Shown: positions 1-64,000 of the stretch, piece after piece
Numbering within the stretch: position 1 is the stretch's first letter
How the letters are laid out: each line of letters opens with the position of its first letter
DNA from: Acidobacteriota bacterium
Lineage (GTDB): Bacteria; Acidobacteriota; UBA4820
Length of the DNA: 64,000 bases
Reading direction: 5' to 3'
Assembly: GCA_029559035.1 (NCBI GenBank)
Contig: JAKQCT010000017.1
Location: 1 to 64,000 of the forward strand
Translations under genes and position numbers: made by a program
Notes under the pieces: model-generated
What the model was told of the DNA's origin: nothing
What the model saw: only the letters and a program-made list of their open reading frames with translations
Database searches by the model: none

Positions 1-183
1 AGCTTCAAGCTCTTTAAGCCGGTGAAGCTGCTCCTTGTCCATACCGTGATACTTCTCCCGCCACCGGTGAACCGTCGCCTCTGATACCCCGTATTCACGG
101 CATACCTCCGCTATTGCCTTGCCGCCTTCCACTTCCCGAAGAATCCCAATTATCTGATCCTCCGTGTACCGTGTCTTCTTCAT
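1..183 (-). CDS. IS3-family transposase OrfA, N-terminal part (partial at window edge)
   Basis: Translating the reverse complement from the ATG at 183 gives a protein beginning MKKTRYTEDQIIGILREVEG, followed by a helix-turn-helix with SEATVHRWREKYHGMD and a leucine-rich start of a coiled coil. This is the standard opening of the short IS3-family OrfA, which binds the terminal inverted repeats and is usually joined to OrfB by programmed frameshifting. Only about 61 residues are present because the gene runs off the left edge. The terminal inverted repeat lies about 40 bp upstream of the start, as expected for this family. Confidence 0.88.
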   Translation of the reverse strand, partial: MKKTRYTEDQIIGILREVEGGKAIAEVCREYGVSEATVHRWREKYHGMDKEQLHRLKELEA

Positions 184-254
184 GATCCGATCCTCCTTCC
201 TAATTCTACAGGATCCTCTCATTCAAAGTGGTACAGTTTTTGGGGGGGAGGTCA
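1..254 (-). mobile_element. IS3-family insertion sequence, terminal part
   Basis: The window opens inside an IS3-family element. Its outer end is at about 254. On the minus strand the terminal sequence begins TGACCTCCCCCCCAAAAACT and continues to about 225, the TG-start, C-run and A-run layout typical of IS3/IS407-group inverted repeats. The start of its first transposase gene lies just inside. The other end and the second transposase frame are beyond the left edge. The element sits directly against a broken DUF1156 gene, so it, or a repeat beside it, disrupted that gene. Whether it is active cannot be judged from this fragment. Confidence 0.82.
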
Positions 255-302
255 AGGGGTCCGCCTTATCCCGAAAATGCATAATGCATGGCCTGACCCC
301 AA
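255..302. repeat. short repeat remnant between the IS end and the broken gene
   Basis: Between the IS3 end and the broken DUF1156 reading frame lie about 48 bp. On the minus strand they read GGGGTCAGGCCATGCATTAT and onward. The 16-mer cataatgcatggcctg (280-295) recurs in opposite orientation at 10121-10136, and most flanking bases also agree. I infer a remnant of a dispersed repeat or mobile-element end. Similar motifs occur near REP-associated transposase relics, but I cannot confirm that here. Confidence 0.5.
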
Positions 303-395
303 TTAGGCATCCCCTTTCTGTTTCCTGCGAAGTGCCTCCTCGTTTATCGCATCGAGCGGCAACGCCACCTCGATAAGTTTCTTCTTGGTTATCAT
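303..395 (-). pseudogene. DUF1156-type DNA methyltransferase, N-terminal remnant
   Basis: The minus strand from the ATG at 395 reads MITKKKLIEVALPLDAINEE, then ALRRKQKGDA and a TAA at 303-305. The KKLIEVALPL-(D/E)-AIN stretch is the characteristic start of DUF1156 adenine-specific DNA methyltransferases, which are normally about 900-1000 residues long and often sit beside phage-defence helicases and ATPases. Only 30 codons remain before the frame enters repeat and IS sequence. The ATG overlaps the stop codon of the upstream ATPase (TAATG), so this was the third gene of a translationally coupled operon. It was too short for routine gene calling. The family call is from memory of the conserved N-terminus and is fairly secure. 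Confidence 0.72.
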
Positions 396-3300
396 TATCG
401 CCCATTCCTTTCGATTGCCAATCTATATTTTGCAGGAAATAGCTTTATTTCTCCATCATCAAGCATCTTCTGGAGCTTCGCCCCTCGAACCTCGACGGGG
501 TCATCTTTGGGTCCCATAAGCAGCAGGGAGTATTGTTCGGGTTCATTTTGCATCAGCCCCCACACGTCTGCTCCGATCTCGATAGGTTCATTTTCAAGGC
601 AATGGCGGAGTGGCAAAAAAGATCTAAGGAGATCGCCTGACCTATTCCTGAGTTCCCACGGAAAAAGTGAACCAGATACTTTACCAAGCCAATCTCCATC
701 AGGATGGAAATAGCGGTCTCCTCCATCATTCTTAAATCCATTCAATTTTGCGAAGATCTCGATCATGGAAAATCTTGGCTTTTTCTTGTGCTTGGGAGCA
801 CCTTCATCATCGAAATCCGATTGGTTCACCGATTCCTCTATAATTTCCTCTTCCTCCTGTTGGACCCCGTTTTGTTCCGGAGCGATCCTTGCTGGAATCT
901 CTTCAACGGGATTTGAAGAATCTTCTATTGCCACAGGAGGCTTCACGGCTGATAGAGCTGCCTCTTCAGTTGAGACAAGAGAAAAGTTTGCCTTCATGTA
1001 TTCCCGTATTTCCTCCGGGCGCCTCTCGAAGCTGTAATGTAGTGCCGCTTTGATATCATATCGGTCAAATACTTTGCCTATCTCTTCCGGGACTCTCTTC
1101 GCAAGTTTCCCTTTAGTCATCTTGCTGACGAGCAGTTCAGTGCCTATCCATGCCACATCAGCCTTTCGTGGCAAGCCAGCAGGTTTGCCATTGATATATG
1201 GTAATATCTCCAGAGTTCCAGTTTCGAACATTGCAGTTTCAGCCAGCACAGAAGCATGTTCTCTTAGTTGCTGTGTCGCTTCGTCCGTTTCCAACTTGAC
1301 CCTTCCCAATTCATGTCCTAAAGTTAATATCCATTCCTGTCCAACTTGATTTGTTTTCTCGACATCTTGGCTTAGCCTCTCTTCTATGAGGGTGCTGAGC
1401 CTCGGCAAGGATGAAAAGGGAGGAGCACCGCCTATTTCAGCTGAAAGGTTCTGGAAATCAGCCGTTTTCCTCTTGACTTCAGGGTGAAGGTTCTTCCACG
1501 CGATAAGCGTTTGCATTGTCAGGCTATAAGCCAGATCTTTTACCGGAACCCATTCGCCTTCAAGGTTAAGCCAGTGTCCCAACCCATCCCATACTTGTTT
1601 CGGGTGTCTCCCCAGCACTCCACGTACTCTCTTGAGATCACCTTCAACAACTTTTTCTGATGATGTCAGATCTTTTAGCCATTCCAATGCAAGTTCAACG
1701 GTTGGGCGCTCCGCCACACCTATTTTTCGCCAAAGGGATAAGTTGTTAACGGAATGCCTTATGACCTCGGCATCGGGAACATCCTCTTCGTTGGACGAGA
1801 TGAATACCGAGTTAATAGCCATCCATTCGTTTTTATGGGAAAGGATCAGCCGTTGCCACCTGAATGCACCTATTATCTTATCGAGATCTTCTGTCGAACA
1901 GGAATCCGCGAGCTTGTCCAATCGCCGATACCATTTGTCCACTTCTTCCAGGGGAGGACAATCAGACTGGGAAAGCGCGATCACGCGCTGGATAATCTTT
2001 TCAGGACCTGTCGGTGTCGATTGGACTCCGAGAATGTCCAACAATTCCCTGGAAGCGCTATGATCCCATCCCCCGTTCACGAAAGGTTCAACATCGATCA
2101 AGGATTCCGTTTCGGGTGTTCTCCTGAACAATTCGCTGGGCTTGTGCAGAAAACCCCTGGTGTCAGGAAGACATGGTAATTCACGGAAACGCCTGACCCA
2201 GGTCGCAAGTATTAATTTTTCTAATTTCACATCTTTAACGCCACCGGTCTTGTTTTCTTCTCTCACGATAATGGTAGATTTGTCCGCCCATAATAGCCTG
2301 CCAGCATATAGCATTTTCGCCACTATCATTTTCCAGATCTGAGGGTCTTCTTCAGCGGTCTTTTTCCAATGATCCCATAGACATGGATCGAAGTCCCAAT
2401 CGTTGAAAATAAATTTGGGTCTTACATAGTGAGACACGAACGACCCCGAATAGCCTTGATCATGCAACAAAGCCTTCAATTGCTGGGTATTGTAAGCGTA
2501 CTTGGGTTGCAAGCTGGTGGGTACGAATCCCTTCAATCCAGATCTGCCATTGGATATCCATTGCAGCCATTCCTCCCGTGAGCAGGATTTGAATTCATGC
2601 ATATAGTCATAGTGGAGGAGGAGCGATCCTTTTTTATCCTCAGGCAGGATAGTTTCCAAGGATCCATCGACATCAAACAGGACACCGCTCTCGATGGATT
2701 TTATGTCTTCATTGCGGGTGTAATAGCAAAAGCTTTTGCCGGTTTGTGCATCCAGTTTGGCTGCTATCTGGGCAAGTTGAATACATGTGTCCGCATTTAT
2801 TTCCTCATTTGAAAAGAAGTTTTTAGCCGCCTGCTCTATCACCTTGGTGACATCGCTGACATCGTTCAGTCCAACTTTATCTAGGATTTTTATCGCATCT
2901 TCAACTGAATGGTCCGTTTCCCCAGTATGCAGCCGCCGATGTTCTGAGAGAAAATTCAGCCAGTCCTGATCCAGCACCTTCAGGTGCTCTGACAATAAAT
3001 CCCAATCCTCTTTTGAATGGAGAGTCTTTTTTTCACCTAACCTTACAACTTCATTGGGAGGGTAAAGAAATTCACTATGAGTTACCGGGATGATTTTCAG
3101 CCAGTCTGTATTCACTTTGGAACGAAAGCTGTAAACCTCCGGAGCGATGTAAGACCACAATTTAACAAGCTGTTGCCAAGTATCGGGTTTGTGAACATGT
3201 TTTCTCTGAAGGACATCAAGAAGATTTCTCAATCCCACTTCTTCGATAAACTTCCATCGTAACAATTTTCCCCTGTCCGCAGATTCAACATGCTGGCAAA

Positions 3301-4543
3301 GAACTGGACGACACCTGTCATCAAGAAATGCAGACGCTTGTTTTGCCGACCAGATATCAAGGATGTGCTTTGGGATATAAATGCAATTATTGACTGAAAT
3401 CAGCATACCATCCTCTGCCAAAAGAAGGGATGATGAAGTTGTCCAGCGGGTAAATGCATTTTTTACCGCAGTAGAACAAATATTCTCCAGAGCGCCATCT
3501 TCCTTGGGTGGGTCGGGAAGTAATCCGTACGCCTTTGCCCTTTCTTTTGTGGATAAAGTAGTCTTTCCCAACCAGTCAAGCATTGCATACGCAGCCAAAA
3601 GACCGGTTCTTTTCAGCAGCCATCTGTTAGTGGGTGAAGTTTCAGGGCTTTTGATCCGTTCTCTGGCTGGATCCTGAATGAAAGGCGCGTTACAAGCAAA
3701 GGGTAGATCGGTTGACACACCCGTAGGAAGAACTACATAAAGCCTTCCCTGGGCATTAAGGACAATCTCAACTTTGCATGGTGGAAAGGATGTTTCTTCT
3801 CCAGTTCCAAGTAGTCTCTCTTGGCGTATTTCCTGCAACGCTTCCTCTGGGAACGCCTCTTCTTCAGACCGGACGACCAGGAATGGCTCCTCGTGCATCA
3901 GATTTAAAGCCATCCATTCACTTTTATCGATGGGACCTTTTCCCTGTGACCGCCAGCTTATTTCACTTCCTTGTATTTTAAGGCTTCTTATATTTTTAAA
4001 GAAGAGAAGGGAAACAGGGCTTTTATGCCACTCATAGAGATTCTTTTCCACTTCTTGTTGCCGTTCATAATCCGATATCTCTACCCATATAATGGTTTTT
4101 CCTGAGGTGTCACGCCAAGCTGGCGACCATTCAGGCAATGTAAATCTATTCTTATTAAAACTGACAGAGAGGGTGGGTGTGAAAACGACCACGTTATTCC
4201 CAAGGCTGAAAGTGCTTTTGAATCCTATTCCTCTGAATCCGATAGTATGAAGTGCTCTCTTGTTGGAATATCCGAAACGGCATAGAGATGTGAAATGTTC
4301 CTCAGTGAAATCCTCTCCGTTATGCTCGAAGGCGAATACTTTGTTATCTATTTGAACAGAAGCCTCGGTAGCACCAGCGTCATCGGCGTTCTGAAGAAGC
4401 TCAGACAAGACGTGCCTTGGGCTTTGCACTTGATTAAAAAGCTGGCGCCATGGTGCAGCAAGTTCCGGATCGCTTTCCAGTTGCTTCCACCTTTGAAGGG
4501 ATCTCTGGCGGATACTTTCAAAATATGGCGGCGGATATATCAT
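395..4543 (-). CDS. Sacsin-like GHKL (HSP90-type) ATPase, 1382 aa
   Basis: This large cytoplasmic protein has an N-terminal HSP90/sacsin-type ATP-binding fold. The N-box is LSELLQNADDAGA (residues 47-59), with the Glu that activates water and the Asn that binds Mg. The second box is an FEHNGEDFT loop (72-80). The glycine lid is TIGFRGIGFKSTF (100-112). The remaining roughly 1200 residues match no domain I can name. A Glu-rich linker near residues 1240-1280 precedes a basic C-terminal segment. The start overlaps the helicase stop by 4 bp (ATGA), so the two are translated together. Sacsin-like ATPases of this size next to DUF3883 helicases are seen in phage-defence islands, and that is the role I infer here. 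The substrate is unknown. Confidence 0.83.
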   Translation of the reverse strand: MIYPPPYFESIRQRSLQRWKQLESDPELAAPWRQLFNQVQSPRHVLSELLQNADDAGATEASVQIDNKVFAFEHNGEDFTEEHFTSLCRFGYSNKRALHTIGFRGIGFKSTFSLGNNVVVFTPTLSVSFNKNRFTLPEWSPAWRDTSGKTIIWVEISDYERQQEVEKNLYEWHKSPVSLLFFKNIRSLKIQGSEISWRSQGKGPIDKSEWMALNLMHEEPFLVVRSEEEAFPEEALQEIRQERLLGTGEETSFPPCKVEIVLNAQGRLYVVLPTGVSTDLPFACNAPFIQDPARERIKSPETSPTNRWLLKRTGLLAAYAMLDWLGKTTLSTKERAKAYGLLPDPPKEDGALENICSTAVKNAFTRWTTSSSLLLAEDGMLISVNNCIYIPKHILDIWSAKQASAFLDDRCRPVLCQHVESADRGKLLRWKFIEEVGLRNLLDVLQRKHVHKPDTWQQLVKLWSYIAPEVYSFRSKVNTDWLKIIPVTHSEFLYPPNEVVRLGEKKTLHSKEDWDLLSEHLKVLDQDWLNFLSEHRRLHTGETDHSVEDAIKILDKVGLNDVSDVTKVIEQAAKNFFSNEEINADTCIQLAQIAAKLDAQTGKSFCYYTRNEDIKSIESGVLFDVDGSLETILPEDKKGSLLLHYDYMHEFKSCSREEWLQWISNGRSGLKGFVPTSLQPKYAYNTQQLKALLHDQGYSGSFVSHYVRPKFIFNDWDFDPCLWDHWKKTAEEDPQIWKMIVAKMLYAGRLLWADKSTIIVREENKTGGVKDVKLEKLILATWVRRFRELPCLPDTRGFLHKPSELFRRTPETESLIDVEPFVNGGWDHSASRELLDILGVQSTPTGPEKIIQRVIALSQSDCPPLEEVDKWYRRLDKLADSCSTEDLDKIIGAFRWQRLILSHKNEWMAINSVFISSNEEDVPDAEVIRHSVNNLSLWRKIGVAERPTVELALEWLKDLTSSEKVVEGDLKRVRGVLGRHPKQVWDGLGHWLNLEGEWVPVKDLAYSLTMQTLIAWKNLHPEVKRKTADFQNLSAEIGGAPPFSSLPRLSTLIEERLSQDVEKTNQVGQEWILTLGHELGRVKLETDEATQQLREHASVLAETAMFETGTLEILPYINGKPAGLPRKADVAWIGTELLVSKMTKGKLAKRVPEEIGKVFDRYDIKAALHYSFERRPEEIREYMKANFSLVSTEEAALSAVKPPVAIEDSSNPVEEIPARIAPEQNGVQQEEEEIIEESVNQSDFDDEGAPKHKKKPRFSMIEIFAKLNGFKNDGGDRYFHPDGDWLGKVSGSLFPWELRNRSGDLLRSFLPLRHCLENEPIEIGADVWGLMQNEPEQYSLLLMGPKDDPVEVRGAKLQKMLDDGEIKLFPAKYRLAIERNGR

Positions 4544-7500
4544 CTTGGATATTCTGCTTTCTTTAGAAGCTCGGCAAAATCATAGTTTACACTCGTCACA
4601 CCAAAATCAGGCTCCCGTTTGAAGGGCTGCCTGATGTAATGAACTGTAGGATCCATATCTTCAAAAAACTGGACGATGGCAAGGATGAAGTTGTCAGGCT
4701 GATTTAAAGAGTACAGGACTTCGTTCTTGGTGACGGTCACGGTAGTCGCGCCACTTATCCTGCCTTTGACCTCGATAAAACGCAGCCTCCCTGTCTTGGG
4801 ATCCCTGCTTTCGATGTCATAACCGAGCTTATCTAATTCCCTGTCAACTGGCTCATATCCAAGCCTGCGCTCGGCTTCCATGACCATTTCCCTTGCTTTT
4901 GCTGCCGCAGCCTGGGTGTCAGGTGAATTGGCTTCTTTGATTTCGCTTTCTTTTCCTGTGATCTTTGCAAGTAGACCGGCAGAAACGACCACAAAGCCGC
5001 CAAGGACTACAGGGGGTCTCGAAGAGATTTGTTCCTCTCGGTCAAGCTCCTTTATCCGCTTATCAAGCCTTGCAGCAAGCTCGTTCGCCCGTCTTTGAGC
5101 TTCCTGTGAATTAATCTTTGCGTTTGTTTTACCAGCCTGTTCCTGATATTTAAGCTCTTGCGCTCGATGATCCCAGTAATTGATCTCCTTGGCTAGACGG
5201 TCTTTCACAGCCGCCCTCGCTTTCTTGATCCATTCAATGCGGTTGGTCATGACCTCATTGAGATGACCAGGTGCCACATTTGCGATTGCGTGCCCAAGCG
5301 CTTTGTTTTCAAGTTCCTTAGTGATCCACTTCAATTCCGGACAGGCTACAATTTCTTCAATGCTGGGTTCATCCTTCTTTAGAGGTCGATAATCGAGATA
5401 GGGGGCGTAATTGATGCCTTTGCAGCTTCCTGTCTCGTCCATTTCCACGAACAGAACTCTTCTTGAAATGACCCGTTGTTCTCCAGAAGGGGTAATGCTG
5501 GCGTCTTGAATGGCGTGCTCGATAGAGAAAAGGACACGGGCTTTATCGCTCCAATCGTTCTCGTCTACAAGGACCGTGCCTCTTCTCAACAGCTCCCTGT
5601 TGCGTTCAAGGGTAAGGTCTATCGTAGCATCAAGAAGAGGGTGCCCAGGGCATACAAAAGCTGCAAGGAGTTCTCCTGGCGGTGCTATCAGGTGTTTTTC
5701 AAAGGCGATTCTTTCATATTTTTGGAGGAGTGGAGCCGAAGTTCCCATGATCCTGTCAAGGTTGCGGAGCGATGCGGGTACATTTGTTATCTCATAGCGG
5801 CGTGGTTCGCGCTGGCTGGATTTGCCGCCAATCCTTTTGAACGCTTCCAGGAAGAACGACTCGACATAGAACGGCTGAAGTCTGCGAGCTTCGGCTCTGT
5901 CCATGTCTTCGCGGATCTTCGCGAGGCGGCTTTCGTCCAAGACATCGTGAACTAAGGCTTTTTCCTCGAAGAGGTCTTGAAGCTGCTTTTTGTCAAAGGC
6001 GTTTTCAACAACCATGTTAAGTTTGGCTCTCACTTCCGGTTTTTCGCCGTATCGGATAGCCTCTATCAGCAATTCGCGCAAGGGCTTACCTTCAAATTGC
6101 AGTTTGCCCAGAACATCAAAGACCTGTCCGCCTAGGTCTTCTCTTGCCTTCTCCAGCTTGTCGAGCAATTTCCTGTATACGTCACCTTCTCTAGTGCCGT
6201 CGGCAATCAAGTTCCAGAGATGGCATACCTCCGTCTGACCGATCCTGTGGATACGCCCAAACCGCTGCTCAATACGGTTCGGGTTCCAGGGCAGGTCATA
6301 GTTCACCATCAGATGCGCCCTCTGAAGGTTTATACCCTCTCCTGCGGCGTCTGTTGCGACAAGAACCCGCACATCTGGATCGTGAAGGAATGCCTCCTTC
6401 ATCTTCTGTCTTTCTTCTCGCCCCATGCCCCCGTGAATAGAAACGACCGCATCCTGTTTACCAAAGAGCGTCGTGAGTTTTTCTTTTAGGTAATTCAAGG
6501 TGTCCCGATGTTCAGTGAATACGACAAGCTTTTGACTGGGAGAAGCTTTAGGCTTGGGTATCTTGCCGCTTCCGTAGTGTGATGTCCTTTCAGCAGTAGA
6601 GGTGTCGATGCCTTGAGCCGTGAATATTTCCGTCTTGAAAATGTTGGACAATTCACACCATTTTCGGTCTTCCCCGCTTTTCCTGACCGCCAGTGCCAAA
6701 GCCTCAAGTCTTTTAAGGGTGGAGATCTCCTCCTTAAGCTCTTCCATTGTCCTTGCCGCGGTAGCCTGGTCAAGGACTTCCTCTTCTGCCTGCGCGACTT
6801 CATCGTCGGGGGCATCCTCAAGGTCGTCGATATCGTCCTGCTTTAATATTTCGTAGGAAGCGGAAGGCGCGAAGAATTTACCCGCTCGCTGAAGAATCTC
6901 CATTTCACTGAGACGGCTTTCAAGCCTTTCTTTTCTTCTCCTTAAGGACTGGTAGATGGCTTCTGGTGAAGATGCAAGCCTGCGCTGAAGGATGGTAAGC
7001 GCGAAGCCTACAGTGCCTGCCCGCTTGTCATCCTTTAAAGCTTCCGCACGGTTGAACTCTTCACGGACATAATCGGTGACATTCTTGTATAGGTCAGCCT
7101 CTGCTTCCGAAAGCTGGTAAGGAGCGGTGTAGGCTATCCTTTCAGGAAAAAGAGGCGTCCCGTCAAATTTGATCAGATCCTCTTTAATTGCACGCATCAT
7201 TAGATCCGAAACATCAACGGTATGAACTCCGTCTCTGAATTTGCCTTCGAACCGATCCCCGTCAAGGAGTGCCATAAATAATTGAAAATCTTCTTGTTTG
7301 CCATTGTGGGGTGTCGCTGTAAGTAAGAGTAAGTGTCTCGTCGTTCCCGACAGCAGTTTCCCCAGATTATATCTTTGAGTATATTTGACCTCACCGCCGA
7401 AGAAAGTAGCTGACATCTTATGGGCTTCATCTACAACGACGAGATCCCATGAAGCCGAAGGAGCCTGAAGTTTGGCTTGCACGCTTTCGTCTCGGGAGCA

Positions 7501-8124
7501 TTTATCCAAACGGGCGATAACAAGGTTGTTCTCGCCGAGCCAATTCCCCGTCCTGGCAGCCTCAAGCTTGTCGTTGGTCATGATCTCAAAGGGCAGATGG
7601 AACTTTTGATTCATTTCATCCTGCCACTGCTCGACAAGATTGCCCGGAGAAATGACAAGGCAGCGGCGTAGATCTCCCCTCATTATAAGTTCTTTGATGA
7701 GAAGCCCTGCCATTATAGTCTTCCCGCTTCCGGGATCCTGCGCCAGCAAATATCGAAGCGGTTGGCGAGGCAGCATAGCCTGATATACAGCCCTTATCTG
7801 GTGAGGCAGAGGATCCACGATGGATGTGTGGATTGCGAGGAGGGGATCGAATAAATATGCAAGACGGATACGATGAGCCTCGGAAACGAGCCTGAAAAGT
7901 TCTCCGTCACCGTCAAAGCTCCACGGTGCGCCCTGCTCAACGACTTCAATCCGAGCTTCATTATCGCGATAAAGAAGCTGATTCCCAGCCCTCCCAGAAG
8001 CATCCTTGAAGGTCAGCTCAAGCGCATCCGAGCCGAACCACTGCACGTTGATGACGGTAACAAGCCCGTCGGGAGTTATCCCTCGGACGCTTGCAAATGG
8101 TTTGAGGTCTTCAAGTTTCGCCAT
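4540..8124 (-). CDS. SNF2/DEAD-like superfamily 2 helicase with C-terminal DUF3883 (PD-(D/E)XK-like) domain, 1194 aa
   Basis: The protein is a superfamily 2 double-stranded DNA translocase. Walker A is DPGSGKTIMAG (about 130-140). Motif II is VVDEAHKMSA (about 230). Motif III is LLLTATPHNG. The second RecA domain carries VLVATDAAGEGINLQ and the arginine-finger segment RIEQRFGRIHRIGQ. The C-terminal part (about 1090-1150) reads GYDIESRDP, then RFIEVKGR and VTVTKNE, the DUF3883 pattern with the Asp and Glu-x-Lys layout of a PD-(D/E)XK nuclease. Closest known neighbours are DrmD-like and other defence-island helicases. It is the first gene of the operon, with a TATAAT box at 8182-8187. Nuclease activity is inferred, not shown. 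Confidence 0.88.
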   Translation of the reverse strand: MAKLEDLKPFASVRGITPDGLVTVINVQWFGSDALELTFKDASGRAGNQLLYRDNEARIEVVEQGAPWSFDGDGELFRLVSEAHRIRLAYLFDPLLAIHTSIVDPLPHQIRAVYQAMLPRQPLRYLLAQDPGSGKTIMAGLLIKELIMRGDLRRCLVISPGNLVEQWQDEMNQKFHLPFEIMTNDKLEAARTGNWLGENNLVIARLDKCSRDESVQAKLQAPSASWDLVVVDEAHKMSATFFGGEVKYTQRYNLGKLLSGTTRHLLLLTATPHNGKQEDFQLFMALLDGDRFEGKFRDGVHTVDVSDLMMRAIKEDLIKFDGTPLFPERIAYTAPYQLSEAEADLYKNVTDYVREEFNRAEALKDDKRAGTVGFALTILQRRLASSPEAIYQSLRRRKERLESRLSEMEILQRAGKFFAPSASYEILKQDDIDDLEDAPDDEVAQAEEEVLDQATAARTMEELKEEISTLKRLEALALAVRKSGEDRKWCELSNIFKTEIFTAQGIDTSTAERTSHYGSGKIPKPKASPSQKLVVFTEHRDTLNYLKEKLTTLFGKQDAVVSIHGGMGREERQKMKEAFLHDPDVRVLVATDAAGEGINLQRAHLMVNYDLPWNPNRIEQRFGRIHRIGQTEVCHLWNLIADGTREGDVYRKLLDKLEKAREDLGGQVFDVLGKLQFEGKPLRELLIEAIRYGEKPEVRAKLNMVVENAFDKKQLQDLFEEKALVHDVLDESRLAKIREDMDRAEARRLQPFYVESFFLEAFKRIGGKSSQREPRRYEITNVPASLRNLDRIMGTSAPLLQKYERIAFEKHLIAPPGELLAAFVCPGHPLLDATIDLTLERNRELLRRGTVLVDENDWSDKARVLFSIEHAIQDASITPSGEQRVISRRVLFVEMDETGSCKGINYAPYLDYRPLKKDEPSIEEIVACPELKWITKELENKALGHAIANVAPGHLNEVMTNRIEWIKKARAAVKDRLAKEINYWDHRAQELKYQEQAGKTNAKINSQEAQRRANELAARLDKRIKELDREEQISSRPPVVLGGFVVVSAGLLAKITGKESEIKEANSPDTQAAAAKAREMVMEAERRLGYEPVDRELDKLGYDIESRDPKTGRLRFIEVKGRISGATTVTVTKNEVLYSLNQPDNFILAIVQFFEDMDPTVHYIRQPFKREPDFGVTSVNYDFAELLKKAEYPR

Positions 8125-8181
8125 GAGTTATCTTACCCCCTCAGCCTTCTTTGGCAATCCCGCAACGACCTCCACTTTTGT

Positions 8182-8187
8182 ATTATA
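8182..8187 (-). promoter_or_regulatory. Candidate -10 box for the helicase/ATPase operon
   Basis: The minus strand has TATAAT at this position, 58 bp upstream of the helicase start, preceded by GGGAG. No good -35 hexamer is visible at the usual distance. Very similar sequence (GGGGAGGGAGTATAATA) precedes the membrane-protein gene at 36437-36781, which supports a real promoter type. Confidence 0.45.
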
Positions 8188-8223
8188 CTCCCTCCCCCCT
8201 GTCATTTCACGCTACACACGCCC

Positions 8224-8256
8224 AAAAACGGCGCCCCCGCCGTTTCGGGCGGGGGC
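8224..8256 (-). terminator. Rho-independent terminator of the 267-aa gene
   Basis: A 9-bp perfect GC stem (gcccccgcc at 8233-8241 with ggcgggggc at 8248-8256) has a 6-nt loop. Read on the minus strand it is followed by CGTTTTT (T-run at 8224-8228). It lies about 120 bp downstream of the 8378-9181 gene and just upstream of the helicase promoter, so it insulates the defence operon. Confidence 0.75.
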
Positions 8257-8377
8257 AGTGCCTCATCGGATTGTAGTTTGAAGGGTCTCCGTGACGGGGT
8301 CTAAAAAGCGAGATTGCCGCAGAGGGGATTACGCGTTGAAGCCATCTTCGCAATGACCGCCGTCACCTGGTTTTGCT

Positions 8378-9181
8378 TTACCCCGCTTTGGCGACCTCCT
8401 GGGCGGGTTCTGCCGCAGTCGGGGTCTGCTTTGCTTCCTTGGTCTTGATCTCCACATTGTCGGCTGTAAGGGCGACAAGGACTACTGCGCCGGGGGTTTC
8501 GGTGGTCTCTTCGACGACCTTCCTTGCGCTTGAAGTGGGCATGATACCCTTGAACCTCTCGGCGATGAAGGGCTCCTTGTCCATGTATTGAAGGTAGCCG
8601 GCGGTGCTTATTTCGCGAAGGGACTGCTCGATCCTGTGCTGGACGATATTCTTCTGCGTCGTAAGGTTCTTCTTGTCTTTGACGCCCATGTCCTGCGTTT
8701 CGCGGGCCGTCCGCAGGGTGTCGAGAAGCTCCCTGCCCCTTGCGATGTCGGCGTCGAGGATGCCGCAAGCCCTTATTGCGTCTGGGTTGTCGCTTGCCGC
8801 CTTGAGAATGGCCTCGATGGCGCTGATAACGCTGGCCGAACGGAACGGATAGAACCGCGAGCCTACGCCCACAGCCTTGGGAAGGCCGGTGTTGGGGGCC
8901 CTCTTCTTGACGGCGACGCGGATCGCGGTTACCCACATGGCGCCTGTAAGGGCTTTTTCCGTCTCGGTCCCGGTGAGGCCCTTCACCTTGATGTTGACGG
9001 CGGGCCTTTCGGTGTAGAGGGATTCGAGCTGTTTGATGTCGAAGACAAGACGGTCGAGGGTGGCTTCGGGAAGGCGGGGCGCAAGCTCTCTTTGCCTGCC
9101 TTCGATGAGGGTCAGGGTTTCCCTTCCAAGCTGGATCGCCTGGGAGGCGGTGAGTTTACAAGTGAGATTTATTTTAATCAT
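8378..9181 (-). CDS. Conserved-looking hypothetical protein, 267 aa
   Basis: I do not recognise this family. The product starts MIKINLTCKLTASQAIQLGR, is mostly helical and hydrophilic, and has no signal peptide or membrane segment. The last 40 residues are rich in Thr, Glu, Ala and Lys and look disordered. Residues about 75-115 (KGLTGTETEKALTGAMWV onward) are the most ordered-looking part. The start is supported by an AAGGAGA ribosome-binding site 11 bp upstream, and a strong terminator follows the gene. Codon use is GC-rich like the core genome and unlike the neighbouring defence operon. It is transcribed alone. Confidence 0.72.
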   Translation of the reverse strand: MIKINLTCKLTASQAIQLGRETLTLIEGRQRELAPRLPEATLDRLVFDIKQLESLYTERPAVNIKVKGLTGTETEKALTGAMWVTAIRVAVKKRAPNTGLPKAVGVGSRFYPFRSASVISAIEAILKAASDNPDAIRACGILDADIARGRELLDTLRTARETQDMGVKDKKNLTTQKNIVQHRIEQSLREISTAGYLQYMDKEPFIAERFKGIMPTSSARKVVEETTETPGAVVLVALTADNVEIKTKEAKQTPTAAEPAQEVAKAG

Positions 9182-9317
9182 GGTACAAATTTCTCCTTAA
9201 TCCGTAACTTTTGAGGTCACGGACAAAAGTGTTTCTTGTTAAAACCTTTGCCTGTATTGGATCTTGGAACTCTTTGAAAGGAGGAGCATGAAGAATCCCG
9301 TATCCCGCACAGGCGAT

Positions 9318-9896
9318 TTATTTCAGTTGTGTATCAAGACGAAACAGGGGGGGCGGGCGCCTCATCAAAGGCTTGAAGCGGTATATGTCCTTTATTATCT
9401 TTATGTTGGCATGTTTTACGGCGATCTGAAGCGGAACCGGCATGTCTTGAAACAAAAGCGCAAGACCATTTTTCGAAACCGCCAGAGCCTTTTCCGGAAG
9501 CGCCGCGGGATTTTTCGCGACCGCCACATAGGTTTGCAGAGCGTCCCAAATGGATATTGATTCGTCACCGGTATAAAACGAAAGCGCCAGGGCTTCCACG
9601 GTGACCGCCTGGGTGTTTTCGGGAATGTTACAACCTTCAAGCGAATCTGTGCGGACCTTTCTGCGGAAGAGGCGGCCCACTCCCTGAAAGAGCCACTCGC
9701 TGCCGAGCACAAGCAGGCTTTTCTTTGATTCGGGGAAGGGGGGTGGCGAGGATGTCTCTATAAGATAGTGACTGTGGAAAAAATCTGGTTGTGCGGTCCT
9801 GCTTTCGTTATAATTATTGGGCGAAGAAATAATGTGCCGCGCCTGCTGGCGCTGTGGGGGAGGAGCCGGATTGTGACGACCGCGTAACAAATTCAA
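9318..9896 (-). CDS. Doubtful hypothetical protein with heptad repeats
   Basis: This 192-codon frame opens with TTG and has no clear ribosome-binding site. The N-terminal third is low-complexity (Pro, Gln, Arg) and may be untranslated. From about residue 60 it becomes protein-like (LVLGSEWLFQGVGRLFRRKV), with a 7-residue repeat near 130-155 (AVAKNPA, ALPEKAL, AVSKNGL) that could form an amphipathic helix. The same DNA also holds a plus-strand frame (9288-9560) with a good AAGGAGGAG site but an Arg/Lys-rich product. The true coding strand is uncertain, and this may be a degraded gene. Confidence 0.33.
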   Translation of the reverse strand: MNLLRGRHNPAPPPQRQQARHIISSPNNYNESRTAQPDFFHSHYLIETSSPPPFPESKKSLLVLGSEWLFQGVGRLFRRKVRTDSLEGCNIPENTQAVTVEALALSFYTGDESISIWDALQTYVAVAKNPAALPEKALAVSKNGLALLFQDMPVPLQIAVKHANIKIIKDIYRFKPLMRRPPPLFRLDTQLK

Positions 9897-10171
9897 TATG
9901 CCTCCTTGGCATATCTGCTTTGCGCATCACTTTTCCTCCTCCTTCGTGCATCCCCACTTCAGCGCTTTCACCACAACCGATCCTTAAGCGCCAACCAAAT
10001 TGTAACATATAGTTGTGGAAAAGTCAAGACCCCTATTACATGTGGAGTCATTTATTGTCACGATGCCGTTCTGGCATAGGACCTACGGGTATTCTTTATG
10101 GCTTTAAGTGCGCGCCGGGCCAGGCCATGCATTATGAATTTGGGCGAAGAGGGGAGCGGCCCTATCTGTCA

Positions 10172-10216
10172 GGGGACACGATCCCGATTCAAAAGGCCGA
10201 ATCGGGTCATGTCCCC
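10172..10216. repeat. Imperfect inverted repeat, about 18-bp arms
   Basis: The left arm ggggacacgatcccgattc (10172-10190) pairs with gaatcgggtcatgtcccc (10199-10216) around an 8-nt centre, with one bulge and a mismatch. It could be a REP/MITE-like element or the end of a lost transposon. There is no T-run that would make it a terminator. Confidence 0.65.
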
Positions 10217-10266
10217 CGGCACAGGCTGAAGGCTGAAGTTCAAAAAAGGAATGGGTTTTCCTGTAG

Positions 10267-10286
10267 GGGCGAACGGCGGCTCGCCC
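10267..10286. repeat. GGGCGAACGGCG hairpin element, copy 1
   Basis: The palindromic element GTAGGGGCGAACGGCGG followed by CTCGCCCGG is found here and again at 13014-13040. Both copies lie in gene-free sequence at the 3' side of minus-strand genes, so it may act as a terminator-like or REP-like element. Confidence 0.55.
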
Positions 10287-10374
10287 GGATACATCGCCCC
10301 GTTTTCGCTTCGAAGGAGCAGCCCTCTTCAAAGGGAAAGAGGATCGGAGGGAGAAGTTATCTGGCTGTCTTTTT

Positions 10375-11301
10375 TCATCTGTCGCCTTTCAACCTTTCCA
10401 GTATCTTGAAAGCATCCTTGTCGAACCTTGAGAAGGCGAACCACTTTTTCCCCAGGTCTTTGAGCGAGGCGCCTATATAGTATACGGTTTTGTCGTCTAT
10501 TATCAGGAACCTGTCGTGGGAAAGGCCGAATTCCTTTAGCTTTATCTTGCGGTATTGTTGGCCGTATTTCTCGGTGTCAAGCGCAAGCTGTTTCGAGATC
10601 GTTTTGGTGTAGACGGTTATCTCCGCCTTCCTGCCGGCCTTCGAGAGCAGCGTGAGGACGCTCTCATCAACGTAATTGTCGATCAGGACGATGGAATTTT
10701 TAGCGCTTCGTATCAGATCAGAGGCGAATTTATATGCGTCGAATACCTGGCCGTCAAAAAAGATTCCCTGCTTCGGAACAGCATCCTTACTTTCGATGGC
10801 AGCAAGCACTTTGTCCATCTTTATTTCTGTTTCAAGCTGTTTAAGCTCAAGAGTGTCAAGCCTTTGAAAGACCTGGGCGTTTGAAAGTATGAATTTCCGC
10901 ATCGCCACAAAAGCTTTGATGATCTGAATGCTCATCTGAACGGCTGTTTCGCTTTTAAGGACGGCCGAAAGCATCGCCACGCCTTGCTCGGTGAAGACTC
11001 TCGGCAGGTACTTCGTATGCTTCCCTTTTTTACTCTCTAAGGTCACATTCTGTGACCATACAGCATCTTTCTCTAAGGTCACAAATTGTGACCTTAGAGA
11101 TTCGTACTCGGTCTTCGTGAGCTGGAAGCTGAACTCCAGAGGGAATCTTTCAAGGTTCCTTTTAACCGCCTGGTTCAGGACTTTGGTCTCCACTCCGAAA
11201 AGTGCGGCAAGGTCGCTGTCCAGCATCACATGGGCATTTCGGACGGTGCTGATGCGGCTTTGAATATCGCTTTTCGTTAATGCCAAGGATTTGTCGGCCA
11301 T
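10375..11301 (-). CDS. ORF6N-domain DNA-binding protein with C-terminal PLD-like domain, 308 aa
   Basis: Residues about 12-135 form an ORF6N domain, a phage-related DNA-binding module: the MLDSDLAALFGVETKVLNQA start, then LERFPLEFSFQLT, then YLPRVFTEQGVAML. A short coiled coil near 140-165 links to a phospholipase D-like domain with FFDGQVFDAYKFASDLI, VLIDNYVD and HDRFLIIDD. In the last motif Arg takes the usual HxK lysine position, which in my recollection is common for this fused family. Function is undefined; such genes are scattered in accessory DNA. Three nearly identical palindromes, one 25 bp upstream of the start and two inside the gene, suggest autoregulation. The gene stands alone. 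Confidence 0.88.
   Translation of the reverse strand: MADKSLALTKSDIQSRISTVRNAHVMLDSDLAALFGVETKVLNQAVKRNLERFPLEFSFQLTKTEYESLRSQFVTLEKDAVWSQNVTLESKKGKHTKYLPRVFTEQGVAMLSAVLKSETAVQMSIQIIKAFVAMRKFILSNAQVFQRLDTLELKQLETEIKMDKVLAAIESKDAVPKQGIFFDGQVFDAYKFASDLIRSAKNSIVLIDNYVDESVLTLLSKAGRKAEITVYTKTISKQLALDTEKYGQQYRKIKLKEFGLSHDRFLIIDDKTVYYIGASLKDLGKKWFAFSRFDKDAFKILERLKGDR
11035..11057. promoter_or_regulatory. Intragenic palindrome 3
   Basis: The sequence ctctaa-ggtcacattctgtgacc repeats the left flank and both arms of palindrome 2, with start points 36 bp apart. It encodes the Gln-Asn-Val-Thr-Leu-Glu stretch, so the protein repeat and the DNA repeat coincide. Confidence 0.6.
11071..11100. promoter_or_regulatory. 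Intragenic palindrome 2 (extended)
   Basis: The sequence tctaaggtcac-aaatt-gtgaccttaga (11072-11098) is a 27-bp near-perfect palindrome inside the ORF6N coding region. Its core ggtcacaaattgtgacc matches the upstream operator candidate in both arms. It encodes the Gln-Phe-Val-Thr-Leu stretch of the protein. Confidence 0.6.
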
Positions 11302-11325
11302 TTTCGCTCCATCATCCTACTTTGA

Positions 11326-11342
11326 GGTCACATTTTGTGACC
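11326..11342. promoter_or_regulatory. Palindromic operator candidate upstream of the ORF6N gene
   Basis: The 17-bp sequence ggtcacattttgtgacc is a perfect inverted repeat with a 3-bp centre. It lies 25-41 bp upstream of the start codon, where an operator would overlap the promoter or leader. The same GGTCACA/TGTGACC arms occur twice inside the gene. Confidence 0.65.
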
Positions 11343-11392
11343 AGCTGTGCCTTCTGTCATTCTTTCCTACCCCCTCATTTTACACCCTTTTA

Positions 11393-11465
11393 AGGCTGAA
11401 GGCTGATGGCTGAAGGCTGATGGCTGGTGTCCTTCGGACGGCACTGAAGGCTGAAGGCTGGAGCA
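11393..11465. repeat. GGCTGAW heptamer array
   Basis: Tandem copies of the 7-mer GGCTGAA or GGCTGAT (aaggctgatggctgaaggctg and similar) fill the spacer between the ORF6N gene and the next gene. The run is interrupted by a short unique segment (tgtccttcggacggcact). Confidence 0.85.
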
Positions 11466-11477
11466 CGAAGCGGAACA

Positions 11478-12173
11478 TCACAGACAATCTGCCATCATTT
11501 CAGCGGTTATCCTGCCCCCGCTTTCTTTGTGCATCTCCATCAGGTCGAGGGTTCTTCCTTTTCTGGTATAGACCGTGCCATTCGTTTCGAAGCAGAGGAG
11601 GGGTTCGCTTTTTCTCACGATGAACCAGAATTTCAAAGACTCTTTTCTGGCAAGATCTATTGGTTTTGAGAGCCTTTCGCGAGGCTCGGGAAAAGGCTCG
11701 AAAAGATGGCGGCGAATTTCGAAAGGAATGGGCGCGCCGTCACAGTAGCCGCTGCGGCAATCGAAGCAGTCTTCGTCGAAAACCGACAGGGACAGGATAT
11801 CTGATGCCAGCCTGGAAAGGAGCGTTGCGGGGGTCGCGGGGAGAGGCTTTTCGGGGACGGGAAGCTCGATCAGCCTGACGATCTCATCAAGCACGGTTTG
11901 CGGGGACGAGCGCTCGATCTCGGGCCAGATGTCGATCATGCGTGAACTTCCGCGATCCTGCCCCTCCGTCAGCTCATGGTTCATGGTGCACCAGATATGG
12001 AGGTGGCCGGGGCGGTTGAAGCTCATTATCTCTCGTTGATCCCTGTCATACAGGGTTAGCGTGTCGTAGTTGTTGCCGCCGTGCTCCTCCGCGACGGTGA
12101 AAGCGCCGCCGCTGATCTCCTGGAGCCTGGAAACGAACCACCACGATGCTGACAGCATAAGAGCATGCCACAT
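11478..12173 (-). CDS. Hypothetical protein, 231 aa
   Basis: I do not recognise this protein. It begins MWHALMLSASWWFVSRLQEI and contains a beta-rich part with GNNYDTLTLYDRDQREIMSF and GHLHIWCTMNHE. A Cys-rich patch near residues 138-145 (DCFDCRSGYC) could bind a metal. No signal peptide or membrane segment is evident. I chose the start at 12173 because AGGAGG (12183-12188) lies 9 bp upstream; longer frames would begin on or before that site. It lies 50 bp downstream of the zinc-ribbon-like gene and is probably co-transcribed with it. Confidence 0.6.
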   Translation of the reverse strand: MWHALMLSASWWFVSRLQEISGGAFTVAEEHGGNNYDTLTLYDRDQREIMSFNRPGHLHIWCTMNHELTEGQDRGSSRMIDIWPEIERSSPQTVLDEIVRLIELPVPEKPLPATPATLLSRLASDILSLSVFDEDCFDCRSGYCDGAPIPFEIRRHLFEPFPEPRERLSKPIDLARKESLKFWFIVRKSEPLLCFETNGTVYTRKGRTLDLMEMHKESGGRITAEMMADCL

Positions 12174-12223
12174 CGGAATCATCCTCCTTGCAGGGAGCCC
12201 CCTCCCCTCCGCGGCCCCCTCTT

Positions 12224-12529
12224 TTAAGAATCCGGGAACACAATCGGTTCCCTGCAATCATCCGAGTCCAGGATATCTGTGGCTTCTTTGTCGTCCAGGC
12301 CCTCGTCGTTGTAGGGCTCTTTCGAGAGGCTCTCGAAGCGTTCTTTTTCATCTAAATGCTCGATGGCCGGCATGCGGATATGGTAAAGAGCTATAACACA
12401 ATCGCGGCAGAGGGCGAAGTTCTTGTCCTTCCAGCAGAAGACAAGCCTCCCGTCGTCCTTCTGACAGGAGTCGCAGACGCAGTCTCGCGTTATCTCGTGC
12501 AAGTGGATGAAAAATCCGGGCCTTTTCAT
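12224..12529 (-). CDS. Small hypothetical protein with putative zinc ribbon, 101 aa
   Basis: This short acidic protein begins MKRPGFFIHLHEITRDCVCD. It carries two cysteine knuckles, DCVCDSC and FALCRDC, about 20 residues apart, a spacing that would suit a zinc ribbon. The C-terminal half is acidic (DEKERFESLSKE, LDDKEATDILDSDD). I chose the ATG at 12529 because it has a GGAAGGGAG site 8 bp upstream and a TATAAT box at 12551-12556; the longer frame would start upstream of this. The 231-aa gene follows, likely in the same transcript. The family is unknown. Confidence 0.58.
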   Translation of the reverse strand: MKRPGFFIHLHEITRDCVCDSCQKDDGRLVFCWKDKNFALCRDCVIALYHIRMPAIEHLDEKERFESLSKEPYNDEGLDDKEATDILDSDDCREPIVFPDS

Positions 12530-12550
12530 GGAGCGCTCCCTTCCAGATAC

Positions 12551-12556
12551 ATTATA
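12551..12556 (-). promoter_or_regulatory. Candidate -10 box
   Basis: The minus strand reads TATAAT here, about 22 bp upstream of the chosen start of the zinc-ribbon-like gene. The -35 region is weak. Confidence 0.4.
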
Positions 12557-12619
12557 ATCCCCCACCCGTGCCAATTCAGGCAACAGGCTGGCGCTGCGCT
12601 ATCGCTACGCTTTCCCAAA

Positions 12620-12776
12620 GAGAGGAGCTATCCTATCCTCTCTTAGGCGCTCCGCTCGTATACTCGCTTCGCTGAACACTCCCCCGGCAGGGAATGTGCC
12701 CTGCCGCAAAATGAATTTGTCTCTGGGCACACCATTTCACGCCCTTCGGGCAAATGCTGGACTGATGGCTGAAGGC
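12620..12776. repeat. Direct repeat, copy 1 (about 157 bp)
   Basis: The segment starts gagaggagctatcctatcct and ends gactgatggctgaagg. It is nearly identical to 12821-12977, differing at only a few positions, for example gtatac against gcatac. The copies are separated by about 44 bp that include GGCTGAA repeats. This is a recent local duplication or a repeated spacer module. Confidence 0.9.
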
Positions 12777-12820
12777 TGACTTTAGGCTGAAGGCTGATGG
12801 TTTATGCTTCGCTTCCCGAA

Positions 12821-12977
12821 GAGAGGAGCTATCCTATCCTCTCTTAGGCGCTCCGCTCGCATACTCGCTTCGCTGAACACTCCCCCGGCAGGGAATGTGC
12901 CCTGCCGCAAAGTGAATTTGTCTCTGGGCACACCATTTCACGCCCTTCGGGCAAATGCTGGACTGATGGCTGAAGGG
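12821..12977. repeat. Direct repeat, copy 2 (about 157 bp)
   Basis: This is the second copy of the 12620-12776 segment, offset by 201 bp. It is followed by ggtcaatagggaaa, a sequence that also follows other GGCTGAW arrays in the window. Confidence 0.9.
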
Positions 12978-13013
12978 TCAATAGGGAAAGCAGGCTAAAG
13001 ACCTGCGGCTACA

Positions 13014-13040
13014 GGTAGGGGCGAACGGCGGTTCGCCCGG
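13014..13040 (-). repeat. GGGCGAAC hairpin element, copy 2
   Basis: GGGCGAAC (13019-13026) and GTTCGCCC (13031-13038) form a perfect 8-bp stem with a 4-nt loop, 5 bp past the stop of the AbiEii gene. It resembles copy 1 at 10267-10286 and may end that transcript, although no T-run follows. Confidence 0.6.
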
Positions 13041-13043
13041 GGA

Positions 13044-13607
13044 TCATTTTTCGAGGGTCTTTTTCAGGGTGTTTTCGAACGTTTCGAGGTATCTTTTGTC
13101 CTCGAAGCTCTGGTCAAACGCGGCCAGCCATTTTCTTATGTGGCCAAGATCAAGGTCTTTGTTCCTCAGAATGACCGACTTGACATCGTCGAGATCGATG
13201 ATCCGCCCCGCGATGACCTTGAGGACGATGAGGTCTTCGGGAGAAGCGAAGCTGGCATCACGGCCCAGTATCTTTCGAGTCTTTGCTCTCTTGATCGCTT
13301 CCGCTTCAAAAAGAGAGTTGGAGAAAATGAAGTCCACTCTGACGGACGAGGCTTCATCGAGGACGGGTAGGACCATTGTCCGGCCCACGAAATCTTTGGG
13401 GTCTTTCGTGAGGGGAACGAGGCCGGTCTCCGCGACGATGCCGAGCATGTCGGGGAGGCGGTCGGCGTCGACACCAAGAGAGATGTCTATGTCCCTTGTT
13501 ATGCGGGGCTGGCCGTGAACGAGAACGGCCTGGCCGCCGATGATGGCGTAAGGGATGCCGTGGTTCTTGAGCGCGAGGGCGACCCGCGCGATTATTTCTT
13601 CGAACAT
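13044..13607 (-). CDS. AbiEii-type nucleotidyltransferase, 187 aa
   Basis: The N-terminal half is a minimal nucleotidyltransferase: IIGGQAVLVHG, then ITRDIDISLG, giving the GG and D-x-D motifs. A further Asp in VRVDFIF may be the third catalytic acid. The product matches the AbiEii / DUF6036-like group, whose members act as toxins in type IV toxin-antitoxin or abortive infection modules, though many single members have unproven function. It overlaps the preceding 68-aa gene by 16 bp, so the two are coupled. The pair sits between spacer arrays, a common place for mobile addiction modules. Confidence 0.82.
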   Translation of the reverse strand: MFEEIIARVALALKNHGIPYAIIGGQAVLVHGQPRITRDIDISLGVDADRLPDMLGIVAETGLVPLTKDPKDFVGRTMVLPVLDEASSVRVDFIFSNSLFEAEAIKRAKTRKILGRDASFASPEDLIVLKVIAGRIIDLDDVKSVILRNKDLDLGHIRKWLAAFDQSFEDKRYLETFENTLKKTLEK

Positions 13608-13798
13608 CCGTGCAGGACCCTGGCAAGTTCTATTTTTTCTTCAATGCCTTCGAGGGGATCGGCGGGGGGATAAACACCTAGCGCTATCGCTTCCCTGTAC
13701 ATCGATTCGAGAAGCTTCATCGCGGCCTCGTAGGAAAGCGGATTTGAGGCAATCAGATCGTCCTCGAATTTTCGTAAAAGCTCGCCGTCCTTTATCAT
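13592..13798 (-). CDS. Small partner of the AbiEii-type gene, 68 aa
   Basis: This small acidic, helical protein begins MIKDGELLRKFEDDLIASNP and overlaps the nucleotidyltransferase start by 16 bp. Such short genes commonly precede this kind of nucleotidyltransferase and may be the antitoxin or a dimerising partner, but the family is not known to me. I chose the ATG at 13798 because it has a GAGAGA purine run just upstream; an extended frame to 13849 would cross the likely -10 box. It has no DNA-binding motif that I can see. Confidence 0.68.
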   Translation of the reverse strand: MIKDGELLRKFEDDLIASNPLSYEAAMKLLESMYREAIALGVYPPADPLEGIEEKIELARVLHGCSKK

Positions 13799-13828
13799 CC
13801 GATCTCTCTCATCTTCTTCACCATCAAT

Positions 13829-13857
13829 AATATAGCACACGCCTGCCAATCGGGCAA
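13829..13857 (-). promoter_or_regulatory. Candidate sigma-70 promoter of the AbiEii pair
   Basis: The minus strand has TATATT (13829-13834) and TTGCCC (13852-13857) separated by 17 bp. The segment CTATATTATTGA around the -10 is repeated in the MntA/HepT promoter, suggesting that the two toxin-type modules share promoter design. Confidence 0.5.
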
Positions 13858-13860
13858 GCT

Positions 13861-14172
13861 GGAGGCTGAAGGCTGAAGGCTGACTTTAGGCTGAAGGCTG
13901 ATGGCTGATGGCTGATGGCTGAAGGGTCAATAAGGAAATTGATTCATCAATTTTTCACTTTTCAATCTTCACTTTTCATTTTTCAATGCAGGCACAGCCT
14001 GCCAGGCTGATGGCTGAAGGGTCAATAGGGAATGTGATGTCTTTAGTAGGCGCAGGCCGTATGGCTGACGCCCAGGCTGAAGGCTGATGGCTGAAGGCTG
14101 ACTTTAGGCTGAAGGCTGAAGGCTGATGGCTGATGGCTGATGGCTGATGGCTGATGGCTGAAGTTCAATAGG
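13861..14172. repeat. GGCTGAW heptamer arrays
   Basis: Many copies of GGCTGAA and GGCTGAT occur as perfect 7-bp tandem units, including a long run at about 14105-14161. They are interrupted by gggtcaataagg or gggtcaataggg segments. Copies agree almost exactly, so the arrays are young or kept homogeneous. Confidence 0.9.
13951..13987. repeat. TTTTCAN heptamer run, copy 1
   Basis: The run tttttcacttttcaatcttc and onward has a 7-bp period (TTTTCAC, TTTTCAA, TCTTCAC, TTTTCAT, TTTTCAA). It follows a gggtcaataaggaaattgat segment. Similar runs are at 14187-14225 and 16157-16195. Confidence 0.8.
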
Positions 14173-14186
14173 GAAATAGATTCCAC

Positions 14187-14225
14187 ACTTTTTCACTTTT
14201 CATTTTTCAATTTTCATTTTTCAAT
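14187..14225. repeat. TTTTCAN heptamer run, copy 2
   Basis: This is the second run with the same 7-bp period, again following a tcaatagggaaatagattcc segment. It ends at the terminator of the 14299-15993 gene. Confidence 0.8.
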
Positions 14226-14245
14226 GAAAGCGAAGCTTCCAATAC

Positions 14246-14272
14246 AAAGGGCGGCCGTTGAAGCCGCCCTTT
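14246..14272 (-). terminator. Terminator hairpin of the secreted FN3 protein gene
   Basis: AAAGGGCGGC (14246-14255) pairs perfectly with GCCGCCCTTT (14263-14272) around a 7-nt loop, 27 bp past the stop codon. The T-run is only the three Ts of the stem, so termination may be partial. Confidence 0.65.
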
Positions 14273-14298
14273 CTTATCGTCAAGCGTTGATGTTGCCT

Positions 14299-15993
14299 TT
14301 ACTGCCCCGGATCGTCCACGGTGTAGAAATAGGTGTTGGTGTCCAGCAGGACGTTGTTGTCGTCGGCGCTCTGGCTGCTGGTCGTTCCGATCAGCGACAT
14401 CACCTGCGGGCTGGTTCCCCTGTATATGTTGTAGCTGTTCATTCCGCCGTCGTTCCAGTAAAGGTGGGCGTCGGGGTCGGAGCTCTTGTCCAGCATCAGG
14501 GTGAAGCTGGAGCTGGTCTTGACATAGACCGATTGGGGCTGGCTCGGGCTGCACGTCTGGGGATCGTTCATGTACTGCGCGGCGTTGACGGCCCTGACCG
14601 TGTAGTTATAGGTCGTGTTCAGGCCGAGGCCGGTATCGGTGTAGTAGGTGTTCGAGGTCTTCGCGATCTCGGCGTTGTTCCTGTAAACGGCGTAATAAGC
14701 GATGTCGGTGTAATTGTCGAGGGCAGGCTGCCACGCGATCGTCGCCGTGCTCCCCGAAACGCCGTACGCGAGAAGGTTCGACGGGCATCCGGGAAGTTCG
14801 GCATAATTGCATCCCCACGGTTGGACGAAGCTTCCGAATGCCGCGTAATCCATCCCCGTAACGAGGAAGCCGCGCCCGGCAAAAGCCGCCTTTGGGTTCG
14901 TGATCATTCCTGTTGCCGTCACCTGTACATTCTCTCCGATGAGCGTTCCTGAACTGCTAACGCGCTGGTACCAGATATCGTAAGAACTTCCAATCAGCCT
15001 GAACCAGAATACGCCCCATTCGACGCCGGTCCAGACGCAAACAGGATACTCCTCGTATTCGGTCGAAGAGGATATCAGGATGTCTCCCGTGACCTTGCTG
15101 CCCGTGTTGTTCAGAAGCGCGAAATAGATGTCGGGGTTTCCTACGTTTCTGTTGTCCACCCAAGTCATCGCGCTGCCTTGGGGCCCCCTTTCGAGGGTAG
15201 GAGACCATGAGTTTCCGGTAGACGTGATGATCCGGCCGTTTGAAGTCACAACATTCGCCGGGGATAACCGCGCGGCATAGATCTCCTCTTTTACCGTAGT
15301 TCGATTGTCAGTGTAGGCAATTAGGTAAACCCCGGGGCCGGGAAGCCATTCAACGGACGGTTCGCTCTGCCAGATCGGATTTGAATCCAGCAGCGTGTCA
15401 TGATATGTAACGTTTCCCGAGGCGTCAAGCAGAGTGGCGAAAATCTGATATCCCCCGTTCCTCGCATCTGTCCAGGCTACGCAATAGCCGTTTCCGCTGA
15501 ATGCCATCGACACACGATTCGCGGAGACCAGGGGCGTTTCTCCGTAGAACGATACCCTGACTGGGCTTCCGATCAGCGAGCCGTTCGCGTCCAGCCTGCA
15601 AAAAAAGACGCTCTGCTGTCCTGTCGTCGCTTCCTCGTATTTAAGGTAGGCAGCTGCATAGCCGCTCCCGTTCCAGACAAGGACCGGAGGGGCCGGATTA
15701 GTGGAAGTGTCGGCATCAAAAAGAGCCACGGGCGGCGCGGCCGGGGTCCCGTCCGCATATAGTCGCGTGAAATAGGCATAGTAAGGACTATAGGACAACC
15801 ATGCCACGGCGAAATCCTTCCCGTTCCAGACGATAGACGATCCCGTGCAAACATTCCCGTTGATTATCGTCTGCATGGGAGCTATCTGCTGTGGGCTGTT
15901 GCAATAGGGCATGTACTCGGGCTGGGGGACGGATGCCGACGCGGCAATCGCGGTTATGATAAACAGGATCACAAATACGATCTTTCTTGTCAT
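14299..15993 (-). CDS. Secreted protein with beta-propeller-like repeats and a fibronectin type III domain, 564 aa
   Basis: The product begins MTRKIVFVILFIITAIAASA, a clear signal peptide, so it is exported. Residues about 30-380 contain repeated segments such as SSIVWNGKDFAVAWLSYS, PVLVWNGSGYAAAYL and VCVWTGVEWGVFWF, a W-N-G-x-x-(F/Y)-x-V pattern spaced about 50-60 residues apart that suggests a beta-propeller. A fibronectin type III domain follows at about 401-488 (ATIAWQPA, YYAVYRNNAEIAKT, YNYTVRAVNA). The ATG at 15993 has GGGAGG upstream; a longer frame to 16032 lacks one. The surface role is unknown. It may work with the downstream-facing TSP3 protein at 16219-17754, which also has FN3-like ending sequence. 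Confidence 0.75.
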   Translation of the reverse strand: MTRKIVFVILFIITAIAASASVPQPEYMPYCNSPQQIAPMQTIINGNVCTGSSIVWNGKDFAVAWLSYSPYYAYFTRLYADGTPAAPPVALFDADTSTNPAPPVLVWNGSGYAAAYLKYEEATTGQQSVFFCRLDANGSLIGSPVRVSFYGETPLVSANRVSMAFSGNGYCVAWTDARNGGYQIFATLLDASGNVTYHDTLLDSNPIWQSEPSVEWLPGPGVYLIAYTDNRTTVKEEIYAARLSPANVVTSNGRIITSTGNSWSPTLERGPQGSAMTWVDNRNVGNPDIYFALLNNTGSKVTGDILISSSTEYEEYPVCVWTGVEWGVFWFRLIGSSYDIWYQRVSSSGTLIGENVQVTATGMITNPKAAFAGRGFLVTGMDYAAFGSFVQPWGCNYAELPGCPSNLLAYGVSGSTATIAWQPALDNYTDIAYYAVYRNNAEIAKTSNTYYTDTGLGLNTTYNYTVRAVNAAQYMNDPQTCSPSQPQSVYVKTSSSFTLMLDKSSDPDAHLYWNDGGMNSYNIYRGTSPQVMSLIGTTSSQSADDNNVLLDTNTYFYTVDDPGQ

Positions 15994-16104
15994 TTTTACC
16001 TCCCTCAAGCAGAAAGTATTACATAGCGGCAAAATTCAAGTCAACCGCGCGCCGCCCCCTAAAAAACAGGTTTTTTGGCCACGGAGGTACCGACGAAAGG
16101 CCGA

Positions 16105-16195
16105 AGGCTGACTTCAGTCTGAAGGCTTAAGGGTCAATAAGGAAATTGATTCATCAATTTTTCACTTTTCAATTTTCACTTTTCAATTTTCAATT
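16105..16195. repeat. Heptamer module (GGCTGAW and TTTTCAN)
   Basis: Degenerate GGCTGAA units (16105-16130) are followed by gggtcaataaggaaattgat and a TTTTCAN run (16157-16195), the same order as at 13.9 and 14.1 kb. It fills most of the 225-bp spacer between two secreted-protein genes. Confidence 0.8.
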
Positions 16196-16218
16196 CAAGC
16201 GAAGCGTGACTTTCTCTT

Positions 16219-17754
16219 CTACGGGCAGTCGGGAGCGCTCCTTGGGACGCCCTCGGAGTCGGTCCCGATGTTGCCGCCGCAGTCGTTCCTCGCGCGGACG
16301 AGGTAGTAGTGGCAGACGCCCGGAGCAGGCGGTTCGTCGCCGACCTGCGCCATCGTCCAGGTCGTGCCGTAGGCGAGGCACACTATCGAGGCTATGTTCG
16401 ACGGGTCCTCGAACCTGACGAGGTCGTAAACGGGAGTCTCGCAGCCGGGTTGTGAAGGCGCGCTCCAGGAGAACTGGCCCATCTGATCCGGAACGAAGAT
16501 GGCCTCGGTCGCGGGACCTGGAACAGACCAGGTGTATGCGTCGAGAGGGCTGCAGTCCTCATCGTCCGGGACGAGGTCGCCGTCGTCGTCGGGGTCGCAG
16601 AGGTCGCCGATGCCGTCGCTGTCGGCATCGGCCTGATCGGAGTTCGGGACATCTGGACAGTTGTCGCAGGCATCGCCGATATTATCGCTGTCGTAATCGG
16701 CCTGACCGGGATTTGAAACCCAGGGGCAGTTGTCGCAGAGGTCGCCGACAAGGTCGCCGTCAGAATCAACCTGGCCCGCGTTGGAGATGTAAGGACAGTT
16801 GTCGCAGAGGTCGCCGACGAGGTCTCCGTCGGAATCGACCTGGCTGGTGTTGGGTTTTGAAGGGCAGTTGTCGCAGAGGTCCCCGACGAGGTCTCCGTCG
16901 GTATCAAGCTGGTTCTGGTTGTATATGGAAACGCAGTTGTCGTAAACATTGGGGACGCAGTCGCCGTCGTCGTCGGTCATTTGGCAACCGCACTGCCGGA
17001 TGAACAACTCGGCATCTCCCAGGTTTTCAGACGCATCGGGGGCTTTCCCGCCCTCGGAAATGCCCCAGACATGGGTCACCTCCTGTCCGTAACCGAGCCC
17101 CTGGTAGATATGCTGTACATATCCGGGATGCTCGATCGCGATGTAAAGGGTGAAATTCACGGGCTGATTAACTTCCGAGTTCGGGTCGGAACCTATCTGG
17201 AATTCAAGCTGGGAGTTTTCGAGGACTACTCCCGAAAGAACGAGCCCGCCCGTGTGCAGCCGCTTGAACCATTTGTGTTCTAAGAAGTCATAACCCCATG
17301 CCGTGAATTTGATGAGGACGTTCTTGTTCGCCCAGAGGCGCATCAGAAGCTGCTGCGCTTTCTGCCGATTCGTCGCCGTCACCTGCATCGTGATATACAA
17401 GGGATCGGAATACTCTCCGTCCCAGTTGAAACTATTCATCACCGCGGTGACATCCTTTCCCTCGAACGGAGACACGCAGTCTTCGCCGGGAAAGAGAACT
17501 CCCAGATCGACATCGAACGCGACATTTTCGACCTTCAGGTAGTCAACATGGCCAAAAACGTCATTAATGATGGGTTCATGGCAGAACCCTTCCGAAATGT
17601 CAAAGGGAATGGATATCTGTGCCGACGGTTCGGGGGTGTCTTCCGGCAAGTAGGAGATCCCGCCTCCTTCAGTTGCTTGAGCCGGAAGAAAGAAAACGAC
17701 AAAGAATAGCAGAGTGAAGATCGCTTTTACCAATATTGAAAGAGCCGATTTCAT
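16219..17754 (-). CDS. Secreted calcium-binding protein with thrombospondin type 3 repeats, 511 aa
   Basis: A signal peptide (MKSALSILVKAIFTLLFFVV) is followed by a beta-rich domain (about 30-235) I cannot name. Residues about 255-391 carry thrombospondin type 3 repeats: units of 23 residues with D-x-D-G-D-x-x-G-D-x-C-D-N-C-P, of which GDLVGDLCDNCP occurs three times. These bind calcium and are stabilised by disulfides. The C-terminal part (about 395-511) resembles a fibronectin type III-like tail with paired cysteines. It is probably a surface or secreted adhesion or scaffold protein. The DNA of the repeats is also near-identical, so unit number may vary between strains. Confidence 0.82.
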   Translation of the reverse strand: MKSALSILVKAIFTLLFFVVFFLPAQATEGGGISYLPEDTPEPSAQISIPFDISEGFCHEPIINDVFGHVDYLKVENVAFDVDLGVLFPGEDCVSPFEGKDVTAVMNSFNWDGEYSDPLYITMQVTATNRQKAQQLLMRLWANKNVLIKFTAWGYDFLEHKWFKRLHTGGLVLSGVVLENSQLEFQIGSDPNSEVNQPVNFTLYIAIEHPGYVQHIYQGLGYGQEVTHVWGISEGGKAPDASENLGDAELFIRQCGCQMTDDDGDCVPNVYDNCVSIYNQNQLDTDGDLVGDLCDNCPSKPNTSQVDSDGDLVGDLCDNCPYISNAGQVDSDGDLVGDLCDNCPWVSNPGQADYDSDNIGDACDNCPDVPNSDQADADSDGIGDLCDPDDDGDLVPDDEDCSPLDAYTWSVPGPATEAIFVPDQMGQFSWSAPSQPGCETPVYDLVRFEDPSNIASIVCLAYGTTWTMAQVGDEPPAPGVCHYYLVRARNDCGGNIGTDSEGVPRSAPDCP

Positions 17755-17879
17755 CCTAACCCCCTTTTGGTTGACAAATGGCCGCCGTTCCGAGCCGATG
17801 TGATTATATCACGGAGCGGGGATCGACATGGAAAAGAAGATCTGAAGCGCTGAAGAGCGGAAGCGCTGAAGCTCAATAG

Positions 17880-18018
17880 GGAAATGAATACCATAAATTT
17901 CAAATTTAAAAATTAATCTTTAAAATTTAAAATGCAGGCGTGTCCTGCCAGGCTGATCGCTTTCGCACGGCTGAAGGCTGAAGGCGTAAGGCTGAAGGGT
18001 CAATAGGGAAATGGATTC
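17880..18018. repeat. Heptamer module, AT-rich variant
   Basis: The segment tcaatagggaaatgaatacc is followed by an AT run (about 17895-17933) with 7-bp steps (AAATTTC, AAATTTA, AAAATTA). GGCTGAA units and gggtcaatagggaaatggat then lead into the end of the HepT gene. It is the same module type as the spacers at 13.9-14.2 and 16.1 kb. Confidence 0.7.
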
Positions 18019-18025
18019 CTTTATT

Positions 18026-18400
18026 TTAAAACTGGTGGTGGTTCAATATTTGCTCAAGGGATTTTTTCAATTCGGGGATCTTGTTCTTGCAAGTATCGAA
18101 TATGGCATCCGCGTTCACGTCAGCATAATGGTGGGTAATAATATCCCTCATCCCCATAGCCTTTTTCCACTCTACGCCAGGATAACGTTGGAGGACGGAT
18201 TGATCCGTGATCTTGTCGAAGTTCTTCAATCCTTCGCCTAAGACGATTAGCTGCATGCAGATGGAATCCAGTTTTTCCATCCCTGCCGGGGAGCCCGTAA
18301 AATCCTCTACGGTGTTCACGTTTGACATCCTGTCGATTATGATTTGAGTCGAGGCCATCAGCTGTCGCAGGACCTCTCTGGCCAGTTGGGGGTCAAACAT
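18026..18400 (-). CDS. hepT: HepT-like ribonuclease toxin, 124 aa
   Basis: This is a HEPN-domain protein with the catalytic R-x4-H-x-Y motif in RDIITHHYADVN (about residues 85-96), which in this family cleaves RNA. It starts MFDPQLAREVLRQLMASTQI and is of typical length (about 120-140 residues). The gene overlaps the MntA-like gene by 8 bp, the usual arrangement of HepT/MntA toxin-antitoxin pairs, in which the nucleotidyltransferase inactivates HepT by adding AMP to its Tyr. All key residues are present, so the toxin is predicted to be functional. Confidence 0.88.
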   Translation of the reverse strand: MFDPQLAREVLRQLMASTQIIIDRMSNVNTVEDFTGSPAGMEKLDSICMQLIVLGEGLKNFDKITDQSVLQRYPGVEWKKAMGMRDIITHHYADVNADAIFDTCKNKIPELKKSLEQILNHHQF

Positions 18401-18683
18401 AGACCGCCTCGCTGTCTATGCGACTTTTTAGGAAGGGGTTCATCTGTTCGCGATAGCTTACGATATCTACGCGGCGCTTAAAGGTTTCTTCCAGGCTTTG
18501 TTTTATTCCTATCAATTCGAAAAGATCCTGCTTGGGAAGGACGACTACAATGTCGATATCGCTGTCATCGGTGGCCGTATCCCTGGCGAAAGAGCCGAAG
18601 ACGCCGAGGCGTTGAATGGGCAATTTCTTTTTGTTCGCCTCCTTAAATTTACGCAAGATATCGATCACTTCATTAAGGCTCAT
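18393..18683 (-). CDS. mntA: MntA-like minimal nucleotidyltransferase antitoxin, 96 aa
   Basis: The minimal nucleotidyltransferase motif is intact: VFGSFARDTATDDSDIDIVV (about residues 28-47), giving GS-x10-D-x-D. In characterised pairs this protein AMPylates the HepT Tyr and neutralises it. It begins MSLNEVIDILRKFKEANKKK and is of normal size. It is upstream of and overlaps hepT. A good sigma-70 promoter lies just upstream. Confidence 0.88.
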   Translation of the reverse strand: MSLNEVIDILRKFKEANKKKLPIQRLGVFGSFARDTATDDSDIDIVVVLPKQDLFELIGIKQSLEETFKRRVDIVSYREQMNPFLKSRIDSEAVYV

Positions 18684-18706
18684 CCGCTTTATCCTTCCAT
18701 GTCAAT

Positions 18707-18734
18707 AATATAGCCCCGTCCTTAGATTTGTCAA
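18707..18734 (-). promoter_or_regulatory. Sigma-70 promoter of mntA-hepT
   Basis: The minus strand carries TTGACA (18729-18734), a 16-bp spacer and TATATT (18707-18712), about 24 bp before the mntA start. The CTATATTATTGA around the -10 matches the AbiEii-pair promoter. Confidence 0.72.
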
Positions 18735-18923
18735 CATTTCGATGGGTTTCTTTGCTTCAGCGCCGAGAAGACCCGTGGAGGGCCGGAGACCTTCTTCGTT
18801 GTCCCCTGCCATCGGCAAGTAGCAGGTTGAAAGCTGAGGGTTCCTTAAGGAAAAGTATTCCTCATTAACTCGGATTTCTCTGCTGCCTCTGCGGTTGGAT
18901 GATTTTTTCCGGAAAGAAAGATA

Positions 18924-20276
18924 TCACCCGAAAAATACCTGGAACGCTTCTTTGAGGGATGAGACGGGCTGGAGCCCGGGGCTCTTCTCCTTGAAATCGA
19001 CCCTTTCGAAATCTGACCTGGGAAGGATGACGGTCTTGAAGCCGAGCGCCTGAGCCTCCTTGATGCGCTTCAAGGGATAGGATGTCGCTCTTACTTCTCC
19101 GAGGAGACCGACTTCGCCGAAGGCTACGGCGTCCCCGGGAAGGGGCTTGCCCTTGAGCGAGGAGAGGACGGAGAAGGAGAGGGGAAGGTCGAGCCCCGGG
19201 TCGTTGATCGGGACTCCGCCCACGACGTTGACGAAGAGGTCCTTGTCGCCGAGAGTGAGGCGCGAGGTCCTCTCGATGACGGCGGTGAGGAGCTGCATCC
19301 TGTTGCGGTCGAAGCCGACGCTCATCCTCTTGGCGTAGCCGAATGCCGACGGGCTGAGCAGGGCCTGGATCTCGAAGAGGAGCGGGGTCGTCCCTTCGAT
19401 GGAAACGCCTATCGCCGAGCCGGGCTCGCCGACGAGCCTGTCCTTCAGGAGCACCTCCGAAGGGTTGGTCACTTCCTTGAGCCCCTCCTCGGTCATGTCG
19501 AAGAGCGCGATCTCGTTGATAGTGCCGAAGCGGTTCTTCTGGGCGCGGAGGACCTTCAGGTTGCGGTAGTTCTCGCCTTCGAGGTAGAGGACGACGTCAA
19601 CGATGTGTTCGAGCGCCTTGGGCCCGGCTATCAGCCCTTCCTTGGTGATGTGGCCGACGAGGAACACCGATACCATGCTGTTCTTGGCGAACTGGGTGAG
19701 GGAGAACGCGCACTCCCTGATCTGGGCGAGGCTTCCCGGCGCGGCGGGGATCTTTTCGGAGAAGATGGTCTGGATGGAATCGATGACGACGGCCGTCGGC
19801 TTTGCTTCTGCCATCACGTCGAAGATGTTCTCGAGCGATGTGGTCGAGAGTATGTCGAGGTTGTCGGCGGAAATGTTCAGCCTTTTCGCCCGCGAGCCGA
19901 TCTGCGCCGCCGATTCCTCGGCGCTTACATAGAGGACGGGGTATTTTTTCCCGAGAAGGCCGAGCGCTTGAAGGAGAAGGGTCGATTTGCCGACGCCGGG
20001 ATCTCCGCCCAGCAGGATGGTCGCCCCCTCGACGAGGCCGCCTCCGAGTATCCTGTCGAACTCCTTGAGGCCCGTTCCGGTCCTCGAGAAATCCTTGGAG
20101 GTTATATCGGCGAGCTTGCTGCTTTTTTCCGAGAGAGCGGCCTTGCCGTGCGCGGTCTTCTTTTCCTTGACTTCAACAAGGGTGTCCCACGAGCCGCAGG
20201 ACTGGCACTTGCCCATCCATTTCGGGCTTTTCGCGCCGCACGCCTCGCACTCGAAGAAGGTCGCCGCCTTCGGCAA
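18924..20276 (-). CDS. radA: DNA repair protein RadA, 450 aa
   Basis: RadA is a RecA-like ATPase that promotes branch migration in recombination repair. The N-terminal zinc finger is CEACGAKSPKWMGKCQSCG. Walker A is GGDPGVGKSTLLLQ (about residues 88-101). The RadA-specific KNRFG motif is present, followed by a C-terminal Lon-protease-like domain with the VNVVGGVPINDPGLDL segment (no active-site Ser needed). The start is a TTG directly after the pyrC stop codon (TAG-TTG), so the gene is the last of the long pyrimidine run. The length is normal. The 240-bp spacer downstream has no clear terminator. Confidence 0.96.
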   Translation of the reverse strand: MPKAATFFECEACGAKSPKWMGKCQSCGSWDTLVEVKEKKTAHGKAALSEKSSKLADITSKDFSRTGTGLKEFDRILGGGLVEGATILLGGDPGVGKSTLLLQALGLLGKKYPVLYVSAEESAAQIGSRAKRLNISADNLDILSTTSLENIFDVMAEAKPTAVVIDSIQTIFSEKIPAAPGSLAQIRECAFSLTQFAKNSMVSVFLVGHITKEGLIAGPKALEHIVDVVLYLEGENYRNLKVLRAQKNRFGTINEIALFDMTEEGLKEVTNPSEVLLKDRLVGEPGSAIGVSIEGTTPLLFEIQALLSPSAFGYAKRMSVGFDRNRMQLLTAVIERTSRLTLGDKDLFVNVVGGVPINDPGLDLPLSFSVLSSLKGKPLPGDAVAFGEVGLLGEVRATSYPLKRIKEAQALGFKTVILPRSDFERVDFKEKSPGLQPVSSLKEAFQVFFG

Positions 20277-21563
20277 CTATTTCTCCCTTAGCCTGTGAAG
20301 CTCTCCGCCGATCACGACCGCCATCACGGCGCCCTTTATTTTCCTGCCGATGAAGGGGCTGTTCTTGCTGAGTGACTTGATGTCCTCTTTCTTGAGGAGC
20401 GTCTCCTTCTTCAGCGAGAAGATGGTCAGGTCCGCTTCCTTGCCGACCTCTATCCTGCCCTTGTCCCCGAGGCCGATGATCCTCGCGGGCGCAGTGGAGA
20501 AGGCGTCCACCATCCTCTTGAGGGAGATCTTGTCGGGAAGGACGAGGTTCTCTATGGCAAGCGGGACGGCCGTCTGAAGGCCGATGATGCCGTTGGGAGC
20601 CCTGTCGAACTCGACCATTTTCTCTTCCCACGCGTGCGGGGCGTGGTCGGTCGCGATGCAGTCTATCGTCCCGTCGCTGAGCCCTTCGATGACGGCCTTG
20701 ACGTCGTCCGCGGTCCTGAGAGGCGGGTTCATCTTGTAGTTGGTGTCGAAGGTCTCGACCATCTCCTCCGTCAGGCTGAAATGATGGGGGGTCGCTTCCG
20801 CTGTCACCGGGATCTTTTTCTTCCTCGCCATCCTGACCGCCTCGACCGAATACTTCGTCGAAACGTGGGCGATGTGGACCCTCTGCCCCGTCAGTCTCGA
20901 AAGGGCGGTGTCCCTCCTGATCTGGATAAGTTCGGCTTCCGCGGGGATGCCCCTGAGGCCGAGACGAGCGGAGACCTCGCCCTCGTTCATCGAGCCTCCC
21001 GCAACGAGGTTGATGTCCTCGGCGTGGTCGATGACGAGAAGCCCGAGCGACCCGGCGTATTCGAGAGCTTTTCTCATCACCTGGGAATTCATGACCGGCC
21101 TTCCGTCGTCGGAGACCGCCCAGATGCCGGCATCCCTCATCTCGGCGTAGTTGGCGAGTTCCTCGCCCTTCTGTTCCTTGCTGAGGGCGCCGACGGGATA
21201 GATCCTGACCGGGCTCACCTTCTTCGCCTTCTCGATCATGAAGCTCGTGACCCCCGCCGAATCGTTGACGGGGTCGGTGTTGGGCATCGGGCAGACGCCC
21301 GTGAAGCCTCCGTACATGGCGGCCGCGAGGCCCGATTCGATCGTCTCCTTCCTCTCGTAGCCCGGCTCCCTGAGGTGGCAGTGCAGGTCTATGAACCCGG
21401 GGGCGACGATCATGCCCGTCGCGTCGAAGACTTCTATGTCCTTCGAAACGGCGATCTTCTTGTTTATCGAGAGCACCTTGCCGTTGGAGACAAGGATGTC
21501 GAGAGTTTCGTCTGTTCCGCTGAAAGGATCGACCACCCTTCCGTTCTTAATTAGAAGCTTCAT
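20277..21563 (-). CDS. pyrC: Dihydroorotase, 428 aa
   Basis: The enzyme closes carbamoyl-aspartate to dihydroorotate, step three of pyrimidine synthesis. Zinc ligands are in [10 protein letters not shown] (about residues 58-67). The conserved Asp is in [10 protein letters not shown], and VHIAHVST carries further His ligands. It is a class I dihydroorotase of normal length. It overlaps pyrB by 17 bp and is followed immediately by radA, so it lies in the pyrR-pyrB-pyrC unit. Confidence 0.96.
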
Positions 21564-22482
21564 CTTCGCCTCCGCCCATGAGCAGGTAGAGCACGGCCAT
21601 CCTTACCGAGACGCCGTTCTCGACCTGGTCCAGTATCACCGATTCCCTGCAGTCCGCCATTTCAGAAGAGATCTCGACCCCCCTGTTGATCGGGCCCGGG
21701 TGCATCACGATGGCGTCCTTCGCCGCGAGCTTGAACCTCTCCTCGGTCAGGCCGTAGGTGAGGTAGTATTCCTTCATCGACGGGAAAAGGTTCTTGGTCT
21801 GCCTTTCGAGCTGGATCCTCAGCATCATGACGACATCCTTCCCCTTGAGAGCCCTGTCGAAATTCGTCTCGACCTTGACGCCCATCTTGTCGATGTGGGG
21901 AGGGATCATCGTCGCGGGGCCCGCCACCGTGACGTTCGCGCCCATGGTCTTCAGGAGGTGGATGTTCGACCTGACGACCCTGGAGTGGGTTATGTCGCCG
22001 CAGATCAGGATGTCGAGGCCTTCGAAGCCGCCCTTCTTCTCCCTTATCGTCATCGCGTCGAGGAGAGCCTGTGTGGGATGCTCGTGCGCGCCGTCGCCCG
22101 CGTTGATGACGGATCCCTTCACGTAGTTCGAGATGAACTTGCAGGAGCCGGGGGACGCGTGCCGCATGACGTAGGCGTCGGGCTGCATCCTCTCGATGTT
22201 GAGGACGGTGTCGAGGAGGGTCTCGCCCTTCTGCACCGCGCTGGTGCTCGCTGAAAAGTTGAGGCTGTCCGCCGAAAGCCTTTTCTCGGCGATCTCGAAC
22301 GAGGAGCGGGTCCTCGTCGAGTTCTCGAAGAAGAGGTTGACGATCAGCTTTCCCCTGAGAGCCGGGACCTTCTTGATCGGCCTGTCGGAGATCTCCTTCA
22401 TCTTTTCGGCCGTGTCGAGGATGTGCGTGATATCCGCCTTCGACAGGCCCCTTATTCCGATAAGGTGTTTTCCTATCTTCAT
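21547..22482 (-). CDS. pyrB: Aspartate carbamoyltransferase catalytic subunit, 311 aa
   Basis: The enzyme makes carbamoyl-aspartate from carbamoyl phosphate and aspartate. The phosphate-binding loop is [12 protein letters not shown] (about residues 52-63), the second loop is [12 protein letters not shown], and HPTQALLD is conserved. Length is normal. No pyrI regulatory gene is adjacent, so this is probably the unregulated trimer type, often in complex with dihydroorotase. A GGAG site precedes the ATG, 12 bp after pyrR. Confidence 0.96.
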
Positions 22483-22494
22483 CTTATTCTCCTG

Positions 22495-23052
22495 CTACTT
22501 CTTCTCGCCGCTTTCAAGTATCAGTGCTTCCTTCTGGTCGGTCTCCTCGAGCATCAGCTCGACGTTGTCGTCCCTTCTCGTGTTGAGCGAGAGGCCGACA
22601 TAGTCAGCCTGGATCGGGAGTTCGCGGTGGCCCCTGTCCACGAAGACCGCCAGCTCGACCTTCCTCGGCCTTCCCAGGTCCACGATCGCGTCGAGCGCCG
22701 CGCGGATCGTCCTTCCCGTGAACAGGACGTCGTCGACCAGGATGATCGTCTTGTCCTCGACGGAGAAGGGGACCGATGTGCCCCTGAGAACCGGGGCTGT
22801 TCCGACCGTCGAAAAATCGTCCCTGTAGAGGTTGATGTCGAGGGCGCCCACCTTGACGTCGAGCTTCTCCATCTCCTTCAGCTTTTTGGCGATCCTCTTC
22901 GCCAGGGGGACTCCCCTCTTCTGGATGCCGATCAGCGCGAAGTCCCTGTTTCCCGCCTGCCTCTCGAAGATCTCCAGCGCCAGCCTCCCGAGCGACCTCT
23001 GAATGCCGGCCGCGTCGAGTATCTCTTTTCTCCTAGTTTCCGGTTTTTTCAT
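22495..23052 (-). CDS. pyrR: PyrR bifunctional regulator / uracil phosphoribosyltransferase, 185 aa
   Basis: This phosphoribosyltransferase-fold protein has the PRPP loop TIILVDDVLFTGRTI (about residues 95-109). In many bacteria PyrR binds UMP and pyr mRNA leaders to control attenuation, and it also makes UMP from uracil. I chose the ATG at 23052: it overlaps the cysS stop (ATGA) and has GGAGGAG just upstream; a start at 23064 would lie inside that site. Because the gene follows cysS directly, I see no PyrR attenuator leader in front of it, so an RNA-binding role here is unproven. Confidence 0.92.
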   Translation of the reverse strand: MKKPETRRKEILDAAGIQRSLGRLALEIFERQAGNRDFALIGIQKRGVPLAKRIAKKLKEMEKLDVKVGALDINLYRDDFSTVGTAPVLRGTSVPFSVEDKTIILVDDVLFTGRTIRAALDAIVDLGRPRKVELAVFVDRGHRELPIQADYVGLSLNTRRDDNVELMLEETDQKEALILESGEKK

Positions 23053-24443
23053 GATCTCCTCCACCGTACGCCTTTGGGAGTATCTTCCAGCAATATTCCT
23101 CTTTCTTTCAATTCGTCCCTTATCGAGTCGGCGAGGGAGAAATTCTTCGACTTCCTTGCCGCCTCTCTCTCCTCGATCTTCCTCTCCACTTCCTCTTCAA
23201 GGGTCTCGTCAGCCTTGAGAGGGATCCCGAAGACCGTCTCGAAATCCGAGACAAGCTTTCCCGCAGCGTCGAACGCTTCGCGGGTCATTTCTCCGCCGTC
23301 CATCATCGTATTGGCCGCCCTGACAGCTTCGAACAGCGCGGCGAGCGCCTCCGCCGTGTTGAGGTCGTTGTCCATGGATTCGCCGAAGGCCTTCGCGAAA
23401 GCTTCGATCTCCCCGGCTTTTTCCGGGCCGGAAGGAAGCTGCTGGAGGCCGTACTCGCCGAGCCTCGAACTGAAGCCCTGGAGCCTCCTCAGCGCGCTTT
23501 TCGCCGACTCGACGCCGTCCAAAGTGAAATTGAGCTGTCTCCTGTACGGTACGCTCAGTAAAAGGTAGCGGACCGCCATCGGGTCGCAGCCTTTGTCGAG
23601 AAGGTCCCTCAGCGTGAAGTAATTGCCCTTGGACTTGCTCATTTTCTCGCCGTTCACGAGGAGGAACTCGACGTGGAACCAGTACTTGACCGGGGACACT
23701 CCGGAAGCGCCCTCGCTCTGGGCGATCTCGTTCTCGTGGTGAGGGAAGACGAGGTCCACCCCGCCCGTGTGAATGTCGAACCTCTCGCCGAGGTATTTCC
23801 TGCTCATCGCGGAGCACTCGAGGTGCCATCCGGGGCGCCCTTCTCCCCACGGGCTTTCCCAGCTCGGCTCGTCGCCCTTCTTTCCCTTCCACAAGACGAA
23901 GTCCCTCGCCGACTCCTTCTCGTATTCGTCGTTGTCGATCCTGGCGTTTTCGAGGATGCCCTCCTTGTCGATGCGGCTCAGCTTTCCGTAGTTCGCGAAC
24001 GCGCCGATCCTGAAATAGAGGGAGCCTCCGGAAACGTAGGTGAGCCCTTTCTTTTCAAGTTCGCGGCATATTTCCAGCATCTCGGGGATGTGCTTCGTCG
24101 CCCGCGGGTGGACGTCCGCCTTCATGCAGTTGAGGGTCTTGAGATCGGCGTAGAAGGCATCCGTGAACCTGTCGGTGACCGCCTCCAGCGGCACGCCCTC
24201 GTCCGCCGCTCTCTTGATGGTCTTGTCGTCGATGTCCGTTATGTTCATTACGCTTACTACATCGTAGCCCCGGAACTTCAGGAATCTCCTCAGCAGGTCG
24301 ATGGAGGCGAAGGTCCTGAAGTTCCCGATGTGGGGGAAATCATAGACAGTCGGGCCGCAGGAATAGATGCCCACCTTCGGGGGTCCGATCGGGGAGAGAT
24401 CCTCCAAGCTTCTCGATACTGTATTGAAGATCCTGACTGTCAT
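23049..24443 (-). CDS. cysS: Cysteinyl-tRNA synthetase, 464 aa
   Basis: This class I synthetase charges tRNA-Cys. It shows the zinc Cys and HIGH-type motif in YSCGPTVYDFPHIGNFRTF (HIGN here), the zinc site around HLECSAMS, and the KMSKSKGN loop. It ends in the usual helical domain. The start at 24443 (MTVRIFNTVSRSLEDL) overlaps the aroF stop by 4 bp; the open frame extends 79 codons further, but that extension lies within aroF and is not protein-like. Length is normal for the family. Confidence 0.96.
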   Translation of the reverse strand: MTVRIFNTVSRSLEDLSPIGPPKVGIYSCGPTVYDFPHIGNFRTFASIDLLRRFLKFRGYDVVSVMNITDIDDKTIKRAADEGVPLEAVTDRFTDAFYADLKTLNCMKADVHPRATKHIPEMLEICRELEKKGLTYVSGGSLYFRIGAFANYGKLSRIDKEGILENARIDNDEYEKESARDFVLWKGKKGDEPSWESPWGEGRPGWHLECSAMSRKYLGERFDIHTGGVDLVFPHHENEIAQSEGASGVSPVKYWFHVEFLLVNGEKMSKSKGNYFTLRDLLDKGCDPMAVRYLLLSVPYRRQLNFTLDGVESAKSALRRLQGFSSRLGEYGLQQLPSGPEKAGEIEAFAKAFGESMDNDLNTAEALAALFEAVRAANTMMDGGEMTREAFDAAGKLVSDFETVFGIPLKADETLEEEVERKIEEREAARKSKNFSLADSIRDELKERGILLEDTPKGVRWRRS

Positions 24444-25468
24444 TTTCCGGCACCGTCCTTCCGGGATGATAGCCTGACGATATCTTTCAGTTCGCGCGCA
24501 AGTTTTCTGAATTCCCCGACCGTCATGGCCTGGGGGCCGTCGGAAAGCGCGCTCTTCGGCGCAGGGTGGACCTCCATCAGAAGGCCTTCTGCTCCTGCTA
24601 TCACGGCCGCCTTGGCGAGCATGGGGACGAACCTCGATTCCCCCGCGGCGTGTGAGGGATCCGCAATTATCGGAAGCCACGTCATTTCCTTCAGCAGGGC
24701 GATGGACGCCAGGTCCAGGATGTGCTTGCCTGCGGGGTTAAAGCCCCGGACGCCGCGTTCGCACAGGATGACCTTCTCGTTGCCTCCCTTGAGGATGTAT
24801 TCTGCGGCGAGGAGCAGTTCCTCCCGCGTCGAACCGAAGCCCCTCTTCAGGAGGACCGGCTTTTCGAGCTTTCCAAGCTCGCGGAGAAGCGGGAAGTTCT
24901 GCATGTTCCTGCTCCCCACCTGCATCATGTCCGCGATGTCGTAAACCTTTTTCAGGTCAAGCCGGTCGAGCACTTCGGTCAGCATCAGCAGGCCGTGACG
25001 GTCCGCCGCCTTCCTGTGTATCTTGAGGCCCTCTTCTCCGAGGCCCTGGAAGGAATAGGGGCTCGTCCTCGGCTTGAAGGATCCTCCTCTAAGTATCCTG
25101 CCGCCTGCAGCCTTTACCGCTTGCGCCGTTTCTTCGAGGCTCTTCTCCCCCTCTACCGCGCACGGCCCCGCCGCAATCAGCAGCTCTCCGATCTTCCATG
25201 TCCGTCCCGCGCCGAGGCCGAACCTGCGCCATCTGGGCTTTCGTTCCAGCGACGCGAGGAAATACTCCTCTGAAGGGTCGATCATTTTTTCGACGCATGT
25301 GGAGCCGGAAAGGCTGTCTCTCGAAAAATCGCTCGGGTAACATTCAAGCACGACCGCTTCGCGGCCTCGCAGTTTTTCGGTTCTGAACACTATCCCGAAA
25401 GAGCGGAGCTTCTTTTCCAGCAGTTCCTTTCCCTTTGCTCCGGCCCCGGTTTTAAGAAGGAGGATCAT
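24440..25468 (-). CDS. aroF: 3-deoxy-7-phosphoheptulonate (DAHP) synthase, type I beta, 342 aa
   Basis: The enzyme condenses phosphoenolpyruvate and erythrose 4-phosphate, the first step of the shikimate pathway. An N-terminal ferredoxin-like regulatory region (about 1-70) is followed by the barrel: AAGPCAVEGE (about 103), GGSFKPRTSPYSFQG, VGSRNMQNFPLL, LLKRGFG, IIADPSHAAG and a conserved LMEVHPAP. Size and the N-terminal domain fit the Thermotoga/Bacillus-like group that can be feedback-inhibited. It leads the aroF-cysS-pyrRBC-radA run. Confidence 0.95.
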   Translation of the reverse strand: MILLLKTGAGAKGKELLEKKLRSFGIVFRTEKLRGREAVVLECYPSDFSRDSLSGSTCVEKMIDPSEEYFLASLERKPRWRRFGLGAGRTWKIGELLIAAGPCAVEGEKSLEETAQAVKAAGGRILRGGSFKPRTSPYSFQGLGEEGLKIHRKAADRHGLLMLTEVLDRLDLKKVYDIADMMQVGSRNMQNFPLLRELGKLEKPVLLKRGFGSTREELLLAAEYILKGGNEKVILCERGVRGFNPAGKHILDLASIALLKEMTWLPIIADPSHAAGESRFVPMLAKAAVIAGAEGLLMEVHPAPKSALSDGPQAMTVGEFRKLARELKDIVRLSSRKDGAGK

Positions 25469-25522
25469 CCTTAATACCTCTCAGACAGCCTATGATAAAT
25501 CCAACCGGACATTTTCTCAAGT

Positions 25523-25555
25523 TCAAAAAAAAAGGGACCCGTTAAAGGTCCCTTT
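25523..25555 (-). terminator. Terminator of the first cold-shock gene
   Basis: AAAGGGACC (25531-25539) pairs with GGTCCCTTT (25547-25555) around a 7-nt loop. Read on the minus strand it is followed by an 8-9 nt T-run. It lies about 20 bp past the stop codon. Confidence 0.92.
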
Positions 25556-25576
25556 TCAAAGCTATTTTCAAAACGC

Positions 25577-25780
25577 TTAGCGGATTGAAACAACTTTTTC
25601 CGCCTGGGGGCCTTTGGGCGTATCCTTCACTTCGAAGTTGACCCTTTCGCCTTCCACAAGCTTTTTGAAGCCTTCCGACTGGATGGCGCTGTAGTGAACG
25701 AACACGTCCTTGCCGCCATCTTCCGTGATGTAACCGTAACCCTTTTTCTCATCGAACCACTTAACTGTTCCCTGTGCCAT
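25577..25780 (-). CDS. Cold shock protein CspA family, 67 aa (copy 1)
   Basis: This single cold-shock domain protein is an RNA/DNA-binding chaperone that melts RNA structure. It has both RNP motifs (KKGYGYITE and KDVFVHYSA) and starts [20 protein letters not shown]. Length is standard. It is nearly identical to the copy 146 bp upstream. It has its own perfect promoter and terminator, so it is a monocistronic gene. Regulation probably involves the shared leader element at 25813-25826. Confidence 0.95.
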
Positions 25781-25812
25781 TGTTTCTCCTTCGCAAAAAA
25801 CTTACGCAACAT

Positions 25813-25826
25813 AGGTTAACAAAACG
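25813..25826 (-). promoter_or_regulatory. Shared leader element of the cold-shock genes, copy 1
   Basis: On the minus strand CGTTTTGTTAACCT lies just after the -10 box, at the start of the predicted transcript. The second cold-shock gene has CGTTTCGTTAACCT at the same place (26164-26177). This is a candidate cold-box-like leader signal. Confidence 0.55.
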
Positions 25827-25831
25827 ACGCT

Positions 25832-25860
25832 ATTATGACCCAAAATTTCTTTTTTGTCAA
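25832..25860 (-). promoter_or_regulatory. Sigma-70 promoter of cold-shock copy 1
   Basis: On the minus strand TTGACA (25855-25860), a 17-bp spacer and CATAAT (25832-25837) precede the gene, leaving a leader of about 45 nt. Confidence 0.82.
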
Positions 25861-25877
25861 CCAGCCGAGCGGGGGGT

Positions 25878-25905
25878 TAAAAAAAAGGGGCCCGGAGGCC
25901 CCTTT
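25878..25905 (-). terminator. Terminator of the second cold-shock gene
   Basis: AAAGGGGCC (25884-25892) and GGCCCCTTT (25897-25905) form a 9-bp stem with a CGGA tetraloop, followed on the minus strand by a T-run. Confidence 0.92.
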
Positions 25906-25926
25906 CTTCAAGACGATATATCGTTC

Positions 25927-26130
25927 TTAGCGGATGTGCGTGACCTTCTCCGCCTGGGGACCCTTCTGGCTGTCCTTCACTTCGAAAGTGACCCTTTCCC
26001 CCTCCACCAGCTTCTTGAATCCGTCGCCCTGGATCGCGCTGTAATGAACGAAAACATCCTTGCCGCCATCCATCGTGATGAACCCGTAACCCTTTTTCTC
26101 ATCGAACCACTTCACTGTTCCCTGTGCCAT
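25927..26130 (-). CDS. Cold shock protein CspA family, 67 aa (copy 2)
   Basis: This is the second single-domain cold-shock protein: [20 protein letters not shown], then KDVFVHYSA. It differs from copy 1 at about ten positions. The first ATG of the frame is one codon earlier (26133); I chose 26130 by alignment to copy 1, although the GGAG site allows either. It has its own promoter and terminator. The pair arose by tandem duplication, and their leaders share a conserved element. Confidence 0.95.
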
Positions 26131-26163
26131 CAAAAGCTCCTTTTAAAAAAAAAGACACTAACA

Positions 26164-26177
26164 AGGTTAACGAAACG
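26164..26177 (-). promoter_or_regulatory. Shared leader element of the cold-shock genes, copy 2
   Basis: CGTTTCGTTAACCT lies at the predicted 5' end of the transcript and matches copy 1 at 13 of 14 positions. Confidence 0.55.
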
Positions 26178-26182
26178 TCTAG

Positions 26183-26211
26183 ATTATATAGCATGGACCG
26201 CTGGCTGTCAA
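26183..26211 (-). promoter_or_regulatory. Sigma-70 promoter of cold-shock copy 2
   Basis: The minus strand has a perfect consensus: TTGACA (26206-26211), 17 bp, TATAAT (26183-26188). It lies immediately past the end of the DUF4388 gene. Confidence 0.9.
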
Positions 26212-26224
26212 ATTCAGGCATGCC

Positions 26225-27472
26225 CTACTGCCCGGATTTAACCGAGTAGAGAGTGAGGTCGTCCATGAGCTTGCCTTCCCTGCTCTTGGCCGCCAGGGTG
26301 TAACTGTCCTCACCCACCTGGAAGATGAGGGGAGTGCCCTGGGCGTCGGCCAGGCCGCTGAGCGGAAGGATGCCTTCCTGCGCCACGCTCTCCAGCGTGG
26401 GAGGAAGTTCGCCGTTGAAAAGCTGATAGACCCATATTGCTGCTTCGGCCCTGTGCAGCAGTATCCTGGTGGAGATCACGTGATGGTCCCTGCTGTAGGC
26501 GCTGCCTCCAGAAGGGAACCGGTCGAGCGGATGGAACGGTATGAGAAGGACCGATATCGCGACCCAGCCGATCAGCAGGTATATCGCGACCGCCCCCAGC
26601 CCCTGCATCAGGCTGAACTTCTCCTCCTCTTCCTCCTCGTCTGCTTCGCCGACAAGCGTCGCGTGCTTGATAAGCTGGCGGTTGAGAAGCTCGAAAAGGG
26701 CTTTGCACGTGTCGAACTCGCTCAGCCCGCACTGGTCGATTATCTCCTGAACGGTAAGGATCCCGTTGACCCTCTGGTAGACCGACATCTCGTCCTGCGA
26801 CAGCCTTACTATGCCGTCATCGGTCTTCTTGGGCTGTTTCTTCGGCTGGGGGGTCTCTCCGCCGAAACCTCCCCAAACGTCCTCGAGGCTCGAGGAGTGG
26901 GTCCTCTCGTCGACGATCGGCGGGGCGGGAAGCGGGATCTTCTCGAAGACGACCTCGAAGTTCGCTATCTTCTTCTCGATGAGGGGCCATTCGTCGACGA
27001 TCCTGACGCCTTCCATCATGAGGCTCTCGGTGTTCATCGGCTCGACGTTGTCCTTGTCCCACTCCACGACGTCCTGCGGCTGGAAGTTGTAGTCCCCCGT
27101 CTTCCACCTGAAGATCCTGTAGATGGTCTGCTGCATCTGCACCGCGAGAGCCTGCCTCAGGGTCTCCTTCTCGATGAAGTTCTCGGAGATGAGGATGTAT
27201 CCCAGTCTCTGGAGTGTCTTCTTCTGGATCTCAAGCGCCTTTGTCAGCTCTTCTCTTGTAAGCTTGCCGCTCTTCGTAAGAACATGCCCGAGCCTCTCCT
27301 CGAGCCGCTTGTTGAGCGAATCCGCGCCGACTATGCTTCCGTTGAGGAAGGTTATGGTCACCACCTCGGTCTCGTTCGCCTTGAGCGTCAGGTAGCCGGT
27401 CTTCTTCTGAATGGCGATCAGCTGGAGAATATCTGGAACGGAAAAATCGCCTAGTGTTCCGGTGAGCGCCAT
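26225..27472 (-). CDS. DUF4388 (PATAN-like) protein with a transmembrane segment, 415 aa
   Basis: The N-terminal part (about 1-135) is a DUF4388 domain: MALTGTLGDFSVPDILQLIA, then KKTGYLTLKANE, and a helical LGHVLTKSGKLTREELTKAL section. Such domains appear in regulators linked to two-component and motility systems. A winged-helix-like part with MSVYQRVNGILTVQEI follows near 235-265. An acidic linker precedes one membrane helix (about 291-311, GAVAIYLLIGWVAISVLLIP), and the rest would lie outside the membrane. It starts 2 bp after the TPR gene, so they share a transcript. The role is unknown, perhaps assembling envelope or secretion functions. Confidence 0.8.
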   Translation of the reverse strand: MALTGTLGDFSVPDILQLIAIQKKTGYLTLKANETEVVTITFLNGSIVGADSLNKRLEERLGHVLTKSGKLTREELTKALEIQKKTLQRLGYILISENFIEKETLRQALAVQMQQTIYRIFRWKTGDYNFQPQDVVEWDKDNVEPMNTESLMMEGVRIVDEWPLIEKKIANFEVVFEKIPLPAPPIVDERTHSSSLEDVWGGFGGETPQPKKQPKKTDDGIVRLSQDEMSVYQRVNGILTVQEIIDQCGLSEFDTCKALFELLNRQLIKHATLVGEADEEEEEEKFSLMQGLGAVAIYLLIGWVAISVLLIPFHPLDRFPSGGSAYSRDHHVISTRILLHRAEAAIWVYQLFNGELPPTLESVAQEGILPLSGLADAQGTPLIFQVGEDSYTLAAKSREGKLMDDLTLYSVKSGQ

Positions 27473-27474
27473 AT

Positions 27475-29457
27475 CTACCTCCTCATCATCATGAAGCCTA
27501 CCGGCTGTCTCGACAGTGCCTTGGGAAGGCCGAACAGGAGCCAGAGCAGGACAAGGAACAGCGTGCCGAGGATGTCGAAGGCGCTGCCCGAGCTTCCGGC
27601 GGCCAGGTTATAAGGCATGGGATAGGCGAAGATCCTGGATATGAACCCCGACAGGAACGCGAGCCACAGGAAGAGTATCGCGAACCCTGAAAAGACGTGG
27701 CCGTCCCAGAGGTGCCCCGCCCCCGGCGCAAGCAGCGAAAGCACCGTCCTGATGACCTTGCCGCGCTTGGCGAAAACCTCGACCTCGTAGTTCTTCTGCA
27801 TCCTCGCCTGCGGCGACACACCGTCCTGTTTGATGTAGAGATGCACGCATTGACCGCAGAAGGATTCGAATTCGAGGGACGTCTTGCATTGCGAGCAGAA
27901 CGGCCTCCCGCACTTAAGGCACGCCCTTGCGAACTTCTCCCGTTTTTTCGTGATCATGAAGAACGCGGCGGCCAGGAAGAATACGATCATCCCGAGCGAG
28001 AAAGCCGGCCTCAGGAACACCGAATATTTCGAATTGCTGGGCTTCAGGGGCCCCGTGAGGCTCTTGTTGAAAAGCTTGAACTGGTCGAGCGCCATCTGCC
28101 TCGTCGACACGATAGAGGGATAGTAAGGAAGGGGTATCAGCTCATCCTGCTGCGTATTGGTGAATTTCTGGTACTGCTCGGGATCTATCCCGGCGGCCCT
28201 TGACTGGTCTTCTCTCGCCCCGTCGAAGTCGAACTGCTTGTTCTTGCCCAGGGAGCGGTTGAGATAAGCAACCGCAAGGTCGGGCTTGGCCTCTATCGCC
28301 TTGCTCCATTGGGCGACGGCGTCGGAGACCCTGTTCTCGTAGAAATAGAGACAGCCCAGGTTGTTCGACACGTAAGGGTCCGACCCCTTCTGCCTGAGAA
28401 GGCTCGTGTATATCTTCTCCGCCTTGACATAACTCCTGTGGATCAGGTAGCGGTTCGCCATGACGAAGGCGTATGTATCCTGAAGCGGATCGTTCGGGTC
28501 CATGTGCTGGTTGAGGATCTGGTCCGGGCCGATGTCCACCCTGTTGGCGTAGCACCTGAGGTTCGAAAAATGGGGCGGGTACATAGACAGGAACAGCTCC
28601 TGCTGCATGTGAAGGGAGAGGCTGCCCGAAACGAGGAGCAGAGCCACCGCGACGATCGTGACAACCTTTTCGGGAACCCTGCAGTAAATTAGGAAAAGGG
28701 CCGCCCAGTAGACCACGAGCCAGTAGCCGGACAGGAGGATTACGGAAGGCAGGAGGACGAGCAGCCATCCGGCCGCTTTCCTGACCCTTTCGTCGTCCAC
28801 GCTCAGCCATTCCTCGACGTCGTGCCTTGCGAGCTTGTTGTACCTCATGAAGAGTATCAGGGATATGAAAGCGAGAAGCAGAAGCGAGAGCGTCCTGAAC
28901 CAGAGGGCGAGGTTGGTCAGCGAGACGAACCTGCTCGTGAAGTTGGTGAAGGAATAGAGCCAGCCTGCGAGCGACTGGTAGAGGTACTCCATCGACAGGA
29001 GTCCTTTGTTCTCCTTCGCCACCGTTGCCAGGGCCTGGTGGAGCGCGGGGTTGGTAGGATCGAAGGTGAGGCCGAAGTTCAGGTAACGCTGGAACCCGTC
29101 GGTGTCGTTCTTCTCCCGGGCCTTTATCGCGAGGGCGAGGAACACTTCGGCGATGTCCGGCGCGGGATACAGTCCGTAGGCCAGGCAATCGTCGTAAAGG
29201 TCCTGCACCATGGTCCCCTGCTCGGAGGGGTCGCTTGTCTCCTGCATTTTCATTATGTAGCGTTGTATGGCCGTTTCAGCGTTCTCGTCTCCCGATTCGG
29301 AAAGGGAGCTTGTCACGAGCTTCCGCACCTCGTCCGGATTGAGGGTGAACGGCTCGTCCTGCGCCTGGGGAGGCTTCTGTGCCTGCTGGGCATGGCAGAA
29401 AAAGGTCACCGCGGTCAGTGCGATCATGGCAAGCGTAAGAACGATCTTGTTCTTCAT
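27475..29457 (-). CDS. TPR-containing membrane protein with a zinc-knuckle, 660 aa
   Basis: A signal peptide (MKNKIVLTLAMIALTAVTFF) is followed by a periplasmic helical part. Two membrane segments lie at about 182-207 and 226-256. TPR repeats span about 339-402 (AEKIYTSLL, NNLGCLYFYENR, AVAYLNRSLG). A cysteine-rich B-box-like zinc motif lies at about 511-535 (CLKCGRPFCSQC, FCGQC), and further membrane helices at 579-659. Such bacterial membrane TPR/zinc proteins are not assigned a function. It overlaps the DUF1844 gene by 4 bp and precedes the DUF4388 gene by 2 bp, so the three are probably co-expressed. Confidence 0.8.
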   Translation of the reverse strand: MKNKIVLTLAMIALTAVTFFCHAQQAQKPPQAQDEPFTLNPDEVRKLVTSSLSESGDENAETAIQRYIMKMQETSDPSEQGTMVQDLYDDCLAYGLYPAPDIAEVFLALAIKAREKNDTDGFQRYLNFGLTFDPTNPALHQALATVAKENKGLLSMEYLYQSLAGWLYSFTNFTSRFVSLTNLALWFRTLSLLLLAFISLILFMRYNKLARHDVEEWLSVDDERVRKAAGWLLVLLPSVILLSGYWLVVYWAALFLIYCRVPEKVVTIVAVALLLVSGSLSLHMQQELFLSMYPPHFSNLRCYANRVDIGPDQILNQHMDPNDPLQDTYAFVMANRYLIHRSYVKAEKIYTSLLRQKGSDPYVSNNLGCLYFYENRVSDAVAQWSKAIEAKPDLAVAYLNRSLGKNKQFDFDGAREDQSRAAGIDPEQYQKFTNTQQDELIPLPYYPSIVSTRQMALDQFKLFNKSLTGPLKPSNSKYSVFLRPAFSLGMIVFFLAAAFFMITKKREKFARACLKCGRPFCSQCKTSLEFESFCGQCVHLYIKQDGVSPQARMQKNYEVEVFAKRGKVIRTVLSLLAPGAGHLWDGHVFSGFAILFLWLAFLSGFISRIFAYPMPYNLAAGSSGSAFDILGTLFLVLLWLLFGLPKALSRQPVGFMMMRR

Positions 29458-29864
29458 GGTCTCCCACCCTGCTTTGCCTTAACGTAAAGCATCTTGAGCT
29501 GATAGAGATATTCGCCGAAGAGCTGCTTCTCTTCCGGCGCAAGGCTGTTTCTCGTTTTTCTTTCCAGCGCGTCCAGCCACTCGATCATCGCTGCGGCCGC
29601 GTCGGCGTTTATCTCGGCCTTCTTCCCTCTGGGGCCGGGGAGCTGCCCCAGCGCGGCCAGGGCGTTCTGGACAAGGAACATGACCAGTTCCTTGAAAGCG
29701 GGGTCCTCCGCGGGCGTGGCTTCTTCCGGCTCCGGGGGCCGGGCCGGGCCGGGATCTGCTTCGCCACGGGCAGGCATCTCGTCCTCTCCGAGATCCCGTC
29801 TTTCCCCCTCGGAGGTGAAGTGCCTTCTGTCGATCACTTTAACCCGTTTCTCCTCTTCTTCCAC
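29454..29864 (-). CDS. DUF1844 protein, 136 aa
   Basis: The C-terminal 90 residues match DUF1844: ELVMFLVQNALAALGQLPG, AAAAMIEWLDALERKTRNSL, EEKQLFGEYLYQLKMLYVK. The first 50 residues are acidic and Pro-rich and probably disordered. Members are small helical proteins found in Acidobacteriota, Planctomycetota and deltaproteobacteria-like groups and have no proven role. The start is GTG with GGGGAGGA upstream. It opens the DUF1844-TPR-DUF4388 group, 50 bp after the ABC transporter gene. Confidence 0.85.
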   Translation of the reverse strand: MEEEEKRVKVIDRRHFTSEGERRDLGEDEMPARGEADPGPARPPEPEEATPAEDPAFKELVMFLVQNALAALGQLPGPRGKKAEINADAAAAMIEWLDALERKTRNSLAPEEKQLFGEYLYQLKMLYVKAKQGGRP

Positions 29865-29913
29865 AATTCCTCCCCGTTCAAGTTACCACTAATTCCGCAT
29901 GATTTTCAAGTAT

Positions 29914-31752
29914 TTATTCCCCTTTCGAAAAGCCGTCGGAAAGAGCCGCCCTGAACTCCATCGCGCACAGCCTCGCGTACCTCCCGCTGCTGCCAATAAG
30001 CTCCGCGTGCCTGCCTTTTTCGACTATCCTTCCCTCCTCCAGGACGACGGTCAGGTCAGCGTCCATCACCGTCGAGAGCCTGTGGGCGATTATTATTGTG
30101 GTCCGGCCGCGCATCAGGTCCCTGATGGCTTCCTGGACAGCGGACTCGCTTTCGGCGTCAAGAGCCGAGGTCGCCTCGTCCAGGATCAGTATCGGCGGGT
30201 TGTTCAGGACCGCCCTCGCTATCGCTATCCTCTGGCGCTGCCCCCCTGAAAGGGAATACCCCCCCTCGCCGAGTCGGGTGTCGAAGCCCTGCGGAAGCGC
30301 CGAAATGAAATCGAAAGCCTTCGCGCGCCTGGCGGCTTCATGCACTCTCTCCATCTCTATGTCGGGGTTCCCGTAGGCAATGTTCTCGGCCGCTGTCAGG
30401 TCAAAAAGGACCGTGTCCTGCGTCACTATGCCGATCTGGCTTCGGAGGCTCCTCAGAGTCACCTCGCGGATATCGACCCCGTCTATGGATATCCTTCCTC
30501 CCGTCGCGTCGAACAGCCTCGGGATCAGGCTGACCATGGTGCTCTTTCCCGCCCCCGACGGGCCGACCAGCGCGATGCTGATCCCCTTGTGTATCTCGAG
30601 AGTGACTCCGTCAAGCACATTGGGGGTTGCCCCGTAGCTGAAAGAGACATTCTCGAAGGAGATCTTTTCCGAGAACGGGCCAAGCTCTCCCGCCTCCGGG
30701 AGTTCCCTGACCGCCGTCTCCCATTCGAGAAGCTCCATCGAGCGGTCTGCCGCCGCGACAGCCTGCTGGACTATGTTGTTCGCCTGCGACAGCTTCTTGA
30801 CTGGAACGTACATCGCGTAAAGCGTCGCGAGAAAGGCGCTGAAGGAGCCGAGGGTGATCGTCCCCGAGAGTATCTTGAAATGGCCGTAATAGAGTATCCC
30901 CGCTACGGCGAACGCTCCTATGAATTCCATCATCGGCGTCGTCAGCGCCATAACCCTCGTAGCCTTGAGGTTGACCTTGTAAAGATGCTGGTTCGCGACG
31001 CCGAACCTTTCCGCTTCCTTCTCCTCCATCCTGAACATCTGGACGATCCTGACCCCGGTCAGGGTTTCTTTCATCTGGTCGGCGAGCTTCGCGATCTCCT
31101 CCTGGCTCTTCTTGGACACCTTCCTGAGCTTCCTGGAGAACCTCGCCATCGGGAAGACGACCAGCGGGATGGTCACGAGCGAAACGAGGGTCATCTTCCA
31201 GTCCTGATAGAATGCGCTGGCGAGAAGAGCGACAAGCGAAAACAGGGCCGTCGAGATCTCGGTCAGCTTTTCGCTGACTGCCGTCTTCATCCGCTCGATG
31301 TCGTTCAGAAGCCTCGATATCAGCGTTCCCGTGGGGAACTGCGCGAAGAAGTCCTGCCCCTGTTTCATAAGCTTCTTGTAGAGAAGGTCCCTCAGGTCGG
31401 TGATCGTCGCCAGCCCCACGGCGTCGAGCCAGTACTTGCCGAAGTAGTTGAATATCCCCTTGAGGAGGAATATCGCCACGAGGGTCAGCGGAATGATGGT
31501 GAAAAGCTGTTCGCGCCCCACGCCGGCGAAAAGGTCAACGCCGAGCTTTCCGAGCGCCTCCTGGAAAGCCATCTTTTTTCCTTCCGAAGCCTGCGGGCTC
31601 AGGAGGTCGTCGAATATGAACCTTATCATGTAGATCTCTAGCGCGTAGAAAAGCGACGCTATGCCCAGGAACAGGACGGCCGTCGCAAACATCAGGATGT
31701 GCCTCCTGATGTGGATCCTCCAGATGTAGAAAAGCGCCGAAAAACCTCTCAC
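29914..31752 (-). CDS. msbA: MsbA-like lipid A / multidrug ABC exporter, 612 aa
   Basis: This ABC half-transporter has six membrane helices in the first 330 residues and an ATPase domain with Walker A GPSGAGKSTMV, Q-loop IGIVTQDTVLF, signature LSGGQRQRIAIARA and Walker B ILILDEATSALD, then an H-loop IIIAHRLSTV. It most likely flips lipid A-core, as MsbA, in this LPS-making organism; drug export is the alternative. I chose the GTG at 31752 (GGGAG just upstream); the open frame runs further left into the amidase gene but is not protein-like there. It follows the amidase by 11 bp. Confidence 0.88.
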   Translation of the reverse strand: MRGFSALFYIWRIHIRRHILMFATAVLFLGIASLFYALEIYMIRFIFDDLLSPQASEGKKMAFQEALGKLGVDLFAGVGREQLFTIIPLTLVAIFLLKGIFNYFGKYWLDAVGLATITDLRDLLYKKLMKQGQDFFAQFPTGTLISRLLNDIERMKTAVSEKLTEISTALFSLVALLASAFYQDWKMTLVSLVTIPLVVFPMARFSRKLRKVSKKSQEEIAKLADQMKETLTGVRIVQMFRMEEKEAERFGVANQHLYKVNLKATRVMALTTPMMEFIGAFAVAGILYYGHFKILSGTITLGSFSAFLATLYAMYVPVKKLSQANNIVQQAVAAADRSMELLEWETAVRELPEAGELGPFSEKISFENVSFSYGATPNVLDGVTLEIHKGISIALVGPSGAGKSTMVSLIPRLFDATGGRISIDGVDIREVTLRSLRSQIGIVTQDTVLFDLTAAENIAYGNPDIEMERVHEAARRAKAFDFISALPQGFDTRLGEGGYSLSGGQRQRIAIARAVLNNPPILILDEATSALDAESESAVQEAIRDLMRGRTTIIIAHRLSTVMDADLTVVLEEGRIVEKGRHAELIGSSGRYARLCAMEFRAALSDGFSKGE

Positions 31753-31763
31753 ATGATCTCCCG

Positions 31764-33596
31764 TCAAGAATAATAAAGTATGAGCGCCTCGATATAGGCG
31801 TTCGCGACCTTCTGCCTGAAGAGCGGGTCCTTCATCAGGCTTGCGTCCTCCCCGTTGTTCAGGTTGCAGACCTCGATGAGGATGCTGCAGGGGACTATGT
31901 TGTATTTGAGGACCGCCGGCACCCATGCCCTCTTTTTGCTCCTCACGACATGGTCCCTCGTGGGGGTGTAGGGATGCAGCTTGAGCTCGTTCTTCCTGAA
32001 GGACTCTTCCAGTCTCTTCGCGAACTGCTTGGACAACCCTTCGGCCCTCTCGAGCTCCTTGTCCGTCATCGAGAAACTCCCGGCCTTCTTGCACTCTTTT
32101 ATGGTCGCCGCCAGTCCCCCGCTGTATCCCCAGCTGTTCGACCTGTATTTGCTGCCAGGTATGTAGAACATCGTCCCGCGCACGCTGGGATGGAGGGAGT
32201 CCGCGTGGATGCTCGTGAAGACTATCCTCTGAGGGTCCACTCCGGAATTCTTCAGGGTGTTGAAGTGGCTGTTCGAGAGGACCCATCTCAGGTTGACGCC
32301 CGACTTGGTCTCGTCGGAGGAGTCGGGCTGGAACGGCGGGTGGGTAAGGATGGTCGCCTTCCTGTTGGGCGTCAGCCCCGGCTTGTCTATCGGTTTGAAA
32401 CCCTTCGTCGGCTCCATCAGCGTCATGAACACCTTCGCCTTGGTCTTGGCTTCCAGGCCTTCCCTGATCCGGCAGGCGATGTCGTAGACGTAGGAATCCT
32501 CCCACACCTTGTTCTTGATTGCACCGCGGTCGATCCCGCCGTGCCCCGGGTCGAGGATCACAACGACACCCTCGAGAGCGGCGTTCTTGTAGGTGTTGAT
32601 TATGCCGTCCAGGTCCTTCTGGTGGGCCGCCCATTCGGTGTAGGTGGGCGATTCCGAAGGATAGAACTGCGGCAGGAGGAGATCCATCGGGATCTTTACC
32701 GCGTATCCCGCGGGTATCGCCGTGACGTCGGTTATTCCCGATCTTTTGGCGATCTCCATCGCCAACTGGTTCACCTCCGCGGCTTCGAGCCTTCCGGTGA
32801 ACCGTATAACAACCGACGAGTAAAGCGCTTCGCCCTTCGCAAGGTGGTAGAGCGCGTACTCGCCCGCATCGTCCTTGCCGTATTCGAGAAGCTTCCTCGC
32901 GTCGTCCATCGACATTTCCGAGGGCGGGGGGAACGGAGGCTTAACGGGTCCTGCGGAAGGCTGGCCCGCCGGCTGGGATGGGGGCTCCTGTTTCGCCTGC
33001 GGAGGCGGAGCTTCAACCTCGGGCTTCATCCCCTTGAACGGCTCGACAAGCAGTTTCTCCGGAATGACGACCACATCGCCCTTCCTTAGGACCTTCCTTT
33101 TCAGGGCCGCCCTGAGGGATTCCGTCTTCTTCGTCGAACCGCAGAACCACTTCGCCAGTTGCGCCATGGTTTCATCGCCCGCCTTGTGCTGCCAGCCTGC
33201 CGCGACGCGCCTGTCATCGGGAAACAGAGCCGAAACGACCTCTACCTGGTAAACGGGAAGAAGGTCCTTCAGAAGTATCCTGACCTCCGAGAGCCTCTTT
33301 TTCTTGGGCGAGGGGTTGTAGTTCAGCAGAAGGTTCGATTTCTTCCTGTCGCCCATGTATTTTTCCGCGACATGGCCCAGACCGCCCTTCTTCGGGTAGG
33401 GGACCCTCAGGAAGATCGAGCCCTCGACGCAGGCGCGCCTTCCCTCCCTGGTCTTTACGTACCTGCTCTTGAACTTCTCCCCGGGGGCGGCGGAGACGAA
33501 GAAGAACGCGCAGGCGATAAGAAGCGCGGAGGCGAACAAGAAACGCCCCTTGCCGGGCAGGCTCTTCCTGCCGTGATTTTCAAAGGCTCCGGTCAT
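31764..33596 (-). CDS. N-acetylmuramoyl-L-alanine amidase (amidase_3), 610 aa
   Basis: A periplasmic peptidoglycan amidase. A signal-anchor (about 15-42, GRFLFASALLIACAFFFVSA) leads to a long N-terminal part that includes a LysM-like stretch (about 140-180) and a Pro-rich linker (about 200-235). The zinc amidase domain (about 340-610) has VVVILDPGHGGIDRGAI with the first His, KVWEDSYVYDIACRI with the Glu, a second His in SIHADSLH, and LIEVCNLNN with the catalytic Glu. It acts in cell separation or wall turnover. The ATG at 33596 has no obvious ribosome-binding site. It lies 22 bp after aroA. Confidence 0.88.
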   Translation of the reverse strand: MTGAFENHGRKSLPGKGRFLFASALLIACAFFFVSAAPGEKFKSRYVKTREGRRACVEGSIFLRVPYPKKGGLGHVAEKYMGDRKKSNLLLNYNPSPKKKRLSEVRILLKDLLPVYQVEVVSALFPDDRRVAAGWQHKAGDETMAQLAKWFCGSTKKTESLRAALKRKVLRKGDVVVIPEKLLVEPFKGMKPEVEAPPPQAKQEPPSQPAGQPSAGPVKPPFPPPSEMSMDDARKLLEYGKDDAGEYALYHLAKGEALYSSVVIRFTGRLEAAEVNQLAMEIAKRSGITDVTAIPAGYAVKIPMDLLLPQFYPSESPTYTEWAAHQKDLDGIINTYKNAALEGVVVILDPGHGGIDRGAIKNKVWEDSYVYDIACRIREGLEAKTKAKVFMTLMEPTKGFKPIDKPGLTPNRKATILTHPPFQPDSSDETKSGVNLRWVLSNSHFNTLKNSGVDPQRIVFTSIHADSLHPSVRGTMFYIPGSKYRSNSWGYSGGLAATIKECKKAGSFSMTDKELERAEGLSKQFAKRLEESFRKNELKLHPYTPTRDHVVRSKKRAWVPAVLKYNIVPCSILIEVCNLNNGEDASLMKDPLFRQKVANAYIEALILYYS

Positions 33597-33618
33597 AAGG
33601 GAAAATTATATCAGAAAT

Positions 33619-34875
33619 TCATCTTAATATGTTGAAGAAATCAGGCCAGAACGAAGGGTGGGACTTTTTTACGCATCCTGGGTCGAGGACGGTCGTCTCC
33701 TCCGCCAGGAGGCCCATGACCGCGAATGCCATGGCGAGCCTGTGGTCGCCCCGGGGATCGAGGACCGCGCCTTCGTACCTTTCGACAGGCTCGATCATGA
33801 CGGCGTCCCTTTCCATCTGAGCTCTTCCCCCGATGGCGTTGACCGCTTCCACTACGGCGGAGCCTCTTCCGCTCTCCTTCGCCTCCAGCCTCGCCGTTCC
33901 CCTGAATACAGACCTTCCCGGGCATTTCAGCGCTAGTGCCGCCAGGGGAGGAAAGAGGTCGGGAATGTCCCTTAGATCAACCTCGAGCGGCTTTGACGGC
34001 TTTCCGCGGCAGACAAGAGAACTGTCTTTCCACGAGACATCCGCTCCTATCTTTTCAAGCATCCCGGCTATTCCCGCGTCTCCCTGGATGGAATCCTCTC
34101 TCAGGCCCGTGATCGCGATACGGCCGTCCGTCACCGCGGAGGCGCAGAGGAAGAAAGCCGCAGCCGAATAGTCCTTCTCGATCTCCAGCTTCGTCCCGAG
34201 GTATTCTCCTCTTGGGACGTTGATCATTCTCCCTTCCGTCGCCGCGGCAACCCCGAATTCTTTCATCACTTCGGAGGTCATCCTGACGTAGGGATAGGAG
34301 ACCGGCTCGACGGCTTCAACAACAAGATCTTTTTTCGATAACGGAGCGGCGATCAGAAGGCCCGACACTGAATGGCTGGAAGAGCTGTCCGAGATCCTGA
34401 CTCTTCCCCCGCTCCACCTGCCGCCTCTCACGCTCACGGGGAAACAGCCTTCATTCCGGGGAAAGCGGATCTCTGCACCGAGAGAACGGGCGGCTTCGAC
34501 GCCAGCGCCGACAGGCCGTTTCCTCAACGAGCCGTCCCCGTCGATAACCCGCTCTCCTTCAAACATGGAGAAAAGCGCAAAGAGAAACCGCGCCGCGGTC
34601 GCCGAGCCCACGCAATCATAAACTCCCTCGGGGATATCTATCCTTTCGACGGGTCTTATGACGAAAGAATCGCCCTCTTTCGAGATATCCCGCCATCTCC
34701 TGACGATATCGGCCATCCGTCCGACATCGTCGGAAGTGCCGCAGCCGCGGACCTCGCTTCCCCCCCGCGCCAGGGAGGCGATCAACAGAGCCCTTATCGC
34801 GTGTGATTTCGACGGCGGGGGAACGAAGGCGCCGTCAACCTTTTTTCCGAACGGTATCGCGACGGCGCTTTCCAT
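33619..34875 (-). CDS. aroA: 3-phosphoshikimate 1-carboxyvinyltransferase (EPSP synthase), 418 aa
   Basis: The enzyme joins PEP to shikimate 3-phosphate in aromatic amino acid synthesis. The N-terminal PPPSKSHAIRALLIASLA carries the shikimate-phosphate Lys and Ser. A phosphate-binding SSSSHSVSGLLIA lies near residue 150, the conserved RGDHRLAMAFAV near 375, and the C-terminal VKKSHPSFWPDF is standard. I chose the ATG at 34875, which overlaps the smpB stop codon by one base (TGATG); the upstream open frame is in smpB and is not protein-like. The divergent GSATAARF loop (usually GNAGT) is worth noting. Confidence 0.92.
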   Translation of the reverse strand: MESAVAIPFGKKVDGAFVPPPSKSHAIRALLIASLARGGSEVRGCGTSDDVGRMADIVRRWRDISKEGDSFVIRPVERIDIPEGVYDCVGSATAARFLFALFSMFEGERVIDGDGSLRKRPVGAGVEAARSLGAEIRFPRNEGCFPVSVRGGRWSGGRVRISDSSSSHSVSGLLIAAPLSKKDLVVEAVEPVSYPYVRMTSEVMKEFGVAAATEGRMINVPRGEYLGTKLEIEKDYSAAAFFLCASAVTDGRIAITGLREDSIQGDAGIAGMLEKIGADVSWKDSSLVCRGKPSKPLEVDLRDIPDLFPPLAALALKCPGRSVFRGTARLEAKESGRGSAVVEAVNAIGGRAQMERDAVMIEPVERYEGAVLDPRGDHRLAMAFAVMGLLAEETTVLDPGCVKKSHPSFWPDFFNILR

Positions 34876-35342
34876 CACGACCTCTTCGATTCGTAAGCCC
34901 TGTCCCTCTCGATGTCCCTCTTCTTGATGCTTTCGCGCTTGTCGAAAAGCTTCTTTCCCTTGCAGAGGGCGATCTCGATCTTCATTTTTCTTCCGCTCTG
35001 ATAAACCTTCAGGGGGATCAGCGTGAGACCCTTCTCGTCGGCCTTGTTCTTGATCTTGCGAAGCTCCTCCCTGTGCATCAGCAGCTTCCTCGGGCGTATC
35101 GGGTCGATCGGCGTCAGCCCTTCCACCGTGTGGTGCGACCACGGCGTGATGTGGCAGCCGAGGAGGAAAAGCTCGCGGTTCTGGAATCCCGCGTAGGCCT
35201 CCTTGAGCTGGATCCATCCGCTGCGGATGGACTTCACTTCGTAGCCCATCAGGGCTATGCCCGCCTCGTAGGTCTCAAGCACCTCGTAGAAATGCCTCGC
35301 CGCCCTGTTGGTGGCGAAGACCTTGATACCCTCCCCGGTCAC
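34875..35342 (-). CDS. smpB: SsrA-binding protein SmpB, 155 aa
   Basis: SmpB brings tmRNA to stalled ribosomes for trans-translation. Conserved segments are KVFATNRAARHFYEVLETYE, ALMGYEVKSIRSG, AYAGFQNRELFLLGCHI, RPRKLLMHREEL and a basic KGKKLFDKRESIKKRDIERD tail. Length is normal. The start is GTG overlapping the anti-sigma stop (GTGA). It lies between a sigma-factor regulatory pair and aroA; no tmRNA gene was recognised in the window. Confidence 0.96.
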   Translation of the reverse strand: MTGEGIKVFATNRAARHFYEVLETYEAGIALMGYEVKSIRSGWIQLKEAYAGFQNRELFLLGCHITPWSHHTVEGLTPIDPIRPRKLLMHREELRKIKNKADEKGLTLIPLKVYQSGRKMKIEIALCKGKKLFDKRESIKKRDIERDRAYESKRS

Positions 35343-35599
35343 TTGTCCTCATCCTTCTTTTCGGGAAGGTGCTTCATGACGGCGTCCTTGAAGGATAAAG
35401 GGACGCAGACCAGAGGTATCGTCTCGAGCCTGTCGAGGAGGCTCTTCATCGCCTCGTATTCCTTGCGGCACCCCTCGCACTTGTCGATGTGCGCCTTTAT
35501 CTCGGCCGACTCCTCGTCGGCGAAATCGTTCTCTATGAACCGTGAAAGGAGCTCAAGCACTTTCTTGCATCTCATCGCGTCTTCTCTCAGGTTGTCCAT
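35339..35599 (-). CDS. Zinc-finger anti-sigma factor, 86 aa
   Basis: This short zf-HC2-type anti-sigma protein has IKAHIDKCEGCRKEYEAM, giving the H-x3-C-x2-C zinc motif (about residues 40-48), with the upstream Cys in MRCKKVLELLSRFIEND. Such proteins bind and restrain their ECF sigma factor. It lacks a membrane anchor, unlike many relatives, so it would act in the cytosol, perhaps sensing redox through the cysteines. It begins 22 bp after the sigma-factor gene and overlaps smpB by 4 bp. Confidence 0.86.
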   Translation of the reverse strand: MDNLREDAMRCKKVLELLSRFIENDFADEESAEIKAHIDKCEGCRKEYEAMKSLLDRLETIPLVCVPLSFKDAVMKHLPEKKDEDK

Positions 35600-35621
35600 A
35601 CGCCCGGCCCTTCCGAAAAGT

Positions 35622-36197
35622 TCATCTCTTGTCCCTGAGTCTTTCCATCAATTGCTTCCTCGCCCTGAAGATCCTGTTCTTCACGGTCCCGATGGGAAGG
35701 CTCGTGATCTTCGCTATCTCCTCGTAGGACCTGTAGTGGATGTGCCTCAGGACGATCAGCTCCCTCTGCAGCGGGGAGAGCTCGGATATCGACTTCACGA
35801 TCTCCTTTTCGAGCTGCTTCTGTTCAAGCAGGTCGTGCGGGCCGAGATCGTGCGAGGCCGGCTCGATGCAGAGGTTGTCGTCCTCGTCGCGCTCGTCGAG
35901 CGAAGCGGCCATGGGGTCGCGCCTCCTCAGGTGGTCTATCGTGCAGTTGCTCGCGATCCTGTAAAGCCAGGTCGAGAACTTGAAGTTCTTGTCGTAGGTG
36001 GCGATGTTGACGTAGACCTTGATGAAAACGTCCTGCGTCAGCTCCACCGCCTCCTCGTAGTGGCCGACCATGTGGTATATGAAGTTGATGAGGCCCTTCT
36101 GGTAGCGCTCGACCAGCAGCGCGAAGGCCTCCTTGTCGCCCCCAACTATCTTTTCGACTATCGCCGGATCGGCTAAAAGCTCTTTCGTCTCGACCAA
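35622..36197 (-). CDS. RNA polymerase sigma factor, ECF (RpoE-like) subfamily, 191 aa
   Basis: Region 2 contains FALLVERYQKGLINFIYHMV, LTQDVFIKVYVNI and FSTWLYRIASNCTIDHLRRR. Region 4 contains LSPLQRELIVLRHIHYRSYE and ITSLPIGTVKNRIFRARKQL. These are the two DNA-binding regions of an ECF sigma factor. The start is TTG with a weak purine-rich site. It heads a run with its anti-sigma partner and smpB; whether the rest of that run is controlled by this sigma factor cannot be told from sequence. Confidence 0.92.
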   Translation of the reverse strand: MVETKELLADPAIVEKIVGGDKEAFALLVERYQKGLINFIYHMVGHYEEAVELTQDVFIKVYVNIATYDKNFKFSTWLYRIASNCTIDHLRRRDPMAASLDERDEDDNLCIEPASHDLGPHDLLEQKQLEKEIVKSISELSPLQRELIVLRHIHYRSYEEIAKITSLPIGTVKNRIFRARKQLMERLRDKR

Positions 36198-36244
36198 CCG
36201 TCACCCCGAAGAAAGATTATAACCGAAAACAAGGGGGAATGGGG

Positions 36245-36315
36245 GGATAGGCTGAAGGCTTGCGCTAGACTGAAGGCTGATGGCTGATGGCTGAAGGCTT
36301 AAGGGTCAATAAAGC
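36245..36315. repeat. GGCTGAW heptamer array
   Basis: Copies of GGCTGAA and GGCTGAT are followed by gcttaagggtcaataaagcg, the same order as the arrays in the 11-18 kb island. This shows that the module is not confined to that island. Confidence 0.8.
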
Positions 36316-36436
36316 GGAAGTCAGAAAGCTCGGATGCCAGTAAGTTAGGAAGTTTCGATGAGAATTGATTTTGTCCATAGTGATGCGTTTCATCAACAAG
36401 AATGGACAGGATGAAGCGGAAAAATTGTGATCAATG

Positions 36437-36781
36437 CTATCTGAAGTTGAAGATGTCTCCAAGATACAGCTTCGCGAGGTAGTAAAGAAGTATGCTCAAC
36501 CCTGTTCCCAGAAGCAACACAAAAAACGCATAGGACATTCTTTTTATTGAAATCATTTTCTGCTTTTTTTCCAACATTCCCGAAACGCGGCCGCTGAATA
36601 TCTTTTCTCCTAAAAATTCGCACAGGAGATATCCCGGAAAAGAAAAAACAACGAGCAATATCCATCCTTTTGCAGTCTTAGGCCACATTCCCGCATCAAA
36701 TGCTGTAAAAAGCGCGAACGCCATGGCGAGGATTATATAAATCGCGAAAAACCTCAATGCGGCAAGGACCTTCTTACCCAT
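36437..36781 (-). CDS. Small integral membrane protein, 114 aa
   Basis: The product has three likely membrane segments: LAALRFFAIYIILAMAFALF, then GWILLVVFSFPGYLLCEFLG, and near the C-terminus SYAFFVLLLGTGLSILLYYL. It is not recognised. The ATG at 36781 is preferred over one at 36796 because a TGAGG site lies 5 bp upstream and a TATAAT box at 36802-36807 would put the transcript start near 36795. Codon use is AT-richer than in the core genes, and the gene stands alone between spacers. Confidence 0.68.
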   Translation of the reverse strand: MGKKVLAALRFFAIYIILAMAFALFTAFDAGMWPKTAKGWILLVVFSFPGYLLCEFLGEKIFSGRVSGMLEKKQKMISIKRMSYAFFVLLLGTGLSILLYYLAKLYLGDIFNFR

Positions 36782-36801
36782 CACGACCTCATTCAATTAT
36801 T

Positions 36802-36807
36802 ATTATA
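36802..36807 (-). promoter_or_regulatory. Candidate -10 box of the small membrane protein gene
   Basis: The minus strand has TATAAT, preceded by GGGGAGGGAG as in the helicase promoter. A weak TTCTAA (36825-36830) is 17 bp further up. Confidence 0.5.
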
Positions 36808-36865
36808 CTCCCTCCCCATTTCATTTAGAAAGACATGTTTCTAAGGCTGTTTGAAACCTGGCGGG

Positions 36866-36882
36866 GGCAAGCGGAGCTTGCC
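36866..36882. repeat. Short perfect inverted repeat
   Basis: A 7-bp stem ggcaagc/gcttgcc with loop gga lies at the start of the structured spacer upstream of uvrB. Confidence 0.6.
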
Positions 36883-37223
36883 GCGTCCCGACGCCGATGG
36901 GCGGCATGCGAGGAAGGCAAGGGGGCTAAGCCCGACTCGTACTGGGATGTACTTGGAGGGCCTTAGACCCCGCAGGCTGACATAGCAGTTCGCTCCGTCG
37001 CCGTCGGCGCATCGCGACGGTGTGGGGGGGGGTGGATTATCTTGGGCGCAGGGCGAGCCGTCAGGCGATACAAGGCGAGCTGGAGTCTCGGAGGGGGCTT
37101 GCTCACAGAGAGACTCAAGCGGCGCCTGGGAAGATGCGAAGCATCCCCCTGCGCTTTGAGTTGCCCATACCTCATTTTCCTTATCGCGTTTCTGCGATAG
37201 AATGTTTTGATGGAGAAACGAGG

Positions 37224-39212
37224 ATGAAGAAGTTCAAGCTCGAGGCGCCCTTCCAGCTCGCCGGCGACCAGCCCGCCGCGGTCGAAAAGCTCCTCGACCA
37301 CATCAACAGCCAGAAGAAGGTGGGCGTCCTCCTCGGCGTAACCGGCTCCGGCAAGACCTTCACAATGGCCAAGCTGATCGAACAGCTGGGCCGCCCCGCC
37401 CTCGTCATCGCCCATAACAAGACCCTCGCCGCCCAGCTCTTCAGCGAGTTCAAGCAGTTCTTCCCGAAGAACCGCGTCGAATACTTCGTCTCCTACTACG
37501 ACTACTACCAGCCTGAAGCATACATCCCCACCACCGACACCTACATCGAGAAGGAGGCCACCATCAACGAGGAGATCGACCGCCTCCGCCTCTCCGCCAC
37601 GAAAGCGCTGAGGGAGAGGAAGGACGTCGTCATAGTGGCGTCCGTCTCCTGCATCTACGGCCTGGGCGAGCCGGAAACCTACTACGGCATGACCGTAACC
37701 ATCAGCAAGGCCGAAAAGCTCGATCGTCAGAAACTTCTGAGGAAACTGGTGGACCTTCTCTACACGCGAACATCGGTATTCCTCGAAAGGGGGCGGTTCC
37801 GCGTTCTGGGCGATGTGATCGAAATATATCCTTCCTACGAGGAGGAGATCTACCGCATCGAGATGTTCGACGACGAGATTGAGAAGATCCTTGTGGTGGA
37901 CCCGCTGACCGGCGAAGTGAGGGAGGAGCTCGACGAAGTGACCGTCTACCCGAGGACCCACTACGCCACGCCGAAGGAGCAGATAGACGCCGCCGTGAAG
38001 CTGATAAAGGCCGACCTCGAAACCAGGGTGAACGAGCTGACCGAACAGGGAAAGATCCTCGAAGCGCAAAGGCTTCTCCAGCGGACGCAGTTCGACCTGG
38101 AGATGATGCAGGAGACGGGCTACTGCAACGGCATCGAGAACTATAGCAGGTACCTGACCCTGCGCGATCCGGGCGACCCTCCGCCGACGCTTATCGAGTA
38201 CCTTCCCACCGACGCGGTGATATTCATCGACGAATCGCACATGACCATCCCGCAGCTCAACGCGATGTACAACGGCGACAGGTCGAGAAAATCGACGCTG
38301 GTCGATTACGGCTTCCGGCTGCCTGCCGCGCTGGACAACAGGCCCCTGAAGTTCGACGAGTTCTTCTCCTTCGCGCCGCAGATCGTATGCGTCTCAGCCA
38401 CGCCCGGGCCGTGGGAACTGAAGACATCGGAAGGCGTCACCGCTGAGCAGGTCGTAAGGCCGACGGGGCTCATGGACCCGGAGATAATCATCAGGCCCGC
38501 CCAGGGGCAGGTCGAGGACCTATACAAGGAGTGCCGCGAAGTGACCGCGAAAGGCGAGCGCGTCCTCATAACTACGCTAACCAAGAAAATGGCCGAGGAG
38601 CTCACAAAGTATTACAAGGAGCTGGGGCTCAAGGCTGAATACCTCCACAGCGACATCGACACCTTCGAGAGGGTCAAGATACTCAAGCGCCTGAGAAAGG
38701 GCGATATCGAAGTTCTCGTCGGAGTGAACCTGTTGAGGGAAGGGCTCGACCTTCCCGAAGTGACGCGCGTCGCGGTACTGGACGCCGACAAGGAAGGATT
38801 CCTCAGGAGCAAGAACGCCCTCATCCAGACTATGGGAAGGTGCGCCAGGAACATCGAGGGAAAGGCGCTCCTCTACGCCGACAGGATGACCGACGCGATG
38901 AACAGCGCCATATCGGAAACCACGAGGAGACGCGAGAAACAGATCGCCTACAACGAGGAGCACGGCATCACTCCCCAGAGCATCGTCAAGGCGATAGATT
39001 CCGTCCTATCAAGCGTTTTCGAAATGGACTACCTGGAGATCGCGAAAACCGCCGAAGCGCCCGGAACATACAAGGACGCCAAGGAACTGGCGGAAGCGAT
39101 AGCCGAGACCGAGAAGGAGATGCTCAAAGCTGCGGACGAATACCACTATGAAGAAGCGGCCCAGCTTAGGGACAAACTCAGGAATTTAAGGAAGATGCTG
39201 GTGGAAAGCTAG
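37224..39212 (+). CDS. uvrB: Excinuclease ABC subunit B, 662 aa
   Basis: UvrB verifies DNA damage and recruits UvrC in nucleotide excision repair. It shows the full set of helicase motifs: GVTGSGKTFTMA (Walker A, about 36-47), the beta-hairpin YYDYYQPEAYIP, FIDESHMTIPQ, the arginine motif QTMGRCARNIEG and a C-terminal UVR motif YHYEEAAQLRDKLRNLR. I chose the ATG at 37224 (MKKFKLEAPFQLAGDQPAAV) with GGAG about 8 bp upstream; the frame is open further upstream, but that region does not look like protein. It is monocistronic. Confidence 0.97.
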   Translation: MKKFKLEAPFQLAGDQPAAVEKLLDHINSQKKVGVLLGVTGSGKTFTMAKLIEQLGRPALVIAHNKTLAAQLFSEFKQFFPKNRVEYFVSYYDYYQPEAYIPTTDTYIEKEATINEEIDRLRLSATKALRERKDVVIVASVSCIYGLGEPETYYGMTVTISKAEKLDRQKLLRKLVDLLYTRTSVFLERGRFRVLGDVIEIYPSYEEEIYRIEMFDDEIEKILVVDPLTGEVREELDEVTVYPRTHYATPKEQIDAAVKLIKADLETRVNELTEQGKILEAQRLLQRTQFDLEMMQETGYCNGIENYSRYLTLRDPGDPPPTLIEYLPTDAVIFIDESHMTIPQLNAMYNGDRSRKSTLVDYGFRLPAALDNRPLKFDEFFSFAPQIVCVSATPGPWELKTSEGVTAEQVVRPTGLMDPEIIIRPAQGQVEDLYKECREVTAKGERVLITTLTKKMAEELTKYYKELGLKAEYLHSDIDTFERVKILKRLRKGDIEVLVGVNLLREGLDLPEVTRVAVLDADKEGFLRSKNALIQTMGRCARNIEGKALLYADRMTDAMNSAISETTRRREKQIAYNEEHGITPQSIVKAIDSVLSSVFEMDYLEIAKTAEAPGTYKDAKELAEAIAETEKEMLKAADEYHYEEAAQLRDKLRNLRKMLVES

Positions 39213-39214
39213 TT

Positions 39215-39808
39215 TTACTTGCTCTTCTGCTTTTCCGCCATGAGGTCGATCTTCTCTTTCGCGGTGACGATCAGGTTCTTCAGCGTCGGAAGATCGGCAG
39301 GAACGATGTAGATGCAGAAGACGATGTCGTTTTCGTTTATAACTGAAACCCTTATGCCTTCTCCGACACGAATGCTCTTGAGAGAAAGCTGGAACCCGCC
39401 GCGGGTCCTGAACACGGCCTGATAATCGTCGAGTTCCGTAGCGGTGTGGTTGATCTTCGAGAAATGGTCCAGCGCCTTCAGAAGAGGATCGATCTCGTCG
39501 TAATCGATGTATGTCTCCGCTTCCCTGAGGGCCTGGTCCGGCCCCGCCGGCTCGACGATCCGGACGAGAATCCCCGTTTGCCTCGCGCCCGAATTGGCTA
39601 TCTTGACTTCCTTTGCTTCGAAAAGTGCTTCCCCTCCGCGACTGCCGTGAAGTCTTCCTACCTTCGTCATCCCCTTCAGGACGAGGACTCCTTCTTTTTG
39701 TTCGAGGCATTCGATCATCGTCCTCGGAACCGGTTTGTAGGGATACTGCGCGAAAAGGGAAACCGCCCAAAGGATAAAAACCGCCGCGGTAAAACTGTTA
39801 GCTTTCAT
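39215..39808 (-). CDS. Secreted hypothetical protein, 197 aa
   Basis: The product begins MKANSFTAAVFILWAVSLFA, a signal peptide with likely cleavage after SLFA. The mature part is a mixed alpha/beta domain (KEVKIANSGARQTGILVRIV, ETYIDYDEIDPLLKALDHFS, IVPADLPTLKNLIVTAKEKI). I do not recognise the family. The ATG at 39808 has AAGG upstream; a start five codons earlier lacks one. It converges with uvrB (2 bp apart) and follows the PAS gene by about 28 bp, but on its own transcript or as that gene's neighbour. Confidence 0.7.
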   Translation of the reverse strand: MKANSFTAAVFILWAVSLFAQYPYKPVPRTMIECLEQKEGVLVLKGMTKVGRLHGSRGGEALFEAKEVKIANSGARQTGILVRIVEPAGPDQALREAETYIDYDEIDPLLKALDHFSKINHTATELDDYQAVFRTRGGFQLSLKSIRVGEGIRVSVINENDIVFCIYIVPADLPTLKNLIVTAKEKIDLMAEKQKSK

Positions 39809-39836
39809 CTGAACGCCTTTCACGGCCGTCCGGCCC

Positions 39837-41408
39837 CTACTTTTTCTTCTTCTTCGGGACCTCGGCGGAATTTTTGTCAGTTATGTCCCTTACTATCGCC
39901 GTGACTTCGTTCTCTCCGCTCCTGACCATCCTGGCTTCGTATTTTCTTGTTCCCTTCTCCGGGATCGGGAGTTCGTAGCTGTATGTCTGCAGGTCTCCTG
40001 TTTCAAGCGCTTTTGCTATATATCCCGCCGTAAGATCGACAATCTCCCGTGGAAGGATCTCGCCCAGTTTTTTGCCGATGAAAGTTGTTTTTCCCCTGTA
40101 ATAGAGATCGCCCCTCTCGGCCTTGTAGTCGAGGAACACCCCTTCCCTGTCAAGCCGGAACATCATGTCGGGTATCGCTTCCAGCATCGCCTTCGCCTTC
40201 AGCTCACTCTCCCTCAGTTTTTCCTCCGCCTCTTTCCTGTCCGTTATGTCCAGTTCCACTCCGTCCCATTGCGTGGAGCCGTCTTGCAGAAGGGTGGGAT
40301 TGGAAACGAAGGAAGACCAGCGGATCGAGCCGTCGGGGTTTCTCAGCCGAACTTCGGCCCTGAACACTGACAGGCTGCTGTTGGCTTCTTCTTCCAGCCT
40401 CCAGACCTTTTCCCTATCCCCGTCAAGGACCCGAGAGTAGATAAGGTCCGGGTTCACCAGCGCTTTTTCCGGTTTTATTCCGTACATTTTCCTGACCGAA
40501 TCGCTCAGGTAGGTGAACCTTCTCGAACCGTCCTTCAGCCGTAGGAGCTGGTACACCATCCCCGAAACCAGGTTGTTGTTGATGCTGCGGATAAGGTCTT
40601 CCGTTTTTTTGGCCATCTTTTCAGCGTTTTTCCGCTCGGAAATATCCCTGAAGATCCCCATGAGGACCGTCTGCCTGTTGAACCTTGTGGTCTGAGCCAG
40701 CACTTCGACGGGCACTTCCGTGCCGTCCTTCTTCAGGACTGATATTTCGGTCAGGTCGGAATGGCCGTAGCTCTGCGATTGGCCGAGATGAAGATAGAAG
40801 ATCTCCCTGGCGTGCTCCCTGATGTCAGGCGGATGGAGCTCCGCCTGGCTCATCCTCAAGATTTCTTCTTTTCTTCTGCCCAGAAGGCGGCAGGCGGCTT
40901 TGTTGGCGTCCACGATCCTTCCGTTGTTGTCCGCGAGAAAAATTGCGTCGGGAACGCCGTCAAAAAGAGCTCCGAACCTTTCCTCGCTGTCGTACTGTTC
41001 TTCCTCCGCCCTTTTTCTATCTGTAATGTCGATGAAAGACGCCTGGAATCCGATGCGGTTCCCATCCTCGTCTTGGACCGAAGCCGCTGAACCGAACCCT
41101 CGGAAGGCTGTCCCGTCGAGCTTGAAGTCTGCGAACTCCCCCTCCCATCTCCCCTCTCTCTCCAGGGAGGCCATTATCGAGGCACGGTGGGATTCCGTCC
41201 TGATGAAATCTCCCAGCCTGCGGTTCAGGACCTCGCTCTTGCCGGAGTATCCCCACATCCTCAAGAAGGCGGCGTTGACATCCGTCAGGACCCCGTCGGG
41301 GTTCGCGAGCGCCTGCGCGCTGACTGAAGACTCGAAAGATCCGCGCAGGAAGGCTTCCTGCTTTTTTATTTTCGTTTCCCCCTGGTTCTTGCGACTGTTA
41401 TCCTCCAT
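39837..41408 (-). CDS. Multi-PAS sensor protein without output domain, 523 aa
   Basis: Four PAS domains follow one another: about 20-130 (ANPDGVLTDVNAAFLRMWGY), 145-260 (IFLADNNGRIVDANKAACRL), 270-395 (PAS_3-type with RNPDGSIRWSSFVSN) and 400-515 (MMFRLDREGVFLDYKAERGD), each ending in an ITDRK-like helix. No histidine kinase, GGDEF, EAL or DNA-binding part follows, and the protein ends in a lysine run. It may pass its signal by binding a partner. The ATG at 41408 has AGGAGAGAGG directly upstream and is preferred over 41453, which lies within the upstream gene. Confidence 0.82.
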   Translation of the reverse strand: MEDNSRKNQGETKIKKQEAFLRGSFESSVSAQALANPDGVLTDVNAAFLRMWGYSGKSEVLNRRLGDFIRTESHRASIMASLEREGRWEGEFADFKLDGTAFRGFGSAASVQDEDGNRIGFQASFIDITDRKRAEEEQYDSEERFGALFDGVPDAIFLADNNGRIVDANKAACRLLGRRKEEILRMSQAELHPPDIREHAREIFYLHLGQSQSYGHSDLTEISVLKKDGTEVPVEVLAQTTRFNRQTVLMGIFRDISERKNAEKMAKKTEDLIRSINNNLVSGMVYQLLRLKDGSRRFTYLSDSVRKMYGIKPEKALVNPDLIYSRVLDGDREKVWRLEEEANSSLSVFRAEVRLRNPDGSIRWSSFVSNPTLLQDGSTQWDGVELDITDRKEAEEKLRESELKAKAMLEAIPDMMFRLDREGVFLDYKAERGDLYYRGKTTFIGKKLGEILPREIVDLTAGYIAKALETGDLQTYSYELPIPEKGTRKYEARMVRSGENEVTAIVRDITDKNSAEVPKKKKK

Positions 41409-41449
41409 CCTCTCTCCTCTGCCGCTTACGATCCCCCTCCGCCGCCATG

Positions 41450-41851
41450 TCATTTCACGAACATACGAACCAGAAAAAACACCGCTATCGTGATAATCGC
41501 TATCAGGGACCCGATGAAAAGGATCCCGTAAAAGGTCTCCCTGTTGGCCTTTCTCTCTCTCTTTTCGATCATGCTCTCGAACTGCTCAAGAGCGCTCCTC
41601 GCGTTCGCGCTGTCCTGGACGAGCTTCAATTTGAAGACCACGGCTTTCAGCCTGTCCCTCCCCGCATCGGAGACGGAGGGAGTGTCGGACTCGATCAGGG
41701 GGATGCACTTGATCCCCGCTTCGACAAGGACTTCGGGGGTTCCGGGCAGGTAGCCGTTCCGTATCGCCCCGGCCTGCAGTTCGCCGCTCTTTTCGCCGGC
41801 GGACCTGTGAAATTCCTCGAGAAGCTTCCGCTCCGAATCAACGCCGTTCAA
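41450..41851 (-). CDS. Tail-anchored small membrane protein, 133 aa
   Basis: The bulk is a soluble helical domain (RDRLKAVVFKLKLVQDSANA, LEQFESMIEKRERK), and the last about 25 residues form a single membrane helix (FYGILFIGSLIAIITIAVFF) with a short LVRMFVK tail. It is not recognised. The start is TTG with GGGGGAA nearby. It sits 13 bp from the DUF2721 gene and about 40 bp from the PAS gene, so the three may be co-transcribed; a role in membrane signalling is conjecture. Confidence 0.62.
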   Translation of the reverse strand: MNGVDSERKLLEEFHRSAGEKSGELQAGAIRNGYLPGTPEVLVEAGIKCIPLIESDTPSVSDAGRDRLKAVVFKLKLVQDSANARSALEQFESMIEKRERKANRETFYGILFIGSLIAIITIAVFFLVRMFVK

Positions 41852-41864
41852 AGCGTTCCCCCCC

Positions 41865-42329
41865 TCACTTCTCCTCTTCTTTTTCCCTGTGGAGCCCGAC
41901 TTCGATCTTCAGGGAACTGAGCGACATGTTGATGTCGACGATGAACATTATAAGCGAACCTATGAGGCATGAAAGCGTGAGGATGAAAAGGGTGGCTATC
42001 CAGATCGGGAAGCCGAGCTGGAAGACGACGCTGATGAAAAGGGAAATTATCAGCACGGCCGTCCAGAAAACGCTCAGGACCGCCAGCGCCAGCGCCGCCC
42101 TGACCACATATGCCTGTTTCAATATCACCCTGAGCTGGGCTATCAGGTTCTTTCTTTCCTCCGCCGTGGCGGCCGGCAGTTTCGTGACGATGTGATGAGT
42201 CCTTTCGAAGATCCTGGTGTATCGGTTCGTCATCGAAAGTATCAGGAGCCCTATCCCTGAAATGAGTATCACCGGGCCAACGGCCGTCTGGAGTATCGGG
42301 ATGAGGTCCTTCAGAAGCAGGGTGTCCAT
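41865..42329 (-). CDS. DUF2721 membrane protein, 154 aa
   Basis: Three membrane segments are visible: near 10-33 (ILQTAVGPVILISGIGLLIL), 78-105 (ALALAVLSVFWTAVLIISLF) and 108-135 (FPIWIATLFILTLSCLIGSL), with the DUF2721 pattern of an N-terminal helix, an R-rich MTNRYTRIFERTH loop and a basic RKNLIAQLRVILKQAYVVR. The family is of unknown function. The ATG has GGAGAAACG upstream. It follows the pseudokinase gene by about 28 bp and may be in the same transcript. Confidence 0.85.
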   Translation of the reverse strand: MDTLLLKDLIPILQTAVGPVILISGIGLLILSMTNRYTRIFERTHHIVTKLPAATAEERKNLIAQLRVILKQAYVVRAALALAVLSVFWTAVLIISLFISVVFQLGFPIWIATLFILTLSCLIGSLIMFIVDINMSLSSLKIEVGLHREKEEEK

Positions 42330-42356
42330 CGTTTCTCCTTCGTCAGCAAGCGGATG

Positions 42357-44210
42357 TCACTTTTTGAGCGTGAAGGCGTAGTTGAGGGTATAGTTCGTCT
42401 TCACTCTGAGGTTGTTCTTCATTCCGGGCGAGAATTTCGTCTTTTTCGCAGCCGCGACGCACGAGTCGAATAGCCCGTGGTCCGGGTTCGGGCCCCTCAC
42501 GACCTCCGCGCTTGTCACACCCCCGTTCTCGTCGATCTCCACCTTCACGTAGACTCTCCCCTCGACCTTATTCTGCCTCGCGAGGGGCGGGTAGTCCGGT
42601 TCAACCTTGTTGACCTGCTGAGGCCTTACGTCTAGGGACACATAGTCAACGAAATCACCCTGCTTGACGGCCTGTTGAGAAGGCTGTTCCGGGGAGGCCG
42701 GCTGGGCTTCGGGCTGGGGCTCAGGCTTCTTTTCAGGCTCTTCGGCCTTCTCTCCCGGCTGGGAGTTCGCGCCTGCCGGCTGAACAAGCGCGGGCGAGGG
42801 CGCTGTGACGGCGGGCTTGGCTTCCGGCGCCGCCGGCTTCTTCACATCCTGGACGACCTTCTGCGCTTCGTCCAGTTTTTTCTTGGCTTCGTCGAGGGCT
42901 TTCTGAGCCGCAGCTTTCTCTTCCGGAGTCTTCGCCTGGGCCACCTGTTCTTCCTTCTGCCTGGTCTCGCTCTGAAGCCTGTCGAGCTGTTCCTTGAGCT
43001 GCCTGTTCTGCTCTTCGAGGGCTTTCATCTTCTGAGTTTCTTCTTCCCTGGCTTTCTGCTCCTTTTCCTTGTCGGCGCCGCCGCTGAAGATCAGCCAGCC
43101 TATCACCGCGATGACGATGACGGCCGCCACGGCGCCGATCCCGATGAAAAGCCTCTTCCTGCTCTCCGGTTCGGTTTCGGTCTCAAGCCCGAAAGTCGAG
43201 GGGGGCGATTCGGGCTCCGCGGGAGGAGGCTGCGCGGGCGGCCTCGGGAGTTTCTTTTCCGGCTTCGGCTCGAACGGCTTCCTTTCGATCTTCAGGAACT
43301 GCTCGTCCTTTTCGGCCTCTTTTTCGTCCTGGTCCCTGTAAAGCGTGTGGATCAGGAAAGCGGTGTTGAAGGTCGAAGGGCTGTATTCACCGGAGTTGAC
43401 CAGTTCGTCGAGGTCCGCCTTCATCGACTCGAGGTCCCTGTAAGCGCCCTCCGAAGCGGGGTTCAGGCTCCGGTCGAGTATCCTCATCAGGTTCGCGGGA
43501 AGGCCCTCTCCCATCCCGATCCCCTTCCTGGCCTCATCAAGCCTGGCTTTCGGGTCGAAAGGCTGTCCCGGGACTTCGAAGGTCTCCCGGCAGAGGAACT
43601 CGAACATGATAAGCCCCAGGAAATAAACCTGGTCCCTGGGCTTGACCGGCCTCCCTTCCCTGAGGTCCGGCGGATAGGAACGGGTGAACCTCTCCACCGT
43701 AGTCGAGTGCTTCAGTGGCGTGGAGTGAAGGTCCCTGAACGCGCCGGGAAGCAGCCTGACCTCTCCTTCGAAGGTTACGAAGATCTGTTCGGTCGTGAGA
43801 TTGCCGTAAAAGAAATCCTCGTTCTTGACCGAAAGAAGCCCCTCCAGGATCCTGGACGCCAGGTAGACGGCTTGGTCGAATGCGAGGGGGAGGCATTCCC
43901 TCGCGCATTCGGCGAGGAGATTTGAAAGGAGCCTTCCCCTTTCGTATTCGAAAGCGTAGAAAAGCTGGCCGTCCTTCTCCTGCCAGTCGGTCAGGTTGAG
44001 CGTGTTGATATCCTTGATCCTTTTCCATTTCTCGAAGCAGGCCTTAACCACGGTGGCGGTCTGCGGGTCTTTCCTTATTTCCTCGTTGAGCGTGTGGACA
44101 AGGAATATCTTAGGATCGCCTTTCAGAGGTATCGCCTTGAATATCTTGCCGAAAGCGGTTTCGGAGAATTCTTCGAGCAGGATGCAGCTTCCCAGAACCT
44201 TCATATCCAT
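42357..44210 (-). CDS. Pseudokinase-TonB C-terminal fusion membrane protein, 617 aa
   Basis: Residues about 1-280 look like a protein kinase fold that has lost catalysis: FFYGNLTTEQIFVTF occupies the place of the HRD loop, and LLPGAF that of DFG. A Pro/Glu-rich linker leads to a membrane helix (about 355-377, GAVAAVIVIAVIGWLIF). A coiled coil (about 380-470) and a Pro/Ala-rich stretch follow, then a TonB-type C-terminal domain (about 528-617): VEPDYPPLARQNKVEGRVYV, CVAAAKKTKFSPGM. This would span the periplasm and contact an outer-membrane partner, with a cytoplasmic pseudokinase as sensor. I chose the ATG at 44210 because GGGGGAA is 7 bp upstream; the frame continues to 44318. Confidence 0.8.
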   Translation of the reverse strand: MDMKVLGSCILLEEFSETAFGKIFKAIPLKGDPKIFLVHTLNEEIRKDPQTATVVKACFEKWKRIKDINTLNLTDWQEKDGQLFYAFEYERGRLLSNLLAECARECLPLAFDQAVYLASRILEGLLSVKNEDFFYGNLTTEQIFVTFEGEVRLLPGAFRDLHSTPLKHSTTVERFTRSYPPDLREGRPVKPRDQVYFLGLIMFEFLCRETFEVPGQPFDPKARLDEARKGIGMGEGLPANLMRILDRSLNPASEGAYRDLESMKADLDELVNSGEYSPSTFNTAFLIHTLYRDQDEKEAEKDEQFLKIERKPFEPKPEKKLPRPPAQPPPAEPESPPSTFGLETETEPESRKRLFIGIGAVAAVIVIAVIGWLIFSGGADKEKEQKAREEETQKMKALEEQNRQLKEQLDRLQSETRQKEEQVAQAKTPEEKAAAQKALDEAKKKLDEAQKVVQDVKKPAAPEAKPAVTAPSPALVQPAGANSQPGEKAEEPEKKPEPQPEAQPASPEQPSQQAVKQGDFVDYVSLDVRPQQVNKVEPDYPPLARQNKVEGRVYVKVEIDENGGVTSAEVVRGPNPDHGLFDSCVAAAKKTKFSPGMKNNLRVKTNYTLNYAFTLKK

Positions 44211-44282
44211 ATCAAGTTCCCCCGAAGAAGTATACTTGCGCGAGCCATTCAAGTCAATTTCCGGCGGCTGATAGGCGGTTAC

Positions 44283-44312
44283 TTGCAAAAGCGCACCTTT
44301 TTCTGGTATATT
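44283..44312 (+). promoter_or_regulatory. Promoter of rpmB
   Basis: TTGCAA (44283-44288), an 18-bp spacer and an extended -10 TGGTATATT (TATATT at 44307-44312) precede the gene, about 26 bp upstream of the ATG. Confidence 0.78.
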
Positions 44313-44337
44313 ACCCATTTTCTTTTAGGAGTTTGAC

Positions 44338-44529
44338 ATGTCAAGAGTTTGCGAGATCTGCGGCAAAAAGCCCTCTGTAGGGAACAACATAAGCCACGCG
44401 CACAACCTTACCAAGAGAAGGTGGCTTCCCAACCTGAAGAAGGTGAAGGTTGAAGAGAACGGCCGTAATACCCACAAGGTCGTCTGCGCCAAGTGCCTCA
44501 AAGCCAACAAGGTCAAGAAAGCTATCTGA
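44338..44529 (+). CDS. rpmB: Large ribosomal subunit protein bL28, 63 aa
   Basis: The product starts [20 protein letters not shown] and matches bL28, with a four-cysteine zinc ribbon (CEICG and [10 protein letters not shown]), which marks the zinc-binding form. The basic [15 protein letters not shown] contacts rRNA. AGGAG lies upstream of the ATG. It is transcribed alone and its end overlaps the end of convergent lpxB by 8 bp. Confidence 0.96.
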
Positions 44530-45664
44530 TCCCTTTTAAAAACTGAACGATCTTTTCAGCGGCCCGGCGAGACGCTCCGCTCTCGCCGAGCTTCGCTTTA
44601 AGCTCCCTCTTTATTTCCACGGCCTTCCTTCTTTTACCGTCATGCGCTTTCAGAAGTTCAGTCAGTTCTCCTGCGAGCCTGTCGGGAGTGAAGTCGGCCT
44701 GGATCAGCTCCGTCATCGCTCCTCTCTCGAGGATTATGTTGGGAAGGGAGACATGCGGAAGCCTTACCAGTTTTTTTCCGAGGAAATAGGTCAGCGGGTT
44801 CAGGGAATAAAAGACAACCGACGGAAGTCCGAAGAGAGCCGCCTCCAGGCTGGCCGTCCCCGAGGCGACCGCGCCGATGTCCGAATAAGCGAGGACCTCG
44901 AAATACCGGTTTTCCACGAGACGGCAGTTGTCGGGGGGTTCGATCTCCCAGCAATTACGGGAAACTTCCGGTGCCTTCGGGACCACGAACTTCAATGAAG
45001 AGAATGTCCGGTTGAGCTCTTCAGCGCACGCCAGGAGGGTGGGAAGATGCGACCGGACCTCAGAGTCCCGGCTCCCCGGCATCAGCGCCACGAGCCTTTC
45101 CCCCTTCCGCATACCCATCCTTTCGAGGAAATCGTGGCGGGGTTCCAGAGAATACCTCCTGTCCAGTATCGGATGGCCGACGTAGGCGGCGTTCACGCCG
45201 TTCCCGGTCAGGAAAGGCTCCTCGAACGGGAATATGGCGAGCGCCAGGTCGACGTATTTCTGCAGGAACCTCACCCGTCCTTTGCGCCAGGCCCAGACCT
45301 GGGGGGTGATGTAGTAGATAACGGGTATGCCTTTCTTTTTAGCGGATTTCAGGAGCTTGAAGTTGAAGTCGGGGAAATCGACCACGACCAGCGCGTCGGG
45401 TTTTTCATCCTCGATGACCCGGCAGAACCGGCGGTAAGCCCCGTAGATGTCCCCGATCCTGGATATGACCTCGGAGATCCCCACTACGGAAACCCTCTCC
45501 ATCGGGATATCCACCCTTACCCCCTCTTTCTCAAGCTTTTCCCCGCCCATCCCGAAGAACTTGACGCCAGGGTCGATGGAAAGGATCTCCGACACGAGGC
45601 GGGCCGCGTGCGAATCGCCCGACGGCTCCCCTGCCGAAACGGCAATTTTCAGACTATCTGGCAA
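44522..45664 (-). CDS. lpxB: Lipid-A-disaccharide synthase, 380 aa
   Basis: The enzyme joins UDP-diacylglucosamine and lipid X into the lipid A disaccharide. Conserved segments are [20 protein letters not shown] at the N-terminus, [23 protein letters not shown] and [20 protein letters not shown]. Length is normal. The start is TTG with GGAGGA just upstream. It is divergent from tmk and convergent with rpmB. It belongs with the acyltransferase and heptose genes on the other strand as part of LPS synthesis. Confidence 0.95.
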
Positions 45665-45731
45665 CGGCTCCTCCCTTCTTCATTCTATCCCTTTTGCATA
45701 ATCTGGTAAACTATCCACCGGAGGTTTTGAC

Positions 45732-46358
45732 TTGTTCATCACTTTTGAGGGAGTTGAAGGAAGCGGAAAGACGACCCAGATAAGGCTTCTCGAACAGTAC
45801 CTGGCGGAAAAGCGCCTGCCTTTCGTGTCAACGAGGGAACCCGGGGGATCGCCGATCGGCGCGGAGCTGAGGAAGATCCTTCTTTCGGAACATCACGACA
45901 TCTGCGTGAGGACGGAGCTTCTTCTCTACATGGCGGAAAGGGCGGAACACGTGGAAAAGGTTATAAAGCCCGCGCTGGCCGAAGGAAAGTGGGTCCTGTG
46001 CGACAGGTTCGGGGACGCCACGAGGGCTTACCAGGTTTTCGGCAGAGGATTGCCCCGCAGGCTGGTGGAGGACCTCGAATCTTTCGCGGCCTCGGACCTC
46101 GAGCCGGACATCACCGTGCTTCTCAGGCTTGACCCGGCATCGGCGCTGAGGCGCGCGAGGGCGAGGAACCAGACCCTGCCTTTCTCCGAGGGAAAGTTCG
46201 AAGCGGAGGAACTCGATTTCCACGGCAGGGTTTACGAGGGTTACGAGGCGCTGGCAAAGGAGTTCCCGAAGAGGTTCTCCGTCATTGACGCCTCGGGCGA
46301 GCCGCACGAGGTCTTCGCCCGGCTCCTTTCGGCCCTTTCGAGGAGAGGCCTCTTCTGA
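45732..46358 (+). CDS. tmk: Thymidylate kinase, 208 aa
   Basis: This enzyme phosphorylates dTMP to dTDP. Walker A is FEGVEGSGKTTQI (about residues 4-16). The DR motif is VLCDRFGDATRAYQ, and the lid contains LRRARAR. Length is standard. The start is TTG with GGAGG at 45719-45723. It overlaps the acyltransferase start (stop at 46358 shared with the next ATG), so it leads the tmk-acyltransferase-gmhB-hldA-hldC unit. Confidence 0.95.
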   Translation: MFITFEGVEGSGKTTQIRLLEQYLAEKRLPFVSTREPGGSPIGAELRKILLSEHHDICVRTELLLYMAERAEHVEKVIKPALAEGKWVLCDRFGDATRAYQVFGRGLPRRLVEDLESFAASDLEPDITVLLRLDPASALRRARARNQTLPFSEGKFEAEELDFHGRVYEGYEALAKEFPKRFSVIDASGEPHEVFARLLSALSRRGLF

Positions 46359-47290
46359 TGAAGCCCAGGCACGGGAAGGAACCCTCCCTCGCGATGATGA
46401 TCTTCTGGAGGATGGAGCACCTCGTCCTGCTGGCGGTAAAAGCCCTCCTCCTCTGCCTGCCATGGAAAACGAGGATCGCCTTCGGGAAGATGGTCGGAAG
46501 GGCCATATACGCCATGGATGCCAAGCACAGGGGCGTATCGGCCGCCAACCTTTCTTCCGCTTTCCCGGGGATGGAAAAAGAAAAGACGCAAGAGCTGAGC
46601 ATCAGGTCTTTCGAGAACATCGGAAAACTGATGGTCGAAGTGATCTTCATGAAGAGGCGCGAAAAGACGCTTATCTCCTCCACCGCCATAGAAGGATGGG
46701 AGAACCTGCACGAAGCTTCGAGGGACGGCAGGGGATACCTTCTTGTTTCGGGCCATTTCGGCAACTGGGAGTGGGTCGCCTTCCTGCAGAGCTCGCTCGG
46801 ATTCCCTCTTGAGATGGTCACCCGTCCGCTTGACAACCCCTACGTCGAGGGATTCCTGAAAAAGATACGGGAGGCGAAGGGCAACAGGGTGGTATACAAG
46901 AGGAACGCGGTAAGGGAGATGGTCAAGGCTCTCAAGGCGTCGAAAGGGGTCGCATTCGTTTTCGACCAGAACTTCGGCGAGGAAGGCGGCGTGTTCGTCC
47001 CTTTCTTCGACAGGCCGGCCGCTACGACCCCGGTCTTCGGGAGAATAGCCGCGAGGATGGATGTCCCGGTCCTCCCGGTGATGGCCTACCCCGAGAACGG
47101 GGGTTACAGGGTCGTTTACGGAAAGCCCATCGTTCCTAGAAAGGAGCTGTCCGTCGAGGAGAACTCGATGATGATAATCCGGGAATCCACGCTCAGGCTG
47201 GAGGAGGCCGTGCGAAAAAACCCGTGGGCATGGTTCTGGATGCACGACAGGTGGAGGACGAAACCTCCGGCGGAGTCTCACGATGGCTGA
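46358..47290 (+). CDS. lpxL: Lipid A biosynthesis lauroyl/myristoyl acyltransferase family, 310 aa
   Basis: The LpxL/LpxM/HtrB family is recognised by the H-x4-E motif in LLVSGHFGNWEWVA (about residue 132), by VTRPLDNPYVEGFLKKIRE and by VAFVFDQNFGEEGGVFVPFF. One N-terminal membrane segment is present (HLVLLAVKALLLCLPWKTRI). The enzyme transfers a secondary acyl chain onto Kdo-lipid A in the inner membrane; whether it is the LpxL or LpxM type cannot be told. The ATG overlaps tmk, and the gmhB start lies 8 bp inside its end. Confidence 0.88.
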   Translation: MKPRHGKEPSLAMMIFWRMEHLVLLAVKALLLCLPWKTRIAFGKMVGRAIYAMDAKHRGVSAANLSSAFPGMEKEKTQELSIRSFENIGKLMVEVIFMKRREKTLISSTAIEGWENLHEASRDGRGYLLVSGHFGNWEWVAFLQSSLGFPLEMVTRPLDNPYVEGFLKKIREAKGNRVVYKRNAVREMVKALKASKGVAFVFDQNFGEEGGVFVPFFDRPAATTPVFGRIAARMDVPVLPVMAYPENGGYRVVYGKPIVPRKELSVEENSMMIIRESTLRLEEAVRKNPWAWFWMHDRWRTKPPAESHDG

Positions 47291-47864
47291 ATTCGGAGTT
47301 TTCCTCGACAGGGACGGAACGGTCACGGAGGAGATCGGGTATGTCAACGACCCCGCGCGGTTAAGGCTGATACCCGGTTCTGCTGAGGCGATAGCCCTTC
47401 TCAATTCCAGAAGGATCCCCGCCATCCTGGCGACGAACCAGGCGGGCGTCGCAAGAGGATATTTCAAAGAAGAGATGATCGGCAGGTGCCACTCGAGGCT
47501 GGAGGAGATGCTGGCCGCCCTGGGTGCGAAGCTTGACGCTATTTACTTCTGTCCGCACCACCCCTCGGTCGGAGAACCGCCTTACAGGCAGGATTGCGGC
47601 TGCAGGAAACCGAAACCCGGGATGCTGACGAGCGCGGCGGAGCGTTTCGGCCTAGATCTTACGAGGTCCTTCGTCATCGGAGACAAGGCCAGCGACCTTG
47701 AGGTCGCGAAGGTCGTAGGCGCCCGTCCGCTCCTCGTGCGGACCGGATACGGAGAAGGAGAGATAGAGCTTGCGGGCGGCCGATGGAAGGTCGAACCTGA
47801 AGCGATATTCCTCAATCTCCTGGATGCCGTCAGATATATAGTCGAAAAGGAGGCCGCCGGTTGA
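47283..47864 (+). CDS. gmhB: D-glycero-beta-D-manno-heptose 1,7-bisphosphate 7-phosphatase, 193 aa
   Basis: This HAD-family phosphatase works in ADP-heptose synthesis. The nucleophile motif is VFLDRDGTVTEE (about residues 6-17). The zinc site includes CPHHPSVGE and CGCRKPKPGM, typical of GmhB. The last motif is VIGDKASDLEVAKVVGA. It sits between the acyltransferase and hldA with overlaps on both sides. Histidinol-phosphatase is the alternative of the same fold, but the neighbours support heptose metabolism. Confidence 0.92.
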   Translation: MAEFGVFLDRDGTVTEEIGYVNDPARLRLIPGSAEAIALLNSRRIPAILATNQAGVARGYFKEEMIGRCHSRLEEMLAALGAKLDAIYFCPHHPSVGEPPYRQDCGCRKPKPGMLTSAAERFGLDLTRSFVIGDKASDLEVAKVVGARPLLVRTGYGEGEIELAGGRWKVEPEAIFLNLLDAVRYIVEKEAAG

Positions 47865-48868
47865 AAAAGGACTGGAAGAAGCTGATCAGGATAGTCGATT
47901 CTTTCGAAAATACCCCGGTGATGGTGGCGGGAGACCTGGTTCTCGATCGTTTCTGGTTCGGGGCGGTGCAGAGGATCTCCAGGGAAGCCCCGGTGCCGAT
48001 AGTAAGGCTTTTCAAGGCTTTTCTCGCCCCCGGATGCGCTGCCAACTCCGCCGCCAACCTCGCTTCGCTGGGCGCAAGGCCCATAGTCGTCGGGGTCGTC
48101 GGGAAAGACAACGAGGGGGGTCAGCTCATCAAGCTGCTCGAAAGCCTGGGAGCCGACACGGGAAACATCCTGCGGGAACCTTCATGGACTACCCCCACGA
48201 AGACGAGGATCCTTGCCGGAACGATCCACGGGCCGAAACAGCAGCTTGTCAGGGTCGATATCGGCGAGGACGCGGTCTTCACGGGGAAGGTCGTGGGCAA
48301 GCTCGAAAAGGCTGTCGAAAAGGCTGTTTCCAAAGCGAAAGCTTCGGTCATCTCCGATTACGGGTACGGCCTGGCCGAAAGTGTCGACCTGTTAAAGATC
48401 CTTGGAAATAAAAGGATCACGGCCGTGGATTCTCGCTTCAGGATGACCTCGTTCTCCGGCGCCACTACGGCGACGCCGAACGAGGAGGAGTTCGAGAGAG
48501 CTATCGGGAAGGCGGCCCCGGAGGACATCCGCAATTTCGACAGGGAAGCCGAAGCGCTCAGGCGCAGGCTGAAGCTCGAAGCCCTTCTTGTAACAAGGGG
48601 AAGCAGGGGAATGGCGCTCTTCGAGGGCTCGAAAAGGCCGGTCCACATTCCGGTCGTCGGAAAGGACGAGATCGTAGATGTCACGGGAGCCGGGGACACC
48701 GTGATAGCGGCCTACGTGATATCGCTGGCCAGGGGCGCTTCTTTCGAAGAAGCAGCGCACATCGCCAACGCGGCGGGAGGGATCGCGGTGCAGAAGCCCG
48801 GGACGGCGACCGTTTCCCGGGCGGAGCTTGCCGAATGGATAGAGCTCTGGGGCAGGGGAAAGATATGA
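47861..48868 (+). CDS. hldA: D-glycero-beta-D-manno-heptose-7-phosphate kinase (RfaE domain I), 335 aa
   Basis: This is a PfkB/ribokinase-fold enzyme: VMVAGDLVLDRFWFG near the start, APGCAANSAANLASLGARP and the catalytic DVTGAGDTVIAAYV (about residue 270-284). It phosphorylates heptose 7-phosphate at C1. Together with the next gene it equals the bifunctional HldE of enterobacteria, here split in two. The start is TTG overlapping the gmhB stop (TTGA). Confidence 0.93.
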   Translation: MKKDWKKLIRIVDSFENTPVMVAGDLVLDRFWFGAVQRISREAPVPIVRLFKAFLAPGCAANSAANLASLGARPIVVGVVGKDNEGGQLIKLLESLGADTGNILREPSWTTPTKTRILAGTIHGPKQQLVRVDIGEDAVFTGKVVGKLEKAVEKAVSKAKASVISDYGYGLAESVDLLKILGNKRITAVDSRFRMTSFSGATTATPNEEEFERAIGKAAPEDIRNFDREAEALRRRLKLEALLVTRGSRGMALFEGSKRPVHIPVVGKDEIVDVTGAGDTVIAAYVISLARGASFEEAAHIANAAGGIAVQKPGTATVSRAELAEWIELWGRGKI

Positions 48869-49356
48869 AAGAACCGAGGGAATCGCTCTCCAAGCTGATC
48901 AGGAGAGAGGATGCGGGGGAACTGCTGGGTAGAAGGTCTCGGCGCGACATGTCCCTGGCCCTCGCCAACGGATGTTTCGACATGCTTCACATAGGGCACG
49001 TCAGGTACCTCAAGGCGGCGAAAGACACGGCCGACATCCTTCTCGTGGCGATCAATTCGGACGCTTCCGTAAAGAAGCTCAAGGGGGGCGGACGGCCTGT
49101 CGTTCCAGAGAAAGAAAGAGCGGAGATCGTAGCTTCCCTGGCATGCGTCGACCGCGTGGTCATTTTCGGCGAGGAAACTGTCAGGGAGCTGATCGCGGAT
49201 GTCGAACCGGATTTTCACTGCAAGGGGGGGGATTACAGGGAAGAAGATGTCCCGGAAAGGGACGAGGTAATCAAGCACGGAGGCAGGGTCAGGATAGTCG
49301 GAGGAGAAAAGCTACGATCCAGCACGGACCTGATAGAAAAAGTCACTCGACGCTGA
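48865..49356 (+). CDS. hldC: ADP-heptose synthase adenylyltransferase (RfaE domain II), 163 aa
   Basis: This nucleotidyltransferase has the H-x-G-H motif in NGCFDMLHIGHVRYLKAAKD (about 33-52) and the conserved VEPDFHCKGGDYREEDVPE and GEKLRSSTDLIEK. It adds AMP to heptose 1-phosphate. The ATG at 48865 overlaps the hldA stop (ATGA); a frame starting at 48835 would lie within hldA. It completes the split HldE pair. Its end overlaps the convergent ferredoxin gene by 14 bp. Confidence 0.93.
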   Translation: MKEPRESLSKLIRREDAGELLGRRSRRDMSLALANGCFDMLHIGHVRYLKAAKDTADILLVAINSDASVKKLKGGGRPVVPEKERAEIVASLACVDRVVIFGEETVRELIADVEPDFHCKGGDYREEDVPERDEVIKHGGRVRIVGGEKLRSSTDLIEKVTRR

Positions 49357-49522
49357 CAGCGCCCGTCGGGCAGTTCTCCACGCACAGAAAGCATTCGGTG
49401 CAGTCTTCGGGCCTCGCCACGGTCACTTTCCCCCTGTCGATCTCGAAAACCCCCTCCGAACAGATGTCGAAACAGAGCTGGTTGTTCTCGCACATTACGG
49501 GATTGATGACAACATCCGCCAT
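49343..49522 (-). CDS. Small 4Fe-4S ferredoxin-like protein, 59 aa
   Basis: This short protein carries one standard cluster motif, CTECFLCVENCP (C-x2-C-x2-C-x3-C-P), near its C-terminus. The N-terminal half has an altered set, CENNQLCFDIC (C-x5-C-x3-C), that may bind a second or a different cluster or none. I chose the ATG at 49522 because GGAGG lies 5 bp upstream; a frame to 49621 has no such site and would be basic and unlike ferredoxin. It is an electron carrier of unknown partner. Confidence 0.85.
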   Translation of the reverse strand: MADVVINPVMCENNQLCFDICSEGVFEIDRGKVTVARPEDCTECFLCVENCPTGAVSVE

Positions 49523-49614
49523 TTTGCCTCCAAGGTTCAAATGTATAATATGCCCGGAAAAAAGTAAAGGGGGGGGCAGATGAAACTTTCCAATTAAATG
49601 AGCCAGTTTGGTAC

Positions 49615-49642
49615 TTGACATTTAACAATTACTATATATATA
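49615..49642 (+). promoter_or_regulatory. Promoter of the LysM protein gene
   Basis: A perfect TTGACA (49615-49620) is followed after 16 bp by TATATA (49637-49642), about 42 bp before the chosen ATG. It is also placed so that it faces away from the ferredoxin gene. Confidence 0.8.
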
Positions 49643-49683
49643 CTACAGCTTGAATGGAGTATGAAATGAGAGGGGATAAAGCC

Positions 49684-51126
49684 ATGAACTTCCGAAATTG
49701 GAAATGGTTTTCCGTTGTATTGGTGGTTATTCTGCTCACTTTAAGCTTCACGTCGATAGCCCAGGAAGAACAGAAGAAAGAGGAGCAGGCGGCCGCCGCC
49801 CAGGCACCCCCGGCCCCCCCGGACGTATCGAAGAAAGCGAGAGAATACAAAGGTTCGCCGACTCCGCCCAGGAACCTCGTTCAGCAGCCGGACGGACACT
49901 GGACCCCCTACTCTCCTCCGGAACCGAAAGAGGGAGACTACATAATCGTCCAGGGCGATACGCTCTCCGTCCTCTCCGAACAGAAACTGGGCAACTGGCT
50001 CCTCTGGCCGACCATCTGGGACCTCAACCCCTACATCACCGACGCGCACTGGATCTATCCGGGAGACCCGCTGACCATGCCGGCCGCGCCAAAGATCATC
50101 GGCGAAGATCTTGAAGATGAAGAGGAAGGCGGTCCGGGAGCCGGAGGCCTGATCCTGGAGGACGAAGCGGCTCTCCCTCCGATCAACGCCAAGGACGTCT
50201 ACTGCTCGGGATTCATCAGCGACAGGTTCAGGATGCCCGCCCTCAGGATCGCTTCTGGAGCCAACAGGACCAAAGAATCGCTCGGGGAAGGAGACGTCGT
50301 TTACCTGAACGGCGGATCCAAGATCGGCATACTCAACGGAGCTGAATATTTCATCATAAGCGAAGGCCCGCCTGTATATCATTCGGTTTCCGGAAAATTC
50401 CTCGGTAAGCTTTACGAGAAGGTCGGCCGGGTGAAGGTCATCTGCGTGCAGGAGAAGACCGCCATCGCGAAGATAACGCTTTCCTGCGACGAGGTCAGGT
50501 ACGGAATGGCCCTCCTGCCGTTCTCTCCTCTTCCGATCCCCTTCGATGTGAAAGTGTCGGAAAACCTGCCACTCTGCGAGATGGACAGCGGCAAGACCAG
50601 GGGCAAGGTGATCTGGACGGAAGACAGGCTTGAAGCGGTCGGCCAGCACAGCATTATCTACGCGGACCTCGGGGCGAACCAGAAACTGCTCCCCGGCGAC
50701 AAGTTCTGGATCTATCGTTTCGCGGCACAGGAAGACACTCTCGTTGGCTCGGTGAACGACCTCTTCAAACAACAGCAGGTCGGCGTGGCGGGAAGGGACC
50801 TCTTCCGAAGCGATGTAAAGGATGAAGCAAGGATAAAGAACACCAACGACGAGTTCGTGAGGGACAAGAACGACAACAGGCTGCCCGAGGGCGCCACTCT
50901 CGAGAGCGAGAGCGGGTACACCAACGAACTGGAACCGGAGAAAACGGACAGCAGGCTTCCAGCCAATATAGACAGGATATATTACGAACCTATGGGCGGC
51001 ATCGACTCCATCAGGAAATACGTCGGCGAGGCGGTCGTTCTGACCACCCAGGGCGAGACTTCATGCCTGAAGGTGATCTCCTCCACCGAAGAGGTCAAAC
51101 TCGGCGACTCGATCCAGCTCGAATAG
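49684..51126 (+). CDS. LysM-domain envelope protein, 480 aa
   Basis: A signal peptide (MNFRNWKWFSVVLVVILLTL, then SFTSIAQ) leads to a Gln/Ala/Pro-rich linker (about 25-80). One LysM domain follows at about 85-135 (YIIVQGDTLSVLSEQKLGNW, DAHWIYPGDPLTMPA), which binds peptidoglycan. The rest (about 165-480) is a beta-rich part I cannot name, with a duplicated fold-like pattern (GDVVYLNGGSKIGILNGAEY, LLPGDKFWIYRFA). It is probably a periplasmic wall-binding protein. I chose the ATG at 49684 because GAGGGG lies 8 bp upstream. It has its own promoter and a terminator immediately after. Confidence 0.82.
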   Translation: MNFRNWKWFSVVLVVILLTLSFTSIAQEEQKKEEQAAAAQAPPAPPDVSKKAREYKGSPTPPRNLVQQPDGHWTPYSPPEPKEGDYIIVQGDTLSVLSEQKLGNWLLWPTIWDLNPYITDAHWIYPGDPLTMPAAPKIIGEDLEDEEEGGPGAGGLILEDEAALPPINAKDVYCSGFISDRFRMPALRIASGANRTKESLGEGDVVYLNGGSKIGILNGAEYFIISEGPPVYHSVSGKFLGKLYEKVGRVKVICVQEKTAIAKITLSCDEVRYGMALLPFSPLPIPFDVKVSENLPLCEMDSGKTRGKVIWTEDRLEAVGQHSIIYADLGANQKLLPGDKFWIYRFAAQEDTLVGSVNDLFKQQQVGVAGRDLFRSDVKDEARIKNTNDEFVRDKNDNRLPEGATLESESGYTNELEPEKTDSRLPANIDRIYYEPMGGIDSIRKYVGEAVVLTTQGETSCLKVISSTEEVKLGDSIQLE

Positions 51127-51147
51127 TTCTTTTTGAAAGCATTCAAG

Positions 51148-51176
51148 AAGGGCCCCTTCGCGGGGCTCTTTTTTTT
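51148..51176 (+). terminator. Terminator of the LysM protein gene
   Basis: AAGGGCCCC (51148-51156) pairs with GGGGCTCTT (51162-51170), one G-T pair, loop TTCGC, followed by a further six Ts. It ends 6-12 bp before the ATGs of the next gene, so that gene's ribosome-binding GGGGG directly follows the T-run. Confidence 0.9.
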
Positions 51177-51187
51177 GGGGGATGGCG

Positions 51188-52057
51188 ATGGCTGTAAAGA
51201 TACGCGGCGAAGGGATCGAAGCGGTTATCGAAGAGCGCGGCGCGGAGCTCGTCAGCCTCGCGGACACGACGACAGGCAAGGAAGCATTGTGGAGCGGGGA
51301 CCCGCTATACTGGGCCAGACGCTCGCCGATCCTTTTTCCGATCGTCGGAAGGCTGAAAAGAGATGAATACGCTGTTTGCGGCAAGCCCTACACTATGAAC
51401 CAGCACGGGTTCGCAAGGGACTCCGTTTTTAATATCATAGAAAAACACAGCGACAAAGCGGTCTTTCTGCTGAAGTCGACCGGCGAAACTCTTTCGAAGT
51501 ATCCTTTTCATTTCTCTCTCGCAGTCACTTATGAACTGAAAGACGGGTCTCTCCTCGCCGGGGCCGCGATAAAGAACGAGGGCGACGGGCCCATGCCCTT
51601 TTCGATCGGCTTTCATCCGGGATTCAAATGCCCTTTTGAAGATGGAGATAAGCTTGGAGATTACGCGTTGTTCTTCGAAAGTCCCGAGGAGTGCGAAAGA
51701 CTGGTGCTGGAGAGCGGACTTGTCGCGGGCAATGAGTTTCTCTCCCTTTCAGGAGGCGTAATAGCGCTGTCTGAGGAACTTTTCGAGCGGGACGCCCTGA
51801 TCCTCAAAGGTCTGAAGTCGCAGAAGGTGACACTAGGCAGGATAGATGAAAGCGGGCGGAAGATCGAAGTGGCTTTTCCCGGAATACCCTATCTCGGCAT
51901 ATGGAAAAAAAAGGACGCCCCCTTCGTCTGCATCGAGCCGTGGCATGGAGTACACGACCGGAAAGAAGCCGGCGGAGACATTTTCAGCAAGGAAGGGATC
52001 ATTGTTCTTCCTCAAAATGCCGAATTCAGCACAAGCTTCACTGTATCGATATTATAG
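51188..52057 (+). CDS. Aldose 1-epimerase-like protein (LacX/YeaD type), 289 aa
   Basis: The galactose mutarotase-like fold is recognised by AVIEERGAELVSLADTTTGK, SPILFPIVGRLKRDEY, MNQHGFARDS with the His, GFHPGFKCPF with the second His, and CIEPWHGVHD with the catalytic Glu. It probably interconverts sugar anomers. The ATG at 51188 is preferred: GGGGG is 6 bp upstream, whereas the ATG at 51182 touches that run. The gene starts right behind the LysM gene terminator, so it may be read through that weakly, or from an unseen promoter. Confidence 0.85.
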   Translation: MAVKIRGEGIEAVIEERGAELVSLADTTTGKEALWSGDPLYWARRSPILFPIVGRLKRDEYAVCGKPYTMNQHGFARDSVFNIIEKHSDKAVFLLKSTGETLSKYPFHFSLAVTYELKDGSLLAGAAIKNEGDGPMPFSIGFHPGFKCPFEDGDKLGDYALFFESPEECERLVLESGLVAGNEFLSLSGGVIALSEELFERDALILKGLKSQKVTLGRIDESGRKIEVAFPGIPYLGIWKKKDAPFVCIEPWHGVHDRKEAGGDIFSKEGIIVLPQNAEFSTSFTVSIL

Positions 52058-52125
52058 AGTACCCATTACAACAAGTTCATCCTTGGGGATACTGATACTG
52101 GCAGCCATTGGAACCTCCTTTCAAT

Positions 52126-55100
52126 TTACTGTTCAATTTCAGTTGTTCCATCAGAGTATGTAATTCCTTTCAACCATTCTCCTTTGTTGAAGCAGGAATC
52201 AACCGCCCTGACTTTCCAATAAGTCGGCCCCGGATGGCCTTGAAGCGGAATTGAAACCGTCGTTGAAGTCAGCCTGTTTCCTGGCTTGCAAGAAGTGTTG
52301 TTCGGGCCGATTTCTCCCTGGTAAAGGTCTCTGCTTTCATCCGCGGTTCCCGCGACGACTTCATAAGTGAGACTTTGTGGCGGGGTCCTATCATCCATCG
52401 CATCATACCAGAAAATGGCAAGCCGTCCATCTTTTTGAGTTGTATCTGAGAATGCCGCCTTTTGAGGAGGCAGGTCTATGCCTTCCGTTTCTGCCGGCTC
52501 ATCATAGGCAAGCATACCGCTGTAGATGTCAATTGTCTTGTTAGAAACAGTTGCGAGATCTGAAATTCCGTCTGAATTAAAATCACCAACAGCCGCAGCA
52601 GTAACCAAGCCGGGGAATATTATGGCTGTCTTTCTGAGATTGCCAGCTCCATCGTTTTCCAAGAAACAGCTCTGTTGTGCCTGTTCTGTAACACAAACAA
52701 GCCCCGGACAACCTCTTCCTTCCAAATCCGCAAAAACAACTTCTCTTGCATTATCCAAAGTGAGGGAGTCAAGAAGCTGTCCCGCCTGCCATGTATGCGC
52801 CAGAGGTCTTACTCTCGGGTCATCGCCATAGTTCGGCACAAAGAGATAGATAAGCGGGTCATCCTTTTTCTGCCTGCCAACGGCAATATCCAAGAAACCA
52901 TCACCGTTCGCGTCAGCTATATCAACGCAGCTTATTATGCTTGAGGTGATGACTATTTCTTCATCCCAGACAGCCGGATCATAGGCAGTGGTAGAAAAGA
53001 TGCGCATGCCTTTTTTTCCACCGCAGGCAATATCTGTTAATCCGTCATTGTTCATGTCGCCTAATGCCACTGAACTTACGTCCAAATCGGTTGTAACGGT
53101 TTTGCCGACAATAAAGCCGTTGCCTGAAGTCAATTCAACCAAAGCGATTTTGTCTTTAAGGCCTGCCGCAATTTTCGCGTTGCCGGAAATGTTGAGGGGA
53201 ATATATCCTATTGCGAAATCGCCTATGTCGCCGCCGAGGTCAACCGATGGTCCTTTGGTGAAAATTCCCGATGAGCTGTTGAATTCGACCCACATGGTAT
53301 TCTTGTGAGAGATCACTCTGTCCAAAAGCCCATCGCCGTTCATGTCAAAGATTCTGATCCGGTCGCCATTTCCGGCGGTCGTGTTCAGCTTTGAACTTTC
53401 ATCCGTAAACGTGCCATCGGGATTGGCTTTCAGATAGGCGCTTTGAAGAACAAGATCATAAAGCCCGTCACTGCTGAGGTCTGCAAGTTTTATATCTGAT
53501 TGGGTCAAATTAGTGGAATATACCCCCAGTTTCTGTGGAGGCGGCGGCTCACCGAGCGTGACGGCCATAGTAGAAGCACTTTCGTTTTCGCCTATCAAGG
53601 CTGACACTTTGTAATAAGTTGAAGGTGTGCCTGATACTGGACACCTCGATGTGCGCAATGAATACAGATTACTGCCATTTGGCCGAACCTGCAGGGGGAG
53701 TTGCCCAAAACTGCTGCCGTCAGTGCTTGCGTAAACTTTGAAGTCGGTATAGGCGCACGCTTCATTAGGGTCAACAGCCCAAACAAGAGTATCGTTTCCG
53801 TCAGAGCAGAAATTGTAAACGCCGGTCGGCGGGGATGGATAAGTCGGCACTACTGTCGCGACTTGCGAATTGCTCCAGTCGCTGAAAGCACCGGTAAAAG
53901 GATCGTAGGCTCTGACCATTAGCTCGTATTCATCACAGGCTGACGGCACCTGCAAGTAACTGCCAACCAGAGATCCATCTATTTGGAAGTCAGCCATGAC
54001 CACCGGAGTATAGTAATAAGTAAACTTGGAGGGCAACTTGTAGGCAAACTGATAAACCAAGCTCTCCGCTTCTTCTTCTTCCCAGATCAGCTCCACCCAG
54101 TAGTTGCCGGAAGAATCCTTGTCGGCGCTAGTCGCCGAAATGAGGCTTGGGGGAATAATGATAGGACCGGAATATACTCGGAAGGTCGCTGCGACATTTG
54201 AATCCTTGCTCATTGTGATCTTGTTGTTTGGAAGCGATGTGGGCACACCATTGACTGACCATCCAGCAAAGTAATAACCGGCACCGGGTGTGGCAGATAG
54301 CTGGACGATTGCGCCGTTTCCGTAACAATCTTGTTGGGGGGATTTCGCAACCGACCCACTTCCGATCCTGCTCAACAAAAGCGCCCAACCTGAACCAGAT
54401 GCACATTTCAATATAAAATTGACATTCGTGATACTTGCGCCATCAATATATTTTTGCTGAGGGGGTAGATCAAATACGTATCCTGCCTTAGTAGGAGTTA
54501 CAGTATAGTAAGTTATATTTGTAAGATTATCAAACTTGTAGAACCCGGTGGATAGAGTTGTCTTTGTAACGCCACCGCAAGTTACTGTCACGCCCCCAAC
54601 ACCAACACCGCCGCATTTGATATAGCCTGAGATTGAATAATTGATCGTGCCAGTGGCAGAAACGCTAAAAGCTGTGTTTGTTGTGTTTCCATAAACTCCC
54701 AAATACCAGTTGCCTTGCCCCAGTGAAGAGAGTGTGATTTTTTCAGTGCCAGTTCCAGCGTTCGATGATTTTGCGTAATAAATTGAGGTGGTCGGCACAG
54801 CATTCTGTTTTAGATAAAGATGGCCCCCAGTTCCCGTCAGCCCAGTGCCGATAATGTTTAGATTTGCTGTCCCAGCTTGAATAGGCAAAAGATAATAAAC
54901 CCATTTTGTGCTCTGGACGGCGCATCTTACAGCCGAGCCGTTAATAGCGAGATCCGTTCTTGTTGAAGTGTCGCAGAAGGCGTCAAAATATTTCTGTAAG
55001 GTGCCATTTGTTATTTCCGGTGTTCGGTTGGGCGGGTCAAAATAATAGCCGGATTTAGTAGGGGTCAATTTGTAGTTCCCGTTGCCCAGCCTATCAAGGT

Positions 55101-56508
55101 TATAATAACCGGCCGAATCTGTGGTCAAGTTTTGAGTGCCCAATAGCAGGCCATAGTCTCCATATGTTTGTTCGGCCTTTACATTTACTCCCTGAAGTGC
55201 TGGAAAACTTGATGAGTTACCCTGGCACAGGCGCACATTGCCTTCTATCTTATATCTGCCGGTGGCCGTGAAATTCAATCCTGTCAAATCACCGTTGGTC
55301 AATGCAATCGGAATTGAAGAAGGGCTGTATGCAAAACTTGAAAAGGCCGGTTTGGTATCATAGGGAGCAATGGTATAGGTCCCGGAAGGCAAGTAGGATT
55401 GATAATTGCCGCTGGATGACGATTGGACATTGGAGCTGAAGGGATTTTCAATATCTGTCGGCTGAGCAAGGATGGGGAAATTCTTTAAGCTTGTTTCATA
55501 GGTGTTATCTTTTATTGCCCCGCTGACAGAAAAAAGCTGTTGAGGTAGATTATTTACACAAGGCCATACAGGGGTACCTGCAATATCACGGCAAAATACT
55601 TCAACTTCATGCCCAAAAAGAACCTTGTTTAATTCACTTTGTGTGGCATCAATTCTGAACCATCCTCTCTCACTTGTCAAGCCACCATCCTTGTCTATGC
55701 CCCAATCTGTGCCCCAACTGTTTTTACAGATGAAATATGGCGGGGAGTTTGTTGTATTGTATCCAAACACAGTCACAAGATGGCCACCTTTCCATGTTGT
55801 AGAGTTGCGTTTGTAAATACCAGAACCATAGGTTGTAAAATCATCATAGACATCCATATAAACCAATAGAGGAGCTTTATATTTGTACAGTGTACTTCTG
55901 ATTTGATCCGCTGAAATTGCGGGAAATGGACCACCCGCCGCATTGGGTAAATATTTGTAAGCAGAATTGCACGGTGGATCAAAACATAATGTTGGATTTG
56001 GAGCGGGTGGTGTACAATGGTCAGCATCGCTTACAGTATCATAATTGATATAAGGGCAAGTTGTATTCGGGATAGCCCCTCCTTTATTTGCAAGATGAAG
56101 GGCGCCGGAGTTTGTTTGTCCACCACAGCAGCCAGTGGCATTGATAGCGTAAGGGCTGCAAATCACATCCTGTTCTGATAAATCAACGGATGTTCCTATC
56201 ACCGGGCCAGAACCGTTTTCCTCTAATTGTCTTGCTATTATTGCTTCTATTGCAGCAATTGTCGCAAAAGCCCAACAACTACCGCAATGTCCCTGGTCTC
56301 TTACAGGTGACGCATAATTTAACAAATCAAGATAATCTTGCGGTATGTCATCAGAGACAGCGATTTCATTTGGATTTTGGTAAGTAGAAGGATCCGAAAG
56401 AATTGCTCCAAGACTCTTTTCTTCTTGTTGCCCGCAAGTTGAGACAGAGGCTGATAGAAGAAGAAACAAAATCAGCAGAAAAAACGTGGGAAAGCAATTT
56501 CTTTTCAT
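52126..56508 (-). CDS. Secreted papain-like (C1A) protease with carbohydrate-binding and VCBS/FG-GAP-like repeats, 1460 aa
   Basis: A signal peptide (MKRNCFPTFFLLILFLLLSA) is followed without a typical inhibitor propeptide by a C1A domain (about 65-300). Catalytic Cys78 is in QGHCGSCWAF with Gln72, His243 in GGHLVTVFGYN, and Asn263 in CKNSWGTDWG; the triad is complete. After it come carboxypeptidase-regulatory-like domains, a PPC-like domain (about 535-640), an InlB-type repeat (FAGWSVNG), FN3-like parts, and about 1010-1330 VCBS/FG-GAP repeats (DMNGDGLLDRVIS, DMNNDGLTDIACG, DANGDGFLDIAVG, DFNSDGISDLATV) that bind Ca. It has no C-terminal sorting signal that I know. The ATG has AAGGAGCGG upstream, overlapping the LRR gene stop. 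The gene is AT-richer than its neighbours. Confidence 0.85.
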   Translation of the reverse strand: MKRNCFPTFFLLILFLLLSASVSTCGQQEEKSLGAILSDPSTYQNPNEIAVSDDIPQDYLDLLNYASPVRDQGHCGSCWAFATIAAIEAIIARQLEENGSGPVIGTSVDLSEQDVICSPYAINATGCCGGQTNSGALHLANKGGAIPNTTCPYINYDTVSDADHCTPPAPNPTLCFDPPCNSAYKYLPNAAGGPFPAISADQIRSTLYKYKAPLLVYMDVYDDFTTYGSGIYKRNSTTWKGGHLVTVFGYNTTNSPPYFICKNSWGTDWGIDKDGGLTSERGWFRIDATQSELNKVLFGHEVEVFCRDIAGTPVWPCVNNLPQQLFSVSGAIKDNTYETSLKNFPILAQPTDIENPFSSNVQSSSSGNYQSYLPSGTYTIAPYDTKPAFSSFAYSPSSIPIALTNGDLTGLNFTATGRYKIEGNVRLCQGNSSSFPALQGVNVKAEQTYGDYGLLLGTQNLTTDSAGYYNLDRLGNGNYKLTPTKSGYYFDPPNRTPEITNGTLQKYFDAFCDTSTRTDLAINGSAVRCAVQSTKWVYYLLPIQAGTANLNIIGTGLTGTGGHLYLKQNAVPTTSIYYAKSSNAGTGTEKITLSSLGQGNWYLGVYGNTTNTAFSVSATGTINYSISGYIKCGGVGVGGVTVTCGGVTKTTLSTGFYKFDNLTNITYYTVTPTKAGYVFDLPPQQKYIDGASITNVNFILKCASGSGWALLLSRIGSGSVAKSPQQDCYGNGAIVQLSATPGAGYYFAGWSVNGVPTSLPNNKITMSKDSNVAATFRVYSGPIIIPPSLISATSADKDSSGNYWVELIWEEEEAESLVYQFAYKLPSKFTYYYTPVVMADFQIDGSLVGSYLQVPSACDEYELMVRAYDPFTGAFSDWSNSQVATVVPTYPSPPTGVYNFCSDGNDTLVWAVDPNEACAYTDFKVYASTDGSSFGQLPLQVRPNGSNLYSLRTSRCPVSGTPSTYYKVSALIGENESASTMAVTLGEPPPPQKLGVYSTNLTQSDIKLADLSSDGLYDLVLQSAYLKANPDGTFTDESSKLNTTAGNGDRIRIFDMNGDGLLDRVISHKNTMWVEFNSSSGIFTKGPSVDLGGDIGDFAIGYIPLNISGNAKIAAGLKDKIALVELTSGNGFIVGKTVTTDLDVSSVALGDMNNDGLTDIACGGKKGMRIFSTTAYDPAVWDEEIVITSSIISCVDIADANGDGFLDIAVGRQKKDDPLIYLFVPNYGDDPRVRPLAHTWQAGQLLDSLTLDNAREVVFADLEGRGCPGLVCVTEQAQQSCFLENDGAGNLRKTAIIFPGLVTAAAVGDFNSDGISDLATVSNKTIDIYSGMLAYDEPAETEGIDLPPQKAAFSDTTQKDGRLAIFWYDAMDDRTPPQSLTYEVVAGTADESRDLYQGEIGPNNTSCKPGNRLTSTTVSIPLQGHPGPTYWKVRAVDSCFNKGEWLKGITYSDGTTEIEQ

Positions 56509-56518
56509 TTTCCGCTCC

Positions 56519-57670
56519 TTATCTTGTAAATTCAAATGGCGCAGATGTCCCATTGTCGTCAACATTTGTTACAGTTATTTCAACTGTAACGCCTCTTGGA
56601 ATAAGGTTTTTTAACGCCTTGCCGCCTTTTGCGATAATCGTTATATCATCCTTCCATTTCGTTTCAGAAACTTCCATCCCATCAATTTTAACTCTGGCAG
56701 ATTGATGAAATTTCCGCCCCTTTATTTTAAGCCTAAATGGATCTTTCATAGTGGATACAGAACCAATTTGCGGAGGAACTACCACGGTCGCGCATATCGC
56801 ATCGCTGAAGTCGCTTGACACCAGATTCTTATTAGGTATGCAGAATGGCGTGTTTTCGCATGAAACTGGATAGGTAACGGTTCTTACTTTGAAACAGTAA
56901 TCCTTTCCTGGTTCCAGGCCCTCAATATCTTTGAAAGATGTCGACTTGTCCTCTGTCGAGCCATAGTATTGGTATTCATCTCCATCAGAGGGTTTATAGT
57001 AGATTTCGTAATAACCTGGGTCGCCTTGATATAGAATTGGAGCCCATATTAACCTTATGGGAACTTCTCCATACGTTCCTCCAGCAAGCCCTATTGGCGC
57101 AAGGGTCTGACAATAACGAAAGTTGCCAAGACAAAAACAGTCCCTCTCCGAAAGGTAGGCACTTACTGTGTCATCATTAGAGAAAAGAGCATTTTTGGCC
57201 AGTGAAAACAAGAATATACTGCCTGTGCATGGAGGAATTTGTAGGTCTGCAATTTCGTTGGGAACTTCTCCTTTCATCGAATTCCCTTCCAAGAAAAGAG
57301 AAATGAGATTTTGCAGATTGCCAATTTCTAGAGGAATATTACCTTCAATTGAGTTATTATCAAGGTAACAGCCAGAAAGATAAGTTAAATTCCCAATTTC
57401 AGCCGGAATGGCTTCTGAAAGGCAATTATTTGAAAGCTGAAGTCCGACCACATGAGTATCATCTTCATTTAACGAGACTCCATACCACTGTCCTTCTGTC
57501 CCTTCCGGTCCAAGCCAATTGTCGTTGTGCGTCCAGTTAGGACCTCCAAGGCTATTGTAAATCGCTATCAGCGCATCTCTTTCGGATTGGGGTATTGTGG
57601 CAATAGTTGATTTATCAAAGACCACCAAAGAAAGAACGGTAAAAATCACGATAGAAATTTGTTTTTCCAT
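56519..57670 (-). CDS. Secreted leucine-rich repeat protein with C-terminal IPT/TIG-like domain, 383 aa
   Basis: A signal peptide (MEKQISIVIFTVLSLVVFDK) leads to an LRR-cap ERDALIAIYNSLGGPNWTHN, typical of bacterial plant-type LRR proteins. Plant-type repeats follow (about 75-140): VVGLQLSNNCLSEAIPAEIG, YLSGCYLDNNSIEGNIPLEI, LISLFLEGNSMKGEVPNEIA. A Cys-rich part, an FN3-like region (about 190-285) and an IPT/TIG-like end (KIKGRKFHQSARVKIDGMEV) complete it. It is likely a surface recognition protein. GGAGG precedes the ATG at 57670. The stop codon overlaps the protease ribosome-binding site, so the two are one operon. Confidence 0.8.
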   Translation of the reverse strand: MEKQISIVIFTVLSLVVFDKSTIATIPQSERDALIAIYNSLGGPNWTHNDNWLGPEGTEGQWYGVSLNEDDTHVVGLQLSNNCLSEAIPAEIGNLTYLSGCYLDNNSIEGNIPLEIGNLQNLISLFLEGNSMKGEVPNEIADLQIPPCTGSIFLFSLAKNALFSNDDTVSAYLSERDCFCLGNFRYCQTLAPIGLAGGTYGEVPIRLIWAPILYQGDPGYYEIYYKPSDGDEYQYYGSTEDKSTSFKDIEGLEPGKDYCFKVRTVTYPVSCENTPFCIPNKNLVSSDFSDAICATVVVPPQIGSVSTMKDPFRLKIKGRKFHQSARVKIDGMEVSETKWKDDITIIAKGGKALKNLIPRGVTVEITVTNVDDNGTSAPFEFTR

Positions 57671-57797
57671 TTTTCCCACCTCCGCGCTCTTAAATGGTGT
57701 GCCTTATATTCTCAATTGTCAAGCTGCCTTGAATTTTGTGTGAAAAACATTTTGCAGGAGGTTCTCAGCACAGCCCACTGCGCGGCGGGGCGATTTT

Positions 57798-58724
57798 TTA
57801 AAACGGCGTCTGTGAATCGATGTGGCATTTGATGCCGAATGGCTCGAAGATCCGGGCTATGCGCGCCATGGCTTCCGCAAGCGGAGGCTCAAGCGCGGCG
57901 AACTTGTAAGCTTTCCCCATCTGCTCGTACTTCGACGCTCCCATCCGGTGGAACGAGAGAATGTTTATCTCATCGAGGCCGTTCTTCTTCATGAACACGG
58001 CCGTGGCTTCAAGGTTCTCTTCAGAGTCGTTGAACCCCGGGATGAGCGGCACTCTTATCACAAGCCGTCCTTCCCGCTTCGCCGCCGCCGCCGCAATGTT
58101 TTTCAAGATCAGTTCATTCCCGGCGCCGGTTCCTTCTTTGTGTTTCGCGGTATCCATGTGCTTTATATCGATGAACATGAAATCTGTCAGTTTCTGAACT
58201 TCCAGCAAAGTTCCAGGAGGAACGCAAGCGCATGTCTCCAACGCCGTGTGCATGTAGTTCTCGCGGCATTTTTTGAGGGCGTTTATCAGGAACTCTTTCT
58301 GTAACAGCGGCTCTCCCCCTGTGAAAGTTACTCCGCCGTCCTCTCCCCAATAACTCTGGTCGCGCCTGAGGACCCTCATCAGCTCATCGACCGAGATCTC
58401 CCTGCCCGCGATCTTCACAGCCTCTTTCATGCACGCTTCGGCGCATTCGAAAGTTTCGCATTTGTCGCAGATCGCGCGGTCGAAAACCGGGACTCCATTG
58501 TCCCCTGCCTGTATGGCCGTGTGAGGACAAGCCTTTCGGCAATGGTAATTCTTCGGGACACACTTCGTCCTTCTGAACATCATCTGCCGTTTTAATCGTT
58601 TCCCTTCAGGATTGGAACACCAGAAGCAGTCGAGCGGGCAGCCGCTCAGGAATACGAGCGTGCGGCATCCGGGGCCGTCGTGGACCGAGTAGCCCTGGAT
58701 GTCGAATATCAGCCCTTTTTCCAC
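57798..58724 (-). CDS. hpdA: 4-hydroxyphenylacetate decarboxylase activating enzyme, 308 aa
   Basis: This radical SAM protein makes the glycyl radical on HpdB. The CxxxCxxC cluster motif is in SGCPLDCFWCSN (Cys29, 33, 36). Two further 4Fe-4S clusters are suggested by CVPKNYHCRKACP and CDKCETFECAEAC, as in other glycyl-radical activases. The SAM-binding GGEP is in TFTGGEPLLQ. I chose GTG at 58724 (VEKGLIFDIQGYSVHDGPGC), which overlaps hpdC by 16 bp; the frame is open to 58844 but that part lies over hpdC and is not protein-like. Length fits. Confidence 0.88.
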   Translation of the reverse strand: MEKGLIFDIQGYSVHDGPGCRTLVFLSGCPLDCFWCSNPEGKRLKRQMMFRRTKCVPKNYHCRKACPHTAIQAGDNGVPVFDRAICDKCETFECAEACMKEAVKIAGREISVDELMRVLRRDQSYWGEDGGVTFTGGEPLLQKEFLINALKKCRENYMHTALETCACVPPGTLLEVQKLTDFMFIDIKHMDTAKHKEGTGAGNELILKNIAAAAAKREGRLVIRVPLIPGFNDSEENLEATAVFMKKNGLDEINILSFHRMGASKYEQMGKAYKFAALEPPLAEAMARIARIFEPFGIKCHIDSQTPF

Positions 58725-58966
58725 GAGAACTGCCCGCAGGTGACACCGACAAGATCGGGATATGTCATCGGTTTGGAAGGCTCCGCGCCGCAGGAACCGA
58801 GGTGTTCTTTGCCGCCTGGCATATAATTTTCGCAAAACTTGCACTTCGGGACCTTTTCGAATTTATCGCACTGTTCCTCGTCGCCTAAGACCGCATCTTT
58901 CGTCAGGTGGCAGATCCCTTTGACGACATCTACGGGCGCGTAGTTCCTGCAATCGAGATGTTTCAT
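58709..58966 (-). CDS. hpdC: 4-hydroxyphenylacetate decarboxylase small subunit, 85 aa
   Basis: This small iron-sulfur protein begins MKHLDCRNYAPVDVVKGICH and has two Cys/His groups (CRNYA-to-CHLTK and CKFCENYMPGGKEHLGSC, plus C near the end), matching the HPAD small subunit that carries two 4Fe-4S clusters and regulates the large subunit. It is found, as far as I know, only with HPAD-type decarboxylases and so identifies this operon. It starts 1 bp after the hpdB stop (TGA-A-ATG), so the two are translated together. Confidence 0.85.
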   Translation of the reverse strand: MKHLDCRNYAPVDVVKGICHLTKDAVLGDEEQCDKFEKVPKCKFCENYMPGGKEHLGSCGAEPSKPMTYPDLVGVTCGQFSWKKG

Positions 58967-58967
58967 T

Positions 58968-61679
58968 TCACACCCCCTCGTATTCGGTGCGGGCGATAAC
59001 TTCGTCCTGTATCGGCTTTCCGATCTCAACCCAGTACTGAGTGAATCCAGCGACACGGACCAGGAGGTCGCGGTATTTCTCCGGAACTTTCTGCGCTTCT
59101 TTTAGGACCCTCGAATCGACGACGTTGTATTGGATGTGGAAGCCGCCCTTCCGCATGTAGGCTCTCGAGAGTTCGAGAAGTTTCTTCGTTCCCGACATTC
59201 CCTTGATGGCGCTCGGATGTATCTTCAGGTTTAGCTGGGAGTTCTGCGACTTCGAATGGTCCCAGCATGTGGCCGAAGCGAAGAGGGCGTATGTCCCGTT
59301 GCGGTCCGTTCCGGGATAAGCCGACATCGAAGCGTCGGCGAAGGTCGTCCCGGCGAGCCTTCCGTCGGGCGTCGCTATCGTCGCAGCGCCCATGGGGGCG
59401 TGGGTCGAGACCGATATCTGGCAGGCGTAATAGGGTTTGGCGTTCAACGATTCGTATCCGTAGCACATCGCGCAGAACCAATCCTCCCATTCCTTGAGAA
59501 TGGCGTCGGCGAAGGGTTCGTCGTTGCCGTATTTCGGGGCGGTCAGGCACTGGAAGTGGATTCTGTCGAACTCGTCGCCGCCCTCCTTTTTCTCCTGGTC
59601 CTCCATCGAGTAGGAGCCGACCTCGGCAGCTGTCTTGAAGCCGAAGTTCGCGAGAAGCGCCTCTCTGATCTCGCTCAAAGAGGCTGTCTTTTCGTCGTAC
59701 ACGATCTTTTTCAGCGCGGCGAGGCTGTTGACCAGATTGATCGTTCCGCACGATTCAACGTTGTGGGTGGCGTTGTACCTGTACCCCATTTCATTGATCA
59801 GGTGGCCCTTGTCGAGGCAGTCGGGTTTCAACATCGAATTGAACACAGCCATGTTGTTCTTTCGCCAGATATCGTGCTGGATGTTGTTGGTCAGAGCGAG
59901 GACTTCAACCGCTTTGGCGAAATATTCCTTCACTTGTGCAAAAAGCTCTTCGTATGTTTCGAGTTTTCTTCCGTGCGCCGGGAAGACCCGTGTTTTCGTG
60001 CGTTGATCGACACCGTCGAAGAGCGTCAGTTCAAGGACCTTGGGAAGCGATATGAAATGGACGCCCACGCTCGTCGGCTGGCCAGAACCTCCCGGGACCC
60101 AGTATCGTTTGCCGTTGAGGTCCAGCGGCAGCCACGAACAGGGAGAGGTTTCGAGGCAACCTCCTATGGCTATCGCGCGCGCCTCTTCGAGCGTCATCCC
60201 CTCGTCGCCGTAATGCTTCAGGAGGAACTCGATCGCGTTCCTGTTGTTGATGAAAGCCGGGTAGCCCGTTCCCGTCTTAACGCACTGAGCCGCCTTCAGC
60301 AGGAAAGATTCGGGGAGCTTGTCGTCGTAAAGAAGGGAAAGCGTGGGCTGGGTAGTGACGCAGTTCGCCCCGGCTTCAAGAATGAGCTCTTCGAGGCGGT
60401 TGCACGCCGGCTCGCCGTCCTTTGTCAGACCCCCGAGGCTGAGGTTGTTGAAGGTGTTTCCCGATAGGACGCCGCCGACGACCCCCATCGAAGCGAAGCA
60501 GTCGAGACAGGTGAACTTCACTCGCTGGCATTCGAGAAGCTCGATGACCTCATCTTCGGTGGTCCGTCCGGCTTCGATATCCTGCTCGAAATAGGGGAAG
60601 AGCACCTGCCCGAGCCTTCCCGGAGACATGCCGGAAATGGCGTCCTCGTTCACCACGGCGACATGCATGGTCCAGCAGATCTGGATCGCCTCGCGGAAGG
60701 TGCGGGGCGGGTTGACGGCTATCCATTCGAGGCATTCGGCGATCTCTTTGTACTCTTTTTTCTGAACGGGGTCGGCCTCCATCTTCTCGAGACGGCGAGC
60801 CTCACGGGCATAATTGAGGATCCAAGCCTTTATGCCTTCGAGCACGAGGATCACCGCTTCATAGTTGTAGAGGCGGTTCATTCCGCTGACGCCGTCGCCG
60901 CCGGCATTTCCCGCCACTTCGGCTTTCTTTCCGGCCGCCATGTCCATGAGACCCTGGAAGCCATACTGGAGAGGATAGTAATAATTGATGACCTCTCTCC
61001 CCTGCGGAAGGGTGTAGCCCGAATCGAACATGCAGACGACCGATTTCATTATCTCTTCCTTGATATCGTAGCCCGGGACCATCTGCTCGTACTTGTGGCC
61101 GAGGTCGTCGACCGACTTGCCGACCCACTCCCTTGCAACCTTGAGGAGAGCGGGGACCTCTTCCTGCCTGATGCCGAACTTTCCCGCTATCGAGATGACA
61201 TTTCCGAAATTCTTCGTCACGTTGCCGCCGCCCGAGCCGAACTTTGAAACTTCGTCGGCGCTGGCGCTTCCCCTTTCGAGAGCCGCCTTGTAAAGCTCGT
61301 CCTCCTTCGCCATGTAGTAGCCTTCGGAAAGCCACGGCATCGGGAACGAGCCTCTGTAGTAATTGGCCTTGCCCATGACGATCAGTTCCCCGGGATAGAT
61401 GACGGGCGTCAGATGCGAAAAAGCCTCCCTGAGCGCCATCGCCCGCCGGACCACCGGAATCTCGCCCGGGTGCTCCGCGTACTTTCGCGTGTACCAGTAG
61501 GGGAACTCGTTCGAGGCCGACGAGTAGCAGTTGTAATAAAGATCGCGCAGCCTGGCGGCTCTCGGGAACGGCCGTCCCGCCGATTCCCTTTCGGTGATCT
61601 TTTCCGGCGCGCTCCCGCACGCCTGAAGGCCCAACGACAACCCCGATTCCTCAAGCACCTGGGACAGCTTTTTGCTCAT
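58968..61679 (-). CDS. hpdB: 4-hydroxyphenylacetate decarboxylase large subunit (glycyl radical enzyme), 903 aa
   Basis: This glycyl radical enzyme turns 4-hydroxyphenylacetate into p-cresol. The thiyl Cys508 and Glu510 are in [13 protein letters not shown], the C-x-E arrangement of HPAD. The glycyl radical motif is [10 protein letters not shown] (Gly878) near the C-terminus, followed by [14 protein letters not shown], nearly as in the clostridial enzyme. Length (about 900) and the hpdB-hpdC-hpdA order agree. It is oxygen-sensitive, so the host lives without oxygen at least part of the time. An arylacetate or indoleacetate decarboxylase is a possible alternative, but the small subunit favours HPAD. 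GGAGG lies 7 bp before the ATG. Confidence 0.9.
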
Positions 61680-61739
61680 GTCACGACCTCCGGAAGAACT
61701 TTGTCACAGATTCATCCCGCCCCCCGCGGAATGTTACTC

Positions 61740-61760
61740 TCCAAGAATGATAATGATAGC
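61740..61760. promoter_or_regulatory. Weak Fur-like sequence upstream of hpdB
   Basis: The sequence gaatgataatgatagca in the 163-bp spacer between divergent hpdB and the cNMP gene resembles half of a Fur box (GATAATGAT). An iron-sulfur and radical operon could be iron-controlled, but the match is partial. Confidence 0.25.
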
Positions 61761-61842
61761 ACAGGAACCCGCCCTGGACCCCGGGTTTGCCCCGGGCCTC
61801 AACTTGCTATAGAATGACGGCTGAAAGTGAAGGTTTTTTGCA

Positions 61843-63471
61843 ATGATCCTCGACAAAGCTCAGGAAAGATCGGCCAAAGCAAGGGAGTTCCTCGAGAACG
61901 GCCAGTACCGCGAGGCGGCCGCCGCGTTCATCTCCATAGGCGAATACGCCTCCGCGGCGAGGGCTTTCGTCTGCATAAAGGCCTACATGGATGCCGCCCA
62001 ATGCTACGAGAAGGCCGCGAAGCCGCTCGACGCCGCCCGTTTGTACCTTCTCCTAAAGGAATGGGCTAAGGCCGCCACGCTCTTCTCCGCCGCAGGCGAC
62101 GAAATGAGGGCGGAAGTCGCCCGGGAGCAGCTCCGCCGGGAACAGGTAGAAAAACCGGCACATCCCGAACTTCTTGCGGTGGAAGAAAAACCCGCTCCCG
62201 CCAGAAAAGAACCTGTTGTCTGGCCTGAAGGCGATATCTGGAAGGCGATCTCCCTCGCGGAAATGGACCTCGCGGTGACCCTCTATCTAAAGCCGGGCGC
62301 GAAATCAGGCTGGATCCTCATGCAGGAAGCGAAAGGACAGGAAGTCACGAACGCGCTTGGCGAGGTTCTTTTCCTCGCCCGCGATTACGCCATAGCCGCG
62401 GACGCCTTCAGAGCCGCCAAGAACGACATCAAAGCGGCTCAATGCTACAGTCTGGCGGGCCTCTTCGAAGAATCGGCGGACCTTTATGTCCGCTGCGGAG
62501 AAAAAAACCCCGCCGCCGAGAACCTTGAGAAAGCTCACCAGTGGTCGAGGGCCGCCGACATCTACAACGAGGAAGGAAAATTCGTTGACGCCGCCAGGTG
62601 CTTCGAAAAGATGAGCGAACCAGTCCGCGCGGCGGGAATGTTCCTGAAAGCCCAGAAGGCCGATATGGCTCTGCCCCTTCTGCAGTCGGTCCCGCCGACG
62701 AGTCCCCATTTTGCCCAGTGCAGGCTTCTGGCGGGAAAGATCCTTTTTCAGAAACAGCAGCGCGATCTCGCCCTTGCCCTTCTTGCCCCTCTTAACGACA
62801 CCGACACCTCCAGCGATTCCTCTTTCGACATACTCTACCAGCTCGCAGGTTTGATGGAATTCGGCAGGGAATTGGAGAGGGCGAAAGACATCTACATGAG
62901 GATGCAGACCGCCCGTTTCGGTTACAAGGACGTCGAGAAAAGGCTTGAGGCTCTCAAGAACGCCATGGCCCACCAGGCCCGGAAGACCGGATCGGAGACG
63001 GACGCTCAACCCCCGAAGCCCCCTTCAGGCAACCTGCAGATCGACACATCATCGTTGAGGGACTGCAGCCTCCTGCACAGGCTGGACCTTAACGATCTGA
63101 GGCACCTCTGGAACATAGGAAATATCCTCGAACCGGCGCAGGGTGAAATAGTCCTCAGAAAGGGAGACAATTCCGACGGTCTTTATTTCATCCTCCAGGG
63201 AGGGCTTTCTATCACTTCCGACCCAAGCAACCCCAGCCTCGTCGTGGGTTTCCTGGGAAGGAGCGATTTCGTCGGGCTGGGATCTCTCATCCAGGGCCCG
63301 CCTCAGCCAAACTACATGATCGCCCAGAAAGAGACCAAGATCCTGTATATACCGAAAGGCACGATAGAGCGGGTCGTTTCAACGGAACCCGAACTTGGCC
63401 TTCGGCTCTTCAGGTCGATATCCGAACATCTCGTCCAGAAGCTCATAGAGATGTCCAAGCCAAAGAAATAG
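61843..63471 (+). CDS. Repeat protein with C-terminal cyclic nucleotide-binding domain, 542 aa
   Basis: Residues about 10-400 form helical TPR-like repeats with the pattern A-A-x-x-Y/F (FISIGEYASAARAFVCIKAY, ARLYLLLKEWAKAATLFSAA, CYSLAGLFEESADLYVRCGE). The C-terminal part (about 411-532) is a cyclic nucleotide-binding domain with VLRKGDNSDGLYFILQGG, VVGFLGRSDFVGLGSLIQG and an ILYIPKGTIERVV segment. A canonical Arg-bearing PBC loop is not obvious, so ligand binding is uncertain. It has an AAGG site and a TATAGAAT upstream. No DNA-binding or enzymatic part is seen; it could be a scaffold responding to a nucleotide. Divergent from hpdB. Confidence 0.78.
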   Translation: MILDKAQERSAKAREFLENGQYREAAAAFISIGEYASAARAFVCIKAYMDAAQCYEKAAKPLDAARLYLLLKEWAKAATLFSAAGDEMRAEVAREQLRREQVEKPAHPELLAVEEKPAPARKEPVVWPEGDIWKAISLAEMDLAVTLYLKPGAKSGWILMQEAKGQEVTNALGEVLFLARDYAIAADAFRAAKNDIKAAQCYSLAGLFEESADLYVRCGEKNPAAENLEKAHQWSRAADIYNEEGKFVDAARCFEKMSEPVRAAGMFLKAQKADMALPLLQSVPPTSPHFAQCRLLAGKILFQKQQRDLALALLAPLNDTDTSSDSSFDILYQLAGLMEFGRELERAKDIYMRMQTARFGYKDVEKRLEALKNAMAHQARKTGSETDAQPPKPPSGNLQIDTSSLRDCSLLHRLDLNDLRHLWNIGNILEPAQGEIVLRKGDNSDGLYFILQGGLSITSDPSNPSLVVGFLGRSDFVGLGSLIQGPPQPNYMIAQKETKILYIPKGTIERVVSTEPELGLRLFRSISEHLVQKLIEMSKPKK

Positions 63472-63510
63472 AAGCCCTTCCGCTGGTCTTCTTTCCGATC
63501 TCCCGATCTA

Positions 63511-64000
63511 TTACTTGCTGAACAGTTTTCCCACGATCCCGAGCACGTCGTCGGCCGCGGAACCGTCGCCGTCCATGTCGAGAAGGCTGCCAAGAGCTCC
63601 CATCATGTCGGGATTTTCTTCCTGAGCCCGCTGCGACTGCCCGCCGAGGAAATCGGCAAGGCCGCCGGCGTCGAAGTTCTGCTGCCTCTTGTTGCGGCCG
63701 AGGAATCCCATGACCAGGGGAGCCGCGATTGTCAGAAGCTTTCCTATCTGCGCCATGTCGAGGCCGGTCCCCTGGGAAAGTCCCTTCGAGACAACCTGCT
63801 GTTTGCCGCCGAGGATGTGGCCGAGGATTCCCGCTCCGTTCGCCTGTTCGGGATTTCCCAAAAATCCCGCCAAGTCGTCGAGAACGGATCCGTCATGATC
63901 CCTGTCAAGAGCCCCGAGAAGCGACTGCGCCCCCGACTGCTGCGAAGTGTTCCGGGAAAGAGCCTGAAGAAGCATCGGTATCGCCGCCGACAGGGCTGAT
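63511..64000 (-). CDS. DUF937-type protein, 5' part beyond window
   Basis: The frame stays open through the right edge, reading SALSAAIPMLLQALSRNTSQ at the edge, so an internal Met at 63975 is not the start. The segment with ALDRDHDGSVLDDLAGFLGN and a related D-M-D-G-D-G-S-A-A-D-D-V near the C-terminus matches DUF937, with two short D-x-D-x-D-G-type (EF-hand-like) loops. A helical GLLTI-like core (IGKLLTIAAPLVMGFLG) lies between. Members are small soluble proteins of unknown function. It converges with the cNMP gene; no terminator is visible between them. Confidence 0.8.
   Translation of the reverse strand, partial: SALSAAIPMLLQALSRNTSQQSGAQSLLGALDRDHDGSVLDDLAGFLGNPEQANGAGILGHILGGKQQVVSKGLSQGTGLDMAQIGKLLTIAAPLVMGFLGRNKRQQNFDAGGLADFLGGQSQRAQEENPDMMGALGSLLDMDGDGSAADDVLGIVGKLFSK

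Follow-up and report, generated by a model that had tools for sequence, protein, structure and literature searches.

The locus and its genes

At the beginning of a 64,000-nucleotide stretch of DNA (hereafter the window), genes for an SNF2-type helicase and a large sacsin-like ATPase are followed by a DUF1156 methylase gene that breaks off after 30 codons. To which system do these genes belong, what is the role of the ATPase, and can the surviving pair still act in phage defence? The features of the locus are the following:

4540-8124, minus strand: hmaA, SNF2-type helicase with a C-terminal NOV_C/DUF3883 PD-(D/E)XK-like nuclease, 1194 aa (PADLOC PDLC00659, Pfam)
395-4543, minus strand: sacsin-like GHKL ATPase, 1382 aa, Hma accessory gene (Pfam, NCBIfam NF047352)
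303-395, minus strand: hmaB, first 30 codons (DUF1156 N6-adenine methylase), stop at 305-303 (start alignment with intact HmaB)
255-304, no strand assigned: REP-like palindrome GGGGTC...GACCCC abutting the hmaB fragment (about 28 further partial copies in the assembly)
1-254, minus strand: end of an IS3-like element and start of its transposase orfA, the contig breaking inside it (copies on contigs C31 and C51)

The three frames, their 4-bp and 1-bp overlaps and the domain calls of the preliminary description were all reproduced exactly. hmaA and the sacsin-like gene share 4 bp (4540-4543). The sacsin-like gene and the hmaB fragment share 1 bp (TAA at 397-395, ATG at 395-393), the frame of the fragment beginning inside the stop codon of the sacsin-like gene. 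The hmaA and sacsin-like frames run without interruption across 2576 codons.

HmaA and the parent system

The helicase matches the PADLOC HmaA model PDLC00659 with 1643.5 bits over residues 1-1192, and Pfam recognizes SNF2, Helicase_C and NOV_C (DUF3883; 75.9 bits, cut-off 22.1) domains. The motifs expected of HmaA are retained: the Walker A DPGSGKT, DEAH, TATPHNG, QRFGRIHRIGQ and GYDIES...FIEVKG. Judged from its sequence, the helicase is the HmaA of Hma, also named the Type-1 DUF499-centred BREX-related system. The original account of Hma (Payne et al. 2021, PMC8565338) is of a helicase-methylase-ATPase operon, with three genes only in the accessible part of that report. Hma was later renamed (PMC12839542); with 2446 taxa in that study, it is one of the most widespread systems with a predicted defence role. 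The window HmaA is the same protein, full-length and with its NOV_C domain, and sacsin-carrying relatives of the locus have HmaB and then HmaC. The window differs from Hma as described by the extra sacsin-like GHKL ATPase between hmaA and hmaB, and by lacking nearly all of HmaB and all of HmaC.

DrmD of DISARM is a related SNF2 helicase (394 bits with PADLOC), but the HmaA model scores four times higher on the window helicase. With the NCBIfam DrmD model the score is 371 bits, below the cut-off of 610 for class 1 DISARM, and the relatives of the locus continue with HmaB and HmaC, not with DISARM partners.

The sacsin-like GHKL ATPase

Both large proteins kept their proposed domains when searched with HMMs, DUF3883 (NOV_C) in the helicase and SACS with HATPase_c_3 in the GHKL protein. 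In the latter, the Pfam scores are 35 bits for SACS (cut-off 32.8) and 26.3 bits for HATPase_c_3 (cut-off 25), and the NCBIfam model NF047352 is matched with 74.6 bits (cut-off 50). The residues invariant among its relatives are all kept: QVQSPRH, ELLQNADDA, HNG, CRFG.SNKR, GFRG.GFKS (GFRGIGFKS in the window protein), LPTGV and QDPAR. The N-box residues of this GHKL domain are E48 and N52. Inactive helicase or GHKL residues had been named as a ground for doubting a defence role; to judge from the sequences, the catalytic motifs are intact in both proteins. The AlphaFold (AF2) model of the N-terminal half (pLDDT 81) resembles Hsp90, TRAP1 and MutL with E values of about 1e-7. With SACS and NF047352 above their cut-offs, invariant motifs and a predicted Hsp90-like fold, the protein is best described as a sacsin-type GHKL ATPase.

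The C-terminal half is partly well predicted (pLDDT 78), and its model gave no significant match in the PDB, the best hit, to a Holliday-junction resolvase fold, having E = 0.47. A nuclease in this region was considered and dropped, given that E value and an empty Pfam search. Likewise, hhalign of the C-terminus against the NOV_C domain of HmaA scored no better than the reversed profile.

Several known GHKL proteins resemble this ATPase in part. Tiamat is a single-gene system. Its protein TmtA is also large, with an N-terminal GHKL/sacsin-type ATPase, and nine PADLOC TmtA models match the window protein. The best match, however, reaches 194 bits in two stretches, the better one covering residues 40-464 of 1382, so mostly N-terminal, and the genes of the window family are members of multi-gene Hma operons. 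With 194 bits and a family always found in such operons, the window protein departs from a full-length, stand-alone TmtA. Prokaryotic MORC/paraMORC proteins (Iyer 2008, PMC2292703) are likewise GHKL ATPases in operons with an SF2 helicase and DNA methylases, and for the MORC-type ATPases of restriction-modification operons DNA looping has been proposed (PMC2292703). That paper mentions neither sacsin nor DUF499, and the window protein shows no more than a weak similarity to MORC3 (E = 3e-4). In VcSduA, a GHKL-Shedu protein (PMC12137116), a phage-defence nuclease of the PD-(D/E)xK type has been proposed to be under the control of a GHKL ATPase. There, ATPase and Shedu nuclease form one fused protein, whereas in Hma the nuclease belongs to a separate SNF2 helicase.

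Recurrence in Hma operons

The association was examined from both sides. Starting from HmaA, 80 loci were gathered from bacteria and archaea, the sample being confined to proteins of at least about 50% identity to the window HmaA, and their neighbours were typed with profiles built in this analysis. A sacsin-like relative is present in 10 of the 80 (two being near-identical), mostly as the next gene after hmaA, ahead of hmaB. In many loci the start/stop overlap of hmaA and the sacsin-like gene is conserved, and hmaB and hmaC are kept in nearly all sacsin loci whose sequence extends far enough downstream. Examples of the intact four-gene arrangement are L036 (Mesorhizobium) and L038 (Pararhodobacter). 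The same gene order occurs on plasmids, including a conjugative Bradyrhizobium plasmid, and on one IMG/VR viral contig.

Conversely, about 1,100 sampled genomes were searched for the GHKL protein itself, irrespective of Hma. The 396 genomes of the window's phylum yielded four full-length relatives (G258, G140, G301 and G004, the last spanning two overlapping frames). The class of G397, a genome chosen as search centre and left out of the relative counts, yielded one (G590) and two deleted remnants (G481, G480), and the class of G403 two more (G890, G1046). G140 and locus L034 are one genome, and the plasmid locus of G590 is that of L109; neither was counted twice. hmaA adjoins all seven full-length relatives and both remnants, and no full-length relative was found outside an Hma operon in the roughly 1,100 genomes. 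Among the more remote sacsin proteins that the search returned, those checked have no hmaA beside them. In the phylum sample, hmaA is present in 25 of the 396 genomes, and all five sacsin-carrying genomes are among these 25 (hypergeometric P = 7e-7, adjacency not counted).

The sacsin-like ATPase is a recurring, swappable partner of Hma across many phyla. Homologue neighbourhoods repeatedly continue with DUF1156 and DUF499 genes, in line with the suggestion that the locus is of anti-phage type. The expected DUF3780 and PLD partners are not what follows: DUF3780 and PLD (HKD) belong to Type-2 systems, according to the accessible text of PMC12839542. As for the proposed helicase-ATPase-methylase module, the helicase and the methylase are indeed Hma genes; the sacsin-like ATPase is an accessory and not a core component. 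The result is a large ATPase family found, among about 1,100 genomes, only with Hma, connecting a restriction-type system with ATPases of the sacsin/Hsp90 type. Sacsin, GHKL, Hsp90, MORC and HATPase go unmentioned in the main text of PMC12839542, as far as it is accessible.

The hmaA-hmaB interval as a cargo slot

Why is the gene present in some Hma operons and not in others? On a tree of 88 HmaA sequences its presence needs about 11 changes, at least 8 of them forced by well-supported branches, and close HmaA sisters differ, L015 being without the gene and L018 having it. The sacsin and HmaA trees disagree (Mantel r = 0.13, a value reached in 512 of 2000 permutations), and end branches are longer in the sacsin tree (median 0.77) than in the HmaA tree (0.21). 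Together, the number of changes, the discordant trees and the long end branches indicate a gene that is repeatedly gained, lost or exchanged and that changes quickly, moving between Hma lineages and evolving faster than the core helicase.

The place it occupies is itself variable. Where both hmaA and hmaB are present, the interval between them exceeds 450 bp in 63 of 71 loci and holds a same-strand frame of at least 150 aa in 56; for the hmaB-hmaC interval the corresponding figures are 20/57 and 13/57. The slot thus mapped holds many different defence-type genes, the sampled contents comprising Schlafen AlbA_2 with HATPase_c_4, GmrSD, dynamin, STAND, AAA_21, PIN, Fic, HD and AbiJ. The available part of PMC12839542 reports Schlafen-histidine-kinase proteins and auxiliary nucleases in or close to such loci. 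The sacsin-like gene behaves as a dedicated, mobile Hma accessory in this cargo slot. Such a dedicated GHKL partner and the slot appear undescribed in the accessible literature, the parent Hma system being known.

The adjacency of the sacsin-like gene to the Hma genes could reflect a defence hotspot and not a shared machine. A rival explanation makes the ATPase an independent, Tiamat-like single-gene defence that is parked in the slot and works alone. TmtA as best PADLOC match (194 bits), the many unrelated defence-type genes of the slot (Schlafen AlbA_2, GmrSD, dynamin, STAND, Fic, AbiJ) and the disagreement of the sacsin and HmaA trees all suit this explanation. It does not account for the lack of full-length relatives outside Hma operons among the roughly 1,100 genomes, nor for the hmaA-sacsin start/stop overlaps kept in many loci, and most of what TmtA matches is the N-terminal ATPase region. 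We hold the independent system to be possible but doubtful.

The break in hmaB

The 30 codons left of hmaB read MITKKKLIEVALPLDAINEEALRRKQKGDA. Too short to be matched by HMMs on its own, the fragment agrees over its first 18 residues with the starts of intact HmaB proteins, MITKKKLIEVALPLDAIN aligning with the beginning of DUF1156 methylases such as MNYKKKLIEVALPLEAIN. The same position is taken in relatives by HmaB (Pfam DUF1156, PADLOC HmaB 983 bits); in locus L038, HmaB (983 bits) and HmaC (1059 bits) lie directly downstream of the sacsin-like gene. The window's own assembly (G000) gave empty results with the DUF1156, full-length HmaB and DUF499 profiles. The proposal of a three-gene set holds as to a DUF1156 start broken after 30 codons, but it is one gene short, that of hmaC, the HEPN-DUF499 AAA+ ATPase. 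Of Hma, the assembly thus carries HmaA, 30 codons of HmaB and no DUF499 protein that would be HmaC, which makes the locus a truncated relic of an Hma operon and not a complete system.

The sequence beyond the break cannot be read from this contig (C88), as it begins at window base 1. The terminus of the IS3-like element, TGACCTCCCCCC, lies at 230-254. A 98% identical copy terminates contig C31, and another, with a 297-aa orfB-like frame, terminates C51, so that the element sits at three contig ends. A joining of these IS ends through a target-site duplication was examined and discarded, the flanks of C88, C31 and C51 sharing no matching duplication.

Assemblies commonly break at such repeats. 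The truncation could be an artefact of this kind, with complete hmaB and hmaC genes of the real operon missing from the contigs: the multi-copy IS in which C88 ends is found at three contig ends, a REP-like repeat lies at the junction, and an assembly in 99 contigs, 95% complete, could have missed both genes. However, the hmaB sequence ends at the REP-like repeat, ahead of the IS3-like element; whatever follows, the assembled strand carries a truncated gene, and no other contig carries a fragment of hmaB or hmaC. An artefact is unlikely.

Proposed mechanism and state of this copy

We consider it probable that the window holds the 5' half of an hmaA-sacsin-hmaB-hmaC Hma operon, in which the accessory ATPase would gate HmaA, and that the surviving pair is inactive or decaying. 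What the sequences show are the identities of the genes, their order in the operon, the recurrence and mobility of the sacsin-like gene and the truncation; the biochemical roles and the loss of activity are inferred. From the literature, the following roles are known or predicted for intact copies: HmaB would mark self DNA by adenine methylation, HmaC (HEPN-AAA+) would be the scaffold for target recognition, and HmaA would translocate on unmarked DNA and cut it. The sacsin-like protein may dimerize upon ATP binding through its GHKL/Hsp90-type module, its large, fast-evolving remainder capturing a DNA or protein cue; this capture would then gate, or license, the HmaA nuclease. In Hsp90-type ATPases, ATP binding leads to closure of a clamp. 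By analogy with such closure, with the looping proposed for GHKL proteins (PMC2292703) and with the precedent of VcSduA (PMC12137116), an ATP-gated clamp or sensor licensing the HmaA nuclease is the function that we favour. The sacsin-like gene offers a defined handle on what gates this nuclease.

With hmaB cut after 30 codons and hmaC absent from the assembly, the hmaA-sacsin pair is most likely inactive or decaying, and this copy has probably lost its activity. Both ORFs being uninterrupted over 2576 codons, which speaks against a long-dead locus, we read the truncation as recent and not as an old relic. The preliminary description expected the loss of the methylase to be harmful if the rest still cuts DNA. 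This need not be so: BREX phage restriction generally needs all components, as stated in the accessible part of PMC13326643, and on that ground the surviving pair would not be self-toxic. Other copies with a broken hmaB also exist. In L131, the viral contig, an IS1595 insertion splits hmaB while hmaA and the sacsin-like gene stay open, so the broken state recurs; in L126, hmaB is truncated and the sacsin-like gene is gutted. The BREX precedent and these copies weaken the paradox of autoimmunity after methylase loss.

It could be argued that HmaA and the sacsin-like ATPase are, as a pair, a functional defence here, the ATPase and not methylation telling self from non-self. The two intact ORFs with their catalytic motifs and the similar state of L131 would agree with this. 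Opposed to it are the retention of hmaB and hmaC in nearly every sacsin locus that reaches far enough downstream, the gutted sacsin-like gene that accompanies the truncated hmaB of L126, and the excess change at conserved positions of the window HmaA, and we find a working pair quite improbable. Still less credence is given to a more specific version, in which the swapped sacsin/Hsp90-type ATPase is an ATP-gated licensing clamp that, with HmaA, discriminates self from non-self without the methylase; if true, it would explain the copies that keep hmaA-sacsin with a broken hmaB. To note, of 415 highly conserved positions the window HmaA is off consensus at 16, against a median of 4 (rank 9 of 83), which may be taken, at the level of sequence, as a mild sign of relaxed constraint.

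Variation among Hma loci

The loci gathered from other genomes, plasmids and IMG/VR differ in what lies between hmaA and hmaB, an interval, or slot, filled by varied cargo genes. L103, L106 and L028 carry additional large genes after the gene of the sacsin-like GHKL ATPase and before hmaB, that of L028 being GmrSD-type, which indicates that cargo is able to stack in the slot. A shortened sacsin-like protein of 490 amino acids is encoded in L126 (8527-9999, genome G481), in which residues 4-94 are fused in frame to the C-terminal part from residue ~1018 on; a truncated hmaB of 537 amino acids follows it. This short version represents either decay or a minimal form. In L131 (12202-17278, an IMG/VR contig), hmaB is split by an IS1595-type transposon harboring a passenger gene of 235 amino acids; both hmaA and the sacsin-like gene are intact. 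Neither hmaB nor hmaC is located within the 10 kb downstream of hmaA in L055, on a contig that runs on, and this HmaA is possibly an orphan.

L110 (1-9061) is an Hma operon that includes the sacsin-like gene and is carried by a conjugative Bradyrhizobium plasmid. It is preceded by genes of a WYL-domain regulator, a patatin phospholipase and a Mov34/MPN protein, which suggests a CBASS neighbour.

Surroundings of the window operon

Two features are located upstream of the window hmaA:

10375-11301, minus strand: ORF6N protein with a PLD-like C-terminal stretch
13044-13849, minus strand: nucleotidyltransferase (DUF6036/DUF2204) and small partner ORF (13592-13849)

The first, ~2 kb from hmaA, is a strong match at 397 bits to PDC-S05, which PADLOC lists as a candidate defence family. 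The second resembles an MNT-type toxin-antitoxin pair. A palindromic REP-like repeat at 255-304 has ~28 further partial matches in the same genome, spread over many contigs.

Follow-up and report, generated by a model that had tools for sequence, protein, structure and literature searches.

A conserved acidobacterial pseudokinase with a TonB-type C-terminus and its co-occurring active sister kinase

The window gene and its domain layout

The window, that is, the whole stretch of 64,000 nucleotides of an Acidobacteriota contig that was analysed, carries on its reverse strand a gene lying between lpxB and a DUF2721 gene, with genes encoding a PAS-only protein and a small protein of the membrane also nearby. 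The open reading frame was listed as 653 aa, and the closest orthologue (617 aa) begins at the position corresponding to M37, so that the window protein is probably 617 aa long, with its start at 44210, as had also been given in the preliminary description of this DNA. Residue numbers below are those of the 653-aa frame, and all features lie on the reverse strand:

42357..44318, reverse strand: whole open reading frame, 653 aa (ORF listing; start taken from the closest orthologues)
43401..44186, reverse strand: pseudokinase domain, about residues 45-306 (AlphaFold2, pLDDT 93.7; Foldseek, PknA/PknB; phmmer against the PDB)
43800..43808, reverse strand: YGN (171-173) at the position of the catalytic HRD (alignment with active kinases)
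43740..43748, reverse strand: PGA (191-193) at the position of DFG (alignment with active kinases)
43335..43385, reverse strand: signature motif YSPSTFNTAFLIHTLYR (312-328), an extension past the kinase fold (family alignments)
43086..43139, reverse strand: membrane helix, residues 394-411, devoid of histidine (AlphaFold2 helix; hydropathy and histidine count over 80 relatives)
42840..43073, reverse strand: long helical, coiled-coil-like periplasmic segment, residues 416-493 (AlphaFold2 helices 416-461 and 465-493)
42651..42839, reverse strand: proline-rich spacer, largely disordered, residues 494-556 (pLDDT < 50 along most of its length)
42366..42602, reverse strand: TonB_C domain, residues 573-651 (Pfam PF03544, E = 1.2e-13; pLDDT > 90 over most of it)

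The preliminary description had read the cytoplasmic part as a Ser/Thr kinase fold whose catalytic HRD and DFG motifs are replaced, continuing through a membrane helix and a coiled-coil/proline-rich spacer to a TonB-like domain. As Pfam Pkinase gave no match on the window protein, the fold was examined by phmmer, AlphaFold2 and Foldseek. Searching the PDB with phmmer matched the window protein to Staphylococcus aureus Stk1/PknB (E = 6.2e-6), and the AlphaFold2 model of residues 37-345, built with 43 aligned sequences, reached a mean pLDDT of 93.7 and a pTM of 0.92. Foldseek returned 1,998 PDB matches at E <= 0.001, and all 50 of those listed were kinases, two being kinase complexes; the best among those listed was PknA of Mycobacterium tuberculosis (4ow8; E = 8.7e-13; TM-score of 0.76 by target length), and PknA and PknB of this species were both among the top listed matches. 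On the strength of the predicted structure, the window protein has a bilobal eukaryotic-like Ser/Thr kinase fold.

The remainder of the proposed domain order was likewise borne out, the full-length AlphaFold model, the profiles and the phylogeny being in agreement. The model shows the kinase domain, helices at 394-411, 416-461 and 465-493, then low confidence as far as about residue 547, and a confident C-terminal domain, the latter scoring 51.7 bits against the curated PF03544 cut-off of 24.6. In a Pfam scan of the window protein, TonB_C was the sole above-cut-off match outside the membrane and PASTA repeats were absent. As for the suggested pairing with ExbB/ExbD or TonB-dependent receptors, the window contig (C88) yielded no gene of either kind. 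The MotA/ExbB-family genes of this genome lie on contigs C3 and C6, and several TonB-dependent receptors are encoded in the genome; linkage of exbB/exbD to TonB is common, not obligatory.

A pseudokinase family in Acidobacteriota

Alignment of the window protein with active kinases of the same genome placed YGN at HRD and PGA at DFG, and showed that the beta-3 Lys, whose column holds a His, and the Gly loop are lost as well (two active controls, L040 and L044, were misplaced in this motif alignment, and their HRD and DFG were taken from another alignment). A normal catalytic site elsewhere in the window protein, which the preliminary description named as a refutation, was not found. Within the family to which the window protein belongs, hereafter family B, the catalytic Asp of HRD is missing in 81/81 members (80 retrieved by the scan described below, plus the window protein), while the His of this motif is kept in 69/81 and Gly replaces Arg in 77/81. 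Judged from these alignments, the window protein is a bacterial pseudokinase, with a loss of the catalytic triad that is conserved across orthologues.

Some bacterial pseudokinases have been re-purposed (PMC12599244), and the HG motif is kept in most B members; the domain might be inactive as a protein kinase but catalyse some other nucleotide transfer, like SelO or SidJ. We consider this very improbable, given that the Gly loop, beta-3 Lys, catalytic Asp and DFG are all degraded, and differently from lineage to lineage, and that the most conserved residues (the TFN motif) lie outside the pocket. This motif belongs to the most conserved stretch of the family, located directly past the kinase fold, with the helix consensus YSPTTFNLAFFMH.LFR. 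TFN.A is invariant in the B family alignments; for members chosen in the scan by their TFN motif this invariance is partly by construction, and it holds equally in an alignment made from whole-protein matches.

Full-length relatives of 600-750 aa are widespread in Acidobacteriota, so that the fusion noticed in the window is a conserved one. A contig scan with the window protein alone as query gave no match, while an alignment-based scan gave relatives. Compilation of the searches revealed that (i) 53 genomes among 100 relatives carry a match at E <= 1e-10, some of these being to the TonB_C tail only, (ii) all 12 genomes of the same family and order (12/12) hold a long match of 41-62% identity, the copies of G008 and G011 being cut by contig ends and that of G002 having stops in the upstream aligned stretch, with the ORF proper open for 619 aa, (iii) a TFN-motif scan of 84,980 species yielded 147 relatives, of which 80 were kept, and a long B member is encoded at every one of these loci (80/80), and (iv) the kept loci are titled Acidobacteriota, a restriction that depends on the TFN motif pattern used in the scan, except for L123 (Bacillota) and L125 (Deltaproteobacteria), which resemble Acidobacteriota members and are probably mislabelled bins. 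At one locus (L106, 1543-5600), two B-family genes stand in tandem. The conservation of the window protein across the phylum excludes chance.

A partner gene conserved across the phylum was not found in the B neighbourhoods of relatives, where neighbours vary and where ORF calls in high-GC genomes are noisy, with many spurious antisense ORFs. In some relatives the neighbour is a 470-residue protein whose N-terminus we take for that of a glutamine synthetase, and elsewhere the N-termini are presumably those of ATP synthase and GroEL genes. Since the neighbourhood is not conserved, it names no pathway. Type VII secretion context is absent from the neighbours of the window gene. As separate observations, an FHA-GAF-adenylate cyclase gene lies two genes upstream of B in two Aminicenantes genomes (L089, 4708-6216, identified by Pfam; L121, 4681-6195, identified by similarity), and the window itself encodes, at 39837-41453 on the reverse strand, a 538-aa protein of PAS domains for which Pfam shows no output domain.

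An active sister kinase in the same genomes

A second family, hereafter family A, consists of a receiver-like domain, an intact kinase and, in most cases, a membrane helix plus TonB_C (matched by Pfam Response_reg, Pkinase and TonB_C), with lengths mostly of 920-1170 aa. The Lys, Glu, HRD, Asn and DFG are invariant in its alignment. In a kinase-domain tree of 24 A rows, 22 B rows and 6 other kinases of the window genome, obtained by a quick method with long-branch warnings, A (support 89) and B (support 99) were sister clades, the B kinase branches being several times longer than those of A. The simplest history is a single duplication, after which B lost its catalytic function.

The long branches might be taken as a sign that the gene is a copy of an active one and is undergoing decay. 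This reading is hardly conceivable in view of the full-length ORFs found phylum-wide, the invariant residues, the confident fold and the low dN/dS, which amounts to about 0.1 in the pseudokinase and comes from the single pair with usable dS, the kinase-region dS being saturated in 2/3 pairs. The window gene is not a broken gene.

The A gene of the window genome (G000:C57, equal to L170, 9506-12772, reverse strand) encodes a receiver-like domain, an active kinase, a membrane helix and TonB_C; it adjoins a gene read as ffh and precedes genes interpreted as a BtuFCD-like set with a TonB-dependent receptor. Two further loci of this genome were recorded: G000:C49:51581-53113 (L011), where an active kinase comes after a degenerate one (HGQLTHES) in a single 982-aa frame, and G000:C28:28671-32738, where a kinase, a TonB_C protein and another kinase lie close by, possibly forming a second kinase/TonB cluster. 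In the A receivers, read by a rough pattern, the phospho-Asp position is mostly Ser, Thr, Arg, Glu or Ala, and a few keep Asp. A phospho-receiver input to A was therefore rejected, the domain being mostly a pseudo-receiver.

In an even draw of 247 genomes from the phylum, 66 carried both A and B, 5 B only, 8 A only and 168 neither (Fisher P = 1.5e-44), the sets being drawn from score thresholds and a reading of frame lengths, so that single assignments may be off. Counted by taxonomic family, 21 had both, 2 B only, 4 A only and at least 15 neither (P = 4e-6); the co-occurrence is partly shared ancestry, which this family-level test merely reduces. Four of the B-only genomes (G008, G104, G150 and G243) have no clear A, and the fifth (G136) has an A fragment on a short frame. 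A occurs without B in families f17, f34, f35 and f37, and the A-only genomes held no B scoring above generic kinases. In the genomes examined, the two genes were on separate contigs or at a great distance from each other.

When A was compared with B, TonB_C identity averaged 41.7% for pairs from one genome and 34.3% for pairs from different genomes, while the kinase domains are about equally distant in both settings (25.8% and 25.0%). With one genome per family, the TonB_C values were 42.8% versus 34.6% (P = 5e-5), and the kinase comparison gave P = 0.08; after removal of the three most similar pairs, TonB_C identity was still 38.8% within versus 34.0% between genomes. This excess likeness suggests a shared partner for A and B; gene conversion could fit it too. 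In Holophagaceae (L206, L207, L208, L213 and L214), A is devoid of TonB_C and has a membrane helix at its C-terminus; the A of family f38 (L209 and L210) has neither TonB_C nor such a helix at its end, is apparently soluble and ends in LLKKFGIK. B retains its full arm, including TonB_C, in both lineages, where, to judge by these domain assignments, the dead partner is the one predicted to span the periplasm.

The TonB-type arm and the candidate roles of B

TonB and TolA contact their motors via an SHLS motif (PMC12204202). Histidine is absent from the membrane core in 80/80 B relatives by hydropathy and histidine count, while the membrane helix of a TonB-like protein encoded beside ExbB on contig C3 of the same genome has such a His. 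As the motor-binding His is absent from the B membrane helix, a standard ExbB-driven TonB role is unlikely. The median length of the spacer that links the membrane to TonB_C is 158 residues, which could, in principle, span the periplasm.

These data bear directly on the possibility that B is a true energy transducer, namely a TonB powered by ExbB/ExbD, with the kinase-like head gating the choice of receptor. In its favour, the Pfam match to TonB_C is genuine, ExbB-type motor genes and several TonB-dependent receptors are present in the genome, and the A gene lies upstream of the set read as BtuFCD plus receptor. Set against this are the membrane-core His found in 0/80 relatives, where TonB and TolA use SHLS (PMC12204202), its presence in the genome's own TonB beside ExbB, and the internal position of the B membrane helix, behind a 300-residue cytoplasmic domain; we thus regard energy transduction as improbable. 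B resembles TonB and TolA in its membrane helix, proline-rich or helical spacer and TonB_C (PMC12204202), and differs from them by the large cytoplasmic domain in front and the lack of the SHLS histidine.

The known membrane-anchored pseudokinases offer another comparison. Like B, EssB/YukC begins with a pseudokinase in the cytoplasm, whose catalytic motifs are all degraded, and continues through one membrane helix to a part outside the cytoplasm; it is a non-catalytic scaffold (PMC12599244, PMC9600267). EssB/YukC belongs to Firmicutes, is devoid of TonB_C and is tied to a secretion system, in contrast to B, which occurs in a Gram-negative phylum, carries a TonB_C tail and has no conserved operon. 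It is possible, if rather unlikely, that B is a self-sufficient scaffold of this kind, with a pseudokinase that dimerises and recruits a cytoplasmic protein, an arm and TonB_C that bind peptidoglycan or an outer-membrane protein, and with A serving an unrelated function. The scaffolding action of EssB/YukC (PMC12599244), the existence of TonB-like proteins with roles other than nutrient uptake, for instance SjdR with its effect on septal peptidoglycan (PMC8262864), the four B genomes without clear A and the variable B neighbourhood are in line with this proposal. However, 66 of the 71 B genomes also carry A, and the within-genome likeness of the A and B TonB_C domains exceeds what the relatedness of the kinase domains predicts.

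The reading that we favour, holding it with about equal belief and doubt, is that B is the inner-membrane, non-catalytic, envelope-spanning partner of the active sister kinase A. B, made up of a cytoplasmic pseudokinase, one predicted membrane helix, an arm in the periplasm that is helical and proline-rich, and TonB_C, would have arisen via one ancient duplication inside a receiver-kinase-membrane-TonB_C lineage, losing catalysis and retaining the fold, the post-kinase helix with its TFNxAFFMHTLFR signature and the envelope-spanning arm. It would bind A in the cytoplasm through the pseudokinase and the signature helix, its arm and TonB_C would hold on to a partner in the periplasm or outer membrane, or signal that partner's state, and B would thereby place or switch A. 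Physical contact between A and B, regulation of A and a binding target of TonB_C are what we infer here. The preliminary description's idea that the protein links cytoplasmic state to an outer-membrane partner is plausible, and is changed by the co-occurring active sister kinase and by the missing ExbB-coupling His. More tentatively, and with doubt outweighing belief, A and B may constitute an acidobacterial kinase/pseudokinase receptor pair, so far found only in Acidobacteriota, derived from one receiver-kinase-TonB_C ancestor, in which the dead partner has an obligatory TonB_C arm and the state of the periplasm or outer membrane controls Ser/Thr phosphorylation.

A 2025 review distinguishes seven bacterial pseudokinase families, ActPs1-3, GLW, CP1, DYD and DLHK (PMC12599244); it mentions neither TonB nor Acidobacteria, and family B is not among the seven. 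These families share with B a bacterial Ser/Thr kinase fold with lost motifs, and GLW has a membrane helix after the kinase; B differs in that its HRD is mostly HGx and in having the TFNxAFFMHTLFR post-kinase helix and the TonB_C tail. The PknA/PknB-type receptor kinases are the closest solved folds and have the same order of kinase, membrane helix and outside domain, but they are catalytically active, with PASTA outside in PknB, whereas B is dead and carries TonB_C. Family A is the sister of B by its kinase domain, and most of its lineages carry the same membrane/TonB_C tail; it is set apart by its active kinase, its receiver-like N-terminal domain, the lack of the TFN signature and the loss of TonB_C in Holophagaceae and f38. 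Provisionally, no paper on a pseudokinase or kinase fused to TonB was found in the open-access literature, subscription papers and preprints being outside this scope. What is new is that B is widespread in the phylum, that it is sister to an active kinase built on the same architecture, that the two co-occur and that B lacks the motor-binding residue of TonB.

Few bacterial pseudokinases have an evident active partner, and as a group they are scarcely characterised; B is one half of a conserved pair of paralogues, one dead and one live, with a TonB_C tail in common. As B is present in cultured Geothrix, Acanthopleuribacter and Sulfidibacter, pseudokinase regulation of active sister kinases, as in eukaryotes, becomes directly testable in bacteria. 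Overall, the data suggest that B and A form a signalling pair reaching into the cell envelope, and that TonB_C is used here apart from ExbB-driven transport.
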